Source: a virus. Taken from it: 49,816 bases of DNA. Position 1 is the first letter of the stretch, and every line of letters starts with the position of its first letter. A program made the position numbers and the translations under genes. Shown here one piece after another: positions 1 to 49,816 of the stretch. The notes under the pieces were generated by a model. That model saw nothing but the letters and a program-made list of their open reading frames with translations, was not told the DNA's origin and made no database searches. The stretch spans positions 1 to 49,816 of IMG/VR virus record IMGVR_UViG_3300007734_000716; one strand, written 5' to 3'.

Positions 1-249
1 GTAACGCCGTCAGGCGGCGCAGTTATTGTAGGTTCAGCACCAAGCGTTGTAGTAACCGGTAATGTAGTTACACCAAATGTAGGTATAGTAACTTTAACAG
101 GTATAGCGCCTTCAGCTGTAGTGGCTACGGTTATATCTCCACCAAAAGGGGTATTAACATTAGTAGGTGGTACGGCTACCCTAAGTAATCCTAATTGGAA
201 TACAATAGACACGTCACAAACACCTAATTGGGTGCAAATAGCTGCGTAA
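1..249 (+). CDS. C-terminal part of a tail or fibre protein (5' end outside window)
   Basis: Frame 1 is open from the first base to a TAA at 247-249, giving 82 residues with no start inside the window. The product is rich in Val, Thr, Gly and Pro, with repeated short beta-strand-like segments of the form V-x-x-P-x-x-G-x-x-x-L-x-G. It ends with two copies of a P-N-W motif around an I-D-T-S-Q stretch. Such low-complexity beta-rich C-termini are common in phage tail and fibre proteins, and the next two genes are fibre-like. The exact role cannot be told from the fragment. Confidence 0.7.
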   Translation, partial: VTPSGGAVIVGSAPSVVVTGNVVTPNVGIVTLTGIAPSAVVATVISPPKGVLTLVGGTATLSNPNWNTIDTSQTPNWVQIAA

Positions 250-286
250 ATGTAGTAAAATATAGCAAACTAAAAAGGAATTTATT

Positions 287-1324
287 ATGGCAAGTACATA
301 CTCACCACTTAAAATAGAACTCATAACTACCGGCGAGCAGTCAGGTACGTGGGGTACTACAACTAATACTAACCTAGGTACAGCGTTAGAAGAGGCGATT
401 ACGGGATCAGCAGATGTTACGTTTGCTAGTGGTACAGTAACTCTTACTTTAACAGATACCAATGCGTCTCAAACAGCACGTAATTTAAGACTTAATCTAA
501 CAGGCACATCAGGTGGAGCACAAAATTTAATTGTACCGGCTATTGAAAAATTATACCTAGTTAATAATGGTTGTGCAGATGCTATCACTGTTAAGAACTC
601 TACAGGCACCGGTATTGCAGTTCCAGCTGGTAAAACTATGTTTGTGTATAACAATGGTACAAATGTTGTTAATGCTGTTAATTATGTTGCCGGTACAGCT
701 GCTTCTGGCGCTAACTCAGATATTACATCACTATCAGGTTTAACTACTCCTCTTTCAGTAGCACAAGGTGGCACAGGTGTAACAACCTCTACAGGATCAG
801 GTAGCAATGTATTGTCTACAAGTCCAACTTTAGTCACTCCAGTATTAGGCGTAGCTACAGCAACTTCTGTAAACAAAGTAGCACTTACAGCGCCAGCTAC
901 AGGGTCAACACTTACAATTGCTGATGGTAAAACACTAACCGCAAGTAACTCCCTAACTCTAGCAGGTACAGACGCCACTACAATGACATTCCCACCTGCT
1001 AGCTCTAAAATAGGGTATCTTAACATTCCTCCAGTTGGAACTAAAACAGGTTCATATACATTAGCTACAGCCGATGTTGGTAAGTATGTTCAAGTAGGTT
1101 CTGGAGGTTCTATTACTATACCAGATGCAACATTTGCTGAAGGTGATGCTATTTCAATATTTAATAATACAACAGGCAATATTACAATTACTTGTACAAT
1201 TACTACAGCATATATAGCAGGTACAGACTCAGACAAAGCGTCAGTCACTTTAGCAACAAGAGGTGTAGCTACCATATTATTTATTAGTTCAACAGTTTGT
1301 GTCATTACAGGAAACGTTACATAA
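287..1324 (+). CDS. Putative tail fibre protein
   Basis: 345 residues, ATG preceded by AAGGAAT about 8 bases upstream. The N-terminus (MASTYSPLKIELITTGEQSG, then WGTTTN and a TNLG segment) is, to my knowledge, a recurrent start of fibre proteins in uncultured aquatic phages and probably anchors the fibre to the tail. Residues 40-130 are Thr/Ala/Gly-rich beta repeats. The middle carries the L-S-V-A-Q-G-G-T-G-V pattern seen in many fibre shafts (near residue 160), and the C-terminal 100 residues look like a compact beta domain. Its stop overlaps the next start by one base (TAATG). The role in adsorption is inferred from composition and context. Confidence 0.72.
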   Translation: MASTYSPLKIELITTGEQSGTWGTTTNTNLGTALEEAITGSADVTFASGTVTLTLTDTNASQTARNLRLNLTGTSGGAQNLIVPAIEKLYLVNNGCADAITVKNSTGTGIAVPAGKTMFVYNNGTNVVNAVNYVAGTAASGANSDITSLSGLTTPLSVAQGGTGVTTSTGSGSNVLSTSPTLVTPVLGVATATSVNKVALTAPATGSTLTIADGKTLTASNSLTLAGTDATTMTFPPASSKIGYLNIPPVGTKTGSYTLATADVGKYVQVGSGGSITIPDATFAEGDAISIFNNTTGNITITCTITTAYIAGTDSDKASVTLATRGVATILFISSTVCVITGNVT

Positions 1325-2175
1325 TGAGCGGAATAATGTTATCCATACTTGGTGGTGGCCCTGGCGGTCCGGTTGGCTTAACAGCTACTGGTGGAACACA
1401 AACCACAACGGGTAATTATAAAGTACATACCTTTACAGGATCGGGCACTTTTCAGGTTACAGCACTAGGTACTACTTATAATGCAATAGAATATTTAGTT
1501 ATTGCAGGTGGTGGTGGTGTTTCAAGTCCTCCTACTACATATGGTGGCGGTGGAGGTGCGGGTGGCTATCGTTCTTCTGTACCAGGTCAAGTTTCAGGTG
1601 GTTTATACCCTGCCGAGTCAACAATCAATGCAGCGGTGCAATCATATACAGTCACAGTAGGTGCTGGCGGAGCTGTTAATAGCAATGGAGCTAATAGTGT
1701 TTTTGGAACTATCACAAGTATAGGTGGTGGTCGTGGTGGTGGCCCTAATGATTTTGATGTATATTCAGGAGGTTCAGGAGGTGGTGCTAGAGGTAATGAA
1801 AGCTCAACTAACGCAGGTGCGGCAGGCACGACAGCTCAAGGTTTTGATGGTGGCACGGCGTTTGCTACAGGTGGTAAAGGCAACCCTTCTACGGGTGCGG
1901 GTGGTGGTGGTGCGGGCGGTACGGGAGGAAATAACAATGGTCCAAATAATCAAACACCAGGTTTGGGTGGAGCGGGCGCATCGTCTAATATCAATGGAAC
2001 TGCAACAATTCGCGCAGTAGGTGGAAAAGGCGCGAAAGAGCCAAGTAATATAGTAGCTAGTGGAACAGGTAATGATACTAATGGGCCAGCAAACACAGGC
2101 GGTGGAGCGGGACATGGATCAGCAAGTGCTACAGGTGGTTCAGGGCTTGTTATAGTTCGTTACCGATACCAATAG
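1324..2175 (+). CDS. Glycine-rich tail fibre or receptor-binding protein
   Basis: 283 residues, starting at the ATG that shares its A with the previous TAA; a longer reading from 1297 would overlap the fibre gene without reason. Residues 25-60 contain Y-K-V-H-T-F-T-G-S-G-T-F and E-Y-L-V-I-A-G-G-G-G, the hallmark of glycine-rich domains in phage fibre tips. The remainder is long Gly-Ala-Asn runs such as AGGGGAGG, closing with a short beta strand (GLVIVRYRY). In T-even-type phages, polyglycine sandwich domains form receptor-binding tips. Here that role is inferred from composition and position. Confidence 0.72.
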   Translation: MSGIMLSILGGGPGGPVGLTATGGTQTTTGNYKVHTFTGSGTFQVTALGTTYNAIEYLVIAGGGGVSSPPTTYGGGGGAGGYRSSVPGQVSGGLYPAESTINAAVQSYTVTVGAGGAVNSNGANSVFGTITSIGGGRGGGPNDFDVYSGGSGGGARGNESSTNAGAAGTTAQGFDGGTAFATGGKGNPSTGAGGGGAGGTGGNNNGPNNQTPGLGGAGASSNINGTATIRAVGGKGAKEPSNIVASGTGNDTNGPANTGGGAGHGSASATGGSGLVIVRYRYQ

Positions 2176-2186
2176 GACAAATACAT

Positions 2187-2570
2187 ATGGCACACTTTGC
2201 AAAATTAAATGAAGAAAATATAGTTACCCAAGTCATTGTGGTAGACAACAAAGACATCCTTGATGAAAATGGTCAAGAAAGTGAACAAAAAGGAATTGAA
2301 TTTTGTGTTAATCTTTTAGGTGGCACATGGATACAAACTTCATATAACGCTAGTTTCCGTAAAAATTATGCAGGAATAGGGTATTCATACAATCAATATT
2401 TAGATGCATTTATCCCACCTAAACCATATAACTCATGGACACTAAATGAAACAACATATGAATGGAATGCGCCTACTCCTTATCCTACAGACGGAGCAAA
2501 TTATGTATGGAATGAAACTACATTATCGTGGGATGCAACAACTGAGTTAATACAAACTTATATAGGATAA
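2187..2570 (+). CDS. Conserved fibre-associated protein, function unknown
   Basis: 127 residues. It starts MAHFAKLNEENIVTQVIVV and carries a C-L-L-G-G-T-W-type motif around residue 45, then aromatic repeats of the form W-N-E-T-T-x-x-W near the C-terminus. Proteins with this start and the Tyr/Trp/Pro-rich tail are familiar next to fibre genes in cyanophage- and pelagiphage-like genomes, where they are uncharacterised. A fibre accessory or chaperone role is possible but not shown by the sequence. Confidence 0.75.
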   Translation: MAHFAKLNEENIVTQVIVVDNKDILDENGQESEQKGIEFCVNLLGGTWIQTSYNASFRKNYAGIGYSYNQYLDAFIPPKPYNSWTLNETTYEWNAPTPYPTDGANYVWNETTLSWDATTELIQTYIG

Positions 2571-2574
2571 AAAT

Positions 2575-2931
2575 ATGGCTTCACCAAAAAGTAAATTTAC
2601 ATGTATAGCAAATCTTTGGATTAGACAAATGGTATTTGAAAAAGCAGGTGATGCTAATGACGGTCATGTACATAATTATGACCATACAACTTTACTTTCT
2701 TATGGAAGTGTTAAGGTTAATGTAGAAGGAAAAACAACTGAATTTAAGGCTCCGCAAGTTATATACATCCAAAAAGGTAAAAGTCATTTTATAGAGGCTT
2801 TAGAAGATAACACTATTGCTTATTGTGTGCATGCATTAAGAGATAAAGATACAGAAGAAATTTTAGATGCGGAACAAGTGCCTAAAGGAATTCATGTAGA
2901 CAGTATTTTTACTGTTGCAAAACCGTTGTAA
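2575..2931 (+). CDS. Cupin-like small protein
   Basis: 118 residues. The segment from about 30 to 80 (GHVHNYDHTTLLSYGSVKV, then FKAPQVIYIQKGKSHFIEAL) follows a single cupin barrel: a His-rich first motif (H-x-H-x-x-x-H), a G-x-x-x-V strand, and a second motif with P-x-x-x-x-I and a later His. The residues could bind a metal, but which ones do so is uncertain. It sits four bases after the preceding gene and abuts the 2OG-Fe(II) oxygenase gene, so the two may work on the same substrate, for example fibre or surface chemistry. Assignment is by pattern only. Confidence 0.6.
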   Translation: MASPKSKFTCIANLWIRQMVFEKAGDANDGHVHNYDHTTLLSYGSVKVNVEGKTTEFKAPQVIYIQKGKSHFIEALEDNTIAYCVHALRDKDTEEILDAEQVPKGIHVDSIFTVAKPL

Positions 2932-3519
2932 ATGAAAATAGTTAATTTAGTTAAAAACTATTTGCCCGAAGAAAAATGCAATGAATTAAATAATTGGGTT
3001 ATAGAAGCAATATTAAGTAATAAGTTAAAACTTGGATTAACTACAAACGACGACAAAACACTAGAGCAGTATTTTGTACAAACACCAAATAGATTTAATA
3101 GCAGATATGGTGATAGAAATTACGAGTATCCTCAGTTAGTTATAGATATACGCAAACAAATTCAAAGTGAATATAATTTAACTAAATGGAAAAACCCTAT
3201 TCACCCTCATGGAAGAAATGGGGTAGTTGTAAGTGCAACAAAAAATAATGGCAACTTATATTTTCATCGTGATTCGGTTGGGGGGATGTCTCCAAAAGAA
3301 TTGCTTAGGTGCAATATATTAACCTCAGAAACAGAAGGTGGCTTAATTTGGGTAGGTAACGAGTCTTATCAACCTAAAAAAGGCGATATGATGCAATACT
3401 TAGTTTCAAGACACACACATGGTGTTGAAAGGGTAATTGCCAAAGAAAATGAATATAGAATTATGTGGATGTTTGGTTGGTTTGTAGATGGCGATGAATG
3501 GGAAGCAAGTATTCAATAA
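2932..3519 (+). CDS. 2OG-Fe(II) oxygenase superfamily protein in the fibre region
   Basis: 195 residues; the ATG directly follows the previous stop. The iron facial triad is visible as H112-x-D114 (in YFHRDS) and H163 (in RHTHGVERV), with R176 (in EYRIMWMFGW) in the place of the 2-oxoglutarate-binding arginine. Such enzymes couple 2-oxoglutarate decarboxylation to hydroxylation of proteins, nucleic acids or small molecules. Phage prolyl-4-hydroxylase-like versions are known, often near tail genes. The position between fibre and lysis genes suggests a virion or host-surface protein as target, which is inference. A second, unlike oxygenase is encoded at 26458-26952. Confidence 0.8.
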   Translation: MKIVNLVKNYLPEEKCNELNNWVIEAILSNKLKLGLTTNDDKTLEQYFVQTPNRFNSRYGDRNYEYPQLVIDIRKQIQSEYNLTKWKNPIHPHGRNGVVVSATKNNGNLYFHRDSVGGMSPKELLRCNILTSETEGGLIWVGNESYQPKKGDMMQYLVSRHTHGVERVIAKENEYRIMWMFGWFVDGDEWEASIQ

Positions 3520-3531
3520 TAAAGGATTAAA

Positions 3532-3600
3532 ATGAAAATTATAGTCGGCGTTTTAATTACACTTTGTCTTTTATGGTGTATACACCATTTAGGAGTTTAA
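3532..3600 (+). CDS. Tiny single-span membrane peptide
   Basis: 22 residues (MKIIVGVLITLCLLWCIHHL and two more), ATG preceded by AAAGGATT. Nearly the whole peptide is one hydrophobic helix with a lysine at the N-end and two Cys. It sits at the head of the lysis cassette, one base before the next gene. A role in lysis timing or as a small lipoprotein or spanin part is possible. Its length makes the call tentative, but the ribosome binding site and spacing support translation. Confidence 0.5.
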   Translation: MKIIVGVLITLCLLWCIHHLGV

Positions 3601-3601
3601 T

Positions 3602-3874
3602 ATGAATATGGAGAAAATAACAAGCATGTTGTTCCCAGTAATAGTCTCGGCTATTGCTTGGATGATCTCGTCTGTAACTTCTATGCAGAATGACTTGATT
3701 GATATTAAAGCTAAAATGCCTATTCTTATTACAGAACAAGGTGTACCAACTGACAGCCCAATATCAGCTGAGAATAGAGCTAAGTTAAAAGAAGAATTAA
3801 GAGCGCAGATATCAGAACTTAATGTACGTATTCGTATTTTAGAAGAACATGACATGCAAAGGAAAGGCAAATAA
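3602..3874 (+). CDS. Small membrane-anchored coiled-coil protein of the lysis cassette
   Basis: 90 residues. Residues 5-25 form one hydrophobic span (ITSMLFPVIVSAIAWMISSV). Residues 55-86 are a charged helical segment likely to coil (AKLKEELRAQISELNVRIRILEEHD). One anchor plus a soluble coiled coil is the general build of spanin-like proteins and of some holin partners. The stop overlaps the start of the holin gene by one base (TAATG). No specific family is recognised. Confidence 0.7.
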   Translation: MNMEKITSMLFPVIVSAIAWMISSVTSMQNDLIDIKAKMPILITEQGVPTDSPISAENRAKLKEELRAQISELNVRIRILEEHDMQRKGK

Positions 3875-4374
3875 TGTTTAGCTTATTATCAGGTTTATTA
3901 GGTTTTGCAAGTGCAGGCTTTCCCGACTTATTAAAATTTTTTCAACAACGTTCAGATCAAAAGCACGAACGTGAAATGGCACAGTTGCAAATGCAACGTG
4001 AGCTTGAATTAGCTAAGGCAGGTTTTGTAGCACAAGCTAAAATAGAAGAAATTAAAACAGACCAAATTGATTTAGAAACTACTGCACAAGAACGTGTCGC
4101 TTTATATGAACATGATGCTAAGATTGTAGAAAAAGCTTCACAATGGGTAATTAATTTAAATGCTTTAGTTAGACCTGTGATTGCGTTTGCTTTTGTAGGC
4201 GAACTTATTTTACTTAATTTTATTCAGTTATTCTGGGCTATGCGAACAGGTGTAGATTGGGTAACCGCAACAAGAGAAACATTTACCGAACATGAAATGG
4301 CAATTACTTTTACGATTGTAGGCTTTTATTTCGGTGCTAAGACATTTGAAAAACTCCGTAATAGAGCAAATTAA
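3874..4374 (+). CDS. Holin of the GTA/3TM type
   Basis: 166 residues. The N-terminus is a short hydrophobic stretch (LLSGLLGFASAG). Residues 28-95 form a charged helix rich in Gln, Glu and Lys. Two hydrophobic spans follow, VRPVIAFAFVGELILLNFI near 109-130 and MAITFTIVGFYFGAKTF near 143-160. The R-P-V-I-A-F and F-Y-F-G-A-K-T-F-E-K motifs match the 3TM holin family known from gene transfer agents. It would open the inner membrane for the lysozyme encoded immediately downstream. Confidence 0.75.
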   Translation: MFSLLSGLLGFASAGFPDLLKFFQQRSDQKHEREMAQLQMQRELELAKAGFVAQAKIEEIKTDQIDLETTAQERVALYEHDAKIVEKASQWVINLNALVRPVIAFAFVGELILLNFIQLFWAMRTGVDWVTATRETFTEHEMAITFTIVGFYFGAKTFEKLRNRAN

Positions 4375-4821
4375 ATGCGAGTGTCAGAACGTGGCATACG
4401 TCTTATTAAACATCATGAAGGCGTGCGTAATAGGCCCTATCGTTGTCCTGCTGGGCTTTTCACTGTGGGCGTGGGTCATCTTATTGGGGACGGTAAATCT
4501 TTGCCTGAATCTTGGAATAGACTATTTACGAAAGAAGAAATAGATGGACTTCTTAAAAGAGACTTACGTCGCTTCGAGTTGGGAATACATAAGATGCTAC
4601 CTAACATGCCTCTTAGACAATCCGAGTTTGATGCTCTTGTATCTTTTTCTTTTAATTTGGGTTTGGGATGCTTCCAAAGATCAACCGTCCGTCAAGCGCT
4701 TTTACGTGGAGATAAAGAGGCGGCTATGGAATCATTAGTAAAATATTGTCGTGCAGGTGGTAAAATACTCAGAGGTCTACAAATCCGTAGATTGGACGAA
4801 AAAGCACTCTTTGAAAGTTAA
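4375..4821 (+). CDS. Endolysin, T4-type lysozyme (glycoside hydrolase 24)
   Basis: 148 residues, the usual length for the family. The catalytic signature Glu-8x-Asp/Cys-5x-Thr is present as E15, C24 and T30 (HHEG, YRCPAG, FTVGVGH). The second position is thus Cys rather than the Asp of T4 lysozyme, a variant known in the family. Downstream are F-D-A-L-V-S-F-S-F-N-L-G and the C-terminal G-L-x-x-R-R pattern. There is no signal peptide or anchor, so release should depend on the holin just upstream. The ATG directly follows the holin stop and is probably translationally coupled. It cleaves the glycan strands of peptidoglycan. Confidence 0.92.
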   Translation: MRVSERGIRLIKHHEGVRNRPYRCPAGLFTVGVGHLIGDGKSLPESWNRLFTKEEIDGLLKRDLRRFELGIHKMLPNMPLRQSEFDALVSFSFNLGLGCFQRSTVRQALLRGDKEAAMESLVKYCRAGGKILRGLQIRRLDEKALFES

Positions 4822-4823
4822 AC

Positions 4824-6794
4824 ATGCCATTAAGCAAACTTGTATTTAAACCAGGAGCAAATCGAGATCAGACTAATTATGCCTCTGAGGGTAGTTGGTA
4901 TGAGATGGATAAAGTTCGCTTTCGTTCAGGATTCCCTGAAAAAATAGGTGGTTGGCGAATACAAAACTTGCAATATTATGTTGGTACTGCACGAAGTGTG
5001 TTTACGTGGGGTACTACTGATGGAAGTGAACTTATAGGTATAGGTACTGATGTTAAAAACTATGTATCTGCTGGTACTTATATGTATGACATTACACCTT
5101 TAAGAACAACACTTGTATCCCCTGCTACAGATAATTGTATCAATACTACAAATACTTCAAAGACAATTACTATTAATGTATCTGGACATGGGTTAACTAC
5201 AGGAGATTATGTCACTATAAGTGGCGTGACAGGATCAGGTTCTCCATCAAATATAGGTGGTATCCCAATTACAGAAATTAATGCAGAGCACGTGGTTACT
5301 GTTATAACTGCAAATCAATTTACTATTACTGTAACAACAACCGCTACAAGCACTACAACAAATCAAGGCGGTACGGCTATTAGTATTGCGTGTCAAATTA
5401 CAACAGGATATTCAGGTGTAACTTATGGTTATGGTTGGGGTACAAGCACTTGGGGTAGAGGTGCATGGGGTTCTAGTTCAACAGTTCCAATAATACTACC
5501 TCCTAGACTTATATTTCAAGATAAATTTAATAATGATTTAGTCTTTAATATTCGAGATGGTAATATTTATTATTGGGCCTATATTAACTCATCATCATTT
5601 AACAATCGTGCAGTTTTATTAAGTTCTATATCCGGTGCAGTAGCAGTTCCTCAACAAGTTACTAAAGTGTTATTCTCACCACAAGGTTTTTTATTGGCTC
5701 TTGGTTGTACTAACTACGATGCAACTGCTGGAGCGCCTGACTATTTAGGTTCATACGACCCATTACTTATTCGATGGTCTAATGTCGATCCTGATATTGG
5801 TCCTGAACCTGAAAATTGGCAACCTACTTTAACTAACACAGCAGGGTTCCTACGATTACAAGCAGGTACAGCAATTGTTACAGGGCTATCTACTAAACAA
5901 GAAGTTCTTATTTGGACTGATATATCACTTACTTCATTACAATTTTTAGGTACGTCAGAAGTATTTGGTCAATCTTTAATAGCTAATGCCATTACAATTA
6001 TGGCTCCTAACACAGTAGTCCCTGCTAATAATGTAGTTTACTGGATGGGTAACGATAAGTTTTATATTTATTCAGGTCGTGTAGACACATTACCTTGCAC
6101 ACTACGTCAGTATGTATTTGATGATATTAATAGAAATCAAACTGATATTTTCTTTTCCGGTTCTAACGCAGAATTTAATGAAGTTATTTGGTTCTATTGC
6201 TCTTTAAATGCTACTGAGATTGATCGATATGTTGTATATAATTACTCAGAGAATATTTGGTACTTTGGTACTCTAGTTAGAACCGCTTGGACCGATGCGG
6301 GTTTATTTGATTATCCAATAGCACTTAATGATGGTAATGTTTATTATCACGAATATGGACACGACGATGGGCAGCGTGCAGGGACGCCACCACTACCTAT
6401 AACATCATATATTCAGTCTGCTGACATAGATATTGAAGACGGTGATAAATATATGCTCATACGTCGTATACTTCCTGACGTTAATTTTACAAGTTCTGAT
6501 TTAAATAACTATGTAACAGGCGCTTCATTAACACCAGAAGTAACGATGACGGTAGGTGTACGTAATTTTCCAGGTGCAGTTTCATCAACTACTAATGCAG
6601 AGGGTGAATCAACAGCAGAGGCTGTGACTGTAACAGGTACTACAACGGCTACAATTAATCAATATACAAACCAAGTATTTGTAAGAGCACGTGGTCGTCA
6701 AATGAACTTTAAAATTAGCTCTAGTGGTGTAGGGGTTCAATGGCAACTAGGTATGCCTCGTGTTGATGCAAGACCTGATGGACTAAGAAACTAA
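4824..6794 (+). CDS. Large tail/neck protein, P22 gp10 or T7 gp12-like
   Basis: 656 residues. The N-terminus (MPLSKLVFKPGANRDQTNYA, then E-G-S-W-Y-x-M-D-K-V-R-F-R-S-G-F-P-E-K-I-G-G-W) is typical of large beta-rich tail tube or stabilisation proteins in podovirus-like phages. Residues 113-172 carry an inserted domain with S-G-H-G-L-T-T-G-D-Y-V-T-I-S-G-V and A-N-Q-F-T-I, the pattern of the FCCH-like domain often found in phage tail proteins. The rest alternates W- and Y-rich strands. Its place before the internal virion proteins agrees with a tail hub or nozzle role. The family link is by remembered pattern. Confidence 0.7.
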   Translation: MPLSKLVFKPGANRDQTNYASEGSWYEMDKVRFRSGFPEKIGGWRIQNLQYYVGTARSVFTWGTTDGSELIGIGTDVKNYVSAGTYMYDITPLRTTLVSPATDNCINTTNTSKTITINVSGHGLTTGDYVTISGVTGSGSPSNIGGIPITEINAEHVVTVITANQFTITVTTTATSTTTNQGGTAISIACQITTGYSGVTYGYGWGTSTWGRGAWGSSSTVPIILPPRLIFQDKFNNDLVFNIRDGNIYYWAYINSSSFNNRAVLLSSISGAVAVPQQVTKVLFSPQGFLLALGCTNYDATAGAPDYLGSYDPLLIRWSNVDPDIGPEPENWQPTLTNTAGFLRLQAGTAIVTGLSTKQEVLIWTDISLTSLQFLGTSEVFGQSLIANAITIMAPNTVVPANNVVYWMGNDKFYIYSGRVDTLPCTLRQYVFDDINRNQTDIFFSGSNAEFNEVIWFYCSLNATEIDRYVVYNYSENIWYFGTLVRTAWTDAGLFDYPIALNDGNVYYHEYGHDDGQRAGTPPLPITSYIQSADIDIEDGDKYMLIRRILPDVNFTSSDLNNYVTGASLTPEVTMTVGVRNFPGAVSSTTNAEGESTAEAVTVTGTTTATINQYTNQVFVRARGRQMNFKISSSGVGVQWQLGMPRVDARPDGLRN

Positions 6795-6795
6795 C

Positions 6796-7095
6796 ATGGC
6801 TTTAAAGTTATTTACATCACCGTCACTGCCATTAGCACCAAGTACGTATGATCCTGAATACTTTAACCAAGTTATACGTTCACTTAATGTTTACTTTCGC
6901 CAGCTAGACTCTACAACGCCTGTAGTTATTGATAGTTTGACATTATTAGCACTACCTACCAATCCACTAGGTCAAAGAGTAGGCACAGTATATAACGATA
7001 ACGGCGTTTTAAAGATTGTTTTAGAGGGTACTGTTAATTCAATTGCAGGCGCAGTTAACTTAGTGGGTATAGCCCCCACAATTACAGTAGCATAA
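6796..7095 (+). CDS. Small conserved virion-associated protein
   Basis: 99 residues, one base after the tail gene stop. It starts MALKLFTSPSLPLAP, followed by a helix with F-N-Q-V-I-R-S-L-N-V-Y-F-R-Q-L-D-S, then a short beta-rich C-terminus with G-T-V-Y-N-D-N-G-V-L-K-I. Small proteins with this start occur between the tail and internal virion genes in related uncultured phages. The function is unknown; a structural adaptor is likely from context. Confidence 0.72.
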   Translation: MALKLFTSPSLPLAPSTYDPEYFNQVIRSLNVYFRQLDSTTPVVIDSLTLLALPTNPLGQRVGTVYNDNGVLKIVLEGTVNSIAGAVNLVGIAPTITVA

Positions 7096-7143
7096 AGGCT
7101 TAGAAACATGGTATTATTAGCATATATTTAAGGATTTTTAATT

Positions 7144-8505
7144 ATGATGAATCAATCAGCACAAGGTTTAGCATCTTTAGGTCGTGGCAACGATTCGATG
7201 CTTGTTCACATGACTCCGAGAGAAGTTCAAGGACTACAGGGTCTAGCTATGGCTCATGGTGGTTCTTTAACTACTAATCCTGAAACAGGTCTTCCTGAAG
7301 CTGGCTTTTTAGATTCTATCTTACCTATGGCTGCTGGTTTTGCATTAGGCCCAGGCGGTTTTGGTTTATTTAGTAGCCCATTAATGGCTGGTTTAGCAGT
7401 AGGTGGTATTACCGCTTTAACTTCAGGTGATTTAGGTAAAGGAGTTATGGCAGGATTAGGCGCAGGTAGTGGTGCTGGGTTAGGTAGTACTTTTGCAAAA
7501 ATGGGTCAAAGTGCTGTTGGAGGCATTACCCCTGAAGCTGCTAAGATGGCTGTAGGAGAAAATATAGTTGGTCAGTTACCAGCTAATGTAGCTCAAAATG
7601 CTGCTTCTAATTTAGGTATGTTTAATTCACAAGGCGCTACAGCTGCTATGGGCGCTGCAGGTAATGCTATTCCAGGTGCTGCTTTATCTAATTTTAATAA
7701 CTTAGGTTTATCTGGCCAAACAATCGGACCGGGTGTTAATAGTGCTGTCAATGCGATGGGAGCTGCACCAACAAGTACTCAAATTGCTCAATCAACTTTA
7801 AGTGAACCACTAAGTGGGTTTGGCGCTTCAGCAAAAGGATTTGGTCAATTTATGGAAGATCCGTTAGGTAAAGGCTTTGATGCATTTAAAGAGGCTGCTG
7901 GTGAACCTGGTAAACCATTAACTCCAGGGCAAGCAGCGTTTAAATTAGGTTCTCCAGTGGCTAGTTTAGCTTTAAGTGCTATGGAACCAGAACCATATAA
8001 AGGATATGTAGACCCAGATACTGGCAAATATAGAAGTGCTTCAGGTGGTCTTAGCTTAAGTGATAAATTTGATACAGGTCTTCGTTTAGCAACAGGTGGT
8101 ACAATTCAATCAGGTGGTATTAGAGACTTATATGGCACACCAGACAACCAACCTACTATATCTCCAGGACTTTCAGGTTTTGGTTTAGGGCGTCTTAGTA
8201 ATCTTGCAGGTGAACAAGCCATGACCCAAGCTCAAACATTAGGTTATGCTAGAGGCGGCTATTTAAATGGTGATGGTGATGGTATGTCTGACTCAATCCC
8301 TGCTACAATAGATGGTAAACAACCAGCTCGATTAGCTGATGGAGAATTTGTGGTACCTGCAGATGTTGTAAGTCATTTAGGTAATGGTTCATCTAAAGCA
8401 GGTTCAAAAAGACTATATGCTATGTTAGATAAAGTAAGACAAGCACGTACCGGAACTAAAAAACAAGGCAAAGAAATTAAAGCTGAAAAATACATGCCTG
8501 CATGA
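7144..8505 (+). CDS. Internal virion or tail-associated protein with Gly/Ala-rich body
   Basis: 453 residues; ATG-ATG start with TAAGGA upstream. The first 60 residues include H-M-T-P-R-E-V-Q-G-L-Q-x-L-A. Residues 55-130 are hydrophobic Gly/Ala stretches that could cross a membrane (for example LPMAAGFALGPGGFGLF). The C-terminal 90 residues hold N-G-D-G-D-G-M-S-D-S-I, a calcium-loop-like motif, followed by P-A-x-I-D-G-x-x-P-A-R-L-A-D-G-E-F-V-V-P-A-D-V-V-S, a module that recurs in phage virion proteins. It overlaps the next gene by four bases (ATGA). A role in the ejected internal complex is inferred. Confidence 0.7.
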   Translation: MMNQSAQGLASLGRGNDSMLVHMTPREVQGLQGLAMAHGGSLTTNPETGLPEAGFLDSILPMAAGFALGPGGFGLFSSPLMAGLAVGGITALTSGDLGKGVMAGLGAGSGAGLGSTFAKMGQSAVGGITPEAAKMAVGENIVGQLPANVAQNAASNLGMFNSQGATAAMGAAGNAIPGAALSNFNNLGLSGQTIGPGVNSAVNAMGAAPTSTQIAQSTLSEPLSGFGASAKGFGQFMEDPLGKGFDAFKEAAGEPGKPLTPGQAAFKLGSPVASLALSAMEPEPYKGYVDPDTGKYRSASGGLSLSDKFDTGLRLATGGTIQSGGIRDLYGTPDNQPTISPGLSGFGLGRLSNLAGEQAMTQAQTLGYARGGYLNGDGDGMSDSIPATIDGKQPARLADGEFVVPADVVSHLGNGSSKAGSKRLYAMLDKVRQARTGTKKQGKEIKAEKYMPA

Positions 8506-8915
8506 AACAAGTACAAATAGTAGCACCTGAATATATTCATACTATATGGGACGATGTAGAGCCCATGTTAAAACCAGCGTTTATTAATTTTGACAATGCT
8601 GATTATGGTATAGAGCATATTAAAGTATTAATTATTGAGCAGTTGCAGTATTTATTTGTAGTTGTAGAAGATAAAAAGATTATAGGTGCTTTTACTGTAG
8701 AAGTTATTAACTATCCTAATCATCGTGTAGCACATACAACGTCTATGGGTGGTAAAGGTTTATTTAATATAGATACGGTAAAACAATATGAAGATTGGGC
8801 AAGACTTCAAGGTGTTACAAAAATAAGAGCTTATGCAAAAGATTCGCAGGCTAGACTATTTAAAATGAAATTAGGACTTAATGCGGTAACGCACGTTGTG
8901 GAGAAAACTTTATGA
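8502..8915 (+). CDS. GNAT-fold internal virion protein, T7 gp13-like
   Basis: 137 residues. The pattern is that of a small acetyltransferase fold: residues 8-45 helix (IWDDVEPMLKPAF), then Y-L-F-V-V-V-E-D-K-K-I-I-G-A-F-T-V-E-V-I-N-Y-P strands, then W-A-R-L-Q-G-V-T-K-I-R-A-Y-A-K and a final F-K-M-K-L-G-L. T7 gp13 (internal virion protein A) and its relatives show this fold and precede gp14-16-like genes, as here. The canonical acetyl-CoA loop is poorly conserved, so catalysis is doubtful. Overlaps of four bases at both ends indicate a coupled operon. Confidence 0.75.
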   Translation: MKQVQIVAPEYIHTIWDDVEPMLKPAFINFDNADYGIEHIKVLIIEQLQYLFVVVEDKKIIGAFTVEVINYPNHRVAHTTSMGGKGLFNIDTVKQYEDWARLQGVTKIRAYAKDSQARLFKMKLGLNAVTHVVEKTL

Positions 8916-10018
8916 TTAATTTGTTTAACTGGTTAGAGAACCTTGTAGGTTTCTTTACTTTAGGTGTTGGTGGAGGTGGATCAGGGGGAGGCGGAAGCAC
9001 AACTCAAACTTCTTATTCTACAAACTTACCTGAATATGCTAAACCTTTTTATGAAGAACTTCTAAAACAAACAGGCAAACAAGTTTATACCACAGATGCA
9101 TCAGGTGCAGTGACAGGTGTTAAACCATATGTGCCTTATACAGGTGAACGCGTAGCAGGGTTTACTCCAGAACAAGAAAAAGTACAAACTGAAGTAGCTG
9201 GTATGACTACACCAGGAGGTTTTGGTACGGCAGCTAGAGGTCTTGGTACTGGCGAAGCATTAGGCTTTGGTACTGCAGGTATGGGTATTGGTCAGGCTTT
9301 TGGATATAAACCAACAGCTGTATCAGGTGGTACATTTGACCCTTATGCAGCAGCATATTATTCTAGTCCATATCAAACTGCAGTTACAGATGTTGCAGTG
9401 CGTGAAGCAGAACGTCAAGCGGCTAAAGAAAAAGCAGCAGGTGCACTAGGTGCGATTGGTCGTGGTACATTTGGTGGTGCAAGACAAGCATTAATGCAAG
9501 CTGAACAAGGTCGTAACGTAGCACAAAACATAGCAGATATTAGAGCTAAAGGTGCACAAGCTGGTTATGAAAATGCACAAAAAATGTTTGAAGCAGATCA
9601 AGCACGTCGTATGCAAGCAGCTCAAATGGGTCAACAAGCTCAACAATATGCTGCAGGTCTTGGTAAAGAGCTTGGTGTTGCAGGTCTACAAACAGGTCTT
9701 GAAGCAGCAGGTAAAACAGGTGCATTGGCAGCAACAGAACAAGCAGCTAATCTTGAAAGACTTAAAGCACAAGCAGCAAGTGCTGGTGAAAAACAAGCTT
9801 TACAACAAGAAATTGATAACCTTAAATATCAACAATTTCAAGAAGCTCAAAACTATCAAAAAGCTCAACTTGATTATCTATCACAAATTCTACGTGGTAA
9901 TGCAGCGGCTCTTGGTACAACTCAAACACAATATGCTCCTGCTCCAAGTTTAGCTTCACAGTTAGGTGGTATGGGATTAGCCGGGTTAGGACTCTATAAT
10001 ATCTTAGGAAAACAATAG
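8912..10018 (+). CDS. Internal virion protein, T7 gp14-like
   Basis: 368 residues. A short N-terminal hydrophobic stretch (FNWLENLVGFFTLGVGG) leads into a Gly-Ser linker. Residues 35-75 contain L-P-E-Y-A-K-P-F-Y-E-E-L-L, a motif recurrent in such proteins. The body from 160 to 335 is Ala/Gln/Lys-rich helix (A-A-K-E-K-A-A-G-A-L-G, G-R-G-T-F-G-G-A-R-Q-A-L). The C-terminus is Gly/Leu-rich. Short, helical, Ala/Gln-rich proteins in this place form the outer-membrane part of the podovirus ejection channel. The match is by composition and order. Confidence 0.68.
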   Translation: MINLFNWLENLVGFFTLGVGGGGSGGGGSTTQTSYSTNLPEYAKPFYEELLKQTGKQVYTTDASGAVTGVKPYVPYTGERVAGFTPEQEKVQTEVAGMTTPGGFGTAARGLGTGEALGFGTAGMGIGQAFGYKPTAVSGGTFDPYAAAYYSSPYQTAVTDVAVREAERQAAKEKAAGALGAIGRGTFGGARQALMQAEQGRNVAQNIADIRAKGAQAGYENAQKMFEADQARRMQAAQMGQQAQQYAAGLGKELGVAGLQTGLEAAGKTGALAATEQAANLERLKAQAASAGEKQALQQEIDNLKYQQFQEAQNYQKAQLDYLSQILRGNAAALGTTQTQYAPAPSLASQLGGMGLAGLGLYNILGKQ

Positions 10019-10019
10019 T

Positions 10020-11618
10020 ATGAACATTATTAAATTACAAGATATGTTACGCGGTGTGCCAGATCAAGCACTTATTAATTATGTTCAAAATCCACAAGGT
10101 GAAGTGCCTAGCTATTTAGCATTAAGCGAATTACAAAGACGTAAAGATACACGTGCTAAATATCAATCTCAACAAGCTCCAGAATCAAGTGTAGCAGAAG
10201 ATTTAGAACAAGAAACAATGTCCGATCAAGGCGGCCTTGCGATGCTAGCTAAGAACCCTGACCTCTCTCCAGGTGCTCCTGACTCGCAAGGTGTCGCCTC
10301 CCTACCTGTTGATGAAGGCATGTATCAAGAACAAAACTTTGCAGGTGGTGGCATTGTTGCATTTGCAGGAAAAGATGGTAGCTATGTTCAAAGTTATCCT
10401 AATTATGAAGGTCCAGCTACATCTGCTATCGGTCGTGGCTTAGATTATATTACAGGTGGTATTAAGAACTATGCTAATAAAAAATCTAAACTTATGGATT
10501 TACAGCAACAGATTGAAACACTACAACCTAATTTATTTGAGTCTCTTACTCCATCAGAACTTAGTACTAGAAAAGCTAAAATAGAAGAACTAAAAGCACA
10601 ACAAGATGCAATTAGAAATCCATCAAGTGGCTACGTATACAAAGAAGGTGAAAAAGCTGTTGACCCTACTATGAAATCATATGTAGAACAAGAAGCTATG
10701 CGTAAAACAGAAGGTAAGGGTAAAGGTTTAATTCTACAATCTGATGAAGAAAAAGCTAAGTTATTAAAAGATAAAGAAGGTAAAGGAGTAGGTGTTCAAA
10801 CTGAAACTGCACAAACTCAGACAGAGCAAAAACCAGGTGAATCATATGAAGATTCATTACGTAGACGTATGGCTATCTATAAAGAGTTTATGGGTGATGA
10901 TTCTGATAAAACAAAACTTAAAGAAAAAATTGATGCCATGGAAAAACGTGCTGCACGTCAAGAAGAAATGGCTCCATGGATGGCTCTTACAGAGGCTGGG
11001 TTTAAAACCATGCAAGGTACATCTCCATTTGCATTAGCTAATATTGGTGCAGGTGCTGAGGCGGGTATTAAGTCATACGGTGCTGCTCAAGATAAACTAG
11101 CCGCTTTAGAAGAAAAACGCTATGCACTTATGAACGATGCTGCTAAAGCAGATAGAGCTGAAAGACAAGCTGCAATTACATTCGGTGAAAATAGCTATCA
11201 ACATCAAGCTGCTATGGAACAAAAAGACAGAATTGCAAATATGAATGCTCAACTTAAACGAGAAGAAATTAAAGCTTCTAAAGATGTTGCAGCGATGAAA
11301 ATTTCTTCTGATGCTAATTTATTAAAGATGGCTAACTTTGGTATAAAAGATCAAGCAGCTATTGAAAAATATGTTAAAGATAAAATGGGAACTGATTCAC
11401 TAATTTTAGAAAACTTAAGAAAACTAGAATCTCAAGGCAAATTAGATGAAAAGAAAAAAGCTTTACTTAAAACTTATGTAGACAAAGAAGCTAGAATTCA
11501 AAAAGAAGCTATGCAAAAATTTGATGTAAATAGTTTAATAAATAAAGCTAAACCAGGTTTAGCAGGTACTCAATTTAAATCAAGTGACTTCACTGTAGAG
11601 GAATTAACAGGTCAATAA
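10020..11618 (+). CDS. Internal virion protein with long coiled coil
   Basis: 532 residues; one base separates it from the gene before and its stop overlaps the next ATG (TAATG). Residues 1-45 resemble a small helical cap (L-Q-D-M-L-R-G-V-P-D-Q-A-L-I-N-Y-V). An F-A-G-G-G-I-V-A-F-A-G motif near residue 105 is a frequent signature in ejected proteins of uncultured phages. Residues 155-200 and 285-480 are Lys/Glu/Ala-rich and predicted helical by eye. Position corresponds to the gp15-like member of the ejection apparatus, but no specific domain is recognised. Confidence 0.65.
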   Translation: MNIIKLQDMLRGVPDQALINYVQNPQGEVPSYLALSELQRRKDTRAKYQSQQAPESSVAEDLEQETMSDQGGLAMLAKNPDLSPGAPDSQGVASLPVDEGMYQEQNFAGGGIVAFAGKDGSYVQSYPNYEGPATSAIGRGLDYITGGIKNYANKKSKLMDLQQQIETLQPNLFESLTPSELSTRKAKIEELKAQQDAIRNPSSGYVYKEGEKAVDPTMKSYVEQEAMRKTEGKGKGLILQSDEEKAKLLKDKEGKGVGVQTETAQTQTEQKPGESYEDSLRRRMAIYKEFMGDDSDKTKLKEKIDAMEKRAARQEEMAPWMALTEAGFKTMQGTSPFALANIGAGAEAGIKSYGAAQDKLAALEEKRYALMNDAAKADRAERQAAITFGENSYQHQAAMEQKDRIANMNAQLKREEIKASKDVAAMKISSDANLLKMANFGIKDQAAIEKYVKDKMGTDSLILENLRKLESQGKLDEKKKALLKTYVDKEARIQKEAMQKFDVNSLINKAKPGLAGTQFKSSDFTVEELTGQ

Positions 11619-14600
11619 TGGCACGCTATAAAGTAACGGGACCTGACGGCAAACAATATCTAGTCACTGGACCTTCAGGTGCATCTAAAGACCAAATCTT
11701 AGGTGTATTACAAGAAAAATTAAGTGCTCCATTAGACCAACCAGTACAACCCACAACTGATGTTTTACCAGAAGAACCAGATGCAACATTTGGTGAAAGT
11801 CTAAAAGACATTGGCATAAGTGCTACGCAAGGTATACTAGGCGCTAAAGAAGCACTAACTGGTATCGCTAATATTCCTACATTCGGTCTAGCTGGCAAAG
11901 GTGTCGCCGCAGCTGAAAAAGCTATATTCGGTGGTACGTCTCAAGAAGCTCGCGAAAAACTTCAACAACTTAAATCAGCAGAAGCCCAACAAGAAGAAAA
12001 AGAAATTGCAGAAACAAAAGGATTCCTTCCTACAGCTGGTGCCTACTTACAACGGCCTGGTGCGTTGGCTGGGGTTATTACTGAATCTCTTCCTAGTATG
12101 GCAGGTGGTGCAGGGCTTGCACGGGGTGCTGTAGGCGCAATAGCTAAAATGGTTGGTAAGAAAGCTGCTCCATTAATTGCAGGTGCTGTAGGTGAAGGCG
12201 CTATTACATCAGGTTCTATTGCAGAATCAACAAGACAACAATCCGAATCAGGATTACTTACTCCAGGTCAAGCAGGTATATCTACATTAGCTGGTGTATT
12301 TACAGGCGGTCTAGGTGTATTTGGTGGTAAGGTTGCACAAAAATTAGGTGTAGCTGATATTGATACATTACTAGCTGGTGGCGTAGCTGATGCAGAAAAG
12401 AAGAGTATACTAAAACAAGCGTTTAAAGGTGCTTTATCAGAATCTGTATTTGAAGAGTTACCACAGTCAATCCAAGAACAAATTATGCAGAACCTTGCTG
12501 CTGGTAGACCATATGATGAGGGTGTTGCTGAAGCAGGTGCAAGTGGTATGTTAGCTGGAGCGTTCTTAGGTGGACCTGCAAGTGCCTTAGCTCAAGCCAA
12601 AGATAATATGGCGGTTGCAAAAAAATCTGAGCCCCCTCCAACAGAAGAGAAAAAAGAAGAACCATCTCTTAAAGTATTACCTGCTACTGAAAAGTTAGAA
12701 GATACAGATGCAATGAAACTCTTAAATAGGGCTAAAATAAATATAGAAGGGGAAGTAGATGAACAGCTTGACACCACAAAACCTAGAGAAAGCGTTCAAG
12801 TATCTGGAGGACCCGAAGGCGGAGTTGCCGGAGTCACTGAAGGAGCTGACGGATCTGGACTGGTTCGCAATAGAGTTGATACTAAACCAGCTGATGTTGG
12901 AGCGGGAACACAGCCAATTACACTAGAAGGATTAGCATCAACTATTAATACATCAGGTGAAGAATTTAAAAATCCTGCTCAGCTAAGAAAATATTTAACC
13001 AAACAAGTATCTAAACCAGGACTTGCTCAATTAGAGTTAGAGTCCCCTACTGTTATTAAAGATTTATTTGACCAGTACAAAGATCAATTAGAAACTAAAC
13101 CTTTAGCGGAAAGAGTTTTAAAACTTGAAGAAGCTAATAAACAAGCTCGTTTAAAACAACAAGAAGAACTTAATCAAGAACAACTTGATGCACTACCTAA
13201 ATATCTTAAAACTGTAAATCGATATGCAAAAGAAGCGCCTCTTACTAAAGAACAAGGTATGCAGACTGCGGCTGTAGAAAAAGCTTTTGATACTATTGAT
13301 ACATCGGATATTAAAGGACTCAAACGAGAACTACAAAACGACGCTACATATGCAACTCAACAAGCACTAGCTACAAGAAAAGCTCGCATAAAAGAGCTTA
13401 TGACTGAACAAAAAATTACAGAGAAAAAAGCTAAAGAAATAGTAGGCCCTGCTGAAAATTATACTTTCTCAAGCTTAAGACCTACTCAATTTAAAACTAG
13501 AGAAGAACTTATTGCAATAATTAAAAAATATGAAGGTAAAGGTAAAAAACAATTAAATGAAGAACAAGCAGAAGAAGCTAAAGCTCGTGATGAATTTATT
13601 AACAGTTTATCTGAAAGAGAAAAAGTACTGCTTGAGCAACAAAAATATGAAGCTATTAATTTGGAGCTTGAATCAAATAGGCAACAAGTTATTAATGAAA
13701 GACTATTAAAACAAAAACAAAAGGCTCAGAAAAAAGCTACTGCTGAAGTAGAAGAACAAATACAAGAACCTAATTTAATACCTGAGATTGATACTAAACC
13801 TATTATGGTTAGTGAAGGTAAGATTCTTAATAAGGGTACTCGTATTGTCAATAAGGCAGTTAATTCTGCAATCAGTAATAACAAACCATTTTTAGATATA
13901 TTAAAAGATGTAGCTGGTGGGCAGTTTAATAAATACTTCTCATATCAAACAGTTGCTGATATGTTACAAGAAAAAATAGCTACATTAGCTAAACCTAAAG
14001 GTATGGGTATGAAGGGTATGGCTCTACCTACAGTTGTTTATGGTACGGTTGAAAAAGGTAGACCAGCTAAATTTGATCCTGCTACTAATACAATTACTAT
14101 TGACCCTAACAATTCTCAAGGTCAAGACTTAGGTCAGATTCTAACCCACGAGTCTATGCACTATATGCTAGACCATATTATTGATAACCGTAAAAACTTA
14201 TCTGATGGTCAAAAGAATGCATTAAAACGTTTAGAGCAATTACATAAACAAGTTAAAACTAAGTTGGGTAAAGACTTTGATATACCTAACCTAAAAGAAT
14301 TTGTTGCAGAAGCATTTACAAATAGTGACTTCCAAAGAGCCCTAGCTAGCCTCCGTCCGCCAGCTGGTAGTAAACTATATAGAACAGCATCTGATATTGT
14401 ATGGAATATTTCTAAAGCTATTGTTAGCGCATTAGGTCTTCGTTTTAATGCAGTGCCGCCTGTAGTGCTTGAAGAAACAATTGACTTAGTATCTAATATT
14501 ATTACAGATAAAGCATATACCTTACCTACAGAAACAATGATGGGTAAAGCACCTTCCTTTGCACCTAAAAAAGCTGGCGAACCTAAACAATTATTTGATC

Positions 14601-17600
14601 CTAAAGAATATAAGAAAAAACAATCTGTAAAAGAATACCATAAACCGAACACCGTAGAAGTAGTTAAACGTACTATTGTAGGTGAAAAAGCTAGAGATTA
14701 TCTAATTACTAAATTTCAAAATAGTCGATATGCTATTAAGAAGTGGCAAAAAGATTTAGAGAAAGCAGGGCTAATTAAAGTCTTAGGTGATGGCTTCAAT
14801 AATATTAATGACTACATTACAACTGCATTTGGTGAGGCAAACTTTAGACAAAAAGAATACCTAGAGAAACCTATGCAAGACTTACAAAATGCATTACAAA
14901 GCTATGCTAGTAAGTCTGGTAAATCTATTGGTGATGCACTAGGTGATTTGAAGGCGTATGCTATAGCATTACATGAACCAGAACGTAGACACATTAAGTA
15001 TTTAAAAACTGTTCCTCTAAGTCCTAAAGCAGCTGATGAACGTGATGCTATATTTAAACTTGTATCTTCAACAGCTAATTTAACCAAAGAAGATTTACAG
15101 ACCCTACGTACATATCTAGAAAACTTAGTTGCTAAAAATAAACAAGAAGGTGGTATAGGTAGATATAAAACTACAGATGAAGCAGGGGCTGACTATAACG
15201 TAACTGCAGATTTAAACTCTGATGAAATTGCTGCCTTACAAAGAGAATATCAAAATGATCCTAACAAAGCAGATATAGATAATTTATTAGCATTACTAAA
15301 ACCTATTCAATCAGCGACCATTCAGCTTAATAAGATGGGTAATTATTGGTCTCAAGCTACAGATAATATTACTAACTTCTACGGATGGCAAAACTACGTG
15401 CCGTTAAAATATCAAAAGGGTAAGATGCCAGGTAATGTAGAAGATTTAGAACTACGAGATAAACGTTTAAGTAATGAGTTAAGAGAATCTGTAGGAAGCT
15501 TTGAAGGCTCAACAGAAGAAGCAGAAAATCCTATTATTCAAACTATGGTAGATGCATCATTATCAGCAGCTCGTGCTGGCCGTGTAGGTTTAACTCAAGC
15601 TATTAAGAACGCGGTAGAGCAAAAACTTATAGATGGTAAAGTAGATCCTAAACTAAAATTTACTGCACAAGAAATATATGAAGGTATTCCTGACGAAGGA
15701 CAACAAGCCATGAGAAGACGTAACTCTGTTCTTCATTATGATAAAGATGGTTCGTTGCAAATAATTCAAATTAATGATCCTCAAATACTAGAGTCTATCC
15801 GTCGTACATATCAAGAAGGTCATCCGGTACTAGACATAGCTAATAAGTTTACAAGCTTAATTGGTCAGTCTCATACTAGATATAACCCTGCTTTCCCTGT
15901 ACTAAACTTTGTACGTGACTCTTTAACCAATGCATTTGTAATGGCTGTAGATATGAGTCCTATGGATGCATTTAAATATATTAGTTCTATTAGTGCAAGT
16001 GTAGCTAATGGTGGATTGTTTAAAGCAAATAAAGTAGCTAGGTTATATGCAAACAATGATATAGGTAAGCTTCGTGAGTTAGCTAAAAAAGATGATTATG
16101 TAAAAGACATGTTAGAGTTTATTGAGCAAGGTGGTATTGTTTCTATTGTAGAAGGTTTATCAGTTAAGGGACAATTAAATAGACTCTATAAAGATTTAAA
16201 TAGAAGTAAGGTATTAAAAGCAAAAGATCAAATCGACCCATTCTTTGATGCTTGGGTATATACTTTTGAGTTGGCAGCTAGAACATCAGCTTATAGTATT
16301 GCTAAGAAAGCAGCGGAAGCTAAGGGTGTATCTCCTGAGGCTGCAAAACAAACTGCTACTGTATATGCAAAACAACTAGCTAACTTTGAAGAAGTCGGTG
16401 AGTGGGGTAAGGGTCTAGGTGCTATGTTTGTATTCTTCCGTCCATCTGCTACAGGTGCTGTTCGTGCATTTGAATCTATCGGTCCTATGTTAAGAACTTG
16501 GGAATCTGTACAAGCTTCATTACCTGATACTATCAAAAAGAATCCTGAAGCATTAGCTCAATATGAAGCAAACTGGAGAAGACAAAGTAGAGCAGCGGCA
16601 GGTGTAGTTATATCATTATTAGGTGCTGGTGCTACTGTGTATCTAATGGCTGCAGGTTTAGCTGATGATGACGATGAAGGTAGAAACAAAATTATTAATG
16701 ATGATCTATCACGTTGGACTCGTTTTGCACGATTTGATATTGGTGAAGATAAAGTAGTACAAATACCTTGGGGCTTTGGTCTAGGTGGCTTTGCTGCAGC
16801 TGGTGCTCAAATAGCAGGAGCTATGTCTTCTAAATCTAATAGTTTAGCTAGTGTATTTGGTAATATGCTTAATATTGGTATTGACTCATTTATTCCTATC
16901 CCTGTATCTAGAATTAACCCTACTGATAACTTTGCAGCTTTTGCAATCGACTCTATTACACCTTCAGCAGTGCGTCCGTTCCTAGAATATACAATGAATA
17001 TGAATTCATTAGGCCAAGAGATTTATAATAATAGACAATCTAGATTTGGTGATGCATACACAGGTGGTGATAATATTCCTGATATGTATAAAGATGCTGC
17101 ACGCTTACTCGCTGAAGTTACTAATGGTGGAATTGATTGGAGTCCTAATACTATGTACTTCTTTGCTAATAACTACGCAGACGGTCTTACACGTCTAGCT
17201 CAAAACGGTTATGGTATCGGTTTAACAGTAACAGGACAGAAAGACTTTGATCCTAAACGAGACCTTATTGTTTTAGAAAGTTTCTTAAGTAATAAATCTA
17301 ATGTGGATAGCAGACAGTTTAGTAAGGTAGAGCAAGATATGCTAGAAAAACAAAAGATTGTGAATATGTTTAAACAATCTAACCCAGAAAAATATATTGA
17401 TTATATTATGGAGCATCCTTACGATGAAGCTATGATAGAACAGTTTAATAAAATGGCTGGCGGAGACCTTAAGAAGTTAAGAGAAGATGCGAATGCTATT
17501 AGACGTATGCCAGGACTTACTCCTAAAGATAGAAAAGATATGCTTGAAATGAATAAGTTTACGCAAAATCTACTTAAATCAAGTATTGTAAGTTCTATGG

Positions 17601-17626
17601 AAATGTATAAAGATTTAGAAGATTAA
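11618..17626 (+). CDS. Giant internal virion (ejection) protein with HExxH metallopeptidase-like motif
   Basis: 2002 residues, the largest gene of the window. Residues 1-35 form a small beta domain (RYKVTGPDGKQYLVTGPSG) seen at the start of other phage virion proteins. Ala/Gly-rich hydrophobic segments lie around 150-330, and Lys/Glu/Gln-rich helix around 460-720. H844-E845-S-M-H848 (in ILTHESMHYMLDH) looks like a zinc peptidase motif. From about 1400 on there are helical segments resembling large polyvalent protein domains (F-E-E-V-G-E-W-G-K-G-L-G-A-M-F-V-F-F-R-P). It likely corresponds in role to T7 gp16, but I see no lytic transglycosylase signature. Its TAA overlaps the stop of the convergent gene. 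Confidence 0.75.
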   Translation: MARYKVTGPDGKQYLVTGPSGASKDQILGVLQEKLSAPLDQPVQPTTDVLPEEPDATFGESLKDIGISATQGILGAKEALTGIANIPTFGLAGKGVAAAEKAIFGGTSQEAREKLQQLKSAEAQQEEKEIAETKGFLPTAGAYLQRPGALAGVITESLPSMAGGAGLARGAVGAIAKMVGKKAAPLIAGAVGEGAITSGSIAESTRQQSESGLLTPGQAGISTLAGVFTGGLGVFGGKVAQKLGVADIDTLLAGGVADAEKKSILKQAFKGALSESVFEELPQSIQEQIMQNLAAGRPYDEGVAEAGASGMLAGAFLGGPASALAQAKDNMAVAKKSEPPPTEEKKEEPSLKVLPATEKLEDTDAMKLLNRAKINIEGEVDEQLDTTKPRESVQVSGGPEGGVAGVTEGADGSGLVRNRVDTKPADVGAGTQPITLEGLASTINTSGEEFKNPAQLRKYLTKQVSKPGLAQLELESPTVIKDLFDQYKDQLETKPLAERVLKLEEANKQARLKQQEELNQEQLDALPKYLKTVNRYAKEAPLTKEQGMQTAAVEKAFDTIDTSDIKGLKRELQNDATYATQQALATRKARIKELMTEQKITEKKAKEIVGPAENYTFSSLRPTQFKTREELIAIIKKYEGKGKKQLNEEQAEEAKARDEFINSLSEREKVLLEQQKYEAINLELESNRQQVINERLLKQKQKAQKKATAEVEEQIQEPNLIPEIDTKPIMVSEGKILNKGTRIVNKAVNSAISNNKPFLDILKDVAGGQFNKYFSYQTVADMLQEKIATLAKPKGMGMKGMALPTVVYGTVEKGRPAKFDPATNTITIDPNNSQGQDLGQILTHESMHYMLDHIIDNRKNLSDGQKNALKRLEQLHKQVKTKLGKDFDIPNLKEFVAEAFTNSDFQRALASLRPPAGSKLYRTASDIVWNISKAIVSALGLRFNAVPPVVLEETIDLVSNIITDKAYTLPTETMMGKAPSFAPKKAGEPKQLFDPKEYKKKQSVKEYHKPNTVEVVKRTIVGEKARDYLITKFQNSRYAIKKWQKDLEKAGLIKVLGDGFNNINDYITTAFGEANFRQKEYLEKPMQDLQNALQSYASKSGKSIGDALGDLKAYAIALHEPERRHIKYLKTVPLSPKAADERDAIFKLVSSTANLTKEDLQTLRTYLENLVAKNKQEGGIGRYKTTDEAGADYNVTADLNSDEIAALQREYQNDPNKADIDNLLALLKPIQSATIQLNKMGNYWSQATDNITNFYGWQNYVPLKYQKGKMPGNVEDLELRDKRLSNELRESVGSFEGSTEEAENPIIQTMVDASLSAARAGRVGLTQAIKNAVEQKLIDGKVDPKLKFTAQEIYEGIPDEGQQAMRRRNSVLHYDKDGSLQIIQINDPQILESIRRTYQEGHPVLDIANKFTSLIGQSHTRYNPAFPVLNFVRDSLTNAFVMAVDMSPMDAFKYISSISASVANGGLFKANKVARLYANNDIGKLRELAKKDDYVKDMLEFIEQGGIVSIVEGLSVKGQLNRLYKDLNRSKVLKAKDQIDPFFDAWVYTFELAARTSAYSIAKKAAEAKGVSPEAAKQTATVYAKQLANFEEVGEWGKGLGAMFVFFRPSATGAVRAFESIGPMLRTWESVQASLPDTIKKNPEALAQYEANWRRQSRAAAGVVISLLGAGATVYLMAAGLADDDDEGRNKIINDDLSRWTRFARFDIGEDKVVQIPWGFGLGGFAAAGAQIAGAMSSKSNSLASVFGNMLNIGIDSFIPIPVSRINPTDNFAAFAIDSITPSAVRPFLEYTMNMNSLGQEIYNNRQSRFGDAYTGGDNIPDMYKDAARLLAEVTNGGIDWSPNTMYFFANNYADGLTRLAQNGYGIGLTVTGQKDFDPKRDLIVLESFLSNKSNVDSRQFSKVEQDMLEKQKIVNMFKQSNPEKYIDYIMEHPYDEAMIEQFNKMAGGDLKKLREDANAIRRMPGLTPKDRKDMLEMNKFTQNLLKSSIVSSMEMYKDLED

Positions 17627-17823
17627 GCAATCCGCCAAGCTCTTACACCTAGGTGGTTCTTTTTAGTAGTAATATAAACTTTAACTTTAATCTTAGCTCT
17701 TTTAGCACCACACTCTATTGCATATACCATCTCAGCAGTATTAAGCGTAGGAATAAAAAAGCTTTCCCCAATGTTCATATAGTCAAAGGGGAATAACCAT
17801 TCGGGTTCATCAAGCTGATTCAA
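17623..17823 (-). CDS. Small conserved phage protein, function unknown
   Basis: About 66 residues if the TTG at 17823 is used: AAGGA lies eight bases upstream of it. A GTG at 17841 would give 72 residues but has weaker spacing. The core F-D-Y-M-N-I-G-E-S-F-F-I-P, then A-K-R-A-x-I-K-V-K-V-Y, and the C-terminal L-G-V-R-A-W-R-I are patterns familiar from short hypothetical phage proteins. It overlaps the end of the primase gene, is the last gene of the minus-strand arm, and its stop overlaps the stop of the giant virion gene. Confidence 0.7.
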   Translation of the reverse strand: MNQLDEPEWLFPFDYMNIGESFFIPTLNTAEMVYAIECGAKRAKIKVKVYITTKKNHLGVRAWRIA

Positions 17824-20761
17824 GTTCTGGTTCCTTTGCACCTAAAATTTTATCCACAAATTCTTTTCTCTTAAATCCATAGCATCGGACGTTATACTCG
17901 TTATTACCTGTATACTTCCACCCTGCAGTCATACGGATTCTTTTTTCAGATAGTTCTATGCCTGTATCTTTAATACCATTTTTAAACTCCATTAAGTTTG
18001 CTTTTCTTTCAGAGACTAAATAAGTATTAAATATAGTACGCGCAATATAAATAGTACCGCTATCTTCTATTCTAATTACTAATGGTGCTTTAGGTTCTTC
18101 ATACATCTTACCGTTTTTAATAACTAATGTACCTGCATGATTTTTGATTAGGAACTCAGATAATAAGTTTTCGTAATCCATTGTATTAACTTGAATGACA
18201 TTTTCTTTAATATTCTTAATCTCTCTAACTATCTTTTGGTAAATTCTTTCTACGCCAAAATTATCTAGTATTTCATACTTATTAAGTATATCCCCTGCAC
18301 CCATCGAGAAAGTAATTAAATTATGATAGAACCTATCTGCAGGGTCGAAGCCAATATCACCAATAAATCTAGTTAGCCATTTCTGGAATGTTGGGCCATA
18401 TTCTTGTTCTGGATGGTCATAATCTCTAATGATGTCCCCTTTAGATTCCATATCAAATATAGCTTTAATAAACATAGGTCCCGCATGTCCGAAGTTATGC
18501 TTCATAGTTTCAAAGATTTGCCTACCTAGCGTTTCATCTAACTTAATAGCTTCAGGTTGAGTAATCATAAACTCAATAAGACGTGCAACTTCACCATTAG
18601 GATCGGCTTTTGCTGCGGCTAACTTATCATATATAGAACTATTAGATGTCATAACTGCAATCATATTAGCTGATGCCTCATAAGCACGTTCAGCATTGAA
18701 AGAACCTTCTGCTCTAATCTTAGCTTTACCTGATGACAACGCATGAATTGTATTAGATAGGTCATCTGCTGTCATGTTAGTAATTTCATCTAGTGCTAAA
18801 GGTAGGTTATGTAGTGCGTTAAGTCTAGACTTTAATCCATTGAAGGTAGTATTTTGTTTACCTGTGTGGATATGTAACGCCTCTGGGTCTCCCCACATAC
18901 TTAGTGCAGAATATAGTGCCCCTGTCTTAGCCGCACCAGCTTTACCTGTTAAACATATTGTGCCCCCAGCTGTAGAAGAGTAAGCCATAAGTGGAGAAGC
19001 AAACCCAGCTAGCATAAAGAAAGCATGTAGTTCCATACCAGGAAGGTTAAGCTTATTAGCTGCTGCTTTCCAATTCTCATACGAACCTTTTTCATGTAGT
19101 AAAGGACCCACAACTCGCGTAGGCACCGATACTGGGACGCTTCGTACTTCTCCGTTTCTCATGTATTCTTTATCGCCTAATACAAAGGAAGTATGATCTT
19201 TATCTGTCCAACCCATTTGAGTACGCATGACGTCATCTCGACCATGATTTTCTAAGTATTGACCCCATTCAGTTATATAGTCCATAAAATGTATCACATT
19301 CTTTCTATTAATAATTATTGATTTACTTGCTAATATATCCATCATCTTATCAGGTGAGTAAGCACACTTAATTGGAAATAAAAACTCTCTAGGTGGATTA
19401 TGTTTATACTCAACTCTCATCAATATACAGTCACCATCTACATCGTTTCTAAGTTTCTTTAGTGCCCATACGTTTTGCTCACAGATTAAAATTGGGTTAG
19501 ATGGTACTAATTGCTTAGTGACTTTATCATATTCAGGAGGAATCTCTCTATATATACCACCATTAGGTCCAGCAAAGAAAGGTAATAGTCCTGATGGTAA
19601 AGTAAATGTACCTGGTGCTAATGTTATAGTAGTTAAAACAGTTTGCTCTACCGAACCAAACACAACAGGGTTCTCTTCTTGCATAGGTACTATAGGTATA
19701 ATAGGTGTTTCTCGTAGTTTGCGTGCGAAGATCAGAGGGTTAGAAGCTATACCTTTCTTAGGACAGTTTTGGCAGCCATCAGGATTAGCATTTTCAAACG
19801 ACGTACATGGATGTACCCCACCAAACGTAGCCGCTTTTAAGATGGTAGCTTCACGATTATAGTTTTTAGCTTTATCAGATATTGTATGTATAGCTGTTTC
19901 TGAATCTGTGCAACGACTAGCTACGGTTAACCCTGCAGTCCATAAATCATACGAGACAGAATCAGGATTCTCATAAATGTATTTAATCTGATTACATCCA
20001 ATACCTTTTAAACTTAAATCTAAAAGCTTTTCAAAACTATTTTCCCAATCACTAGCACCTTGTGCTTCACGTTCTTCTTGTGTTAAACCTTTTTTAGCTA
20101 ATTTTAATACTGCTTCAACACCTAAATCTTTAGGACTAATCTCATCTAAAAACTCTTTAAACTCATCAAACACATAGGTTGGCATTTCTTCGCTAAGTAC
20201 TTTAGTAAGTGCTGGAGGGTTAGCTTTCCAATTTGTGCAATTAGGTGTACGTGTAGCACGAGCTGCGTCAGCAGTTACGTTAGGATCAATTTTTAATCCA
20301 TTATCTAAACAGAACTTTTTAAATACCTCTGAATATAACTTCCACTCTTCAATAGGAATATCTCTATCAAAAGCCCACCATGCCCACATACCCCTACCAG
20401 AATCAAATCTAATAGGCTCAGGTAAATTAGCAGATGTAAGAAACTCATTCAAAGCATTTTCAGCTTCTTCTTTAGACGTATATTTTTTACCCTCTTTGTC
20501 TTCTGGGTCTACATCTAAATCAATAAATAAAGACTTAGAAAATACAGCTTCTTCTTTACCTCGTTTCCAACCTTTGTAAGTACTATGGGATACATAAATA
20601 CTAGTACCTAAAGGTTTTAACTCTTCTATCTTAGGCTCTAATTCTTCTATTGATTCTGCATAATAATGTCTTGTTGTACCTTCTTTAGGCTCAATGGTGA
20701 TAATACAATATACACCTTGTGAGGGAAGCACCTTCTTATAAAATTCTGTTATGCTTATCAT
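17810..20761 (-). CDS. Primase-helicase fusion (AEP-type primase plus DUF927-like ATPase)
   Basis: 983 residues from the ATG at 20761; a TTG two codons earlier is less likely. The N-terminal part looks like an archaeo-eukaryotic primase: D81-x-D83 (FIDLDVD), S-G-R-G at 121-124 with W-A-W-W, and D-P-N-V-T-A-D-A-A-R-A-T-R-T-P around 159-173. C319, C330 and C333 may bind zinc with another Cys. The C-terminal half is a DUF927-like P-loop ATPase with Walker A G606-K-A-G-A-A-K612-T and Walker B L-A-L-D658-E659. It should prime DNA synthesis and unwind the duplex, the task of T7 gp4 but with unrelated domains. It is encoded next to the HTH and Zn-cysteine protein genes. Confidence 0.85.
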   Translation of the reverse strand: MISITEFYKKVLPSQGVYCIITIEPKEGTTRHYYAESIEELEPKIEELKPLGTSIYVSHSTYKGWKRGKEEAVFSKSLFIDLDVDPEDKEGKKYTSKEEAENALNEFLTSANLPEPIRFDSGRGMWAWWAFDRDIPIEEWKLYSEVFKKFCLDNGLKIDPNVTADAARATRTPNCTNWKANPPALTKVLSEEMPTYVFDEFKEFLDEISPKDLGVEAVLKLAKKGLTQEEREAQGASDWENSFEKLLDLSLKGIGCNQIKYIYENPDSVSYDLWTAGLTVASRCTDSETAIHTISDKAKNYNREATILKAATFGGVHPCTSFENANPDGCQNCPKKGIASNPLIFARKLRETPIIPIVPMQEENPVVFGSVEQTVLTTITLAPGTFTLPSGLLPFFAGPNGGIYREIPPEYDKVTKQLVPSNPILICEQNVWALKKLRNDVDGDCILMRVEYKHNPPREFLFPIKCAYSPDKMMDILASKSIIINRKNVIHFMDYITEWGQYLENHGRDDVMRTQMGWTDKDHTSFVLGDKEYMRNGEVRSVPVSVPTRVVGPLLHEKGSYENWKAAANKLNLPGMELHAFFMLAGFASPLMAYSSTAGGTICLTGKAGAAKTGALYSALSMWGDPEALHIHTGKQNTTFNGLKSRLNALHNLPLALDEITNMTADDLSNTIHALSSGKAKIRAEGSFNAERAYEASANMIAVMTSNSSIYDKLAAAKADPNGEVARLIEFMITQPEAIKLDETLGRQIFETMKHNFGHAGPMFIKAIFDMESKGDIIRDYDHPEQEYGPTFQKWLTRFIGDIGFDPADRFYHNLITFSMGAGDILNKYEILDNFGVERIYQKIVREIKNIKENVIQVNTMDYENLLSEFLIKNHAGTLVIKNGKMYEEPKAPLVIRIEDSGTIYIARTIFNTYLVSERKANLMEFKNGIKDTGIELSEKRIRMTAGWKYTGNNEYNVRCYGFKRKEFVDKILGAKEPELESA

Positions 20762-20852
20762 ATACAATGCTTTCTATTTTTAGAGGCAACACTACCCCGC
20801 CACACCATATGTGTGTTTTTAAAATTAACTACCGCGAAATTCTATTTTACTA
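20762..20852 (-). other. Leader of the primase gene
   Basis: This 91-base gap is unusual in an arm where most genes overlap. It holds a small hairpin on the minus strand (CACAC-ATATG-GTGTG, at about 20805-20819) followed by a G-rich stretch. The ribosome binding site before 20761 is weak (AGAAAG). It may carry an internal promoter or an attenuator for the primase gene, but I could not find a convincing -35/-10 pair. Confidence 0.3.
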
Positions 20853-21155
20853 CTAAATAATTATCGAGTCTAAATATTGTTGAGCTATAGATAAAGTAGG
20901 TGCAGGTAAATGTCCCTCACTAAATCCTTTATTTACTTCTTCAATAAACTTATTAACTCGTACCTTATTTGTGTCCCTTATATCTTGACCCCTAAACCAA
21001 CTATGTATCGTATAGCGTGATACACCCACCTTACGTGCAACATAAAGCGTAGGTAGGTTTGCTTTGACACATAGTTTGGCCATTTGAACCCCAAGGTTAT
21101 CAGGGTCCATAGTTTGCAAGTTCGCTAAAAAATCTTGACTGTAGGGTCTAGCCAT
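20853..21155 (-). CDS. Helix-turn-helix DNA-binding protein
   Basis: 100 residues; ATG overlaps the preceding TAA (TAATG). Residues 29-60 (CVKANLPTLYVARKVGVSRY, then TIHSWFRGQDIRD) fit a Xre/Cro-like helix-turn-helix with A-R-K-V-G-V-S as the turn and W-F-R-G after the recognition helix. There is no second domain. It could be a repressor of the early arm or a replication accessory; its place between the Zn-cysteine protein and primase genes favours the latter a little. Its operator is unknown. Confidence 0.72.
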   Translation of the reverse strand: MARPYSQDFLANLQTMDPDNLGVQMAKLCVKANLPTLYVARKVGVSRYTIHSWFRGQDIRDTNKVRVNKFIEEVNKGFSEGHLPAPTLSIAQQYLDSIII

Positions 21156-22036
21156 TAGCTTTTAACCGACCATTTCTTCATCACTTCGCTAGCATTATTT
21201 ACTGGCTGAGGTGCTGCTTGAGTTGAAGGTCTTAGTACAGGTTCAGTAGCATCAACATCTGATTTAACTTCTGCTGATACAGGCGTTGCTTGTACTTGTA
21301 CTTCTGATGTACCTTCATCGTTTTGGTATACAGTTAATTTAACAGCTGATTCAGCTGCGGCTGACTTACCTTGTCTTTGCAAAACTTCTAAGTCATTAGC
21401 ATTAACGGCAGCTGCTGGGGTAAATAATACTTTAGGTGTAGAAGCTTTAGCATCGAATTGCATTCTAGTTACTACACGACCAGCACTCACATTGTTGTTA
21501 GCTAATAATTGGACATAAGGTCTGAATGGATACTTACCGCCTTCTTCCTTACCGAAACATGATGTAGCAGGTAAAACTAATTGCATAACATCACCAGCAG
21601 GATCATTAGGTAATACAACAGCCATTCTCCATGATAGACGACATGCAGTACCTGTGCCATTAGCCCCTGAATTTTTAGCACTAAATTGACAAGTATCGCA
21701 TGTTTTAGATTGTGGTGTTTTTACATCAATATCAGGTACACGAGAATCACTAGACCAGCATGTAGGACTAATCTTCTCACCTTCCTTATATGATTGTGCA
21801 TAGAATGTTCTTGATGCAGTATGTGCCATTTTAACAATTACGACGTCCATGTAATTATTTTCTGAAACACTTACTTCTTTACCACCAACAACTTTTCTAA
21901 ATGCTTTACCACGAATTGAAATACGTTTGTTACCTTGATTTATGGCACCACCAGCAACGGCTAAGGTATCTTCGTCTAGCCCTGTTTGGATTAATGCGCC
22001 ACTGTTTTGTAATATTACTGATAATTCATTACTCAT
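21155..22036 (-). CDS. Putative ssDNA-binding protein with cysteine (zinc) cluster
   Basis: 293 residues from the ATG at 22036, which has GGAG seven bases upstream; a GTG four codons earlier is unlikely. Residues 40-105 are beta-rich (ISIRGKAFRKVVGG, YMDVVIVKMAH). Cysteines then follow: C-W-S-S-D, C-D-T-C, and C-R-L-S-W, which could hold one zinc ion. The last 90 residues are Ala/Pro/Val/Glu-rich and disordered, ending WSVKS. Position beside the primase and helicase genes fits a single-strand-binding protein. This is inference; I do not recognise a named family with certainty. Confidence 0.6.
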   Translation of the reverse strand: MSNELSVILQNSGALIQTGLDEDTLAVAGGAINQGNKRISIRGKAFRKVVGGKEVSVSENNYMDVVIVKMAHTASRTFYAQSYKEGEKISPTCWSSDSRVPDIDVKTPQSKTCDTCQFSAKNSGANGTGTACRLSWRMAVVLPNDPAGDVMQLVLPATSCFGKEEGGKYPFRPYVQLLANNNVSAGRVVTRMQFDAKASTPKVLFTPAAAVNANDLEVLQRQGKSAAAESAVKLTVYQNDEGTSEVQVQATPVSAEVKSDVDATEPVLRPSTQAAPQPVNNASEVMKKWSVKS

Positions 22037-22047
22037 TTTGTTCTCCA

Positions 22048-22458
22048 CTAATTTGACTTGCTTGTTGGTTTGCGTACAGTTATTGCGAATTCACGCAACG
22101 TGCTGATGCCAGGGGGTAGGCCCTCATCTTGACGGGTACTCATAAACTCTTTGAAATTGGTCTGACTAATACGTTGTTGCAAGAGATCGAGTGCGTTGTT
22201 CTCCACAACGAATTGCTTAAAGTTATCCCAATCGCCACAAGTATAAGTTTCTTTCAAAGACTTAATGATAGTCCCACTCCCTGTACGTATGCTATCAGCA
22301 TTTATTTCATTGCAGGCTACTAACATCGCCTGTTCCAGTTGTTCTAAGTCGGCTTTTAATTCAGCGTCCTTAGTTTCCCACTGGTTCTTCAGTGTATTCC
22401 TTTCATTTCTAATTGTCAAGTACGTTGTAACTAAATCATCTAACTTCATATCACTCAT
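22048..22458 (-). CDS. Conserved phage protein with coiled-coil N-terminus
   Basis: 136 residues. Residues 8-50 form a charged helix (TYLTIRNERNTLKNQW, then KDAELKADLEQLEQAM). Residues 55-136 form a compact domain with D-S-I-R-T-G-S-G-T-I-I-K, G-D-W-D-N-F-K-Q-F-V and a final G-L-P-P-G-I-S-T-L-R-E-F. Such proteins occur beside the Zn-cysteine (ssDNA-binding-like) gene in related uncultured phages. A role in replication or recombination is likely from place alone; no catalytic residues are evident. Confidence 0.72.
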   Translation of the reverse strand: MSDMKLDDLVTTYLTIRNERNTLKNQWETKDAELKADLEQLEQAMLVACNEINADSIRTGSGTIIKSLKETYTCGDWDNFKQFVVENNALDLLQQRISQTNFKEFMSTRQDEGLPPGISTLREFAITVRKPTSKSN

Positions 22459-22463
22459 AATTA

Positions 22464-22664
22464 TTATCCATTATCATCGTTTAAGAATTTTAACGTTGGT
22501 GCTTCTTTTCTTAATGCATAATACTCTAACTGAACTTTGGCACTATTAATCATCTTACCTGCGACGTTGGCTAATTCACCAGCTTCTTTAGTTTTAATAG
22601 CACCATTTCTTAAATCATCAAATATTTCTGATAATTCATTTCTTAACTCATTGACGCTTTTCAT
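22464..22664 (-). CDS. Small helical phage protein
   Basis: 66 residues, ATG with AAAGGAG upstream. It is one long helical pattern (SVNELRNELSEIFDDLRNG, then ANVAGKMINSAKVQLEYYAL). The motif A-G-K-M-I-N-S-A-K-V-Q-L-E-Y recurs in short hypothetical proteins of many phages near replication genes. No function can be assigned. Confidence 0.75.
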   Translation of the reverse strand: MKSVNELRNELSEIFDDLRNGAIKTKEAGELANVAGKMINSAKVQLEYYALRKEAPTLKFLNDDNG

Positions 22665-23190
22665 TTACTAACTCCTTTATTTTAAGTTGTACACGTTTTA
22701 CTTCTACTAATGCTTGAGGTATATCTGCTACTTTTAAAGACGTACGTTTAACTAATTGCTGTCGTATATAAACATCTGTTAAATTAATTTTTTGTCTTAA
22801 ATTATATTCTTTTTCTTGAGCTTTATATTCTGGTGTTAACCTTTTAGCTTTTTTCTTTGCTTTGCGTATTTCAGTATTCTTTTTAATATAAGCTAAATTG
22901 TATGCTCGAATTTTATCTTTATGTTTATCCCTAGACCTTTTTCTTGTTGCACTATATTTAGCCTTATACTCTGGGTCATTCAGCATTTTGTATGCATGAA
23001 GTTCCCGTTCTTTTTTTCTAAATTCTGGGTCTTTATGTTTAGCAAGAATACTCTCTCTATTCTTTTTGTAATAACTTCTAATTCTTTCCTTGGTACATTC
23101 CTTACAACATCTTCCATGGTAAAATTCAAATGTAGGTTTTACAGTGTTACATTTCTTACATAGTTTGTCAACTATATTGTTTAAGGCCAT
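22648..23190 (-). CDS. Zinc-ribbon protein of the HNH-associated type
   Basis: 180 residues from the ATG at 23190, which has a strong GGGAGG eight bases upstream; the longer reading from 23223 overlaps the previous gene. Residues 10-35 carry C-x-x-C and C-C-x-x-C (LCKKCNTVKPTFEF, CCKECTKER), a zinc ribbon common at the N-terminus of phage HNH and homing-type nucleases. Residues 45-140 are Lys/Arg/Tyr-rich tandem helices. The end (D-I-P-Q-A-L-V-E-V-K-R-V-Q-L-K-I) is a motif of phage HNH-like proteins. No complete H-N-H catalytic motif is seen, so it may only bind DNA. Confidence 0.65.
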   Translation of the reverse strand: MALNNIVDKLCKKCNTVKPTFEFYHGRCCKECTKERIRSYYKKNRESILAKHKDPEFRKKERELHAYKMLNDPEYKAKYSATRKRSRDKHKDKIRAYNLAYIKKNTEIRKAKKKAKRLTPEYKAQEKEYNLRQKINLTDVYIRQQLVKRTSLKVADIPQALVEVKRVQLKIKELVNEKRQ

Positions 23191-23468
23191 AAATCCTCCC
23201 TTACAATACTTATATGTCCCCACTCTTCTGCATCAACTATTTTTTCTACTCGACTTTCATAATCATTTAAATCACTATCTACGTAGCATCTTATATAATC
23301 AGCCAAGTCACTATATAAAGAATCTGATCCATCTGCTAAATTAATTTTAAAACTTCTTTTTAATCTAGCTTCATACGTTCTAAATAAAGCTTCCATCGCT
23401 AACGATCTAATCTGCTCAGGTGTAAACTTTGTTTTTACTATTGCTGTTACTAATTCTCTATTACTCAT
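23181..23468 (-). CDS. Hypothetical protein
   Basis: 95 residues; its ATG overlaps the helicase stop (ATGA). It is mixed helical, acidic in the second half (D-G-S-D-S-L-Y-S-D-L-A-D-Y and E-S-R-V-E-K-I-V-D-A-E-E-W). It overlaps the start of the zinc-ribbon gene by ten bases. No family is recognised. Confidence 0.7.
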   Translation of the reverse strand: MSNRELVTAIVKTKFTPEQIRSLAMEALFRTYEARLKRSFKINLADGSDSLYSDLADYIRCYVDSDLNDYESRVEKIVDAEEWGHISIVREDLWP

Positions 23469-25030
23469 GCTTCTATTTCCTCTCTATATAAATCAACTAG
23501 TTTACTGTGCATATCTACTTTTCCTTGTAACATGTTATACATTCTCCTTTCAATATCTGAACCCTGTAAATGTACTACTGTCATCTTATTTTTTTGACCT
23601 ACTCTATCCATACGGGCTATACATTGTAAATAAGTTTCTACAGAAAGTACAGGACTCCAAAACACAACTGTATTAGCTGCGGTAAGTGTGACGCCATGTG
23701 ATGCAGCTTGAGGTTGAATGATTAAAGTTTTAGGGTCTTCACTTGTTTGAAATCTACCTATGATTGCCGCACGTTCAGTAGCAGATACAGCTCCGTTAAT
23801 TATTTCATTAGTGACACCATTCTTATTAAGATACCTTGACACTACTTCAATAGTATGCCGATATGGTACAAAGATAATTGTCTTGTGTTCTGTCTCGTCT
23901 AGCACCTCTTGTAAAGCCGCTAAGCGTGGTGATATATCAAACTCAACTACTTCTTTTTTATCAGTGTAGATAGCTCCGCCTGATATTTGTAAAAGCTTAT
24001 TAACATTGGCTGCCGCGTTTACTGCTGTTACTTGTTCACCTGCAGCTTCAATAAGAAAATCGTTCTTAAGTAATTTATAATATTTTTCTACCTGAGGTGT
24101 AAGTGGTATATCTCTTGTTTGATACATGACGTCAGGTAAATCTAAACAGTCTGCTTTTGCATATCGAATAGAAGGTTGTAGTGCTTTAAATATTTCATCT
24201 TTAGCATTACGTTTAGGTAACCATTTAAATCTAGATACTTGATACATAACTTTATCTCGCCACCCTGCAGTCACTTTAGGTACTCTGTTAGGACAAACAA
24301 GTCTAGCCAATCCATAAGCATCAAGTGGTGACTGTGCGGCTGGTGTTCCTGTAAGCATCCATAATCGTGTCGAAGGTTTTAATATCTTAGCTAGCGTCTT
24401 CCATCGTGATGTTGATATTGTTTTATAAGCATTAGCTTCGTCAATCACAATTAAATCAAAGTTAGCTTTTTCTATGGCTTCACGGACTACGGCTACCCCA
24501 TCGTAATTAATAACTACAAATTCATAGTCACCATTTATAATTTTTACTCGTTTATCTGCTGTCCCATGTGCAACTGCTGAGGTTCTATGCATACACGTAT
24601 TAAAGACATCGCCCTGCCATGCTGAATACATAATAGACAAAGGACATATAATAAGAACACGCTTAACTTCTCCTTGATTCATAAGATAATCAGCCGCCCA
24701 TAACACAGAAGAAGTTTTACCTGTACCTGCCTCATTAAAACAAAAAGCTTTACGATTGATAGATAGGAATTCTGCAGTAACTCTTTGGTGGTCAAATGGT
24801 TTATACAAACCTGGCCAGTTGTAATCTCTAACGATAGGTGAAGGGAGGTTGTTACGAAAAGATATTAATTGATTGAGCCTAGTCATTTCATCTAGGCCCC
24901 AGTAAACTAGCACGTCAGCAAGATTACCTTTTCTTTCTATGACTTCTGATTTTTCTATGTTGTCTGTAATGTGAGAGACAATGTGCTCAGGCACTGTGAG
25001 TTTAACTGCTTGGTTATCTAAGATTTCCAT
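23465..25030 (-). CDS. SNF2-like superfamily 2 DNA helicase
   Basis: 521 residues. A Q-like region (FDHQRVTAEF, 79-88) precedes Walker A A101-G-T-G-K105-T106, motif Ia L-I-I-C-P-L-S-I-M, a D197-E-A-N box, T227-G-T-P, and motif VI Q469-C-I-A-R-M-D-R-V-G-Q479. The order and the R-x-x-R-x-G-Q-form motif VI are those of the SNF2/Rad54-like group of SF2. It likely remodels or branch-migrates DNA during replication or recombination. The gene follows its own promoter and leader hairpin (25052-25116) and is the first of a tightly overlapped cluster toward the zinc-ribbon gene. Confidence 0.9.
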   Translation of the reverse strand: MEILDNQAVKLTVPEHIVSHITDNIEKSEVIERKGNLADVLVYWGLDEMTRLNQLISFRNNLPSPIVRDYNWPGLYKPFDHQRVTAEFLSINRKAFCFNEAGTGKTSSVLWAADYLMNQGEVKRVLIICPLSIMYSAWQGDVFNTCMHRTSAVAHGTADKRVKIINGDYEFVVINYDGVAVVREAIEKANFDLIVIDEANAYKTISTSRWKTLAKILKPSTRLWMLTGTPAAQSPLDAYGLARLVCPNRVPKVTAGWRDKVMYQVSRFKWLPKRNAKDEIFKALQPSIRYAKADCLDLPDVMYQTRDIPLTPQVEKYYKLLKNDFLIEAAGEQVTAVNAAANVNKLLQISGGAIYTDKKEVVEFDISPRLAALQEVLDETEHKTIIFVPYRHTIEVVSRYLNKNGVTNEIINGAVSATERAAIIGRFQTSEDPKTLIIQPQAASHGVTLTAANTVVFWSPVLSVETYLQCIARMDRVGQKNKMTVVHLQGSDIERRMYNMLQGKVDMHSKLVDLYREEIEA

Positions 25031-25051
25031 TTTATCCTAACTAAATTAACT

Positions 25052-25068
25052 AAACCTCACCGAGGTTT
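25052..25068 (-). other. Leader hairpin before the SNF2-like helicase gene
   Basis: Perfect 7-base inverted repeat AAACCTC-3-GAGGTTT in the untranslated leader, about 20 bases downstream of the proposed -10 element and 22 bases before the helicase start codon. It is not followed by a T run on the minus strand, so it is not a classical terminator. It may stabilise the mRNA, end read-through weakly, or act as an operator. Confidence 0.5.
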
Positions 25069-25088
25069 CTAAATACTACTATCTAACT

Positions 25089-25116
25089 ATTTTACTCTAC
25101 TGAGTATATATGTCAA
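25089..25116 (-). promoter_or_regulatory. Candidate sigma70 promoter for the helicase cluster
   Basis: On the minus strand a perfect TTGACA (25116-25111) is followed 16 bases later by TAAAAT (25094-25089). This lies in the 86-base gap before the SNF2-like helicase gene, one of the few gaps in the arm. The elements are seen directly; activity is inferred. Confidence 0.55.
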
Positions 25117-25431
25117 CTATTTTTTCTTACGTTCTTTTTTACTTACTTCGGAAATTAAATTACCTTTTGAATCTCTTTTGAATGAGCGGTTTTTAGATGC
25201 ACTTTGAATGCGTAAACCATCTTTATTTGAACCACCTTTATCGAGGGCTTTGACGTGAGCTACATCTTTACCTTCTCGCATATCAGCTTTGCCATTACCA
25301 TTTAAATCTTTACCTTTTTTATCAATAGCTCTACGACCACGTTGTCTTTCCATGCGACGGTCGTGCTCACCCCTAGCAAGTTCTTGCTGGTATTCTTTCT
25401 TGTAAGGTCTAGGTTTATTTACGTAAGGCAT
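25117..25431 (-). CDS. HNH endonuclease-like protein
   Basis: 104 residues, very basic. The core D-V-A-H-V-K-A-L-D-K-G-G-S-N-K-D-G-L-R-I (about residues 56-75), followed by S-A-S-K-N-R-S-F-K-R-D, fits the compact HNH motif of phage proteins: a D-x-x-H first strand, Asn in the middle, and S-K-N-R-S-F in the last helix. The N-terminus is Arg/Lys/Glu-rich and likely disordered. It could nick DNA in packaging or recombination. No clear ribosome binding site precedes the ATG. Confidence 0.72.
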   Translation of the reverse strand: MPYVNKPRPYKKEYQQELARGEHDRRMERQRGRRAIDKKGKDLNGNGKADMREGKDVAHVKALDKGGSNKDGLRIQSASKNRSFKRDSKGNLISEVSKKERKKK

Positions 25432-25445
25432 GGCAGTATTATATC

Positions 25446-26102
25446 TTAACTCTTATTAAAATCACAGGTTTTTACAGGACAATATTTGCATAAAGGAGTG
25501 GGATTAGGCATCCATGTATTAGAGGCATATGAGTGTGATAACCTCATAAGTGGTGTTGTAAAGTTTCCCCATAGCTTATCAATATCTTCTCGTTTATATT
25601 CTTCAGGGATAAATTGGTTATGAGCTAAAAATAACAACCCTGCTTTAACATGGTTTACTTCAGGAAAATGAGCGAATGTCATTAACGCCATGAGTTTGAG
25701 TTGCTTAGGGTCTGGGTACTTGTTGCTTCCAGTTTTATAATCCACGATAAAAGCGGTGTCGCCGTCAACAATAAGTAAGTCAGCAATACCACGAACCCAG
25801 CGGTTAGAATCTTCAAATTTGCAAGGCGTCTTTTCTTTCGTAAGTGCCATTTCGTATTCACAATATTTATCTCCTGGAATTGCAATTAAGTCGTCTACCA
25901 ACCCTTTGAATCGCTCATAGTTTTTAGCTAAGGCGGTATTACTTTTTACATAGTCTTCTAGTGCTTTGTGTACTTCTTTACCATATATAGTTTGAGGTGT
26001 GTCTTGAAAAGTGTAGTTCTTTAATACTCTAACTTCTTGGTATTTTTTTGGACATCCAGTATATTCTTTAAGGGAAGAATAAGACCATGTAAAGTCAGTC
26101 AT
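25446..26102 (-). CDS. PD-(D/E)XK nuclease of the Cas4/RecB type with Fe-S cysteines
   Basis: 218 residues. Nuclease residues are H45, D108 (GIADLL), D121-x-K123 (FIVDYKTG) and Q134. Four cysteines placed as in Cas4 and AddB (C17, then C205, C208 and C213 in LCKYCPVKTC) should bind a 4Fe-4S cluster that ties the two ends together. Phage members of this family act as 5' exonucleases in replication or recombination. The ATG overlaps the stop of the small gene before it (TAATG). No CRISPR genes are near, so it is not a CRISPR adaptation protein here. Confidence 0.88.
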   Translation of the reverse strand: MTDFTWSYSSLKEYTGCPKKYQEVRVLKNYTFQDTPQTIYGKEVHKALEDYVKSNTALAKNYERFKGLVDDLIAIPGDKYCEYEMALTKEKTPCKFEDSNRWVRGIADLLIVDGDTAFIVDYKTGSNKYPDPKQLKLMALMTFAHFPEVNHVKAGLLFLAHNQFIPEEYKREDIDKLWGNFTTPLMRLSHSYASNTWMPNPTPLCKYCPVKTCDFNKS

Positions 26103-26281
26103 TATATAGGAGTTCTTCTCGCAATTTCTTTAGCAATCTTTGCTCTCTTTTTACCTACTTCTGCTTTATCTAATAACTCATAAAGTTTTTTAATAGGTAA
26201 AGCTTTTAATCTATCTTTTCCTGTTTTAGTTTTAAACGGGTCAGCATGACGTCTACTCTTATGTATTTGTGGTTGTGCCAT
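26102..26281 (-). CDS. Small basic protein
   Basis: 59 residues, starting MAQPQIHKSRRHADPF and ending IAKEIARRTPI. The ATG at 26281 has AGGTAGAAG just upstream and overlaps the end of the preceding gene by 23 bases; its TAA overlaps the nuclease gene start. It is Lys/Arg-rich with a helix (LKALPIKKLYELLDKAEVGK). It fills what would otherwise be a 157-base gap. No family is recognised. Confidence 0.65.
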   Translation of the reverse strand: MAQPQIHKSRRHADPFKTKTGKDRLKALPIKKLYELLDKAEVGKKRAKIAKEIARRTPI

Positions 26282-26465
26282 CTTCTACCTTTTCTACTTC
26301 GCCAGTTGATTTATTAAGTTGATATTCATGTAAGTGTGGGGATACATCATCGCTTTTCTTTTTGTTTCTAAATATTTTATCAAAGTTATCCCCAAACATA
26401 TCACTACTAGGTTTTGACCTAATAAAATCTCCAGTCACATCATTTCTTGCAGTCTTATCACTCAT
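26259..26465 (-). CDS. Small hypothetical protein
   Basis: 68 residues, ATG overlapping the end of the oxygenase gene by 8 bases. Polar and probably flexible, with a basic F-R-N-K-K-K-S-D-D patch and an acidic, Thr-rich C-terminus. No recognisable domain. Kept because it sits in a chain of coupled genes. Confidence 0.6.
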   Translation of the reverse strand: MSDKTARNDVTGDFIRSKPSSDMFGDNFDKIFRNKKKSDDVSPHLHEYQLNKSTGEVEKVEDGTTTNT

Positions 26466-26952
26466 AGTTTGTCCTTATATCTACTAAAACATCATTATAG
26501 GTTAATTCATGTTTTTCTTTTGCAAACTCAATACTTAATAAATATCTTGTTGTTTCAAAATTATACACTGTATGTTCTACTTGTGTGTTAAATATATAAT
26601 AGGTGTTAAGTTTATATGGTAGCTCTTCTATTTTAAATACTTCTTCATCTCTATCAGGACCAAATACACAGAAGCTTTTTGAGTGAGGGGTCAATAACAT
26701 ATTAATGCCAACACCACGTCTTGTGTCGGTATGCCAATCATAGCAAGTATACGGGTCTAGTTTAAGAATGCCTGCAATAAAGTCATACCGTTTAACTAAC
26801 CATCTAAAAAAGTCATCTTGAAATAAAACCTCAGGTGGTACTAACTTAGCTTTAAAGTTAAAGTAGTCTATCCATTCGGTTGAGTTATGGGCAACATGAA
26901 GAAGACCTTGTGTTATAGTAGATTTCTTTTGTATTTCATAAAATGGTTTCAT
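26458..26952 (-). CDS. 2OG-Fe(II) oxygenase-like protein beside DNA polymerase
   Basis: 164 residues. The iron triad is H74-x-D76 (DWHTDTRRG) and H127 (QVEHTVYNF), with R136 nine residues later (TTRYLLSIEF) as the 2-oxoglutarate ligand, on a double-stranded beta helix pattern. The V-G-I-N-M-L-L-T and Y-I-F-N-T-Q-x-E-H-T segments resemble aspartyl/asparaginyl hydroxylase-like proteins found in cyanophages. It differs throughout from the oxygenase at 2932-3519. The gene is coupled to the polymerase (TAATG), suggesting an early function such as modifying DNA, nucleotides or a host protein. Confidence 0.75.
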   Translation of the reverse strand: MKPFYEIQKKSTITQGLLHVAHNSTEWIDYFNFKAKLVPPEVLFQDDFFRWLVKRYDFIAGILKLDPYTCYDWHTDTRRGVGINMLLTPHSKSFCVFGPDRDEEVFKIEELPYKLNTYYIFNTQVEHTVYNFETTRYLLSIEFAKEKHELTYNDVLVDIRTNYE

Positions 26953-28820
26953 TAACAGTCTCCATAACTTTGACCATGTTTAGCTTCACACGCTACAGGT
27001 AACCCATCAGCCCAAGTAGGTGCAGTGGACATGACATCGGTAATATATTTTATAGCATTATCTAAATCAGTGTCAGGCACAACACATACAACCGCATCAT
27101 GCACAGTTAATACAGGCTTATACTTATCATTAATCTTAATCATTTGTTCGCCTACTACAATACGAGCAAGTGCTTGAACCACATTCTCTACGACTGAGCC
27201 TCCCCATAATGAGATATAACCTTTTCTAGATTTATACACAAACTTATCTTTACCATCTACCTTTTCTTTCTTTAGCTCTGGGTAATGAATATATAATCCG
27301 TTGGGTAATTTAATACCATCTTTAGTTACAAGTAAGCATTTGTGTTCACCTAAGTAATAAGGTTTGCTATCTTCTCCCCAGTTAGCCATGTCAGCTAAAG
27401 CTTTATCACAATCAGCCCAAAGTTTTATTACCTTATCATTTAATTGGCGATACACTTTAACTAAGTTTTGACATTCATCGTCAGGTAAATCAGCACCAGG
27501 CGGTTGAGTTTTTAATGTATGTTGTAGCTTGCTCCACCCAGTCCCATAACCTAAACCTAGTGTGCAAGTCTTGCCTACAAAACGTTCTACTGGGTCAGCC
27601 TTTGTGATAGTCCTACCATACACAGTTGATGCAAACTCACAATAAACATCTCGGTTGTCTTTATATAATTGAACGATGTCGTCTTGCCCTGCTAGCCATA
27701 CAAGTATCCGAGCTTCAATTTGAGATGAGTCACAGTTAATAACTTTATACTTTAGCGGTGCTTCTACTGCGTTTTTTAATGCTTTCTTTTTCTTGTCACG
27801 TGAAGGCAAGTTTTGGAAGTTTACTTTGTCTGAGCCTGCCCATCGCCCTGTATGAGCACCATAGTATTTAAGTGGAATAGGAAGTTTGCCTTTATTACGT
27901 GATGCTATACCTAAGAATCTCTCTATTCTTGACTCTTCGATTGTTGACTTAGTGCCTAGACGGACAGCACATAGTTCCTGTATAAAAGGGTCTTCATGTT
28001 CGGTTAGTTCTATAAACCCTGTATCGTTTTTAGCCAACGCAAATGTATCTTTGCCTGTCGTTGGTGATACTTTCATAGGAACGGGAATATTTAATTCAGT
28101 AAGGAGTTCTGCAAATTGCTTATTAGATGCTAGCTTTTTTCTTACACATTCTTCATCTTCACAGTTTAATCTACTCATCAACGCACCTAGCACCTCTTTC
28201 TTTTCCGCTTCGACTTCTTCTAATCTAGAAGTTAATAAAGCATCATCTAGTTGAAGTGTTGGCTCGGTATACATTCTTAGTGTAATGTCTATGAGTTTTA
28301 ATTCATTTGCGGGAAAGTCTTGGGCTAATACATTATAAAGTTTATAGGTAAGTTCTACATCGTTTTTACAATACTCACCATACTGTTTTAAATCGTCAAT
28401 ATCAAAGTCTTCTAAGCGTTTACCTTTAGCATCGATAACTTCTGTGCCTTTTCTACCTAATTCGTAACGTTCGACAAGAGCTGCGAGAGAGCCACCCACA
28501 TCCACGCCATGCTTAGCACGAGCCATGCCAAGAGTATCAAGATAAATAGCTGGGACAATGTTAAAAATAAACGAAAGAATAGCTCCATCGAATTGTGTAT
28601 TATGGCAAAGTAAGATGGCTTCGTTCCAATCAATCTCCATAAGTCTGTTTTTAATATGGTTATGAGTGCCTGTAATCCATTCAGTTTCTTGGTCGTCAAT
28701 CTTAACGCCCACTCCAATAACTTGAAATCTTTCATCGCGTATGTATTCCTCTGTGGTTAGGTTTGATAGACTGAAACCCTGTTCGTAAAAGGTTTCAAAG
28801 TCAAGTGTGATTAAGTTCAT
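26952..28820 (-). CDS. polA: DNA polymerase I, family A, with 3'-5' exonuclease
   Basis: 622 residues. Exonuclease residues are D7 and E9 (LDFET), D78 (NTQFDG) and D154 (YCKNDVE). Polymerase motif A is D364 (INCDSSQIEAR), motif B is R413, K417 and Y425 (RFVGKTCTLGLGYG), and motif C is H574-D575 (TVHDAV). There is no 5'-3' exonuclease domain. The residue matching E. coli Phe762 is L421, a Leu-type polymerase. It is the replicative enzyme of the phage, working with the primase-helicase. The start overlaps the preceding stop (ATGA) and has little Shine-Dalgarno sequence, so translation is probably coupled. Confidence 0.95.
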   Translation of the reverse strand: MNLITLDFETFYEQGFSLSNLTTEEYIRDERFQVIGVGVKIDDQETEWITGTHNHIKNRLMEIDWNEAILLCHNTQFDGAILSFIFNIVPAIYLDTLGMARAKHGVDVGGSLAALVERYELGRKGTEVIDAKGKRLEDFDIDDLKQYGEYCKNDVELTYKLYNVLAQDFPANELKLIDITLRMYTEPTLQLDDALLTSRLEEVEAEKKEVLGALMSRLNCEDEECVRKKLASNKQFAELLTELNIPVPMKVSPTTGKDTFALAKNDTGFIELTEHEDPFIQELCAVRLGTKSTIEESRIERFLGIASRNKGKLPIPLKYYGAHTGRWAGSDKVNFQNLPSRDKKKKALKNAVEAPLKYKVINCDSSQIEARILVWLAGQDDIVQLYKDNRDVYCEFASTVYGRTITKADPVERFVGKTCTLGLGYGTGWSKLQHTLKTQPPGADLPDDECQNLVKVYRQLNDKVIKLWADCDKALADMANWGEDSKPYYLGEHKCLLVTKDGIKLPNGLYIHYPELKKEKVDGKDKFVYKSRKGYISLWGGSVVENVVQALARIVVGEQMIKINDKYKPVLTVHDAVVCVVPDTDLDNAIKYITDVMSTAPTWADGLPVACEAKHGQSYGDC

Positions 28821-29089
28821 AAGGTTGATAATAGTAACAGAATAGCTACTACGATTGCAAACATTATTTTTTCATTACGTTTTTCTTTTTTATCTGTTAA
28901 GTCTGGTTTATATGGTGCACCCCACGCCTCTCTTGCACTTCGTGGAGTAGGTTTATCAAAGGCATCAGGCTGAAAAAACCTCCAACCTTTCTTGGCGTTC
29001 TTAGCAAATACTTTCATTTGCCATGCTTCAAATTCTTTAATTGCAAGTCTTGCGTTAGGGTCAAAGTTATTTAATTTTGCGTTTTGCAC
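28817..29089 (-). CDS. Small C-terminally membrane-anchored protein (GTG start)
   Basis: 90 residues if the GTG at 29089 is used: AAAGGAG stands seven bases before it, and it lies after the end of the upstream gene. A longer frame from 29236 would overlap that gene. Residues 15-30 are a helix (IKEFEAWQMKVFAK). A conserved-looking F-D-K-P-T-P-R-S-A-R-E-A-W-G-A-P follows. The last 18 residues are a hydrophobic anchor (FAIVVAILLLLSTL). Coupled to the polymerase gene. Function unknown. Confidence 0.7.
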   Translation of the reverse strand: MQNAKLNNFDPNARLAIKEFEAWQMKVFAKNAKKGWRFFQPDAFDKPTPRSAREAWGAPYKPDLTDKKEKRNEKIMFAIVVAILLLLSTL

Positions 29090-29111
29090 AATATTTCTCC
29101 TTTGTTTTTTA

Positions 29112-29306
29112 TTATTTTGCGTATTTTTCAAATTCGTTACGGCATTCGATGGAGCACCAACGGCGGTCATCTTTGACTGGGTCTTCACACCATATACATT
29201 TCCCTGTTTGATTAGAAGGTTTTTTGATTTTATCATGTGCGTTCCTTACTCCCATATCAATCATGTGTTGCATTAAATCGTTGGCTACGTCAGCATCATC
29301 ACTCAT
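29112..29306 (-). CDS. Small zinc-finger protein
   Basis: 64 residues; ATG overlaps the preceding stop (ATGA). C37-x-x-C40 (CIWC) and C51-x3-C55 (CSIEC) can bind zinc, and the N-terminal half is a helix. The arrangement resembles TraR/DksA-like or similar short phage zinc fingers, which can bind RNA polymerase or nucleic acid. The distance between the Cys pairs is shorter than in DksA. Role unproven. Confidence 0.65.
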   Translation of the reverse strand: MSDDADVANDLMQHMIDMGVRNAHDKIKKPSNQTGKCIWCEDPVKDDRRWCSIECRNEFEKYAK

Positions 29307-29539
29307 CTTACAAATTCTTTATCCCTTGATTGAATATAAAAATACTTACGCCACACTCCACCTCTAGGTTGAGCCTTCGGTAAACTAATTAAGCCTTTCT
29401 TATCTAGCTCTCTTATTCTTTGATGACTACCATGTGCGTGTAATATGATATGGTTTCTTCCTGCGTTTGGGTGGTCTTCCATATATTGATTTACGATTGC
29501 GATGAGTTCTTCATCTGTTTTTACTTTAAAATTACTCAT
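29303..29539 (-). CDS. Hypothetical protein, possibly winged-helix
   Basis: 78 residues from the ATG at 29539, which shares one base with the upstream TAA; a GTG four codons earlier lies too close to the GGAGA. The sequence N-A-G-R-N-H-I-I-L-H-A-H-G-S-H-Q-R-I-R-E-L-D-K-K-G-L-I (about 25-52) looks like a small winged helix with a basic recognition helix, ending in a beta strand R-G-G-V-W-R-K-Y-F-Y-I. It may bind DNA. Confidence 0.6.
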   Translation of the reverse strand: MSNFKVKTDEELIAIVNQYMEDHPNAGRNHIILHAHGSHQRIRELDKKGLISLPKAQPRGGVWRKYFYIQSRDKEFVR

Positions 29540-29736
29540 TAAAACAAACACTCTCCTACTAAATTAAATGCTGATGTAAAGACTTCGGTATGATTTGGCT
29601 CTTTAGGCACTTCTAGTTTTACTACCTTAACATGAGGATTGGTTTCTGTAAACCACTTAGCCTCCTTGACAGACCATCGATGTTTGCGTATGACTTCACC
29701 CTCATCGTCCACTACTGCATAACTAAACGGAATCAT
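29539..29736 (-). CDS. Hypothetical protein
   Basis: 65 residues from the ATG at 29736 (AAGGAAGT directly upstream). It has the beta-rich start IPFSYAVVDDEGEVIRKHRW, a short helix S-V-K-E-A-K-W-F and a strand V-K-V-V-K-L-E-V. The ATG overlaps the stop of the small gene before it (ATGA). No family recognised. Confidence 0.62.
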   Translation of the reverse strand: MIPFSYAVVDDEGEVIRKHRWSVKEAKWFTETNPHVKVVKLEVPKEPNHTEVFTSAFNLVGECLF

Positions 29737-29882
29737 TTTACTTCCTTCCACCAATATCTATGCCCTCTAATTTTCTTTAAAAAAGCATGCCACCTTTTAT
29801 GTTTATCTGATGTTCTCATCTTAACGTATCTTCTAAATCTTTTTTGTATATTCCAAGTAGCGTTGCACTTATACACAATCAT
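29733..29882 (-). CDS. Very small basic protein
   Basis: 49 residues, rich in Arg, Lys and Trp (N-I-Q-K-R-F-R-R-Y-V-K-M-R-T, then K-H-K-R-W-H-A-F-L-K-K-I-R-G-H-R-Y-W-W). The ATG at 29882 has GAGGATAAC upstream inside the preceding gene, and its TGA overlaps the next ATG. It accounts for the stretch 29755-29868. Possibly nucleic-acid binding by charge alone. Confidence 0.6.
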   Translation of the reverse strand: MIVYKCNATWNIQKRFRRYVKMRTSDKHKRWHAFLKKIRGHRYWWKEVK

Positions 29883-30093
29883 CTTTGTTATCCTCTTCTA
29901 TTAACTTTGCACCTTCAGCTAAACCCATGTTATATGCTACTTTCCAAGCCTCCCACATCTTTTCATCATCATACTTTAAAGCACATAATGAAGGGCTTTG
30001 TAAAAAGAATCTCTCATACCATAATGTAAATGCTTGTTTGTCGGTTCTCAATATGTTATGCGGAAATGGTTTTTTAATTGGGTCTTCAATCAT
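29869..30093 (-). CDS. Hypothetical protein
   Basis: 74 residues from the ATG at 30093, which overlaps the preceding stop (ATGA) and has GGAG nine bases before it. The middle has F-T-L-W-Y-E-R-F-F-L-Q-S-P-S and the end D-E-K-M-W-E-A-W-K-V-A-Y-N-M-G-L-A-E-G. The W-x-A-W-x-x-A-Y/W-x-x-G pattern is common in short phage proteins of unknown role. Confidence 0.65.
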   Translation of the reverse strand: MIEDPIKKPFPHNILRTDKQAFTLWYERFFLQSPSLCALKYDDEKMWEAWKVAYNMGLAEGAKLIEEDNKDDCV

Positions 30094-30293
30094 TTCAATA
30101 TACTCCAACAGATTTGTAGCTTATTCCAAAACGATAACTTCTTTGAGTTTGCTACTGTATAATCTGCTAATGCTTTTTGTATGCCTGCCTGCAATATAAC
30201 TTCTCTACCTGCTTGGTTCATATCAAGCGTTAATTTGCAATCGCCTTGTTTTGTATCTTTAATGCTTACTACTTTTATATATGGTTTAGCCAT
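30090..30293 (-). CDS. Hypothetical protein
   Basis: 67 residues with AAGGAGAGA before the ATG. It is a beta strand (PYIKVVSIKD), a C-K-L-T-L-D-M strand, then a long helix A-G-R-E-V-I-L-Q-A-G-I-Q-K-A-L. Such short proteins of the form strand-strand-helix are frequent in phage early regions. Function unknown. Confidence 0.65.
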   Translation of the reverse strand: MAKPYIKVVSIKDTKQGDCKLTLDMNQAGREVILQAGIQKALADYTVANSKKLSFWNKLQICWSILK

Positions 30294-30303
30294 TCTTCTC
30301 TCC

Positions 30304-30522
30304 TTATGGTGTTAATGTTCTTTGTTCAAAACATTCTAGGTGCGACTTCGCATACATATTTGGTCTGATTTCTTCATAAAGTTCGCCTTGTATGCATTTT
30401 AAATTCATACTATATTTCTTTTGTGTATGAGCATATTGCATGACTGCCCAAGTTAAACAACACCCAATAATGAATCCTACTACTGTAAACCCTGTGCCTT
30501 GGTATTTATTGTCTTCCATCAT
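30304..30522 (-). CDS. Small membrane protein
   Basis: 72 residues. Residues 10-29 (TGFTVVGFIIGCCLTWAVMQ) form one membrane span; the rest is soluble and contains two further Cys (L-K-C-I and L-E-C-F). The two start codons ATG-ATG follow GGAGGAC; the second has better spacing and would give 71 residues. The first overlaps the preceding TGA. Role unknown. Confidence 0.62.
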   Translation of the reverse strand: MMEDNKYQGTGFTVVGFIIGCCLTWAVMQYAHTQKKYSMNLKCIQGELYEEIRPNMYAKSHLECFEQRTLTP

Positions 30523-30758
30523 AGTCCTCCGTTAGCTTCAATTAATCTTTTTGTGGATTCCTTATAACTTTTAATGCCTGTAATCTTTTCAGCATTAGCT
30601 TCATCTTTGTATAGTGGCGTTATTACTATGTTATGTTTTTTTGTTGGCAAGTCTTTTATCCATGATAGTTCTTTAGGTCGTGTTTGCATAATGCTTGACC
30701 ACACGAGGTCTCCGTGACTATTGAATTCTTCGATTGCCCATGCGTATGGGTCTTTCAT
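30519..30758 (-). CDS. Hypothetical protein
   Basis: 79 residues, TAGGAGAC before the ATG. It contains P-Y-A-W-A-I-E-E-F near the start, P-K-E-L-S-W-I-K-D-L in the middle and a Lys-rich helical end. No domain is recognised. It lies between the SleB-type hydrolase and the small membrane protein. Confidence 0.62.
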   Translation of the reverse strand: MKDPYAWAIEEFNSHGDLVWSSIMQTRPKELSWIKDLPTKKHNIVITPLYKDEANAEKITGIKSYKESTKRLIEANGGL

Positions 30759-30767
30759 TTTTGTCTC

Positions 30768-31121
30768 CTAGTAGAATACATGGTTGTTTATTATAACACG
30801 TGGTTTCATTCCCCACTGATTGTTTAATGCGACGTTGTGAAAATTCGTTGCACCTTTAGAATAATCTCTTGCTTTTAAATGTAATATCTCGTATGCAATT
30901 TTATAATATGATGTATTCTTTAACGCCTGTGGCGATGGTGGTTTTAGTTTACCATACCAAGAAAACTGATAGGGCTTTTTCATTTCAGTGCATATGTTTT
31001 CAGGTTTAAAATCGGCACGTCGGTATAACACGTAGCCTACGGCAATTTGCCCTGCGATGCCCTCTCCCCTTGCTTCCATGAATATAGTTGTGGCGAGACA
31101 CGCCAATGCTTGGTCTATCAT
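30768..31121 (-). CDS. Cell wall hydrolase, SleB/Hydrolase_2-like
   Basis: 117 residues, strong AAGGAGG upstream. The motif T-I-F-M-E16-A-R-G-E-G-I-A-G-Q-I-A-V-G-Y-V-L-Y-R-R, then P-Y-Q-F-S-W, A-T-N-F-H and the C-terminal N-N-H-V-F-Y are typical of the SleB-type lytic hydrolase domain, which cuts peptidoglycan. E16 is the likely catalytic acid. It has no signal peptide. This is a second cell-wall enzyme besides the lysozyme of the late lysis cassette, and it lies in the early arm. It may be a virion or superinfection-related factor or a leftover lysis gene. Confidence 0.82.
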   Translation of the reverse strand: MIDQALACLATTIFMEARGEGIAGQIAVGYVLYRRADFKPENICTEMKKPYQFSWYGKLKPPSPQALKNTSYYKIAYEILHLKARDYSKGATNFHNVALNNQWGMKPRVIINNHVFY

Positions 31122-31164
31122 AGCAACCTCCTTAAATAAGAAACCAGTTACCTAGTCTATTTAA

Positions 31165-31395
31165 TTATTTGTCTTGTGATTGAGTGGATTCAAATTCGAT
31201 GAGCATATCGATTAGATGTCTAGCTTTCTCTAAATCTTTTATGCCGTTTTTGTTTTTCCAACGAGAGACATACTTAATAATATTTCCCTCAATAAATGGA
31301 ATTTTGTTTGCGTAGATATAAATGATGGGTTGGATTGTCATGTCTTTATAATGACTACCATCTACTTGCCTGTTTAATGCACTTCCGTCTGTCAT
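31165..31395 (-). CDS. DUF3310 protein
   Basis: 76 residues. The core G-S-H-Y-K-D-M-T-I-Q-P-I-I-Y-I, then G-N-I-I-K-Y-V-S-R-W-K-N-K-N-G-I-K-D-L-E-K-A-R-H-L-I matches the DUF3310 family, found widely in phages near nucleotide metabolism genes. Its biochemical role is unsettled. The start overlaps the VRR-NUC stop (GTATGA), so the two are coupled. Confidence 0.85.
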   Translation of the reverse strand: MTDGSALNRQVDGSHYKDMTIQPIIYIYANKIPFIEGNIIKYVSRWKNKNGIKDLEKARHLIDMLIEFESTQSQDK

Positions 31396-31679
31396 ACTTC
31401 CTCCTTTACTAGAGTTAATACTTCCTCTATATTACCTTCATTTATAACGATTGCCAAGCCTTGATTAGCTTTGATTTGGTCGATGTTGTATTTTTGCAAC
31501 GCAGTGATTGTGCCCTTTCCTGCTTTACATTCTATAGCGATGAACCTACCTTTGTAGCAGGCGATGATGTCAGGAACGCCACTTCTCCCATATCCTCCAG
31601 TTTGAGGGGAGAAATGATAGCACCCTATCGAGTCGAGAATTTTCTTTACTTTGTGTTTTACTTTTGCTTCTGGTGTCAT
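31392..31679 (-). CDS. VRR-NUC family nuclease
   Basis: 95 residues, AAGGA before the ATG. G-V-P-D37-I-I-A followed by F-I-A-I-E50-C-K52-A-G-K-G and Q62 is the VRR-NUC version of the PD-(D/E)XK fold. Stand-alone phage members are thought to resolve branched DNA such as Holliday junctions. It would help clear recombination intermediates before packaging. The gene overlaps the upstream gene by 110 bases in a different frame, and that overlap is the weakest part of the local annotation. Confidence 0.87.
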   Translation of the reverse strand: MTPEAKVKHKVKKILDSIGCYHFSPQTGGYGRSGVPDIIACYKGRFIAIECKAGKGTITALQKYNIDQIKANQGLAIVINEGNIEEVLTLVKEEV

Positions 31680-32049
31680 GTTTATCCTTAGTTAGTCGTT
31701 CACCTCGTAGTGAATTCAAATCTGTTTCGTGTAATACTATAATATATAACGAGGGTGCTACTTGCCATGCTATGTTCTCTAAGTCTTTCATATCGTCAGG
31801 GCAGATATACAGTTCAGGGTCAGTTATAGCCCATGTATCTACAATCATATTTCCTGTGGGTTCAGCATGGTCAGACCTAGCCTTAGCAAAGGGGAGTTTC
31901 ATTCTAATAAATATAGGTAACGTTTCATCTGTGAATTTCCTTGTATAGTTTTTATCTACGCAAACTACGTAGCTACCATCTGTATGCCACATCGGCACTC
32001 TCCAATGTTTCTTGAGAATATGGTGTGGCATAGGGCAATATACTTTCAT
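31570..32049 (-). CDS. Hypothetical protein with long overlap into the VRR-NUC gene
   Basis: 159 residues with AAAGGGATA before the ATG. Residues 1-115 look folded (W-R-V-P-M-W-H-T-D-G-S-Y-V-V-C-V, then L-Y-I-C-P-D-D-M-K-D-L-E, then S-L-Y-I-I-V-L-H-E-T). The last 44 residues, which overlap the VRR-NUC gene and its leader, are Ser/Lys/Arg-rich and look like a tail acquired by read-through past an original stop. No family recognised. Confidence 0.6.
   Translation of the reverse strand: MKVYCPMPHHILKKHWRVPMWHTDGSYVVCVDKNYTRKFTDETLPIFIRMKLPFAKARSDHAEPTGNMIVDTWAITDPELYICPDDMKDLENIAWQVAPSLYIIVLHETDLNSLRGERLTKDKHDTRSKSKTQSKENSRLDRVLSFLPSNWRIWEKWRS
31695..31716 (-). other. Leader hairpin, copy 1 of a repeated element
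   Basis: Inverted repeat ATTCACTACnnnGTGAAC, ending about 16 bases before the VRR-NUC start. Here it also lies inside the reading frame of the upstream gene. Confidence 0.45.
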
Positions 32050-32062
32050 GTATCCCTTTCTA

Positions 32063-33097
32063 TTATTTAAGTCGTTCTACCATTTTACCATTAACTGTGA
32101 TGTCTATGTTCCATTGTGATGATTTAAAGTTTTCCAAGTGTGTAAGATATTCTTTACTGAAAGTCTGATGTTTCTCTTGTATATATTTAGCAAACTTTTT
32201 CTTGAATACATTGATATAATCACTAGGGTGTGCAAGACTACTTAAATAGTAACCGACATGAAATGATTTCATATAAGTATAGATAGCTTCAACAGGCTTC
32301 TCAAAGAATATCTTATCAGCTAGTAAGATTGCTTCTTTTCGCATCGCATCACTCCACCAATGTGAACCTTTATACTCAGGTATAAGTTCTTCTACTACTT
32401 CTTCTCTGTCTTGATTAAAAGATTCTTTATCCATACAAGTTATAAACGCATACGCACCATTAAGTTTATCTTGATATATATTCATAGCTTCTTTAGATAG
32501 TTTTCTATCAACTGTTCTATACGTAGCAATATAGTGTGCTGATGGGTGAACCTCCATCGTATCCATATTGAATCTCATACCTTTAAATATAGGTAATCGT
32601 ATATCTACGCCATTGTCTCTACGTGCATACACAATACCACCATGATTGATACTTGATTGAAACACGCCATTGGCATAATTCCATGCAGAGAATATCATAC
32701 GCATACCTTGATGAAAGTTATCAGTTACAAACTCTACTGTATTATCTGACCTAATAATTAAATCTACTTTAGGGTTTTTAAAGTCTTTCTGATATGTTCC
32801 TGTTGGAACATGGGTTCTACCATTACTATCCCATTCATGTAATTCTCGCCATCGTTTTAATTCTCTCTTATCCATGCTATCTTTTTTAGCATTGTATTCT
32901 TCTGCCGTTGCAGTTTCAGTTTCCCACTTGTGATAGTAACCTACGTGATACTCTATCTCGCCATTTACTTCTTTCGGATAAAAGTATTTGTAGTTATGGT
33001 TTCTATCAGCAAACGGATACTTGTCTACTGTCCCTCTCCATGGTTTAACGTGTTCTGTGATTCGTTTTAGATGTTCATATCTTAGATTGTTATTCAT
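32063..33097 (-). CDS. Hypothetical protein of 344 residues
   Basis: The start overlaps the preceding TGA (AAATGA) with little Shine-Dalgarno sequence. It is soluble and basic-acidic mixed, with many aromatic residues (Y-F-Y-P-K-E-V, Y-H-V-G-Y-Y-H-K-W). A segment from about 110 to 205 is beta-rich (V-D-L-I-I-R-S-D-N-T-V-E-F, G-G-I-V-Y-A-R-R-D-N-G-V-D-I-R-L). The C-terminal third is helical and Lys/His-rich. No catalytic motif or known family was recognised. Confidence 0.68.
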   Translation of the reverse strand: MNNNLRYEHLKRITEHVKPWRGTVDKYPFADRNHNYKYFYPKEVNGEIEYHVGYYHKWETETATAEEYNAKKDSMDKRELKRWRELHEWDSNGRTHVPTGTYQKDFKNPKVDLIIRSDNTVEFVTDNFHQGMRMIFSAWNYANGVFQSSINHGGIVYARRDNGVDIRLPIFKGMRFNMDTMEVHPSAHYIATYRTVDRKLSKEAMNIYQDKLNGAYAFITCMDKESFNQDREEVVEELIPEYKGSHWWSDAMRKEAILLADKIFFEKPVEAIYTYMKSFHVGYYLSSLAHPSDYINVFKKKFAKYIQEKHQTFSKEYLTHLENFKSSQWNIDITVNGKMVERLK

Positions 33098-33237
33098 TTT
33101 GTATATGCCTTTCCTTTCTCAAAGTTAATAACTAATACTTCATCTTTTGGGTCTCCACCACATATCTTGCATAGAGTTTCCCATACATCTTTCTTTTTAA
33201 AATCATCTTCATATAATTTTACGTGTGCATAATTCAT
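33094..33237 (-). CDS. Small hypothetical protein
   Basis: 47 residues from the ATG at 33237, with an excellent GGGAGG eight bases upstream; a longer frame to 33285 only overlaps the preceding gene. It has D-D-F-K-K-K-D-V-W-E-T-L-C-K-I-C-G-G-D and a strand V-L-V-I-N-F. The C-K-I-C pair could bind metal but lacks a partner pair. Overlaps the preceding TGA (ATGA). Confidence 0.6.
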   Translation of the reverse strand: MNYAHVKLYEDDFKKKDVWETLCKICGGDPKDEVLVINFEKGKAYTK

Positions 33238-33434
33238 TTTGTTTCCTCCCACATTTTTATTTGCTCTAATAATCCCCACGCACATTCGTGCCTACCATAG
33301 ATAATATCGTCTGTGCCATCACTTGTTACATAATCCTCATGATTGTCTTTAGCATCAGCGACATCTTGATTCATTTCTATTTCTTCATTCAACCACTCTT
33401 TAACTTTCTTTAAAACTTCCTCGGCATTACTCAT
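33234..33434 (-). CDS. Small helical protein, paralogue of the 38561-38794 product
   Basis: 66 residues, acidic. The C-terminal half has D-G-T-D-D-I-I-Y-G-R-H-E-C-A-W-G-L-L-E-Q-I, which lines up with D-G-T-Q-D-I-V-H-G-R-Y-E-V-C-R-E-L-L-H-Y-I in the product of 38561-38794. The N-terminal helix K-V-K-E-W-L-N-E-E-I also matches in place. It is therefore one of two paralogues in the early arm. Function unknown. Confidence 0.68.
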   Translation of the reverse strand: MSNAEEVLKKVKEWLNEEIEMNQDVADAKDNHEDYVTSDGTDDIIYGRHECAWGLLEQIKMWEETK

Positions 33435-33591
33435 ATTTTCTCCCTAGTTCTTCAAAAATTTTCTCAAATACTTTTGGTTCAAAGTCTTGCTTGTTATACT
33501 CAAACATTGTTTTCCTACCATTACTATGCTTTACATAGCCTTTCACGATGACGTGACTTACTACTAACTCTTTCTGTTTCTTTTCTACCAT
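33427..33591 (-). CDS. Small hypothetical protein
   Basis: 54 residues, AAGGAGAAAGT before the ATG at 33591. It is a strand (LVVSHVIVKGYVKH) followed by a helix F-E-P-K-V-F-E-K-I-F-E-E-L. The stop overlaps the start of the next gene by eight bases. Kept for its ribosome binding site and coupled overlap. Confidence 0.62.
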   Translation of the reverse strand: MVEKKQKELVVSHVIVKGYVKHSNGRKTMFEYNKQDFEPKVFEKIFEELGRKYE

Positions 33592-33639
33592 ACTTTCTCC
33601 TTAATTGGTGGGGTGTAGTTTAGGCTCATTTCTTTCAAA

Positions 33640-33762
33640 CTACTTTAAACTTTTAGTCAGCGTGCTAAAAATATACCTTTCGGCGTGAGACCTAGCCTGC
33701 ATGGTTGGTTCTGTCTCCCTCTTTAAATATTTATATCTGACGCCTTTAAATGCACTTAGCAT
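33640..33762 (-). CDS. Possible 40-residue protein
   Basis: The frame MLSAFKGVRYKYLKRETEPT continues to a TAG at 33642-33640. GGGGA precedes the ATG with short spacing. It is very basic. It would fill the 187-base gap between 33592 and 33778, but a hairpin (TTTTAG-8-CTAAAA, about 33651-33670) lies inside it, so the stretch may instead be an untranslated leader. Confidence 0.35.
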   Translation of the reverse strand: MLSAFKGVRYKYLKRETEPTMQARSHAERYIFSTLTKSLK

Positions 33763-33778
33763 ACAGTTCCCCATTGAT

Positions 33779-33949
33779 TTATAATTTTGCTCTAGCCATC
33801 ATCTTATATAATCTAAAGCGTTTAGCTAAGTTGCGTAGTTTCCTATCACTTAACACATGGCTCTTTTTATATAGTCTTAACATTCTTACAGTTGCATCTA
33901 TTGAATAGTCACGATATGTAAGTTCTTTTAGGCACTCCTCTCTAGTCAT
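33779..33949 (-). CDS. Small basic helical protein
   Basis: 56 residues; the ATG at 33949 has a perfect AGGAGG upstream. T-R-E-E-C-L-K-E-L-T-Y-R-D-Y-S is followed by two basic helices (D-A-T-V-R-M-L-R-L-Y-K-K-S-H and S-D-R-K-L-R-N-L-A-K-R-F-R-L-Y). The pattern may be a small helix-turn-helix. It overlaps the end of the preceding gene by eight bases. Confidence 0.62.
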   Translation of the reverse strand: MTREECLKELTYRDYSIDATVRMLRLYKKSHVLSDRKLRNLAKRFRLYKMMARAKL

Positions 33950-34244
33950 CTATTCCTCCTGCTTGTTGAATGACATACTCTAATCTCATATCAGCTAATA
34001 GTTTCTCTAACTGTGGTGTTGTTTCTTTGTTTCGTCTAGCATAGTGCCAGTTGATACGTTTTGATTCTTTACTTCTAATTTTCATTTTCCATGCTATCTT
34101 ATTTATATCTTGCATGATTTTATTTCTCTCGATAGCTTGTTCTAATGGTCTATTCACATATACCTCCACGCTTTTGTTTTTTGAATTTATTCGTCCCATT
34201 GTGTAGTCAAAGGTCACCATGTCTTTAACTCTCATCTTAGTCAT
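33942..34244 (-). CDS. Hypothetical basic protein
   Basis: 100 residues from the ATG at 34244 (AAGGTGG nine bases upstream, eight-base overlap with the preceding gene); a reading from 34265 overlaps further. The sequence is Lys/Arg-rich with a strand (M-V-T-F-D-Y-T-M-G-R-I) and helices (L-E-Q-A-I-E-R-N-K-I-M-Q-D-I). No family recognised. It immediately follows the VWA protein gene. Confidence 0.63.
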   Translation of the reverse strand: MTKMRVKDMVTFDYTMGRINSKNKSVEVYVNRPLEQAIERNKIMQDINKIAWKMKIRSKESKRINWHYARRNKETTPQLEKLLADMRLEYVIQQAGGIDD

Positions 34245-35409
34245 TCTTTTTAACCACCTTGCCACTTGGTGCTACAAAGTTATTATTCTGTGTCACAAGC
34301 CATAACGTAGGGCATTTAACGTTCCACGTTATTTCTGATTCCAGATATCCGTCTGTGAATACAATGATTGCTTCGGCTTCCACACGTTGTTTATTTAGAT
34401 GTTCACTCACACATGAAACCATAGTTCCACCTCCACCCTGTGGTTTAAGTAATTCTTTGATGTTGCCATAGTGTTCAGGTAAAAAGACTTGTTCACCATG
34501 CACCTCAGTATCCCACCACAACACTCGAACCTTGCTAGGTGTAGCAACAGAGCAAATTGAAGCCAGTTCTGATGCAAACTCTGTAAGTTCCTGACCACCA
34601 ATCGAGCCTGATGTATCTATCGCCACAATAAGTTCACCAATACTTTCGTTCTCCATGCTTGGTAAATAAATATCATTAGCCATCTGACGCTTGTTAAACT
34701 TTCGCCATGTATATTCATCTGAGCCTTTGGTTGCATTGTTCACAAACTCACGTAGCACCTCTCGCCAATCCACCTTGGGTTCTAGCATATCACCAATCAC
34801 ACGAGGAATCTTAGCACCCATACGACCTGCAAGTATGCCACCCTCACGTAAGGCTTTGTCAATCTTACTTGACATCTCTTTAGCTTCTTCATCGGTCATA
34901 CTCTGTGCGTTCTCGAAGTCATGCTCATCTAGTGTCTTACCTAGTGATTCACCCTTGCCTGAATCTTTATTTTGTTTCTGTTGTTTCTTCAAGTCCTCAT
35001 ATATCTCACGCACCGACCAATTATGATACTTAGCATCATAGAGACCACCCTTAGGTAAATGACACAAGTCGCTGTCTTTGAGATTCATAATCACATCATT
35101 GACTGCATAGTCTGTCGCCACGTTGATAGCTTGTGCATTGTCCTTAAATTCTTTCTTGAATCTTGGTATATGCTTTAGTGCAACGTGTAAGTTCTCGTGC
35201 AATATCAAACCACGCAATTCTGCATCTGTCAGTTTAGATATAAATTCACGACCATACTTCTTATCTACACCATTGGTGTATGCCGTAACATTATCTTCAA
35301 TGACTGAGTTCTTACCCATGAGCATGACACCTGAATACAATGCCGTCTCACGATGTTTCATCAATGCAATATGAGCTTTCTTTAGTCTTGTTTCTTGACT
35401 GATACTCAT
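34237..35409 (-). CDS. VWA-domain protein with metallopeptidase-like N-terminus (DUF2201-like)
   Basis: 390 residues. H71-E72-N-L-H75 lies in the N-terminal half (GLILHENLHVALKH), with D100 in N-V-A-T-D-Y-A-V-N-D as a possible further ligand. The C-terminal half is a von Willebrand A-like domain with MIDAS residues D265-x-S267-x-S269 (AIDTSGSIGG), G-G-G-G-T around 330 and V-F-T-D-G-Y. This build, in an operon with a MoxR-type ATPase, is a known partnership in which the AAA+ ring acts with a VWA protein. The target in this phage is unknown. It is separated from the ATPase gene by one small gene. Confidence 0.85.
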   Translation of the reverse strand: MSISQETRLKKAHIALMKHRETALYSGVMLMGKNSVIEDNVTAYTNGVDKKYGREFISKLTDAELRGLILHENLHVALKHIPRFKKEFKDNAQAINVATDYAVNDVIMNLKDSDLCHLPKGGLYDAKYHNWSVREIYEDLKKQQKQNKDSGKGESLGKTLDEHDFENAQSMTDEEAKEMSSKIDKALREGGILAGRMGAKIPRVIGDMLEPKVDWREVLREFVNNATKGSDEYTWRKFNKRQMANDIYLPSMENESIGELIVAIDTSGSIGGQELTEFASELASICSVATPSKVRVLWWDTEVHGEQVFLPEHYGNIKELLKPQGGGGTMVSCVSEHLNKQRVEAEAIIVFTDGYLESEITWNVKCPTLWLVTQNNNFVAPSGKVVKKND

Positions 35410-35588
35410 AGTCTTGCCCTCAACATAGATAATACATACAGTCTTTTATTACTTTCTTGTATAGGTATTTGATTGTCTACATAATCACCTTGTATCAGTT
35501 CTTTGTTAAACTCTTTCTCAATACCAATATGGTCACCGATGATGTCATACAATAACTTATTCTCATAATCATCTATCTCTAATTGCAT
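35406..35588 (-). CDS. Small acidic protein between the ATPase and VWA genes
   Basis: 60 residues, TAGGAGATAG before the ATG. It contains Y-E-N-K-L-L-Y-D-I-I-G-D-H-I-G-I-E and ends with R-L-Y-V-L-S-M-L-R-A-R-L. It overlaps the VWA gene by four bases (ATGA). It may belong to the MoxR-VWA module by position; no domain recognised. Confidence 0.62.
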   Translation of the reverse strand: MQLEIDDYENKLLYDIIGDHIGIEKEFNKELIQGDYVDNQIPIQESNKRLYVLSMLRARL

Positions 35589-35600
35589 ATCTATCTCCTA

Positions 35601-36674
35601 TTAAAATAACTCATGATTCTCTGTTGCCCACTTAGCTATCTCTGCATTGTTACGAGCTAACTTCACACCATTCTTACTACGCACCATCATGGTAAAGAAT
35701 ACTGCTTGAATCTCGCTACTCTCAATGCGATTCACAAACTTCATAAACGCTGATAAGTCCTCTTGTGTTGATAGAGTATCTGTCGCTTGGAACATCAACA
35801 TCAATAACGCAGAGGTTTCCGTTGGCATAGCAATATCCGTAGGTTTCTCAATGATGTCTTTGAAACGAGGTAATGATTTCTCTATCGATAGGAACGCACT
35901 CATATCTGCACTTGCACTTGCACCGATAGTCCCTGCCAACGCACACATGACTGCATTGTCGCCTAGCACCTCTTTGTTATCCACGATGACTGATGCCTTA
36001 GCCAATGAACGTGGTGAACAGAATGATAGGTTCGTCTTACTTGGTTGAAAGATGTATGGGTTGTCAGCTTGGTCACCCTCTGTATAACTTGCCAATGACC
36101 TAGGGAACATATACACCCATGCTCTGATTAACGGATTGATTGCATTGTCCGTTGCCCATTTCAACCATGTATCAACATCAGGCTTTTGCATCTTCAATAT
36201 ACATACACGATTCCCTGCATGAGCCAACATACTGTCGCCTACTCCGTCACTTGCATTGTTACTTGTTGCGAAAACTATCGATTCACGTGGTAGTGAAACG
36301 TCACCCACAGTTCTCTCTAACATCAAACGAGTAAAGATAACTTGCAATAGCTTTGGTGATTTCATAAACTCATCGAGTAAGATAACCTTAGGCTTTGGTG
36401 AATCTAGTTTAAATAATTTACCCACATAGCTATCCAATGTTTTAGTTTCATGGTTAGGAATAGTCATAGCTATGTCTGACATATCTTTCACAGGGCAATC
36501 TACATAGATGTAGTCATACTTGTCACCCAAATCTTCCTCAAGCATTTTAAGTATCGATGTCTTACCACAACCAGGCTCAGATTGAATGACTGGGGTAAGT
36601 TCTTTACCTATCGTGGGTATGAGTTTTCTTAGTTCATCAATCGTTACATTATTTACTGTGTTTATTGTTGCCAT
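35601..36674 (-). CDS. MoxR-type AAA+ ATPase
   Basis: 357 residues, AAAGGAAG upstream. Walker A is G35-C-G-K38-T39 (SEPGCGKTS) and Walker B is D101-E102 (VILLDEF); a sensor-like segment I-V-F-A-T-S-N-N lies near 135. The arrangement is that of the MoxR group, ring-forming ATPases that act with VWA proteins to remodel or load targets. In this phage it may drive the VWA-metallopeptidase encoded just downstream and act together with the DUF3150-like protein encoded upstream. Confidence 0.85.
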   Translation of the reverse strand: MATINTVNNVTIDELRKLIPTIGKELTPVIQSEPGCGKTSILKMLEEDLGDKYDYIYVDCPVKDMSDIAMTIPNHETKTLDSYVGKLFKLDSPKPKVILLDEFMKSPKLLQVIFTRLMLERTVGDVSLPRESIVFATSNNASDGVGDSMLAHAGNRVCILKMQKPDVDTWLKWATDNAINPLIRAWVYMFPRSLASYTEGDQADNPYIFQPSKTNLSFCSPRSLAKASVIVDNKEVLGDNAVMCALAGTIGASASADMSAFLSIEKSLPRFKDIIEKPTDIAMPTETSALLMLMFQATDTLSTQEDLSAFMKFVNRIESSEIQAVFFTMMVRSKNGVKLARNNAEIAKWATENHELF

Positions 36675-36831
36675 TTCGTCTTCCTTTCATTGTTATGTTT
36701 AATATATCTTTATACTCTTGAGGTAATGATTCTATTGCTTTTATCTGTTGTCTTATCCACCATGCTTTGTGTAATTGATACCCACACATCACACCACAAC
36801 CAAACCATATTGCATATGCAACCCAGTCCAT
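36649..36831 (-). CDS. Small membrane protein of the MoxR-VWA module
   Basis: 60 residues, AAGGAG before the ATG. Residues 3-22 are hydrophobic (WVAYAIWFGCGVMCGYQLHK) and the rest is basic. It overlaps the ATPase gene by 26 bases. It might anchor the module at the membrane; this is inferred from position only. Confidence 0.6.
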   Translation of the reverse strand: MDWVAYAIWFGCGVMCGYQLHKAWWIRQQIKAIESLPQEYKDILNITMKGRRNGNNKHSK

Positions 36832-36840
36832 ACTATCTCC

Positions 36841-37776
36841 TTAGAATTTAAATTTAGATAAGATGTCATCAACGTCATTCTTAACTCTGTCACGCACCAT
36901 ATCGTTCTCTCTGATTAAATCACTATCTACACCATTAAGTGTTTGTTCTAGTCCCATTACTGCAACACTTAACTTCTTACTTACTTCATTATCCACAGGT
37001 TTAAAGTCTTTGAACGTATTGCATAAGTCCTTAGCTTTTTCCAACGTAGATTCATAAATCTTTCTACGTTTAGTTTTCGTTTCACCTGATTGTGAATCCT
37101 TAATTTCATCAACACCACAACAATGACTGATACTTTCCATCACTTCTGTTAAGCGTTCTACTTGGTCATTTAAGATACCAGTTATGATGCCCTCAGCTTG
37201 TCTCTCATACTGACTATGTAAGTCCTCAGCTATGTCATTACTAATCTGACATCGCCAATCATGAGCAGGCACTTCTGATACGTATAGCTTTATCCCAAAT
37301 TTATTTCTTACCTCACTCGCACTCGGATAGTCATTCGCATTAAACATATCCCCTGCTTTGAAAGCCATGTTCGATACGATAGCTTGGTAATTGTTTATAA
37401 AACTGTCTAGTAACCGATTGAATTCCACCTCGTGTTCGTTAAACTCTCGCTTAAACTTTTCTAGGTTGATGACAGGCAATATGTCTTGAGCATTGTTCCA
37501 CCTAAACGTGCTACGCTTCAACCAATTGTATATAGTCTGTCTGTAATTGCTAACACGTTTATGGAATTGGTCATCAGCTAAGAGATTCTTAACGAAACGT
37601 CCTGCACTACTATCTGCTTTCTTAGCGTGTGTTACCTCGTCACTTATCCCTCTGTCTTGCTTTGTTGCTGACCATACGTTCACGTCCACGCTGACTAATA
37701 CTGCCGATGTTGCCAACGATATAATATGGTTTGGTTTGTGTATCTGATACACATTGTCCTCTTGTAATACTTGCAT
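36841..37776 (-). CDS. DUF3150-like protein, first gene of the MoxR-VWA module
   Basis: 311 residues, AAGGAGAGAG before the ATG. The segments S-V-D-V-N-V-W-S-A-T-K-Q-D, Y-P-S-A-S-E-V-R-N-K-F-G-I-K-L-Y-V-S-E-V-P and the helical C-terminal half recall the DUF3150 family of phage proteins, often found with AAA+ and VWA partners. The match is from memory of the pattern, so the family name is tentative. The gene starts an operon led by a promoter at about 37859-37887 and a leader hairpin. Confidence 0.62.
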   Translation of the reverse strand: MQVLQEDNVYQIHKPNHIISLATSAVLVSVDVNVWSATKQDRGISDEVTHAKKADSSAGRFVKNLLADDQFHKRVSNYRQTIYNWLKRSTFRWNNAQDILPVINLEKFKREFNEHEVEFNRLLDSFINNYQAIVSNMAFKAGDMFNANDYPSASEVRNKFGIKLYVSEVPAHDWRCQISNDIAEDLHSQYERQAEGIITGILNDQVERLTEVMESISHCCGVDEIKDSQSGETKTKRRKIYESTLEKAKDLCNTFKDFKPVDNEVSKKLSVAVMGLEQTLNGVDSDLIRENDMVRDRVKNDVDDILSKFKF

Positions 37777-37796
37777 ATCTCTCTCCTTATGTTGTT

Positions 37797-37815
37797 GTTC
37801 ACGTTGCCGTGAATG
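37797..37815 (-). other. Leader hairpin, copy 2 of a repeated element
   Basis: Inverted repeat of the form ATTCAC-6-GTGAAC, about 21 bases before the start of the DUF3150-like gene and just upstream of its ribosome binding site. Close relatives lie at 31695-31716, 40402-40423 and 40979-40999. Confidence 0.5.
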
Positions 37816-37858
37816 TTATGTTTGCATCGTGTGTTAGTTTCTTTCCCCATGTCTTATT

Positions 37859-37887
37859 AGTATAGCATAACTTGACATATAAACATA
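37859..37887 (-). promoter_or_regulatory. Candidate promoter of the MoxR-VWA operon
   Basis: On the minus strand TATACT (37864-37859) is preceded by TGC, an extended -10 form. The -35 region (TATGTT at 17-base spacing) is poor. The 17-base spacer contains the complement of AACTTGACATATA, a 13-mer found in the same place in the promoter at 40485-40513. It heads the gene for the DUF3150-like protein. Confidence 0.5.
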
Positions 37888-37901
37888 TAACTTGGGATAA
37901 A

Positions 37902-38357
37902 CTAAATATGTATATCTATACCACTATATACACTCATAATACTCCATGGGTCAAAGCCACTACCACGTTGTTCAATGTCATCAGATTCCTCACCGATTCT
38001 AGTGAATGAGCATGACACAGGATTCTCCATGCCTTGTGTGCTATCATATAACTCTGCATACTCTACCATCATTTCATATAATCTCTCATGAGCCTTGACA
38101 TCTTCATAATTGTCATACCACTTCAACCCACTCTCATTAAATAAAATAGTCCTAGCTTCTTTATTCACAGTTAAGTGAACGTTTATTTCGTAGGTGTCAT
38201 CAAAACATTTACTAGCTATTGGGTCTTGTTTCATTTCCGTTAGCATAAGTAAGAATATCCCATCAGCACTCAGATTCTTTTCCTCCTCTGTTGCTTGGTC
38301 ATTCCACTCAATGTCCTCGACCTTGACACCATATGCCACTTCACTTCGATAACCCAT
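37902..38357 (-). CDS. Conserved phage hypothetical protein (MGYRSEV type)
   Basis: 151 residues with AAAGGATAA before the ATG. It starts MGYRSEVAYGVKV, a start shared by many small phage proteins. It is acidic throughout (E-E-E-K-N-L-S, G-E-E-S-D-D-I-E-Q-R). It has a beta strand region around 60-75 (Y-E-I-N-V-H-L-T-V) and a helix (H-E-R-L-Y-E-M-M-V-E-Y-A). No function is known to me. Confidence 0.7.
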   Translation of the reverse strand: MGYRSEVAYGVKVEDIEWNDQATEEEKNLSADGIFLLMLTEMKQDPIASKCFDDTYEINVHLTVNKEARTILFNESGLKWYDNYEDVKAHERLYEMMVEYAELYDSTQGMENPVSCSFTRIGEESDDIEQRGSGFDPWSIMSVYSGIDIHI

Positions 38358-38358
38358 G

Positions 38359-38574
38359 TTATTTATCCTTTACTGCACGTAGTCGTTTAGAATAATAGAT
38401 AGCATCTTGTATCGCTTGCCACTCAAACATATTTCTAGTTTTAGCTATCTCTAATAAATACTTTTCCTGTTGTTCCTGTTCTTCTAATTCTTTCTGATGC
38501 CACATCGCATCTATTTCATCTTGTTCCATACCATTCTCCTGTTGTGTAATTAACCAATTTTTAACCTTGCCCAT
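38359..38574 (-). CDS. Hypothetical helical protein
   Basis: 71 residues from the ATG at 38574 (GAGGGAG upstream), overlapping the preceding gene by 14 bases; a reading from 38589 has no better start. The body is an acidic-to-neutral coiled helix (MWHQKELEEQEQQEKYLLEI) and the end is basic. Function unknown. Confidence 0.63.
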   Translation of the reverse strand: MGKVKNWLITQQENGMEQDEIDAMWHQKELEEQEQQEKYLLEIAKTRNMFEWQAIQDAIYYSKRLRAVKDK

Positions 38575-38794
38575 GAATATCTCCCTCATCTAAGCTATCA
38601 TGCGATTCACCATTAAGTGAACGGATATAATGCAAGAGTTCTCTACATACCTCATACCTCCCATGCACTATGTCTTGCGTTCCGTCTGTCAGTTCATCTA
38701 ACCCATTGACTATCTCAGCGTCATGTTTCAACTCGTCTTTAATCCATTGGGTTATGTTATCAACCATGCCTTTGTATTTTAGTGGTCTCGCCAT
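38561..38794 (-). CDS. Small helical protein, paralogue of the 33234-33434 product
   Basis: 77 residues from the ATG at 38794 (GCGAGGA upstream). A start at 38809 would overlap the preceding gene. It shares D-G-T-x-D-I-x-x-G-R-x-E-x-x-x-x-L-L-x-x-I and the preceding W-I-K-D-E-L helix with the product of 33234-33434. It adds an N-terminal A-R-P-L-K-Y-K-G stretch and an acidic C-terminal tail. Confidence 0.65.
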   Translation of the reverse strand: MARPLKYKGMVDNITQWIKDELKHDAEIVNGLDELTDGTQDIVHGRYEVCRELLHYIRSLNGESHDSLDEGDIHGQG

Positions 38795-38796
38795 GA

Positions 38797-39087
38797 TTAG
38801 TCCTCGCAACTTCCGTTAATACATTGTTTAGCTTCTAAGATTTCTTTTTCTAGTTCTTCTACTGCCTTGTGATTTAATACTTCATAGGCATACTCTTTAA
38901 CATCTTTGTAGATGTCGCCCTCAATGACCTCACACTTGCATAGTAACCCTTTGTCTTGCACGTGGTCTTTGATGATTGATTGAATATGCATCTCAGGTGT
39001 TATATCCTCTCCCCATGATTCAATCTCTTTAACTCTGCCTTTGTCCATACCTACCTCTACCACTACTAAAAACTTTACTGTCTCCAT
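38797..39087 (-). CDS. Hypothetical protein
   Basis: 96 residues, AAGGAGAATAAC before the ATG. It is a ferredoxin-like strand and helix pattern: V-K-F-L-V-V-V-E-V-G, a helix with I-Q-S-I-I-K-D-H-V, then C-K-C-E-V-I-E-G-D-I-Y and an acidic helix. C-K-C and C-I-N-G-S-C could bind metal. No family recognised. Confidence 0.62.
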   Translation of the reverse strand: METVKFLVVVEVGMDKGRVKEIESWGEDITPEMHIQSIIKDHVQDKGLLCKCEVIEGDIYKDVKEYAYEVLNHKAVEELEKEILEAKQCINGSCED

Positions 39088-39088
39088 G

Positions 39089-39250
39089 TTATTCTCCTTG
39101 TTTAATATCTACTGTGTGAATCTGCCCTGCCTGTTCTTGCCACCTTTCAGGGTGTCTCAATGCTTCTACTTCTGCTTCCTTGCTACTGTGTGCTGATACG
39201 TGAACCTCATACACAATGCTTTCCTCCAACTTCACTACATAGTTCTTCAT
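39089..39250 (-). CDS. Small hypothetical protein
   Basis: 53 residues, starting MKNYVVKLEESIVYEVHVSA and ending HTVDIKQGE. The ATG at 39250 has AGGAGG upstream. The pattern is strand, strand, helix (S-S-K-E-A-E-V-E-A-L-R-H-P-E-R-W), as in many phage early proteins that sense or inhibit partners. It fills the stretch between its two neighbours. Confidence 0.62.
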   Translation of the reverse strand: MKNYVVKLEESIVYEVHVSAHSSKEAEVEALRHPERWQEQAGQIHTVDIKQGE

Positions 39251-39264
39251 GATAACGTGACCTC

Positions 39265-39600
39265 CTAATGTTGTGCCTTGTTAATTAAAAACCCTACTAT
39301 CCCATATTTATTTATTACCTGATGCATTTCGTCTGTGCTTAACCATAAGTCTATGTCCCCACTTGGTCTTAATAAACTTTGATGTCTTGTCGTGCTTTGT
39401 GAGTATTTATCTTTATTACCTACCCACTTCTTTTCTTTGGCATCATAAATATACATAGGAAAATGGTGTCCATAACTATACACTATATATACCTGATTAT
39501 CTTCTGCTATACTTGACCACTCAGCAAACGTATTACTACCTTGAAACTCATACAACCCATTCACTTTATCTCTTGCTTTGTTATTTGATACTCTACTCAT
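39265..39600 (-). CDS. Hypothetical protein
   Basis: 111 residues, ATGGAGAG before the ATG. It has a beta-rich middle with many Tyr (Q-V-Y-I-V-Y-S-Y-G-H-H-F-P-M-Y-I-Y-D) and a W-V-G-N-K strand, then a helix near the end. It resembles phage proteins seen beside short early genes, without known function. Confidence 0.65.
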   Translation of the reverse strand: MSRVSNNKARDKVNGLYEFQGSNTFAEWSSIAEDNQVYIVYSYGHHFPMYIYDAKEKKWVGNKDKYSQSTTRHQSLLRPSGDIDLWLSTDEMHQVINKYGIVGFLINKAQH

Positions 39601-39766
39601 GTTTGCTCTCCATTTCGTTTTTATATTCCCAATTCACATCTGATAACCAATCGCTAAAGTTCTCCCCTACTTCATCTTCATGAAAGGTTCTCTTTGTGCC
39701 ATCTAAAAACTTTACCACTACTACCACCTCGTCTATCTGATTATGTTCCATTTCCATTTCACTCAT
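39593..39766 (-). CDS. Small acidic protein
   Basis: 57 residues, GAGGAGAAAT before the ATG at 39766. It is strongly acidic, with strand V-V-V-V-V-K-F-L-D-G and helix G-E-N-F-S-D-W-L-S-D-V-N. Its ATG overlaps the preceding TAA (TAATG) and its stop overlaps the next start. Small acidic early proteins in phages often bind host proteins, but no evidence for that is in the sequence. Confidence 0.62.
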   Translation of the reverse strand: MSEMEMEHNQIDEVVVVVKFLDGTKRTFHEDEVGENFSDWLSDVNWEYKNEMESKHE

Positions 39767-39918
39767 TATATTTCTCCTCTTTTCTTTAGTTCTAGATATT
39801 GTTTATACATCATCTCTTTTTTGTTCTTCACGTGAAGGTGATGCTCATATGTCGTTGCCTTCTCTACATGTCCCTTCTTTTCTAAAAACTCATAAAACTG
39901 CTCTCTCGTCATAATCAT
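39766..39918 (-). CDS. Small hypothetical protein
   Basis: 50 residues, GGGAGGGATAG before the ATG at 39918. It is helical and basic (R-E-Q-F-Y-E-F-L-E-K-K-G-H-V-E-K-A, then K-N-K-K-E-M-M-Y-K-Q-Y-L). It overlaps both neighbours (ATGA and TAATG). No domain recognised. Confidence 0.6.
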   Translation of the reverse strand: MIMTREQFYEFLEKKGHVEKATTYEHHLHVKNKKEMMYKQYLELKKRGEI

Positions 39919-40124
39919 TTCACTATCCCTCCCTTGTTATTAAGTCCTGTTAAGTCATCTCGGTTTGTGATGACCATGTAATTCGATTTATGCATAGGTG
40001 CTATGGTGTGCTTTTTATTTCTTGCATCAACCTCGCCACACTTTAAACACGTGGTATAACCTAGCTTGTATCTTGCATCTAATACATGGTCGCCACACTT
40101 GATACATAGATTTTTGTATTCCAT
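39915..40124 (-). CDS. Small zinc-ribbon protein
   Basis: 69 residues. C-x-x-C (L-C-I-K-C-G-D) and C-L-K-C (Y-T-T-C-L-K-C-G-E) are 15 residues apart, fitting a zinc ribbon; the following basic stretch A-R-N-K-K-H-T-I-A-P-M-H-K-S-N-Y-M-V is a pattern of short phage proteins. It may bind nucleic acid or RNA polymerase. The stop overlaps the next start (ATGA). Confidence 0.68.
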   Translation of the reverse strand: MEYKNLCIKCGDHVLDARYKLGYTTCLKCGEVDARNKKHTIAPMHKSNYMVITNRDDLTGLNNKGGIVK

Positions 40125-40164
40125 AAACCCTCCCTAAATTGCGTAGTATCCGACTGCTTGACAC

Positions 40165-40377
40165 TTAGCGAATTAAACTTATTAACAAAATAAACCCTGC
40201 AATACCCCATGCAATAACCTCTGTGATGATTAGTCTACGAAGTCTGCTTTTTGGTATGGTTACGTATTGGCTCATGGTTACCTCTCTGTTATAACTTGAC
40301 ATATAATCGCCTACCTTACTGCCTTTTCTCTCGTTCATTCTGTTTTTCATTTCAATGTTGTCTGTAAATAGTTTCAT
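40165..40377 (-). CDS. Small membrane protein, first gene after the promoter at 40.5 kb
   Basis: 70 residues from the second ATG at 40377, six bases after AAGGAG; an ATG one codon earlier is possible. A GTG at 40410 would put the leader hairpin inside the gene. The N-terminal half is polar, and residues 48-68 are a membrane span (I-I-T-E-V-I-A-W-G-I-A-G-F-I-L-L-I-S). It is the first gene of the leftward early arm. Confidence 0.62.
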   Translation of the reverse strand: MKLFTDNIEMKNRMNERKGSKVGDYMSSYNREVTMSQYVTIPKSRLRRLIITEVIAWGIAGFILLISLIR

Positions 40378-40401
40378 CATGCTCTCCTTGTTGTTTATAT
40401 T

Positions 40402-40423
40402 GTCGTTCACGTTGTAGTGAATT
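40402..40423 (-). other. Leader hairpin, copy 3 of a repeated element
   Basis: Inverted repeat ATTCACTACnnnGTGAAC on the minus strand, about 25 bases before the start of the first early gene. It agrees closely with the copy before the VRR-NUC gene (31695-31716). Confidence 0.5.
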
Positions 40424-40484
40424 TGCTTTTATATGTAGGGTTTGGTTTGTATGACGTATTATTTTCTCTCCCCACATAACTACC

Positions 40485-40513
40485 ATTATACATGAACTTG
40501 ACATATATACCAA
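40485..40513 (-). promoter_or_regulatory. Candidate main leftward early promoter
   Basis: On the minus strand TTGGTA (40513-40508) and a perfect TATAAT (40490-40485) are 17 bases apart. The spacer contains the complement of AACTTGACATATA, the 13-mer also present in the promoter at 37859. Read on the plus strand, the 13-mer holds a perfect TTGACA, so a divergent promoter is possible. The promoter would drive the leftward early arm from 40377. Confidence 0.6.
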
Positions 40514-40553
40514 TAACTTTACATATCTTTTTTACTTTTTGGTTTAGCTAGTT

Positions 40554-40978
40554 TGTTCCAAATGTTCCAAGAATGTTCCAGTTTTCGCTTGACATATAGG
40601 AACAAAAATTAGGTGGGGGTTTGTGCCGTTCCGTGCTTGTAAGTGCTTGTATTATATATATTATATTATTATTATTTATTTATTATTTAGTAGTGTTTTT
40701 GCAAAATGTTCCAATGTTCCAAGTTTTTTTAAGGGGGGGTCTCCTTTTCTGAAATTTGTTTGCACTGCGAAAAACAAGGTCTTGCTTTGTATAACTTTGA
40801 AAATTCACCCCCCTACCCCTGCAACGTTGGAACATTGGAACAAATGAATATAATCAAGCACTTAGGTTGGAACATTTTTTGGAACATTATGGAACATAGT
40901 TGGAACAAATCATTATCTATAATTAAACTCATACACCATACATCAGCTATACATATCTTACACGATAGACTTGGAACA
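40554..40978. repeat. Iteron-like TGTTCCA / TGGAACA array with dyad symmetry
   Basis: Twelve exact 7-base copies, spaced 8-12 bases within clusters, with all left copies in one orientation and all right copies in the other. TGTTCCAATGTTCCAA at 40707-40722 is a perfect inverted repeat of TTGGAACATTGGAACA at 40827-40842. A further GGAACA lies at 40599. The spacing near one helical turn suggests cooperative binding by a protein. Confidence 0.75.
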
Positions 40979-40991
40979 AATTCACTACTAC

Positions 40992-41075
40992 GTGAATGGC
41001 TAAATAAACTTCTTGGTCATAGTCCAATCCACAACCACGCAAAAACGACGTCGACGACACATAACTGGTTTCAAT
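40992..41075. repeat. Diverged direct repeat, left copy
   Basis: Shares GTGAATGrCTAAATAA and a 23-base block starting GACGACACATAACTGG with 41889-41957, each block with one mismatch. Together the copies flank the gene at 41201-41806 and its control signals. A third partial copy (ATAACTGGTTTCAA) is at about 41141-41154. Confidence 0.6.
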
Positions 41076-41165
41076 AAGGTGGTAGGCAAATGGTGGCTAC
41101 GCATGGCCTATGAATATCTTAACTAACGCCCGCTCGCTTAATAACTGGTTTCAAAAATCGAGGCC

Positions 41166-41191
41166 AAAAAAAAGGAGGCCCGAAGGCCTCC
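41166..41191 (-). terminator. Rho-independent terminator of the 41201-41806 gene
   Basis: On the minus strand GGAGGCC-TTCG-GGCCTCC (41191-41174) is followed by eight T. It begins about 10 bases after the gene's stop codon. Stem, tetraloop and T run are all canonical. Confidence 0.9.
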
Positions 41192-41200
41192 CCTAGTTTA

Positions 41201-41806
41201 CTAACTAACCCATTTACGATTAAATTCTGAAATCGCGGTTATGAGTTTTTTCTCGTTAGCCGAATCATCACCACGCGCCTTTGCATTGACGCATTTTTTC
41301 TTAAGGCCATCAAGGGTTTCTTTGACAGTTTCGGCAAAGGTTCGCGTTGCACCACGTTCGCGCGGTTTACCCTCATTTTTTAAGGCCTTAATTGCTTTTT
41401 TAAGATCATTCAAGCGGTTACTACAATACTTGCTTACTTGATCACGCTCGGCCTTGATTAAAGCATGAAGTTGAGGATTGCTAGTTCTCAATGCGCCGAA
41501 GGCCTGCGGTGTATAGGCCATGATATTCGCAACGGTTCGGTGATACTTCTCGCCTTTGTGATTATCGAAAGCTAACTTTTCAACGGGTAGATAATTACCC
41601 GATTCGACTATGAAATGCTGGTCAATCTTAGGTTGATTTTCCGCAACCCTTAATTGATAACCCGCAAAGAGTTCGGCCTTAGGTTCGTCCGCAACCTCTT
41701 CGTCAAAGTTCGGATACTGTTCATAGACTTGACGGGCTAGACTACGCTCGTTGTCTTTGTTTGTGGCCTGTTGATAACCGATTTGTTTTAAGTTTAAAGT
41801 TTTCAT
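41201..41806 (-). CDS. Hypothetical basic protein of a single-gene cassette
   Basis: 201 residues, TATGGAGTAG before the ATG. Residues 20-75 are acidic (Y-P-N-F-D-E-E-V-A-D-E-P-K), 75-120 mixed, and 125-201 are a basic helical region (R-L-N-D-L-K-K-A-I-K-A-L-K-N-E-G-K-P-R-E-R-G) ending N-R-K-W-V-S. No family is recognised. Base use is unlike the neighbours: GGCC recurs many times in this gene but is rare around it. It has its own promoter, operator-like inverted repeat and terminator, and is flanked by diverged direct repeats. A DNA-binding or counter-defence role would fit but is not shown. Confidence 0.75.
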   Translation of the reverse strand: MKTLNLKQIGYQQATNKDNERSLARQVYEQYPNFDEEVADEPKAELFAGYQLRVAENQPKIDQHFIVESGNYLPVEKLAFDNHKGEKYHRTVANIMAYTPQAFGALRTSNPQLHALIKAERDQVSKYCSNRLNDLKKAIKALKNEGKPRERGATRTFAETVKETLDGLKKKCVNAKARGDDSANEKKLITAISEFNRKWVS

Positions 41807-41824
41807 AACTACTCCATAAGTTAA

Positions 41825-41840
41825 ACAGCAAAATTGCTGT
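41825..41840 (-). promoter_or_regulatory. Operator-like inverted repeat in the leader of the 41201-41806 gene
   Basis: Perfect 7-base inverted repeat ACAGCAA-2-TTGCTGT placed right at the expected transcription start of the promoter at 41847-41875. Such a place suits autorepression. No binder is known. Confidence 0.45.
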
Positions 41841-41846
41841 GATTGT

Positions 41847-41875
41847 TTTATCTCATAACTGATAACATATGTAAA
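41847..41875 (-). promoter_or_regulatory. Candidate promoter of the 41201-41806 gene
   Basis: On the minus strand TTTACA (41875-41870), 17 bases, GATAAA (41852-41847). The sequence around the -35 (AACTTTACATATGTT) and the -10 with its preceding TGA recurs in the promoter at 42811-42839, so the two are probably under common control. Confidence 0.6.
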
Positions 41876-41888
41876 GTTTCAGGGCCTA

Positions 41889-41957
41889 GTGAATGACTAA
41901 ATAACGACCACGCGAACGCGACCGATTCTACCGCGACGACACATAACTGGTATCAAT
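41889..41957. repeat. Diverged direct repeat, right copy
   Basis: Partner of 40992-41075 in the same orientation; the middle part is shorter and diverged. Lies upstream of the promoter of the 41201-41806 gene. Confidence 0.6.
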
Positions 41958-41967
41958 TACTGGGCGC

Positions 41968-41993
41968 AAAAAAGAAGGGGGCTACGCGCCCCC
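41968..41993 (-). terminator. Rho-independent terminator of the 42000-42326 gene
   Basis: On the minus strand GGGGGC-5-GCCCCC (41993-41977) followed by TTCTTTTTT, starting seven bases after the stop codon. Confidence 0.85.
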
Positions 41994-41999
41994 CGTTGG

Positions 42000-42326
42000 T
42001 TACATCTGTGCATCTATGTTAAGGTTATGTTGTTCCTGTTCAGGAGTTAAGTTGTCTCCCATGTAATAACCATTACTATCTATTGAAGGCTTATGCTCTT
42101 TGTCATAACCAAACTCCCAAGAGTTACTAGCCATGTCATGCACTAACTGTTTGAACTCATCAATCTTAACTGAATCACTTAAAGGCATTCTCTCGTTAAA
42201 GTAATCTGTACTATAAATTACTAGATTGAAGAACTGATTGACCTGAGCAGTCCACTGCTTAATATACTCTTCTTTAGTTACTTGCTTATCACCATTCCAT
42301 GATTCTACTGTTATAGTCTTTTCCAT
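42000..42326 (-). CDS. Hypothetical acidic protein
   Basis: 108 residues, AAAGGAGAAAC before the ATG. It begins with a strand (MEKTITVESWNGDKQVTKEE) and continues helical and acidic (W-T-A-Q-V-N-Q-F-F-N-L-V-I-Y, D-E-F-K-Q-L-V-H-D-M). The C-terminus (G-Y-Y-M-G-D-N-L-T-P-E-Q-E-Q-H-N-L-N) looks flexible. It has its own terminator. Upstream stands a hairpin with a short T-rich run immediately before its ribosome binding site, so expression may depend on read-through. Confidence 0.68.
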   Translation of the reverse strand: MEKTITVESWNGDKQVTKEEYIKQWTAQVNQFFNLVIYSTDYFNERMPLSDSVKIDEFKQLVHDMASNSWEFGYDKEHKPSIDSNGYYMGDNLTPEQEQHNLNIDAQM

Positions 42327-42337
42327 TTGTTTCTCCT

Positions 42338-42361
42338 TTAAAGAAGGGGGCCGAAGCCCCC
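42338..42361 (-). terminator. Intercistronic terminator-like hairpin
   Basis: On the minus strand GGGGGC-TTCG-GCCCCC (42361-42346) followed by TTCTTTAAAGGAG. The hairpin follows the 42368-42613 gene by seven bases, and the Shine-Dalgarno sequence of the next gene begins within the trailing bases. The T run is short, so termination is probably partial. Confidence 0.65.
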
Positions 42362-42367
42362 AGTTGA

Positions 42368-42613
42368 TTAGTTAAAGTTAAGTTCTAGTTGATATGGTAC
42401 TTTGTCCTCACGCTCAATCCACTCAGCACCGATAACACCTACATAATACTCAGCACCGAGTCTAGTATCAGACATCTCTCTAACTACTACATGACCTGAA
42501 CTGCTAGGTTTGTGAGGCTTACTAAAGAACTGAACATAATGTGGAACATTATTAATATGAACTACATCACCTGTCTTTACTTCTTTACCACTATCTTTAT
42601 ATACTAAACGCAT
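42368..42613 (-). CDS. Hypothetical small beta-rich protein
   Basis: 81 residues, AGAAGGAGAAT before the ATG. It starts MRLVYKDSGKEVKTGDVVHI and has a strand-loop pattern (V-P-H-Y-V-Q-F-F, H-V-V-V-R-E-M) like a small SH3-type barrel, ending Y-Q-L-E-L-N-F-N. It follows the small membrane protein by one base. Function unknown. Confidence 0.68.
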   Translation of the reverse strand: MRLVYKDSGKEVKTGDVVHINNVPHYVQFFSKPHKPSSSGHVVVREMSDTRLGAEYYVGVIGAEWIEREDKVPYQLELNFN

Positions 42614-42614
42614 A

Positions 42615-42764
42615 CTATTCTCCTTCTGTCATTGATAAATAAAAGTACATACATGCAGCTACTACTGCTAACGCTGCGCCTGTTGGTGTGTGTAAGTAAA
42701 ACAATGCAATGCCACCAATCATTAACATTACTAAACCTTCTAAGAATCTAATTACTTGTCTCAT
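42615..42764 (-). CDS. Small membrane protein
   Basis: 49 residues, TAGGAGATTATT before the ATG at 42764. Two hydrophobic segments, FLEGLVMLMIGGIALFYL and AALAVVAACMYFYL, are joined by H-T-P-T-G and could form a helical hairpin in the membrane. It is the first gene after the promoter at 42811-42839. Confidence 0.68.
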   Translation of the reverse strand: MRQVIRFLEGLVMLMIGGIALFYLHTPTGAALAVVAACMYFYLSMTEGE

Positions 42765-42810
42765 AATAATCTCCTAGTTAATACCAAACAGAAGTTGCTT
42801 GGTTGAATAC

Positions 42811-42839
42811 TTTATCTCACAGGTTGAAACATATGTAAA
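42811..42839 (-). promoter_or_regulatory. Candidate promoter of the 42764-42000 genes
   Basis: On the minus strand TTTACA (42839-42834), 17 bases, GATAAA (42816-42811), closely matching the promoter at 41847-41875. Placed about 47 bases before the first gene. Confidence 0.6.
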
Positions 42840-42953
42840 GTTACGACCCCACCTATACCCCACCCCCCAAAAAGGCTTTGGGTCCCATCCTTCGCGTATC
42901 CCTCTATGATTTACACAAATAACTACTCAATTTCCAAAACACCCCCCGTCAAC

Positions 42954-42982
42954 TTGACAAATGGCTAAGAAAAAAATATTTT
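42954..42982 (+). promoter_or_regulatory. Possible rightward promoter
   Basis: TTGACA (42954-42959), 17 bases, TATTTT (42977-42982). It would read rightward through the antisense of the SprT-like gene toward the terminase genes. The -10 is only fair. Confidence 0.35.
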
Positions 42983-43100
42983 GCAAAAAATTCTGAAATA
43001 TCGGGCAAGACTAATTTGTAAGACTAAGTGATTGATTAGTAAAGAATTTGCCTGTATTTTGAAGGGAACAAGGTTTTACAGGGAAAAAAGTAGTCGGAAG

Positions 43101-43117
43101 GTTACACTTAGTGTAAC
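43101..43117. other. Palindrome GTTACACT-T-AGTGTAAC
   Basis: Perfect 8-base inverted repeat around one base, 17 bases beyond the stop of the SprT-like gene. On the minus strand a T run follows only 11 bases later, so it is a weak terminator at best; as a compact palindrome it could also be an operator. Confidence 0.45.
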
Positions 43118-43133
43118 TATAAGGAACAAAAAA

Positions 43134-43481
43134 CTAAATGGCTTTAGGATCGAAGTTATAAACTTCAGAATAGATGTCTTTGATGCGTAAGAACTTCTTG
43201 CCATGCTGGTCAAAATCATTGTCACCCCGTACATACAAAGCTAGATGAACCATCTCGTGAAGAAGCGTTTGAAAGATTGTAGTAAAATGCCCGCAAGAAC
43301 CACGACTAATATGTATTTCCATTTCAACTTCATCAAAACAACCATATATAGTAGGATTTTGTATAACAACAAAGCGAACTTTGTTAGACTTAGGCATTTT
43401 TAGTTTGTTAAAAGGAGGTAGTTGGCATGCCATGTTATAAAGAATCTCTAAGTTCCTCGATGTTAATGTAGTCTTTGCCAT
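43134..43481 (-). CDS. SprT-like zinc metallopeptidase
   Basis: 115 residues, CAGGAGGG before the ATG. H75-E76-M-V-H79 (LLHEMVHLAL) with H93 (DQHGKKFLRI) is the SprT/Spartan active-site pattern, in which the second motif brings the third zinc ligand. The zinc-binding C-terminal domain of longer relatives is missing. Such small SprT-like proteins occur in phages and may cut DNA-bound proteins. The gene faces away from the terminase genes across a divergent promoter region. Confidence 0.8.
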   Translation of the reverse strand: MAKTTLTSRNLEILYNMACQLPPFNKLKMPKSNKVRFVVIQNPTIYGCFDEVEMEIHISRGSCGHFTTIFQTLLHEMVHLALYVRGDNDFDQHGKKFLRIKDIYSEVYNFDPKAI

Positions 43482-43499
43482 AAAAACCCTCCTGAATAA

Positions 43500-43529
43500 T
43501 TGTATTATACTAAAAAGCTGTGTTAGAAT
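43500..43529 (+). promoter_or_regulatory. Candidate rightward promoter of the head genes, overlapping a leftward one
   Basis: Plus strand: TTGTAT (43500-43505), 18 bases, TAGAAT (43524-43529), leading to the small terminase start at 43575. Minus strand: a perfect TATAAT at 43509-43504 with a poor -35, leading to the SprT-like gene at 43481. The two overlap, so the divergent genes may compete or be switched together. Confidence 0.5.
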
Positions 43530-43574
43530 TGTGAAATCGCTGCAAATATAAACTCATAGGTGACACAGCAACCC

Positions 43575-44192
43575 ATGCAAACTCAAAATACTGAAGAAAA
43601 TCAACAACTTGACCAAAATCCTGTGGTCATGTACCCCAATATAGACGAAAATATACCCATTCCTAAGAGTGCACGCGAGGCTTTACCTGATTTAAGCAAC
43701 GAAGAAGAGGTAGAAATGCTAGCTAATACTATAAAACTTATTTCAGACTTAACCGGACAGCCGATCCAGGCTACGCAAGATGATGTGATGGAAGCAAAAA
43801 CGATTGCTGAGACAATTATAAAAAACCCTGAGAATAAAATTCAGTTAAAAAAATATAAAAGCCCTGTCTTAGCATCGTTAGCAGGTATGGTAGCAGAGTT
43901 GAACTCAGATAAACTTGTAGATGACTTAAAAGAGTTAAAGACGTTTGTGGTGAATGGACTGATTAAAGAAGCTACAACTGCGGATAAACCTAAAGAAAGA
44001 ATTACGGCCCTTCGTGCCATAGGTGAGGTGGATGGTGTGGATGCGTTTAAGAAACATACTGAAGTGGTTCATAAAAATATGTCGATGGATGATATTGAGT
44101 CACGCTTACAAACACTTGTTACTAAATTACAAAAACGACTGGATGTTAAAGACTCTGAAGTGATTGATGCAGAAGTTGTAAAAGATGAGTGA
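43575..44192 (+). CDS. Putative terminase small subunit
   Basis: 205 residues from the ATG at 43575, with AGGTGA eleven bases upstream; a GTG at 43560 lies within that binding site. The N-terminal 35 residues are Gln/Asn/Pro-rich. From about 45 on it is helical and Lys/Glu/Asp-rich (V-E-M-L-A-N-T-I-K-L-I-S-D-L-T-G), with a predicted oligomerising helix around 150-180. There is no sequence signature I can name. The call rests on its place directly before, and coupled (8-base overlap) to, the large terminase gene. Confidence 0.6.
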   Translation: MQTQNTEENQQLDQNPVVMYPNIDENIPIPKSAREALPDLSNEEEVEMLANTIKLISDLTGQPIQATQDDVMEAKTIAETIIKNPENKIQLKKYKSPVLASLAGMVAELNSDKLVDDLKELKTFVVNGLIKEATTADKPKERITALRAIGEVDGVDAFKKHTEVVHKNMSMDDIESRLQTLVTKLQKRLDVKDSEVIDAEVVKDE

Positions 44193-45735
44193 TGATAAAA
44201 AAGAACAAGAAAAGCGAGTATTATCTCTTATTAGGTTTCTAGGTGCACACAAACAACACTTAGATGATGACGAAGCTGCAGAAGTCGATGCACTACTAGA
44301 ACTGACAGATGGTAAGATAGTACAAGATGTAGGTAGTACAAGCTTTTTAGAATTTATACAACATGTATATCCAGGATATAAAGTAGGAGCGCATCATGCA
44401 AGGTTGGCTAAGATATTTGAGGACATTGCCAAAGGTAAAAAGAAAAGAGTTATTGTTAATATTGCGCCACGACACGGGAAGTCTGAACTTATCTCATATC
44501 TGGCACCTGCTTGGTTTTTGGGAAAGTTTCCTCACAAGAAAGTTATTATGGCGTCTCATACCGCTGATCTTGCTGTTGGGTTTGGTCGTCGCGTTCGTAA
44601 TCTTGTTGGGTCTGATGCTTATAAAGATATATTTCCTGAAGTAGAATTACAAGCTGACTCGAAGTCGGCATCACGATGGGGGACAAACTTTAATGGAGAA
44701 TATTTTGCGATTGGTGTGGGTGGCGCCCTCGCTGGTCGCGGGGCTGATCTTTTTATCATTGACGATCCACACTCTGAGCAAGATGCAAAACTCGGACGAC
44801 CTGATGTTTTTCTCCCTGCTTGGGAGTGGTTTCAGTCTGGCCCTATACAGCGTCTTATGCCTGGCGGTGCGATTATTGTAGTGATGACACGGTGGTCTAA
44901 GCTTGATTTAACAGGCCAGATCGTGAATCAGATGGTAAAGAATGATGAAGTAGATCAGTGGGAAGTTGTTGAGTTTCCAGCAATTATAGAAGATAAAGAA
45001 GGTAATGAGTCACCACTTTGGCCTGAGTTTTGGAGTTTAGAAGAGTTACAAGCTAAAAAAGCAGCGTTAGATACACGATATTGGAATGCACAGTACTTAC
45101 AAAATCCAGTATCAGAAGAAGGTGCGTTAATTAAAAGAGAGTGGTGGAATATATGGGAAGGGGAAGATCCTCCTAGTTGTGAATTCACTATTATGAGTTT
45201 AGATGCAGCCCAAGAGGCTAATAATAGAGCGGACTACAACGCGCTCACTACTTGGGGCGTCTTTTTTAACGAAGAAACCAATAACTATAATATAATACTG
45301 TTAAATTCAATTAAGAAACGATTAGAGTTCCCTGACCTCAAAGCATTAGTGTTAGAAGAGTATAAAGATTGGGAACCTGATGCATTTTTAGTTGAGAAAA
45401 AATCTAACGGTGCTGCTCTCTATCAAGAAATGAGAAGAATGGGCTTACCGGTAGGTGAATTTACACCTGGAAAAGGGCAAGATAAGATTAGTCGAGTAAA
45501 TGCTATTTCCGATTTATTCAGAAGTGGTATAGTATGGGCGCCTGATAGACGATGGGCTCATGATGTAATAGAAGAGTGTAATGATTTTCCTAGTGGTGCG
45601 AATGATGACTTGGTGGATAGCACTACTTTAGCATTATTAAGATTTAGACAGGGTGGGTTTATTAGATTACCTAGTGATGAACCTGAAGATATACCAGGAT
45701 TTAGAAGTTCTCGAAACAGATTATACGCAATATAA
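44185..45735 (+). CDS. terL: Terminase large subunit
   Basis: 516 residues. The ATPase half has Walker A A94-P-R-H-G-K99-S (NIAPRHGKSE) and Walker B I-I-D183-D184 (ADLFIIDDPHSEQD), with V-V-M-T-R-W as the coupling motif. The nuclease half has M-S-L-D-A-A-Q, A-F-L-V-E-K-K-S-N-G and the closing N-D-D-L-V-D-S-T-T-L-A-L, carrying the acidic metal ligands of the RNase H-like fold. It cuts concatemers and drives DNA into proheads. It overlaps the preceding gene by eight bases and the portal follows after nine bases. Confidence 0.94.
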   Translation: MSDDKKEQEKRVLSLIRFLGAHKQHLDDDEAAEVDALLELTDGKIVQDVGSTSFLEFIQHVYPGYKVGAHHARLAKIFEDIAKGKKKRVIVNIAPRHGKSELISYLAPAWFLGKFPHKKVIMASHTADLAVGFGRRVRNLVGSDAYKDIFPEVELQADSKSASRWGTNFNGEYFAIGVGGALAGRGADLFIIDDPHSEQDAKLGRPDVFLPAWEWFQSGPIQRLMPGGAIIVVMTRWSKLDLTGQIVNQMVKNDEVDQWEVVEFPAIIEDKEGNESPLWPEFWSLEELQAKKAALDTRYWNAQYLQNPVSEEGALIKREWWNIWEGEDPPSCEFTIMSLDAAQEANNRADYNALTTWGVFFNEETNNYNIILLNSIKKRLEFPDLKALVLEEYKDWEPDAFLVEKKSNGAALYQEMRRMGLPVGEFTPGKGQDKISRVNAISDLFRSGIVWAPDRRWAHDVIEECNDFPSGANDDLVDSTTLALLRFRQGGFIRLPSDEPEDIPGFRSSRNRLYAI

Positions 45736-45744
45736 GGAATTAAT

Positions 45745-48216
45745 ATGGCAGACAACATTGATAAAAGTTTAGCACAAGCACCTCAAGGAATAGAAGCAAT
45801 GGCTATGAGCCAACCTGACTTGAGTATTGAAATTGAAAACCCAGAAAGTGTTACCTTAGATGATGGTAGCATGGAAATTACAATTATTCCTGGTAAAGAA
45901 ACTAACGACTCATTTAATATTAACTTAGCAGAAGATATGGATGAAGGTCAGCTCACTGAATTATCAGGTGATTTAATTGGTGAATATGATGCTGATATTA
46001 ATTCTAGAAAAGATTGGTTAACAACTTATGTAGAAGGCTTAGAGTTATTAGGTCTTAAAGTTGAAGACAGAACAGAACCGTGGCCTGGGGCATGCAATGT
46101 GTACCACCCCTTGATGACAGAAGCGCTGGTTAAATTCCAAGCTGAAACTATGATGGAGACATTTCCAGCGGCAGGCCCAGTTAAAACAGTAATTATCGGT
46201 AAGCAAACAAAAGAAAAAGAAGATGCTGCCGAACGCGTCAAAGATGATATGAATTATCAATTGACCGACATGATGCCAGAATATCGTCCAGAACACGAAC
46301 GCATGCTATGGGGTTTAGGTTTATCTGGTAATGCATTTAAGAAAGTTTATTACGATCCTAACATTGAGCGTCAAGTATCAATGTATGTTCCTGCCGAAGA
46401 TATTGTAGTTCCATATGGCGCATCTAATTTAGAAACAGCAGAACGCGTCACGCACGTGATGAGAAAAACAAAAAATGAATTGCATCGTTTACAAGTAGCA
46501 GGATTTTATCGTGATGTAGATTTAGGTGAACCATTCTTAGATATTGATGAAGCTGAGAAAAAGATTGCAGAGAAACTAGGTTTTAATCCTACAGAGGATG
46601 ACAGATATAAAATCTTAGAGATGCATGTTAACTTAGATTTAGAAAATGGTGATAGTGAAGACGGTATTGCACTACCATATGTAGTTACAATCGAAAAAGG
46701 TACAGGTACTATCTTAGCAATTCGTCGTAATTGGAATCCTGATGATAAATTAAAAGCTAAGCGTCAACACTTTGTACACTACGGATATATTCCAGGATTT
46801 GGTTTTTATTGTTTTGGTTTAATTCATTTAATCGGAGCATTTGCTAAATCAGGTACGATGATTCTTCGTCAATTGGTAGATGCAGGTACACTATCTAATT
46901 TACCAGGCGGTCTCAAGTCTCGTGGGCTACGCATTAAAGGCGACGATACACCGATTGCTCCAGGTGAATGGCGTGATGTAGATGTACCAAGTGGTGCAGT
47001 AAGAGACAACATCTTACCATTACCTTATAAAGAGCCTTCACAAGTATTACAAGGTTTAATGACACAAATCATTGAAGAAGGACGACGTTTTGCATCAGCT
47101 GCTGATATGAAAGTATCTGATATGTCTGCTAACTCTCCAGTAGGTACTACACTAGCAATTCTAGAAAGAACATTAAAAGTAATGAGTGCTGTACAAGCGC
47201 GTATTTACTATGCAATGAAACAAGAGTTTAAATTACTTAAAGGTATTATTCGTGATTACACTCCAACAGAATATAGCTATGAACCTGAAGTAGGTGATAG
47301 ACGTGCTAAACAGTCTGACTATGATAATGTAGATGTTATTCCAGTCTCTGATCCTAATGCTGCAACCATGTCACAAAAAGTGGTTCAGTATCAAGCAGTC
47401 ATGCAAATGGCACAAGCTAATCCACAAATTTATGATCTACCAGAACTTAATAAACAAATGTTAGAAGTATTAGGTGTTAAGAACATTGGTAAATTAATTC
47501 CAACAACTGATGATCAAAAACCAAAAGATCCTGTATCGGAAAATATGGATATTATTAATGGTAAACCTGTTAAAGCATTTATCTATCAAGATCATCAAGC
47601 ACATATTGCAGTTCATATGGCAGCTATGCAAGATCCTAAGATTCAACAAATGGTAGGACAGAACCCACAAGCAGGTGCAATTCAAGCTGCAGCTATGGCA
47701 CATATTAATGAGCACGTTGCGTTTGAGTATAGAAAACAACTTGAAGAGCAATTAGGTGTTCCATTACCTGATCCTAACGAAACATTACCAGAAGATGTGG
47801 AATATGAATTATCTAAAGTAATGGCTGAAGCTGCTAAGAAACTTGCTGCTAAGTCTGCTTCAGAAGTTCAACAACAACAAGCTCAACAACAAATGCAAGA
47901 CCCAATCATTCAAATGCAACAACAAGAGCTACAACTTAAAGCCCAAGATTTGCAAATCAAACAGCAAAAAACTATGGCTGATATTCAAGCTGAACAAACT
48001 AGATTACAACTTGATAAGATGCGTATTGAATCTCAAGAACGTATTGCTGGTGCTCAATTAGGTGCTGATGTTGTTATGAGTGAAAAAGACTTAAAAGCTA
48101 AACAGCTTATGGAAGGCACTCGTCTAGGTATAGATGCAGTTAAAGCTAAAGAACAAGCAGCAATCCAAAGAGAGATGCAAAATAAGCAAAAGGAATCACA
48201 ACCAACCGAGGAGTAA
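45745..48216 (+). CDS. Portal protein (large, P22-like)
   Basis: 823 residues, AAGGAATTA before the ATG. The N-terminal 70 residues are acidic and flexible. The body has W-P-G-A-C-N-V-Y-H-P-L, F-Q-A-E-T-M-M-E-T-F-P-A-A-G-P-V and W-G-L-G-L-S-G-N-A-F-K-K-V-Y-Y-D, patterns of large portal proteins of P22-like podoviruses. The last 170 residues (from about 650) are Gln/Ala/Lys-rich helices (Q-Q-Q-E-L-Q-L-K-A-Q-D-L-Q-I-K), probably a long barrel or crown. It forms the dodecameric ring for DNA entry. The assignment also rests on its position after the terminase. Confidence 0.88.
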   Translation: MADNIDKSLAQAPQGIEAMAMSQPDLSIEIENPESVTLDDGSMEITIIPGKETNDSFNINLAEDMDEGQLTELSGDLIGEYDADINSRKDWLTTYVEGLELLGLKVEDRTEPWPGACNVYHPLMTEALVKFQAETMMETFPAAGPVKTVIIGKQTKEKEDAAERVKDDMNYQLTDMMPEYRPEHERMLWGLGLSGNAFKKVYYDPNIERQVSMYVPAEDIVVPYGASNLETAERVTHVMRKTKNELHRLQVAGFYRDVDLGEPFLDIDEAEKKIAEKLGFNPTEDDRYKILEMHVNLDLENGDSEDGIALPYVVTIEKGTGTILAIRRNWNPDDKLKAKRQHFVHYGYIPGFGFYCFGLIHLIGAFAKSGTMILRQLVDAGTLSNLPGGLKSRGLRIKGDDTPIAPGEWRDVDVPSGAVRDNILPLPYKEPSQVLQGLMTQIIEEGRRFASAADMKVSDMSANSPVGTTLAILERTLKVMSAVQARIYYAMKQEFKLLKGIIRDYTPTEYSYEPEVGDRRAKQSDYDNVDVIPVSDPNAATMSQKVVQYQAVMQMAQANPQIYDLPELNKQMLEVLGVKNIGKLIPTTDDQKPKDPVSENMDIINGKPVKAFIYQDHQAHIAVHMAAMQDPKIQQMVGQNPQAGAIQAAAMAHINEHVAFEYRKQLEEQLGVPLPDPNETLPEDVEYELSKVMAEAAKKLAAKSASEVQQQQAQQQMQDPIIQMQQQELQLKAQDLQIKQQKTMADIQAEQTRLQLDKMRIESQERIAGAQLGADVVMSEKDLKAKQLMEGTRLGIDAVKAKEQAAIQREMQNKQKESQPTEE

Positions 48217-48219
48217 CAT

Positions 48220-48414
48220 ATGGATGAAACGCTAGAATACTTAATCAAAAAGATTGAGGAAAGGCGCATAGATATAGAAAGAAGTTTAGGAGATGGAGCA
48301 GCAAAAGATTATGCTTCGTATCAATATTCAGTAGGTAATATACAAGGTCTACTTACTGTTAAATATATAATCCAAGACCTTGCAAAAAGAATGGAGAGTG
48401 GTGAAGATGAGTGA
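48220..48414 (+). CDS. Small helical protein between portal and GroES-like genes
   Basis: 64 residues, CCGAGGAGTAAC before the ATG. It is charged and helical (E-Y-L-I-K-K-I-E-E-R-R-I-D-I-E-R-S-L-G-D-G). The middle A-S-Y-Q-Y-S-V-G-N-I-Q-G-L is followed by a second helix. Similar short proteins occur at this position in related phages. Function unknown. Confidence 0.7.
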   Translation: MDETLEYLIKKIEERRIDIERSLGDGAAKDYASYQYSVGNIQGLLTVKYIIQDLAKRMESGEDE

Positions 48415-48853
48415 ACAAATACTCACAATGAATAAGAATTTGGTTGATGCAAACGGTCGACCGATTAATATTCCAACAGTAGATGAAGTAAATGCAGAAG
48501 ATATCCCAATTGAAGAAAGAGGATTACAACTGCCAGATCCAAAAGGTTATAGAATTTTATGTGCTATCCCAGAAGCATCGGATACATATGAAAGTGGTTT
48601 AGCAAAAGCTGGCCAAACAAAGCACATTGAAGAACATTCAACTGTAGTTCTATTTGTAGTACGAATGGGTGATATGTGTTACAAAGACGAGTCAAGATTT
48701 CCGACTGGTCCATGGTGTAAAGAGGGTGATTTTATTTTGACACGTGCATACGCAGGTACTCGATTTAAAATCCACGGAAGAGAATTCCGCATTATTAACG
48801 ATGACACTGTAGAAGGTGTTGTGCAAGACCCACGCGGTTATACACGCGCATAA
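48407..48853 (+). CDS. GroES-like co-chaperonin
   Basis: 148 residues from the ATG at 48407, which overlaps the preceding stop by eight bases; a frame from 48380 has no advantage. The C-terminal 100 residues follow the Cpn10 barrel: G-Y-R-I-L-C-A-I-P, a long acidic loop, V-V-R-M-G-D-M-C-Y, then E-G-D-F-I-L-T-R-A-Y-A-G-T-R-F-K-I-H-G-R-E-F-R-I-I-N-D-D-T-V-E-G-V-V. The mobile loop that binds GroEL would be the region I-P-E-A-S-D-T-Y-E-S-G-L-A-K-A-G. A role like T4 gp31 or Rb49 CocO in capsid protein folding fits its place between portal and scaffold. Confidence 0.68.
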   Translation: MSEQILTMNKNLVDANGRPINIPTVDEVNAEDIPIEERGLQLPDPKGYRILCAIPEASDTYESGLAKAGQTKHIEEHSTVVLFVVRMGDMCYKDESRFPTGPWCKEGDFILTRAYAGTRFKIHGREFRIINDDTVEGVVQDPRGYTRA

Positions 48854-48863
48854 GGAGATATAA

Positions 48864-49816
48864 ATGGCTGAAGTAAAAGACGGCGATATTGTTTTTGAAT
48901 ATCCAGATGATGACGAAATTCCAGCGGTTAAACCTGCTGAAGAAAAAGAAGTTGAAGTAAAAGCTGAACCTAAAAAAGAAGTTAAGGTAGAAGTAAAAGG
49001 AGATGATATTGATCTTGAAATTGAAGACGATACTCCGCCAGAAGATAAAGGCAAAGAACCTTTACCTAAAGAGAAAGTTGAAGAGCTAGAAAATGACACA
49101 TTAGAAGATTATTCTGAGCGTGTTAAACAACGTATGGCTCAGCTTAAAAAAGTTTGGCATGACGAAAGACGTGCTAAAGAAGCTGCAGACCGTGAAAGAC
49201 AAGAAGCTATTCGATATGCACAACAAATTGCAGAGGAAAATAAAAAGCTTAAGACTACGTTAAGTTCAGGTGAAACAACTTATATTGAGACACTTAAAAA
49301 TGCTCTTGAAAGTGAACTTGCTTTAGCTAAAGAATCTTACCGTAAAGCCTATGATACAGGGGAAACAGAGAGTATAATTGAAGCACAACAAAAAATGAAT
49401 GATGCTCAGTTTAGACTGTCACAAGCTAAACAATATGAGCCTAGATTTAAAAGTGCTTTACAAGAAACTGAAAATCCTGTATATATACCACAAAATGAAC
49501 AACCTTCATTTAAACCAGACGACAAAGCTTTAAAATGGCAAGAAAAAAACGAGTGGTTTGGTAAAGATGAAGAAATGACAAGCCTTGCATTAGGCTTACA
49601 TGAGAAATTAGTTAGAAGTGGGATCAGTCCTACATCTGATGAATATTATCGTCGTATCGATGGTACGATGCAAAAACGATTCCCAGAATACTTTGGGGAT
49701 GCAACGCTAGACGAGGAAAAACCCGCCGAGCGCACAAAACCTTCGACTGTAGTTGCTCCGGCAACGCGTAGTACCGCGCCTAAAAAAGTACGATTGACGA
49801 AGACACAAGTAGCGTT
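48864..49816 (+). CDS. Scaffolding protein, 3' end outside window
   Basis: 317 codons to the window edge without a stop; AAGGAGATA precedes the ATG. The first 85 residues are very acidic (P-D-D-D-E-I, G-D-D-I-D-L-E-I-E-D-D). Residues 90-230 are charged helix (A-Q-L-K-K-V-W-H-D-E-R-R-A-K-E-A). A Trp-rich segment (K-W-Q-E-K-N-E-W-F-G-K-D) and a Pro/Thr-rich linker follow, ending at L-T-K-T-Q-V-A, the usual beginning of a short C-terminal helix. This is the typical build of a phage scaffold protein. The major capsid gene should lie just beyond. Confidence 0.75.
   Translation, partial: MAEVKDGDIVFEYPDDDEIPAVKPAEEKEVEVKAEPKKEVKVEVKGDDIDLEIEDDTPPEDKGKEPLPKEKVEELENDTLEDYSERVKQRMAQLKKVWHDERRAKEAADRERQEAIRYAQQIAEENKKLKTTLSSGETTYIETLKNALESELALAKESYRKAYDTGETESIIEAQQKMNDAQFRLSQAKQYEPRFKSALQETENPVYIPQNEQPSFKPDDKALKWQEKNEWFGKDEEMTSLALGLHEKLVRSGISPTSDEYYRRIDGTMQKRFPEYFGDATLDEEKPAERTKPSTVVAPATRSTAPKKVRLTKTQVA

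Follow-up and report, generated by a model that had tools for sequence, protein, structure and literature searches.

The mirror array and its setting

The window considered here is the whole of a 49.8-kb virus record from IMG/VR. Its leftward early block encodes a primase-helicase that combines an AEP PrimPol with a DUF927 helicase (17810-20767, minus strand), a second helicase, a family A DNA polymerase and nucleases, and its rightward genes include those for the terminase (terL, 44185-45735) and the portal. The terminase is about 51% identical to those of pelagiphage HTVC027P and phage DSL-LC04, and its gene starts 3.2 kb downstream of a dense array of short repeats (40554-40978), which the preliminary description placed close to the point where leftward and rightward genes part. 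The array is indeed near this point but not at it, as leftward ORFs persist to its right up to about 43481 and transcription diverges 2-3 kb to its right. The TerS-like gene next to the terminase (43560-44192) diverges much more quickly than its neighbours terL and portal: in more distant relatives it is 26-46% identical, and these two are 83-93% identical. A small Zn-ribbon protein (39915-40124, CxxC...CxxCGE...HT..PMHKSNY) is encoded on the other side of the array; 62 of 98 array loci have it, in most cases no more than 1.5 kb away from the repeats.

The window contains 24 copies of TGTTCCA or TGGAACA where 6.8 are expected, a number that no shuffle reached. Half of these 24 sites lie within the 425 bp of the array, five on the plus strand followed by seven on the minus strand, and none of them breaks the mirror arrangement. 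The mirror score of the noncoding gap is 12, compared with a maximum of 4 in 300 shuffles of the gap, which bears out the twelve-site mirror array that had been described. The left arm begins with three outer iterons on the plus strand (40554-40580; TGTTCCA at 40554, 40563 and 40574), whose position is kept in relatives. These are followed by an IHF-like site, TAAGTGCTTGTAT (40640-40652, minus strand), which has two mismatches to the inverted IHF consensus and is mismatch-free in many relatives (for example TAAGTGCTTGATT), and by a run of 40 nt of A and T only (40650-40689). This run, already noted as a pure A/T tract within the array, is a candidate unwinding element or the A-tract of the left IHF site. 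An inner-left pair of plus-strand iterons (40707-40721; TGTTCCA at 40707 and 40715, an 8-bp spacing) then faces an inner-right pair on the minus strand (40828-40842; TGGAACA at 40828 and 40836), 113 bp away from start to start, counted from 40715. As reported earlier, the two inner pairs form a perfect 16-bp inverted repeat (40707-40722 with 40827-40842). Between them lies a conserved central core, GTTTGCACTGCGAAAAAC (40758-40775, plus strand), and a CACTGCG-like core is also found in other clades. The right arm carries a perfect match to the IHF consensus WATCAANNNNTTR, namely AATCAAGCACTTA (40852-40864, plus strand), and five outer iterons on the minus strand (40868-40978; TGGAACA at 40868, 40880, 40890, 40901 and 40972). 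An imperfect outer inverted repeat (40406-40425 with 40977-40996) brackets the array as well.

Several other elements lie alongside these repeats. At the left edge of the array there is a leftward promoter-like site, TTGGTA-17-TATAAT, with 10 of 12 matches (40485-40513, minus strand), the -10 part of which is mostly kept among aligned relatives. A second repeat, TTGACATATA / TTTACATAT, occurs at 40497-40507, 40517-40530, 40588-40598 and 40947-40960, is kept in the alignment of close relatives, and possibly represents promoter parts. The direct repeat ATAACTGGTTTCAA(T/A)AA is found right beside the array, at 41061-41077 and 41141-41157. Rfam and tRNA searches gave no matches.

The cumulative GC-skew minimum of the window lies at about 42.9 kb, which is 2.1 kb from the array. 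In 25 of 25 genomes tested, the array is within 10% of the genome length from this minimum (median 4%). The skew switch expected near an origin is found close to the array in each of these genomes, though in the window it is displaced from the array itself, and the minimum also tracks gene direction, that is, divergent transcription.

Conservation and concerted switching of the repeats

Relatives were collected by a pattern scan and by terL searches of IMG/VR, yielding several hundred. In 88 arrays with the same 7-mer, a count that includes near-duplicates, 800 of the 897 sites are oriented as the mirror layout requires, and all array loci are syntenic. When mirror arrays of any 7-mer were sought, independently of the motif, 154 of the 205 relatives that could be scored had a strong array (score of at least 6) upstream of their terminase genes, compared with 1 of 255 downstream control regions. 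The remaining 51 of the 205 loci lack a strong array, some of them through a contig end or a degenerate motif. There is one mirror array per genome, and the set holds 102 non-redundant "arrays", a few of which (e.g., L226, L262 and L296) are probably spurious. The layout predicted to recur in related phages is therefore conserved, although the 7-mer itself varies. About 20 versions of it exist, mostly of the form TGTNNNN, and each is used throughout its own array. TGTTCCA is the commonest; the others include TGTTCAA, TGTTCTA, TGTTCTG, TGTTCTC, TGTTCCG, TGTTCCC, TGTTCATG, TGTTACA, TGTACCA, TGTACGC, TGTTGCC, TGTGTCC, and more. In an alignment of ten close relatives all iterons switch jointly while the remainder of the element stays put. 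Since all sites switch in concert, the variation points to a phage-encoded protein of changing specificity as the binder of the iterons.

The spacing of the parts is conserved along with their order. The inner tandem pairs mostly have an 8-bp spacing and are opposed at 96-135 bp in most arrays. Helical phasing of this inner gap is strong in 38 arrays and ambiguous in sets of 88 and 66 arrays; because the signal weakens in larger samples, phasing of the two array halves is suggestive only and is not claimed here. In 65 of 88 arrays, irrespective of the motif, the longest A/T run is on the left side of the inner-left pair, and it typically starts 42-66 bp ahead of the inner-left site. The array thus has tandem iterons at 8-bp spacing with an A/T tract at a fixed distance, the combination of tandem iterons and an unwinding element that characterizes iteron origins. 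The central CACTGCG core is conserved.

Array DNA (44.9 kb) contains the IHF consensus WATCAANNNNTTR 124 times and flanking DNA (919 kb) contains it 108 times, a 23-fold enrichment. Permuted versions of the consensus have a median enrichment of 1.4-fold, and the single exception, at 26-fold, differs only trivially from the consensus itself. At least one consensus site is present in 67 of 88 arrays, and 31 have sites in both arms. As in IHF-dependent sites, the position is fixed: the consensus lies 23, 34 or 45 bp to the right of the inner-right iteron, with an inverted copy in the left arm, and in aligned relatives the N4 of the site varies while the consensus bases are retained. Three loci with TATAACA/AAATTAC-type repeats (L058, L061 and L075) carry 5-7 perfect IHF consensus sites, all or nearly all of them in one orientation.

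Inheritance with the replication genes

Natural exchanges of gene modules separate the replication genes from the structural genes. Six phages (HTVC023P, HTVC027P, 023Pt_psg01, DSL-LC04, MinM2 and CRP-901) have terL, portal and other virion genes in common with the window, and MinM2 shares TerS as well; the primase-helicase is not among the shared genes. A mirror array with IHF sites was found in none of these six. Conversely, five relatives (Pseudomonas phage Rollin, the E. coli phage-plasmid pSTEC648_2, Rhizobium phage RHph_TM3_14A, FP_Epona and Thermoanaerobacterium phage THSA-485A) share the primase-helicase and the second helicase, and gave no match to models of the window terL, portal and TerS (for THSA-485A, in the surroundings of the DUF927 gene only). 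Four of these five (Rollin, pSTEC648_2, FP_Epona and THSA-485A) carry the array, and in three of the four it comprises facing tandem iteron pairs 105-114 bp apart. Rollin has a mirror array of TATGCAA, accompanied by one IHF site and a stretch of A/T; several copies of a palindromic sequence, AAAAGGTAGCAAGTTACTACCTTTT, also occur around it (L517, 1-75, 227-240 and 392-500). In pSTEC648_2, a 60.5-kb element (L570/L571, CP061838), the noncoding region at about 8.7-9.6 kb has an A/T tract, two IHF consensus sites and a TGTAGCA pair spaced by 8 bp; the opposed pair is 106/114 bp away and has one site with one mismatch. A megablast comparison with 5,426 complete E. coli genomes gave no match to the origin region of this phage-plasmid. 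In FP_Epona and THSA-485A the opposed tandem pairs are 105 and 107 bp apart and lie directly downstream of the DUF927 gene. Shuffled sequence totalling 575 kb contained no cluster with the strict pair-gap-pair pattern. RHph_TM3_14A is ambiguous, as its only two IHF consensus sites share one noncoding gap but its mirror cluster is weak and is equalled by 8% of shuffles. No array was found near the DUF927 gene of two gut phages, and cellular-genome contigs with primase-helicase homologues (L527-L541) either showed no array or were too short. The array evidently follows the replicase and not the terminase, and its presence with the replication genes and absence with structural genes only indicate that it is an origin rather than a packaging site.

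On comparative evidence, and above all on this co-inheritance, the array is very probably the replication origin of the phage, of a SaPI/PICI-like kind and opened by the phage primase-helicase. The candidate origin of the preliminary description is further supported by the conserved layout, the concerted switching of the motif, the fixed A/T tract and the IHF sites; its other proposal, a master control site, is not needed, even though a leftward promoter-like sequence does lie at the left edge. What the sequences directly display is the element and its conservation, its inheritance with the replication module, its IHF and A/T parts, and a local covariation with the C-terminus of the primase-helicase (see below).

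The packaging alternative is nevertheless worth setting out, as the array is 3.2 kb upstream of terL. A site of the pac/cos type would have the 210-aa TerS-like protein (43560-44192) bind both iteron groups with the assistance of IHF, and the terminase cut the central core. The much faster divergence of TerS than of terL and portal, down to 26% identity in phages with other motifs, is in line with this idea. IHF sites and short repeats around a core also compose P1 pac and lambda cosB. Those sites are bound by terminase, and a site of this type would be inherited with it, whereas phages that have terL and portal (in MinM2 also TerS) without the replicase have no array, and replicase phages without a terL, portal or TerS homologue carry it, two of them directly downstream of the helicase gene. 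The link between TerS and the motif is no stronger than that for neighbouring genes, and packaging proceeds in one direction, in contrast to the mirror symmetry of the site. Contig ends in IMG/VR are not virion ends. A packaging function is thus very unlikely, and the swaps rule out TerS as the main candidate for the binder.

It is likewise highly improbable that the array is in essence a transcription control region, in which a phage regulator would use the repeats as operators for leftward early and rightward late transcription. Its location between these two gene sets, the leftward promoter-like sequence retained at its left edge and the small HTH protein encoded in the window are what such a region might contain, but promoter-like sites in the array region are no commoner than in shuffles. 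The recognition helix of the HTH protein (20853-21155) is identical in phages with TGTTCCA, TGTTACA and TGTTCTC iterons, which also speaks against this protein as the binder. In FP_Epona and THSA-485A, moreover, the pair-gap-pair element immediately follows the DUF927 gene and does not lie where genes diverge. Alongside an origin function, the array may possibly have a role in transcription control. Finally, a centromere-like partition or resolution site is barely credible: P1 parS combines boxes and IHF much as iterons flank IHF sites here, and pSTEC648_2, which is maintained as a plasmid, encodes a ParB-family protein, but the window proteins scanned (part of the ORFs) include no ParA/ParB homologue, the phage family looks lytic, partition sites make no use of an A/T tract, and the array follows the replicase.

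The candidate initiator and related replicons

Under the origin reading, the binder would be the initiator. The preliminary description listed the HTH protein, the Zn-ribbon protein and the product of 41201-41806 as proteins to test for binding. Besides the unchanged HTH helix, the Zn-ribbon protein is absent or replaced in other array carriers, and the 41201-41806 product is absent in other array-carrying phages or differs between relatives, so that none of the three is probably the binder. The list omitted the best candidate, the primase-helicase at 17810-20767, which is proposed here to bind the iterons by a predicted C-terminal winged helix. In profile comparisons with the PDB this protein matches the Rep of SaPIbov1 (8tch, E 9.8e-27) and SCCmec Cch (5dgk, 7.3e-21). 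Its AlphaFold model (mean pLDDT 79) best matches the fold of 5dgk (2e-19), followed by 8tch (6.5e-16) and then AEP primases, and contains a C-terminal helix-helix-strand-wing-strand fold at about residues 905-966. The PrimPol/DUF927/winged-helix arrangement has been described, with the winged helix suggested as the origin reader (PMC5862659), and SaPI Rep binds its origin iterons via its C-terminal domain (PMC7581432). The C-terminal domain of the window primase-helicase may act likewise, as its predicted fold and its local covariation with the motif suggest indirectly.

The covariation of proteins with the motif bears on this proposal. Over whole proteins, most replication proteins correlate with the motif and the full-length primase-helicase does so weakly (r 0.14, p 0.11), several other replication proteins tracking the motif better. 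As the whole-protein test was not decisive, it was repeated by region, using primase-helicase pairs of at least 55% overall identity, which are few and related. Relative to the rest of the protein, identity in the winged-helix region changes by -0.01 in pairs with the same motif and by -0.12 in pairs with different motifs; for residues 941-985 the values are -0.02 and -0.23 (p = 0.0014). Identity is lost in the strand and wing of the winged helix, specifically where the motifs are different. Residues 865-904, just ahead of the winged helix, have a similar but smaller effect, and the PrimPol and AAA+ domains show no motif-linked loss of identity in this regional test. One phage, G008, illustrates the effect: its whole primase-helicase is 86% identical to that of G034, whose motif is TGTTCCA, and 80% to that of G009, which has the same motif as G008, TGTTCTC, but the order is reversed at the C-terminus (61% and 83%, respectively). 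As the pairs are few and related, these results support a C-terminal reading of the motif but do not prove it, and the quick diversification of TerS counts against them as well. The relation also appears to be many-to-one, TGTTCCA apparently being read by primase-helicases that are 35-45% identical, and WIN and G003 share a motif despite C-termini just 36% alike. In a further phage (G004, L427) the primase-helicase is 43% identical to that of the window, the neighbouring replication genes are 80-92% identical and the motif is another one as well, a pattern that suggests gene exchange.

PICI origins consist of an A/T-rich region flanked by two iteron sets, an organisation described as unique among known replicons (PMC6092414). 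The window element is alike in having two iteron sets and an A/T-rich stretch, in iterons that are private to each initiator (PMC7581432, PMC6092414), and in an initiator candidate that is a DUF927/MCM-like self-loading helicase homologous to SaPIbov1 Rep (PDB 8tch). It differs in that the main A/T tract is not central but lies within the left arm, between the outer-left and inner-left iterons (as in 65/88 arrays), that the array is strictly mirror-oriented, carries IHF sites in each arm and has a conserved core at its centre, and that the primase is fused to the helicase and encoded by large phages. SaPI origins lie directly downstream of rep, whereas the window array is about 20 kb from the initiator gene, a distance that counts against the comparison; in FP_Epona and THSA-485A the array is directly downstream of the DUF927 gene, as in SaPIs. 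Judged from its sequence, the element is most likely an origin of the SaPI/PICI-initiator type in a new phage version that is mirror-symmetric, IHF-armed and trans-acting. SCCmec provides the best structural match of the primase-helicase (Cch, PDB 5dgk), and the C-terminal domain of Cch2 also binds short repeats, but Cch2 is a member of another helicase family and the putative SCCmec origin consists of three short direct repeats adjacent to the gene, without a mirror array. In the origins of SV40 large T and papillomavirus E1, short inverted sites seat two opposed hexameric helicases by an A/T tract. This analogy has also been drawn elsewhere (PMC7581432). The viral helicases are, however, unrelated or remotely related, bind by an N-terminal domain, and use far fewer sites and no IHF. 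The origins of R6K gamma, pSC101, lambda and P4 likewise contain iterons, an A/T-rich unwinding element and, in some, IHF, but they have one-sided arrays of direct repeats and initiators of other families.

A mechanism can be proposed on this basis. The primase-helicase, encoded about 20 kb away, would act in trans, its C-terminal winged helix binding the iterons, and the inner tandem pairs, which face each other in mirror fashion at a distance of 113 bp, would seat two helicase assemblies in opposite orientation. By bending both arms, IHF may join the outer and inner iterons in one complex. Melting at the A/T tract or at the core would then allow the helicases to depart in opposite directions, giving bidirectional forks, with the fused primase domain beginning synthesis and the phage PolA continuing it. 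The iteron sequence would be private to each lineage and evolve in concert with the initiator. We regard as evenly balanced the broader proposition that this is a general, undescribed type of origin in DUF927 primase-helicase phages of distant hosts, with mirror tandem pairs about ten helical turns apart, arms bent by IHF and an iteron code private to each lineage, which changes as a whole together with the C-terminal winged helix. If this is true, the relatives would fall into replication-compatibility groups.

A probable origin, together with candidates for its initiator and for the specificity domain, is now at hand for uncultured aquatic phages of one large family, and full-size phages are linked to the SaPI/PICI replicon, whose organisation has been reported as unlike that of any other known replicon (PMC6092414). 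As the element also occurs in an E. coli phage-plasmid, it is testable in laboratory strains. The co-change of initiator and origin is a long-standing question for iteron replicons, on which the roughly 20 natural origin versions bear; each with its own initiator, they constitute a data set on DNA recognition by winged helices. Because the layout is kept while the repeats are rewritten jointly, the recognition code between a starter protein and its start site is open to direct test.
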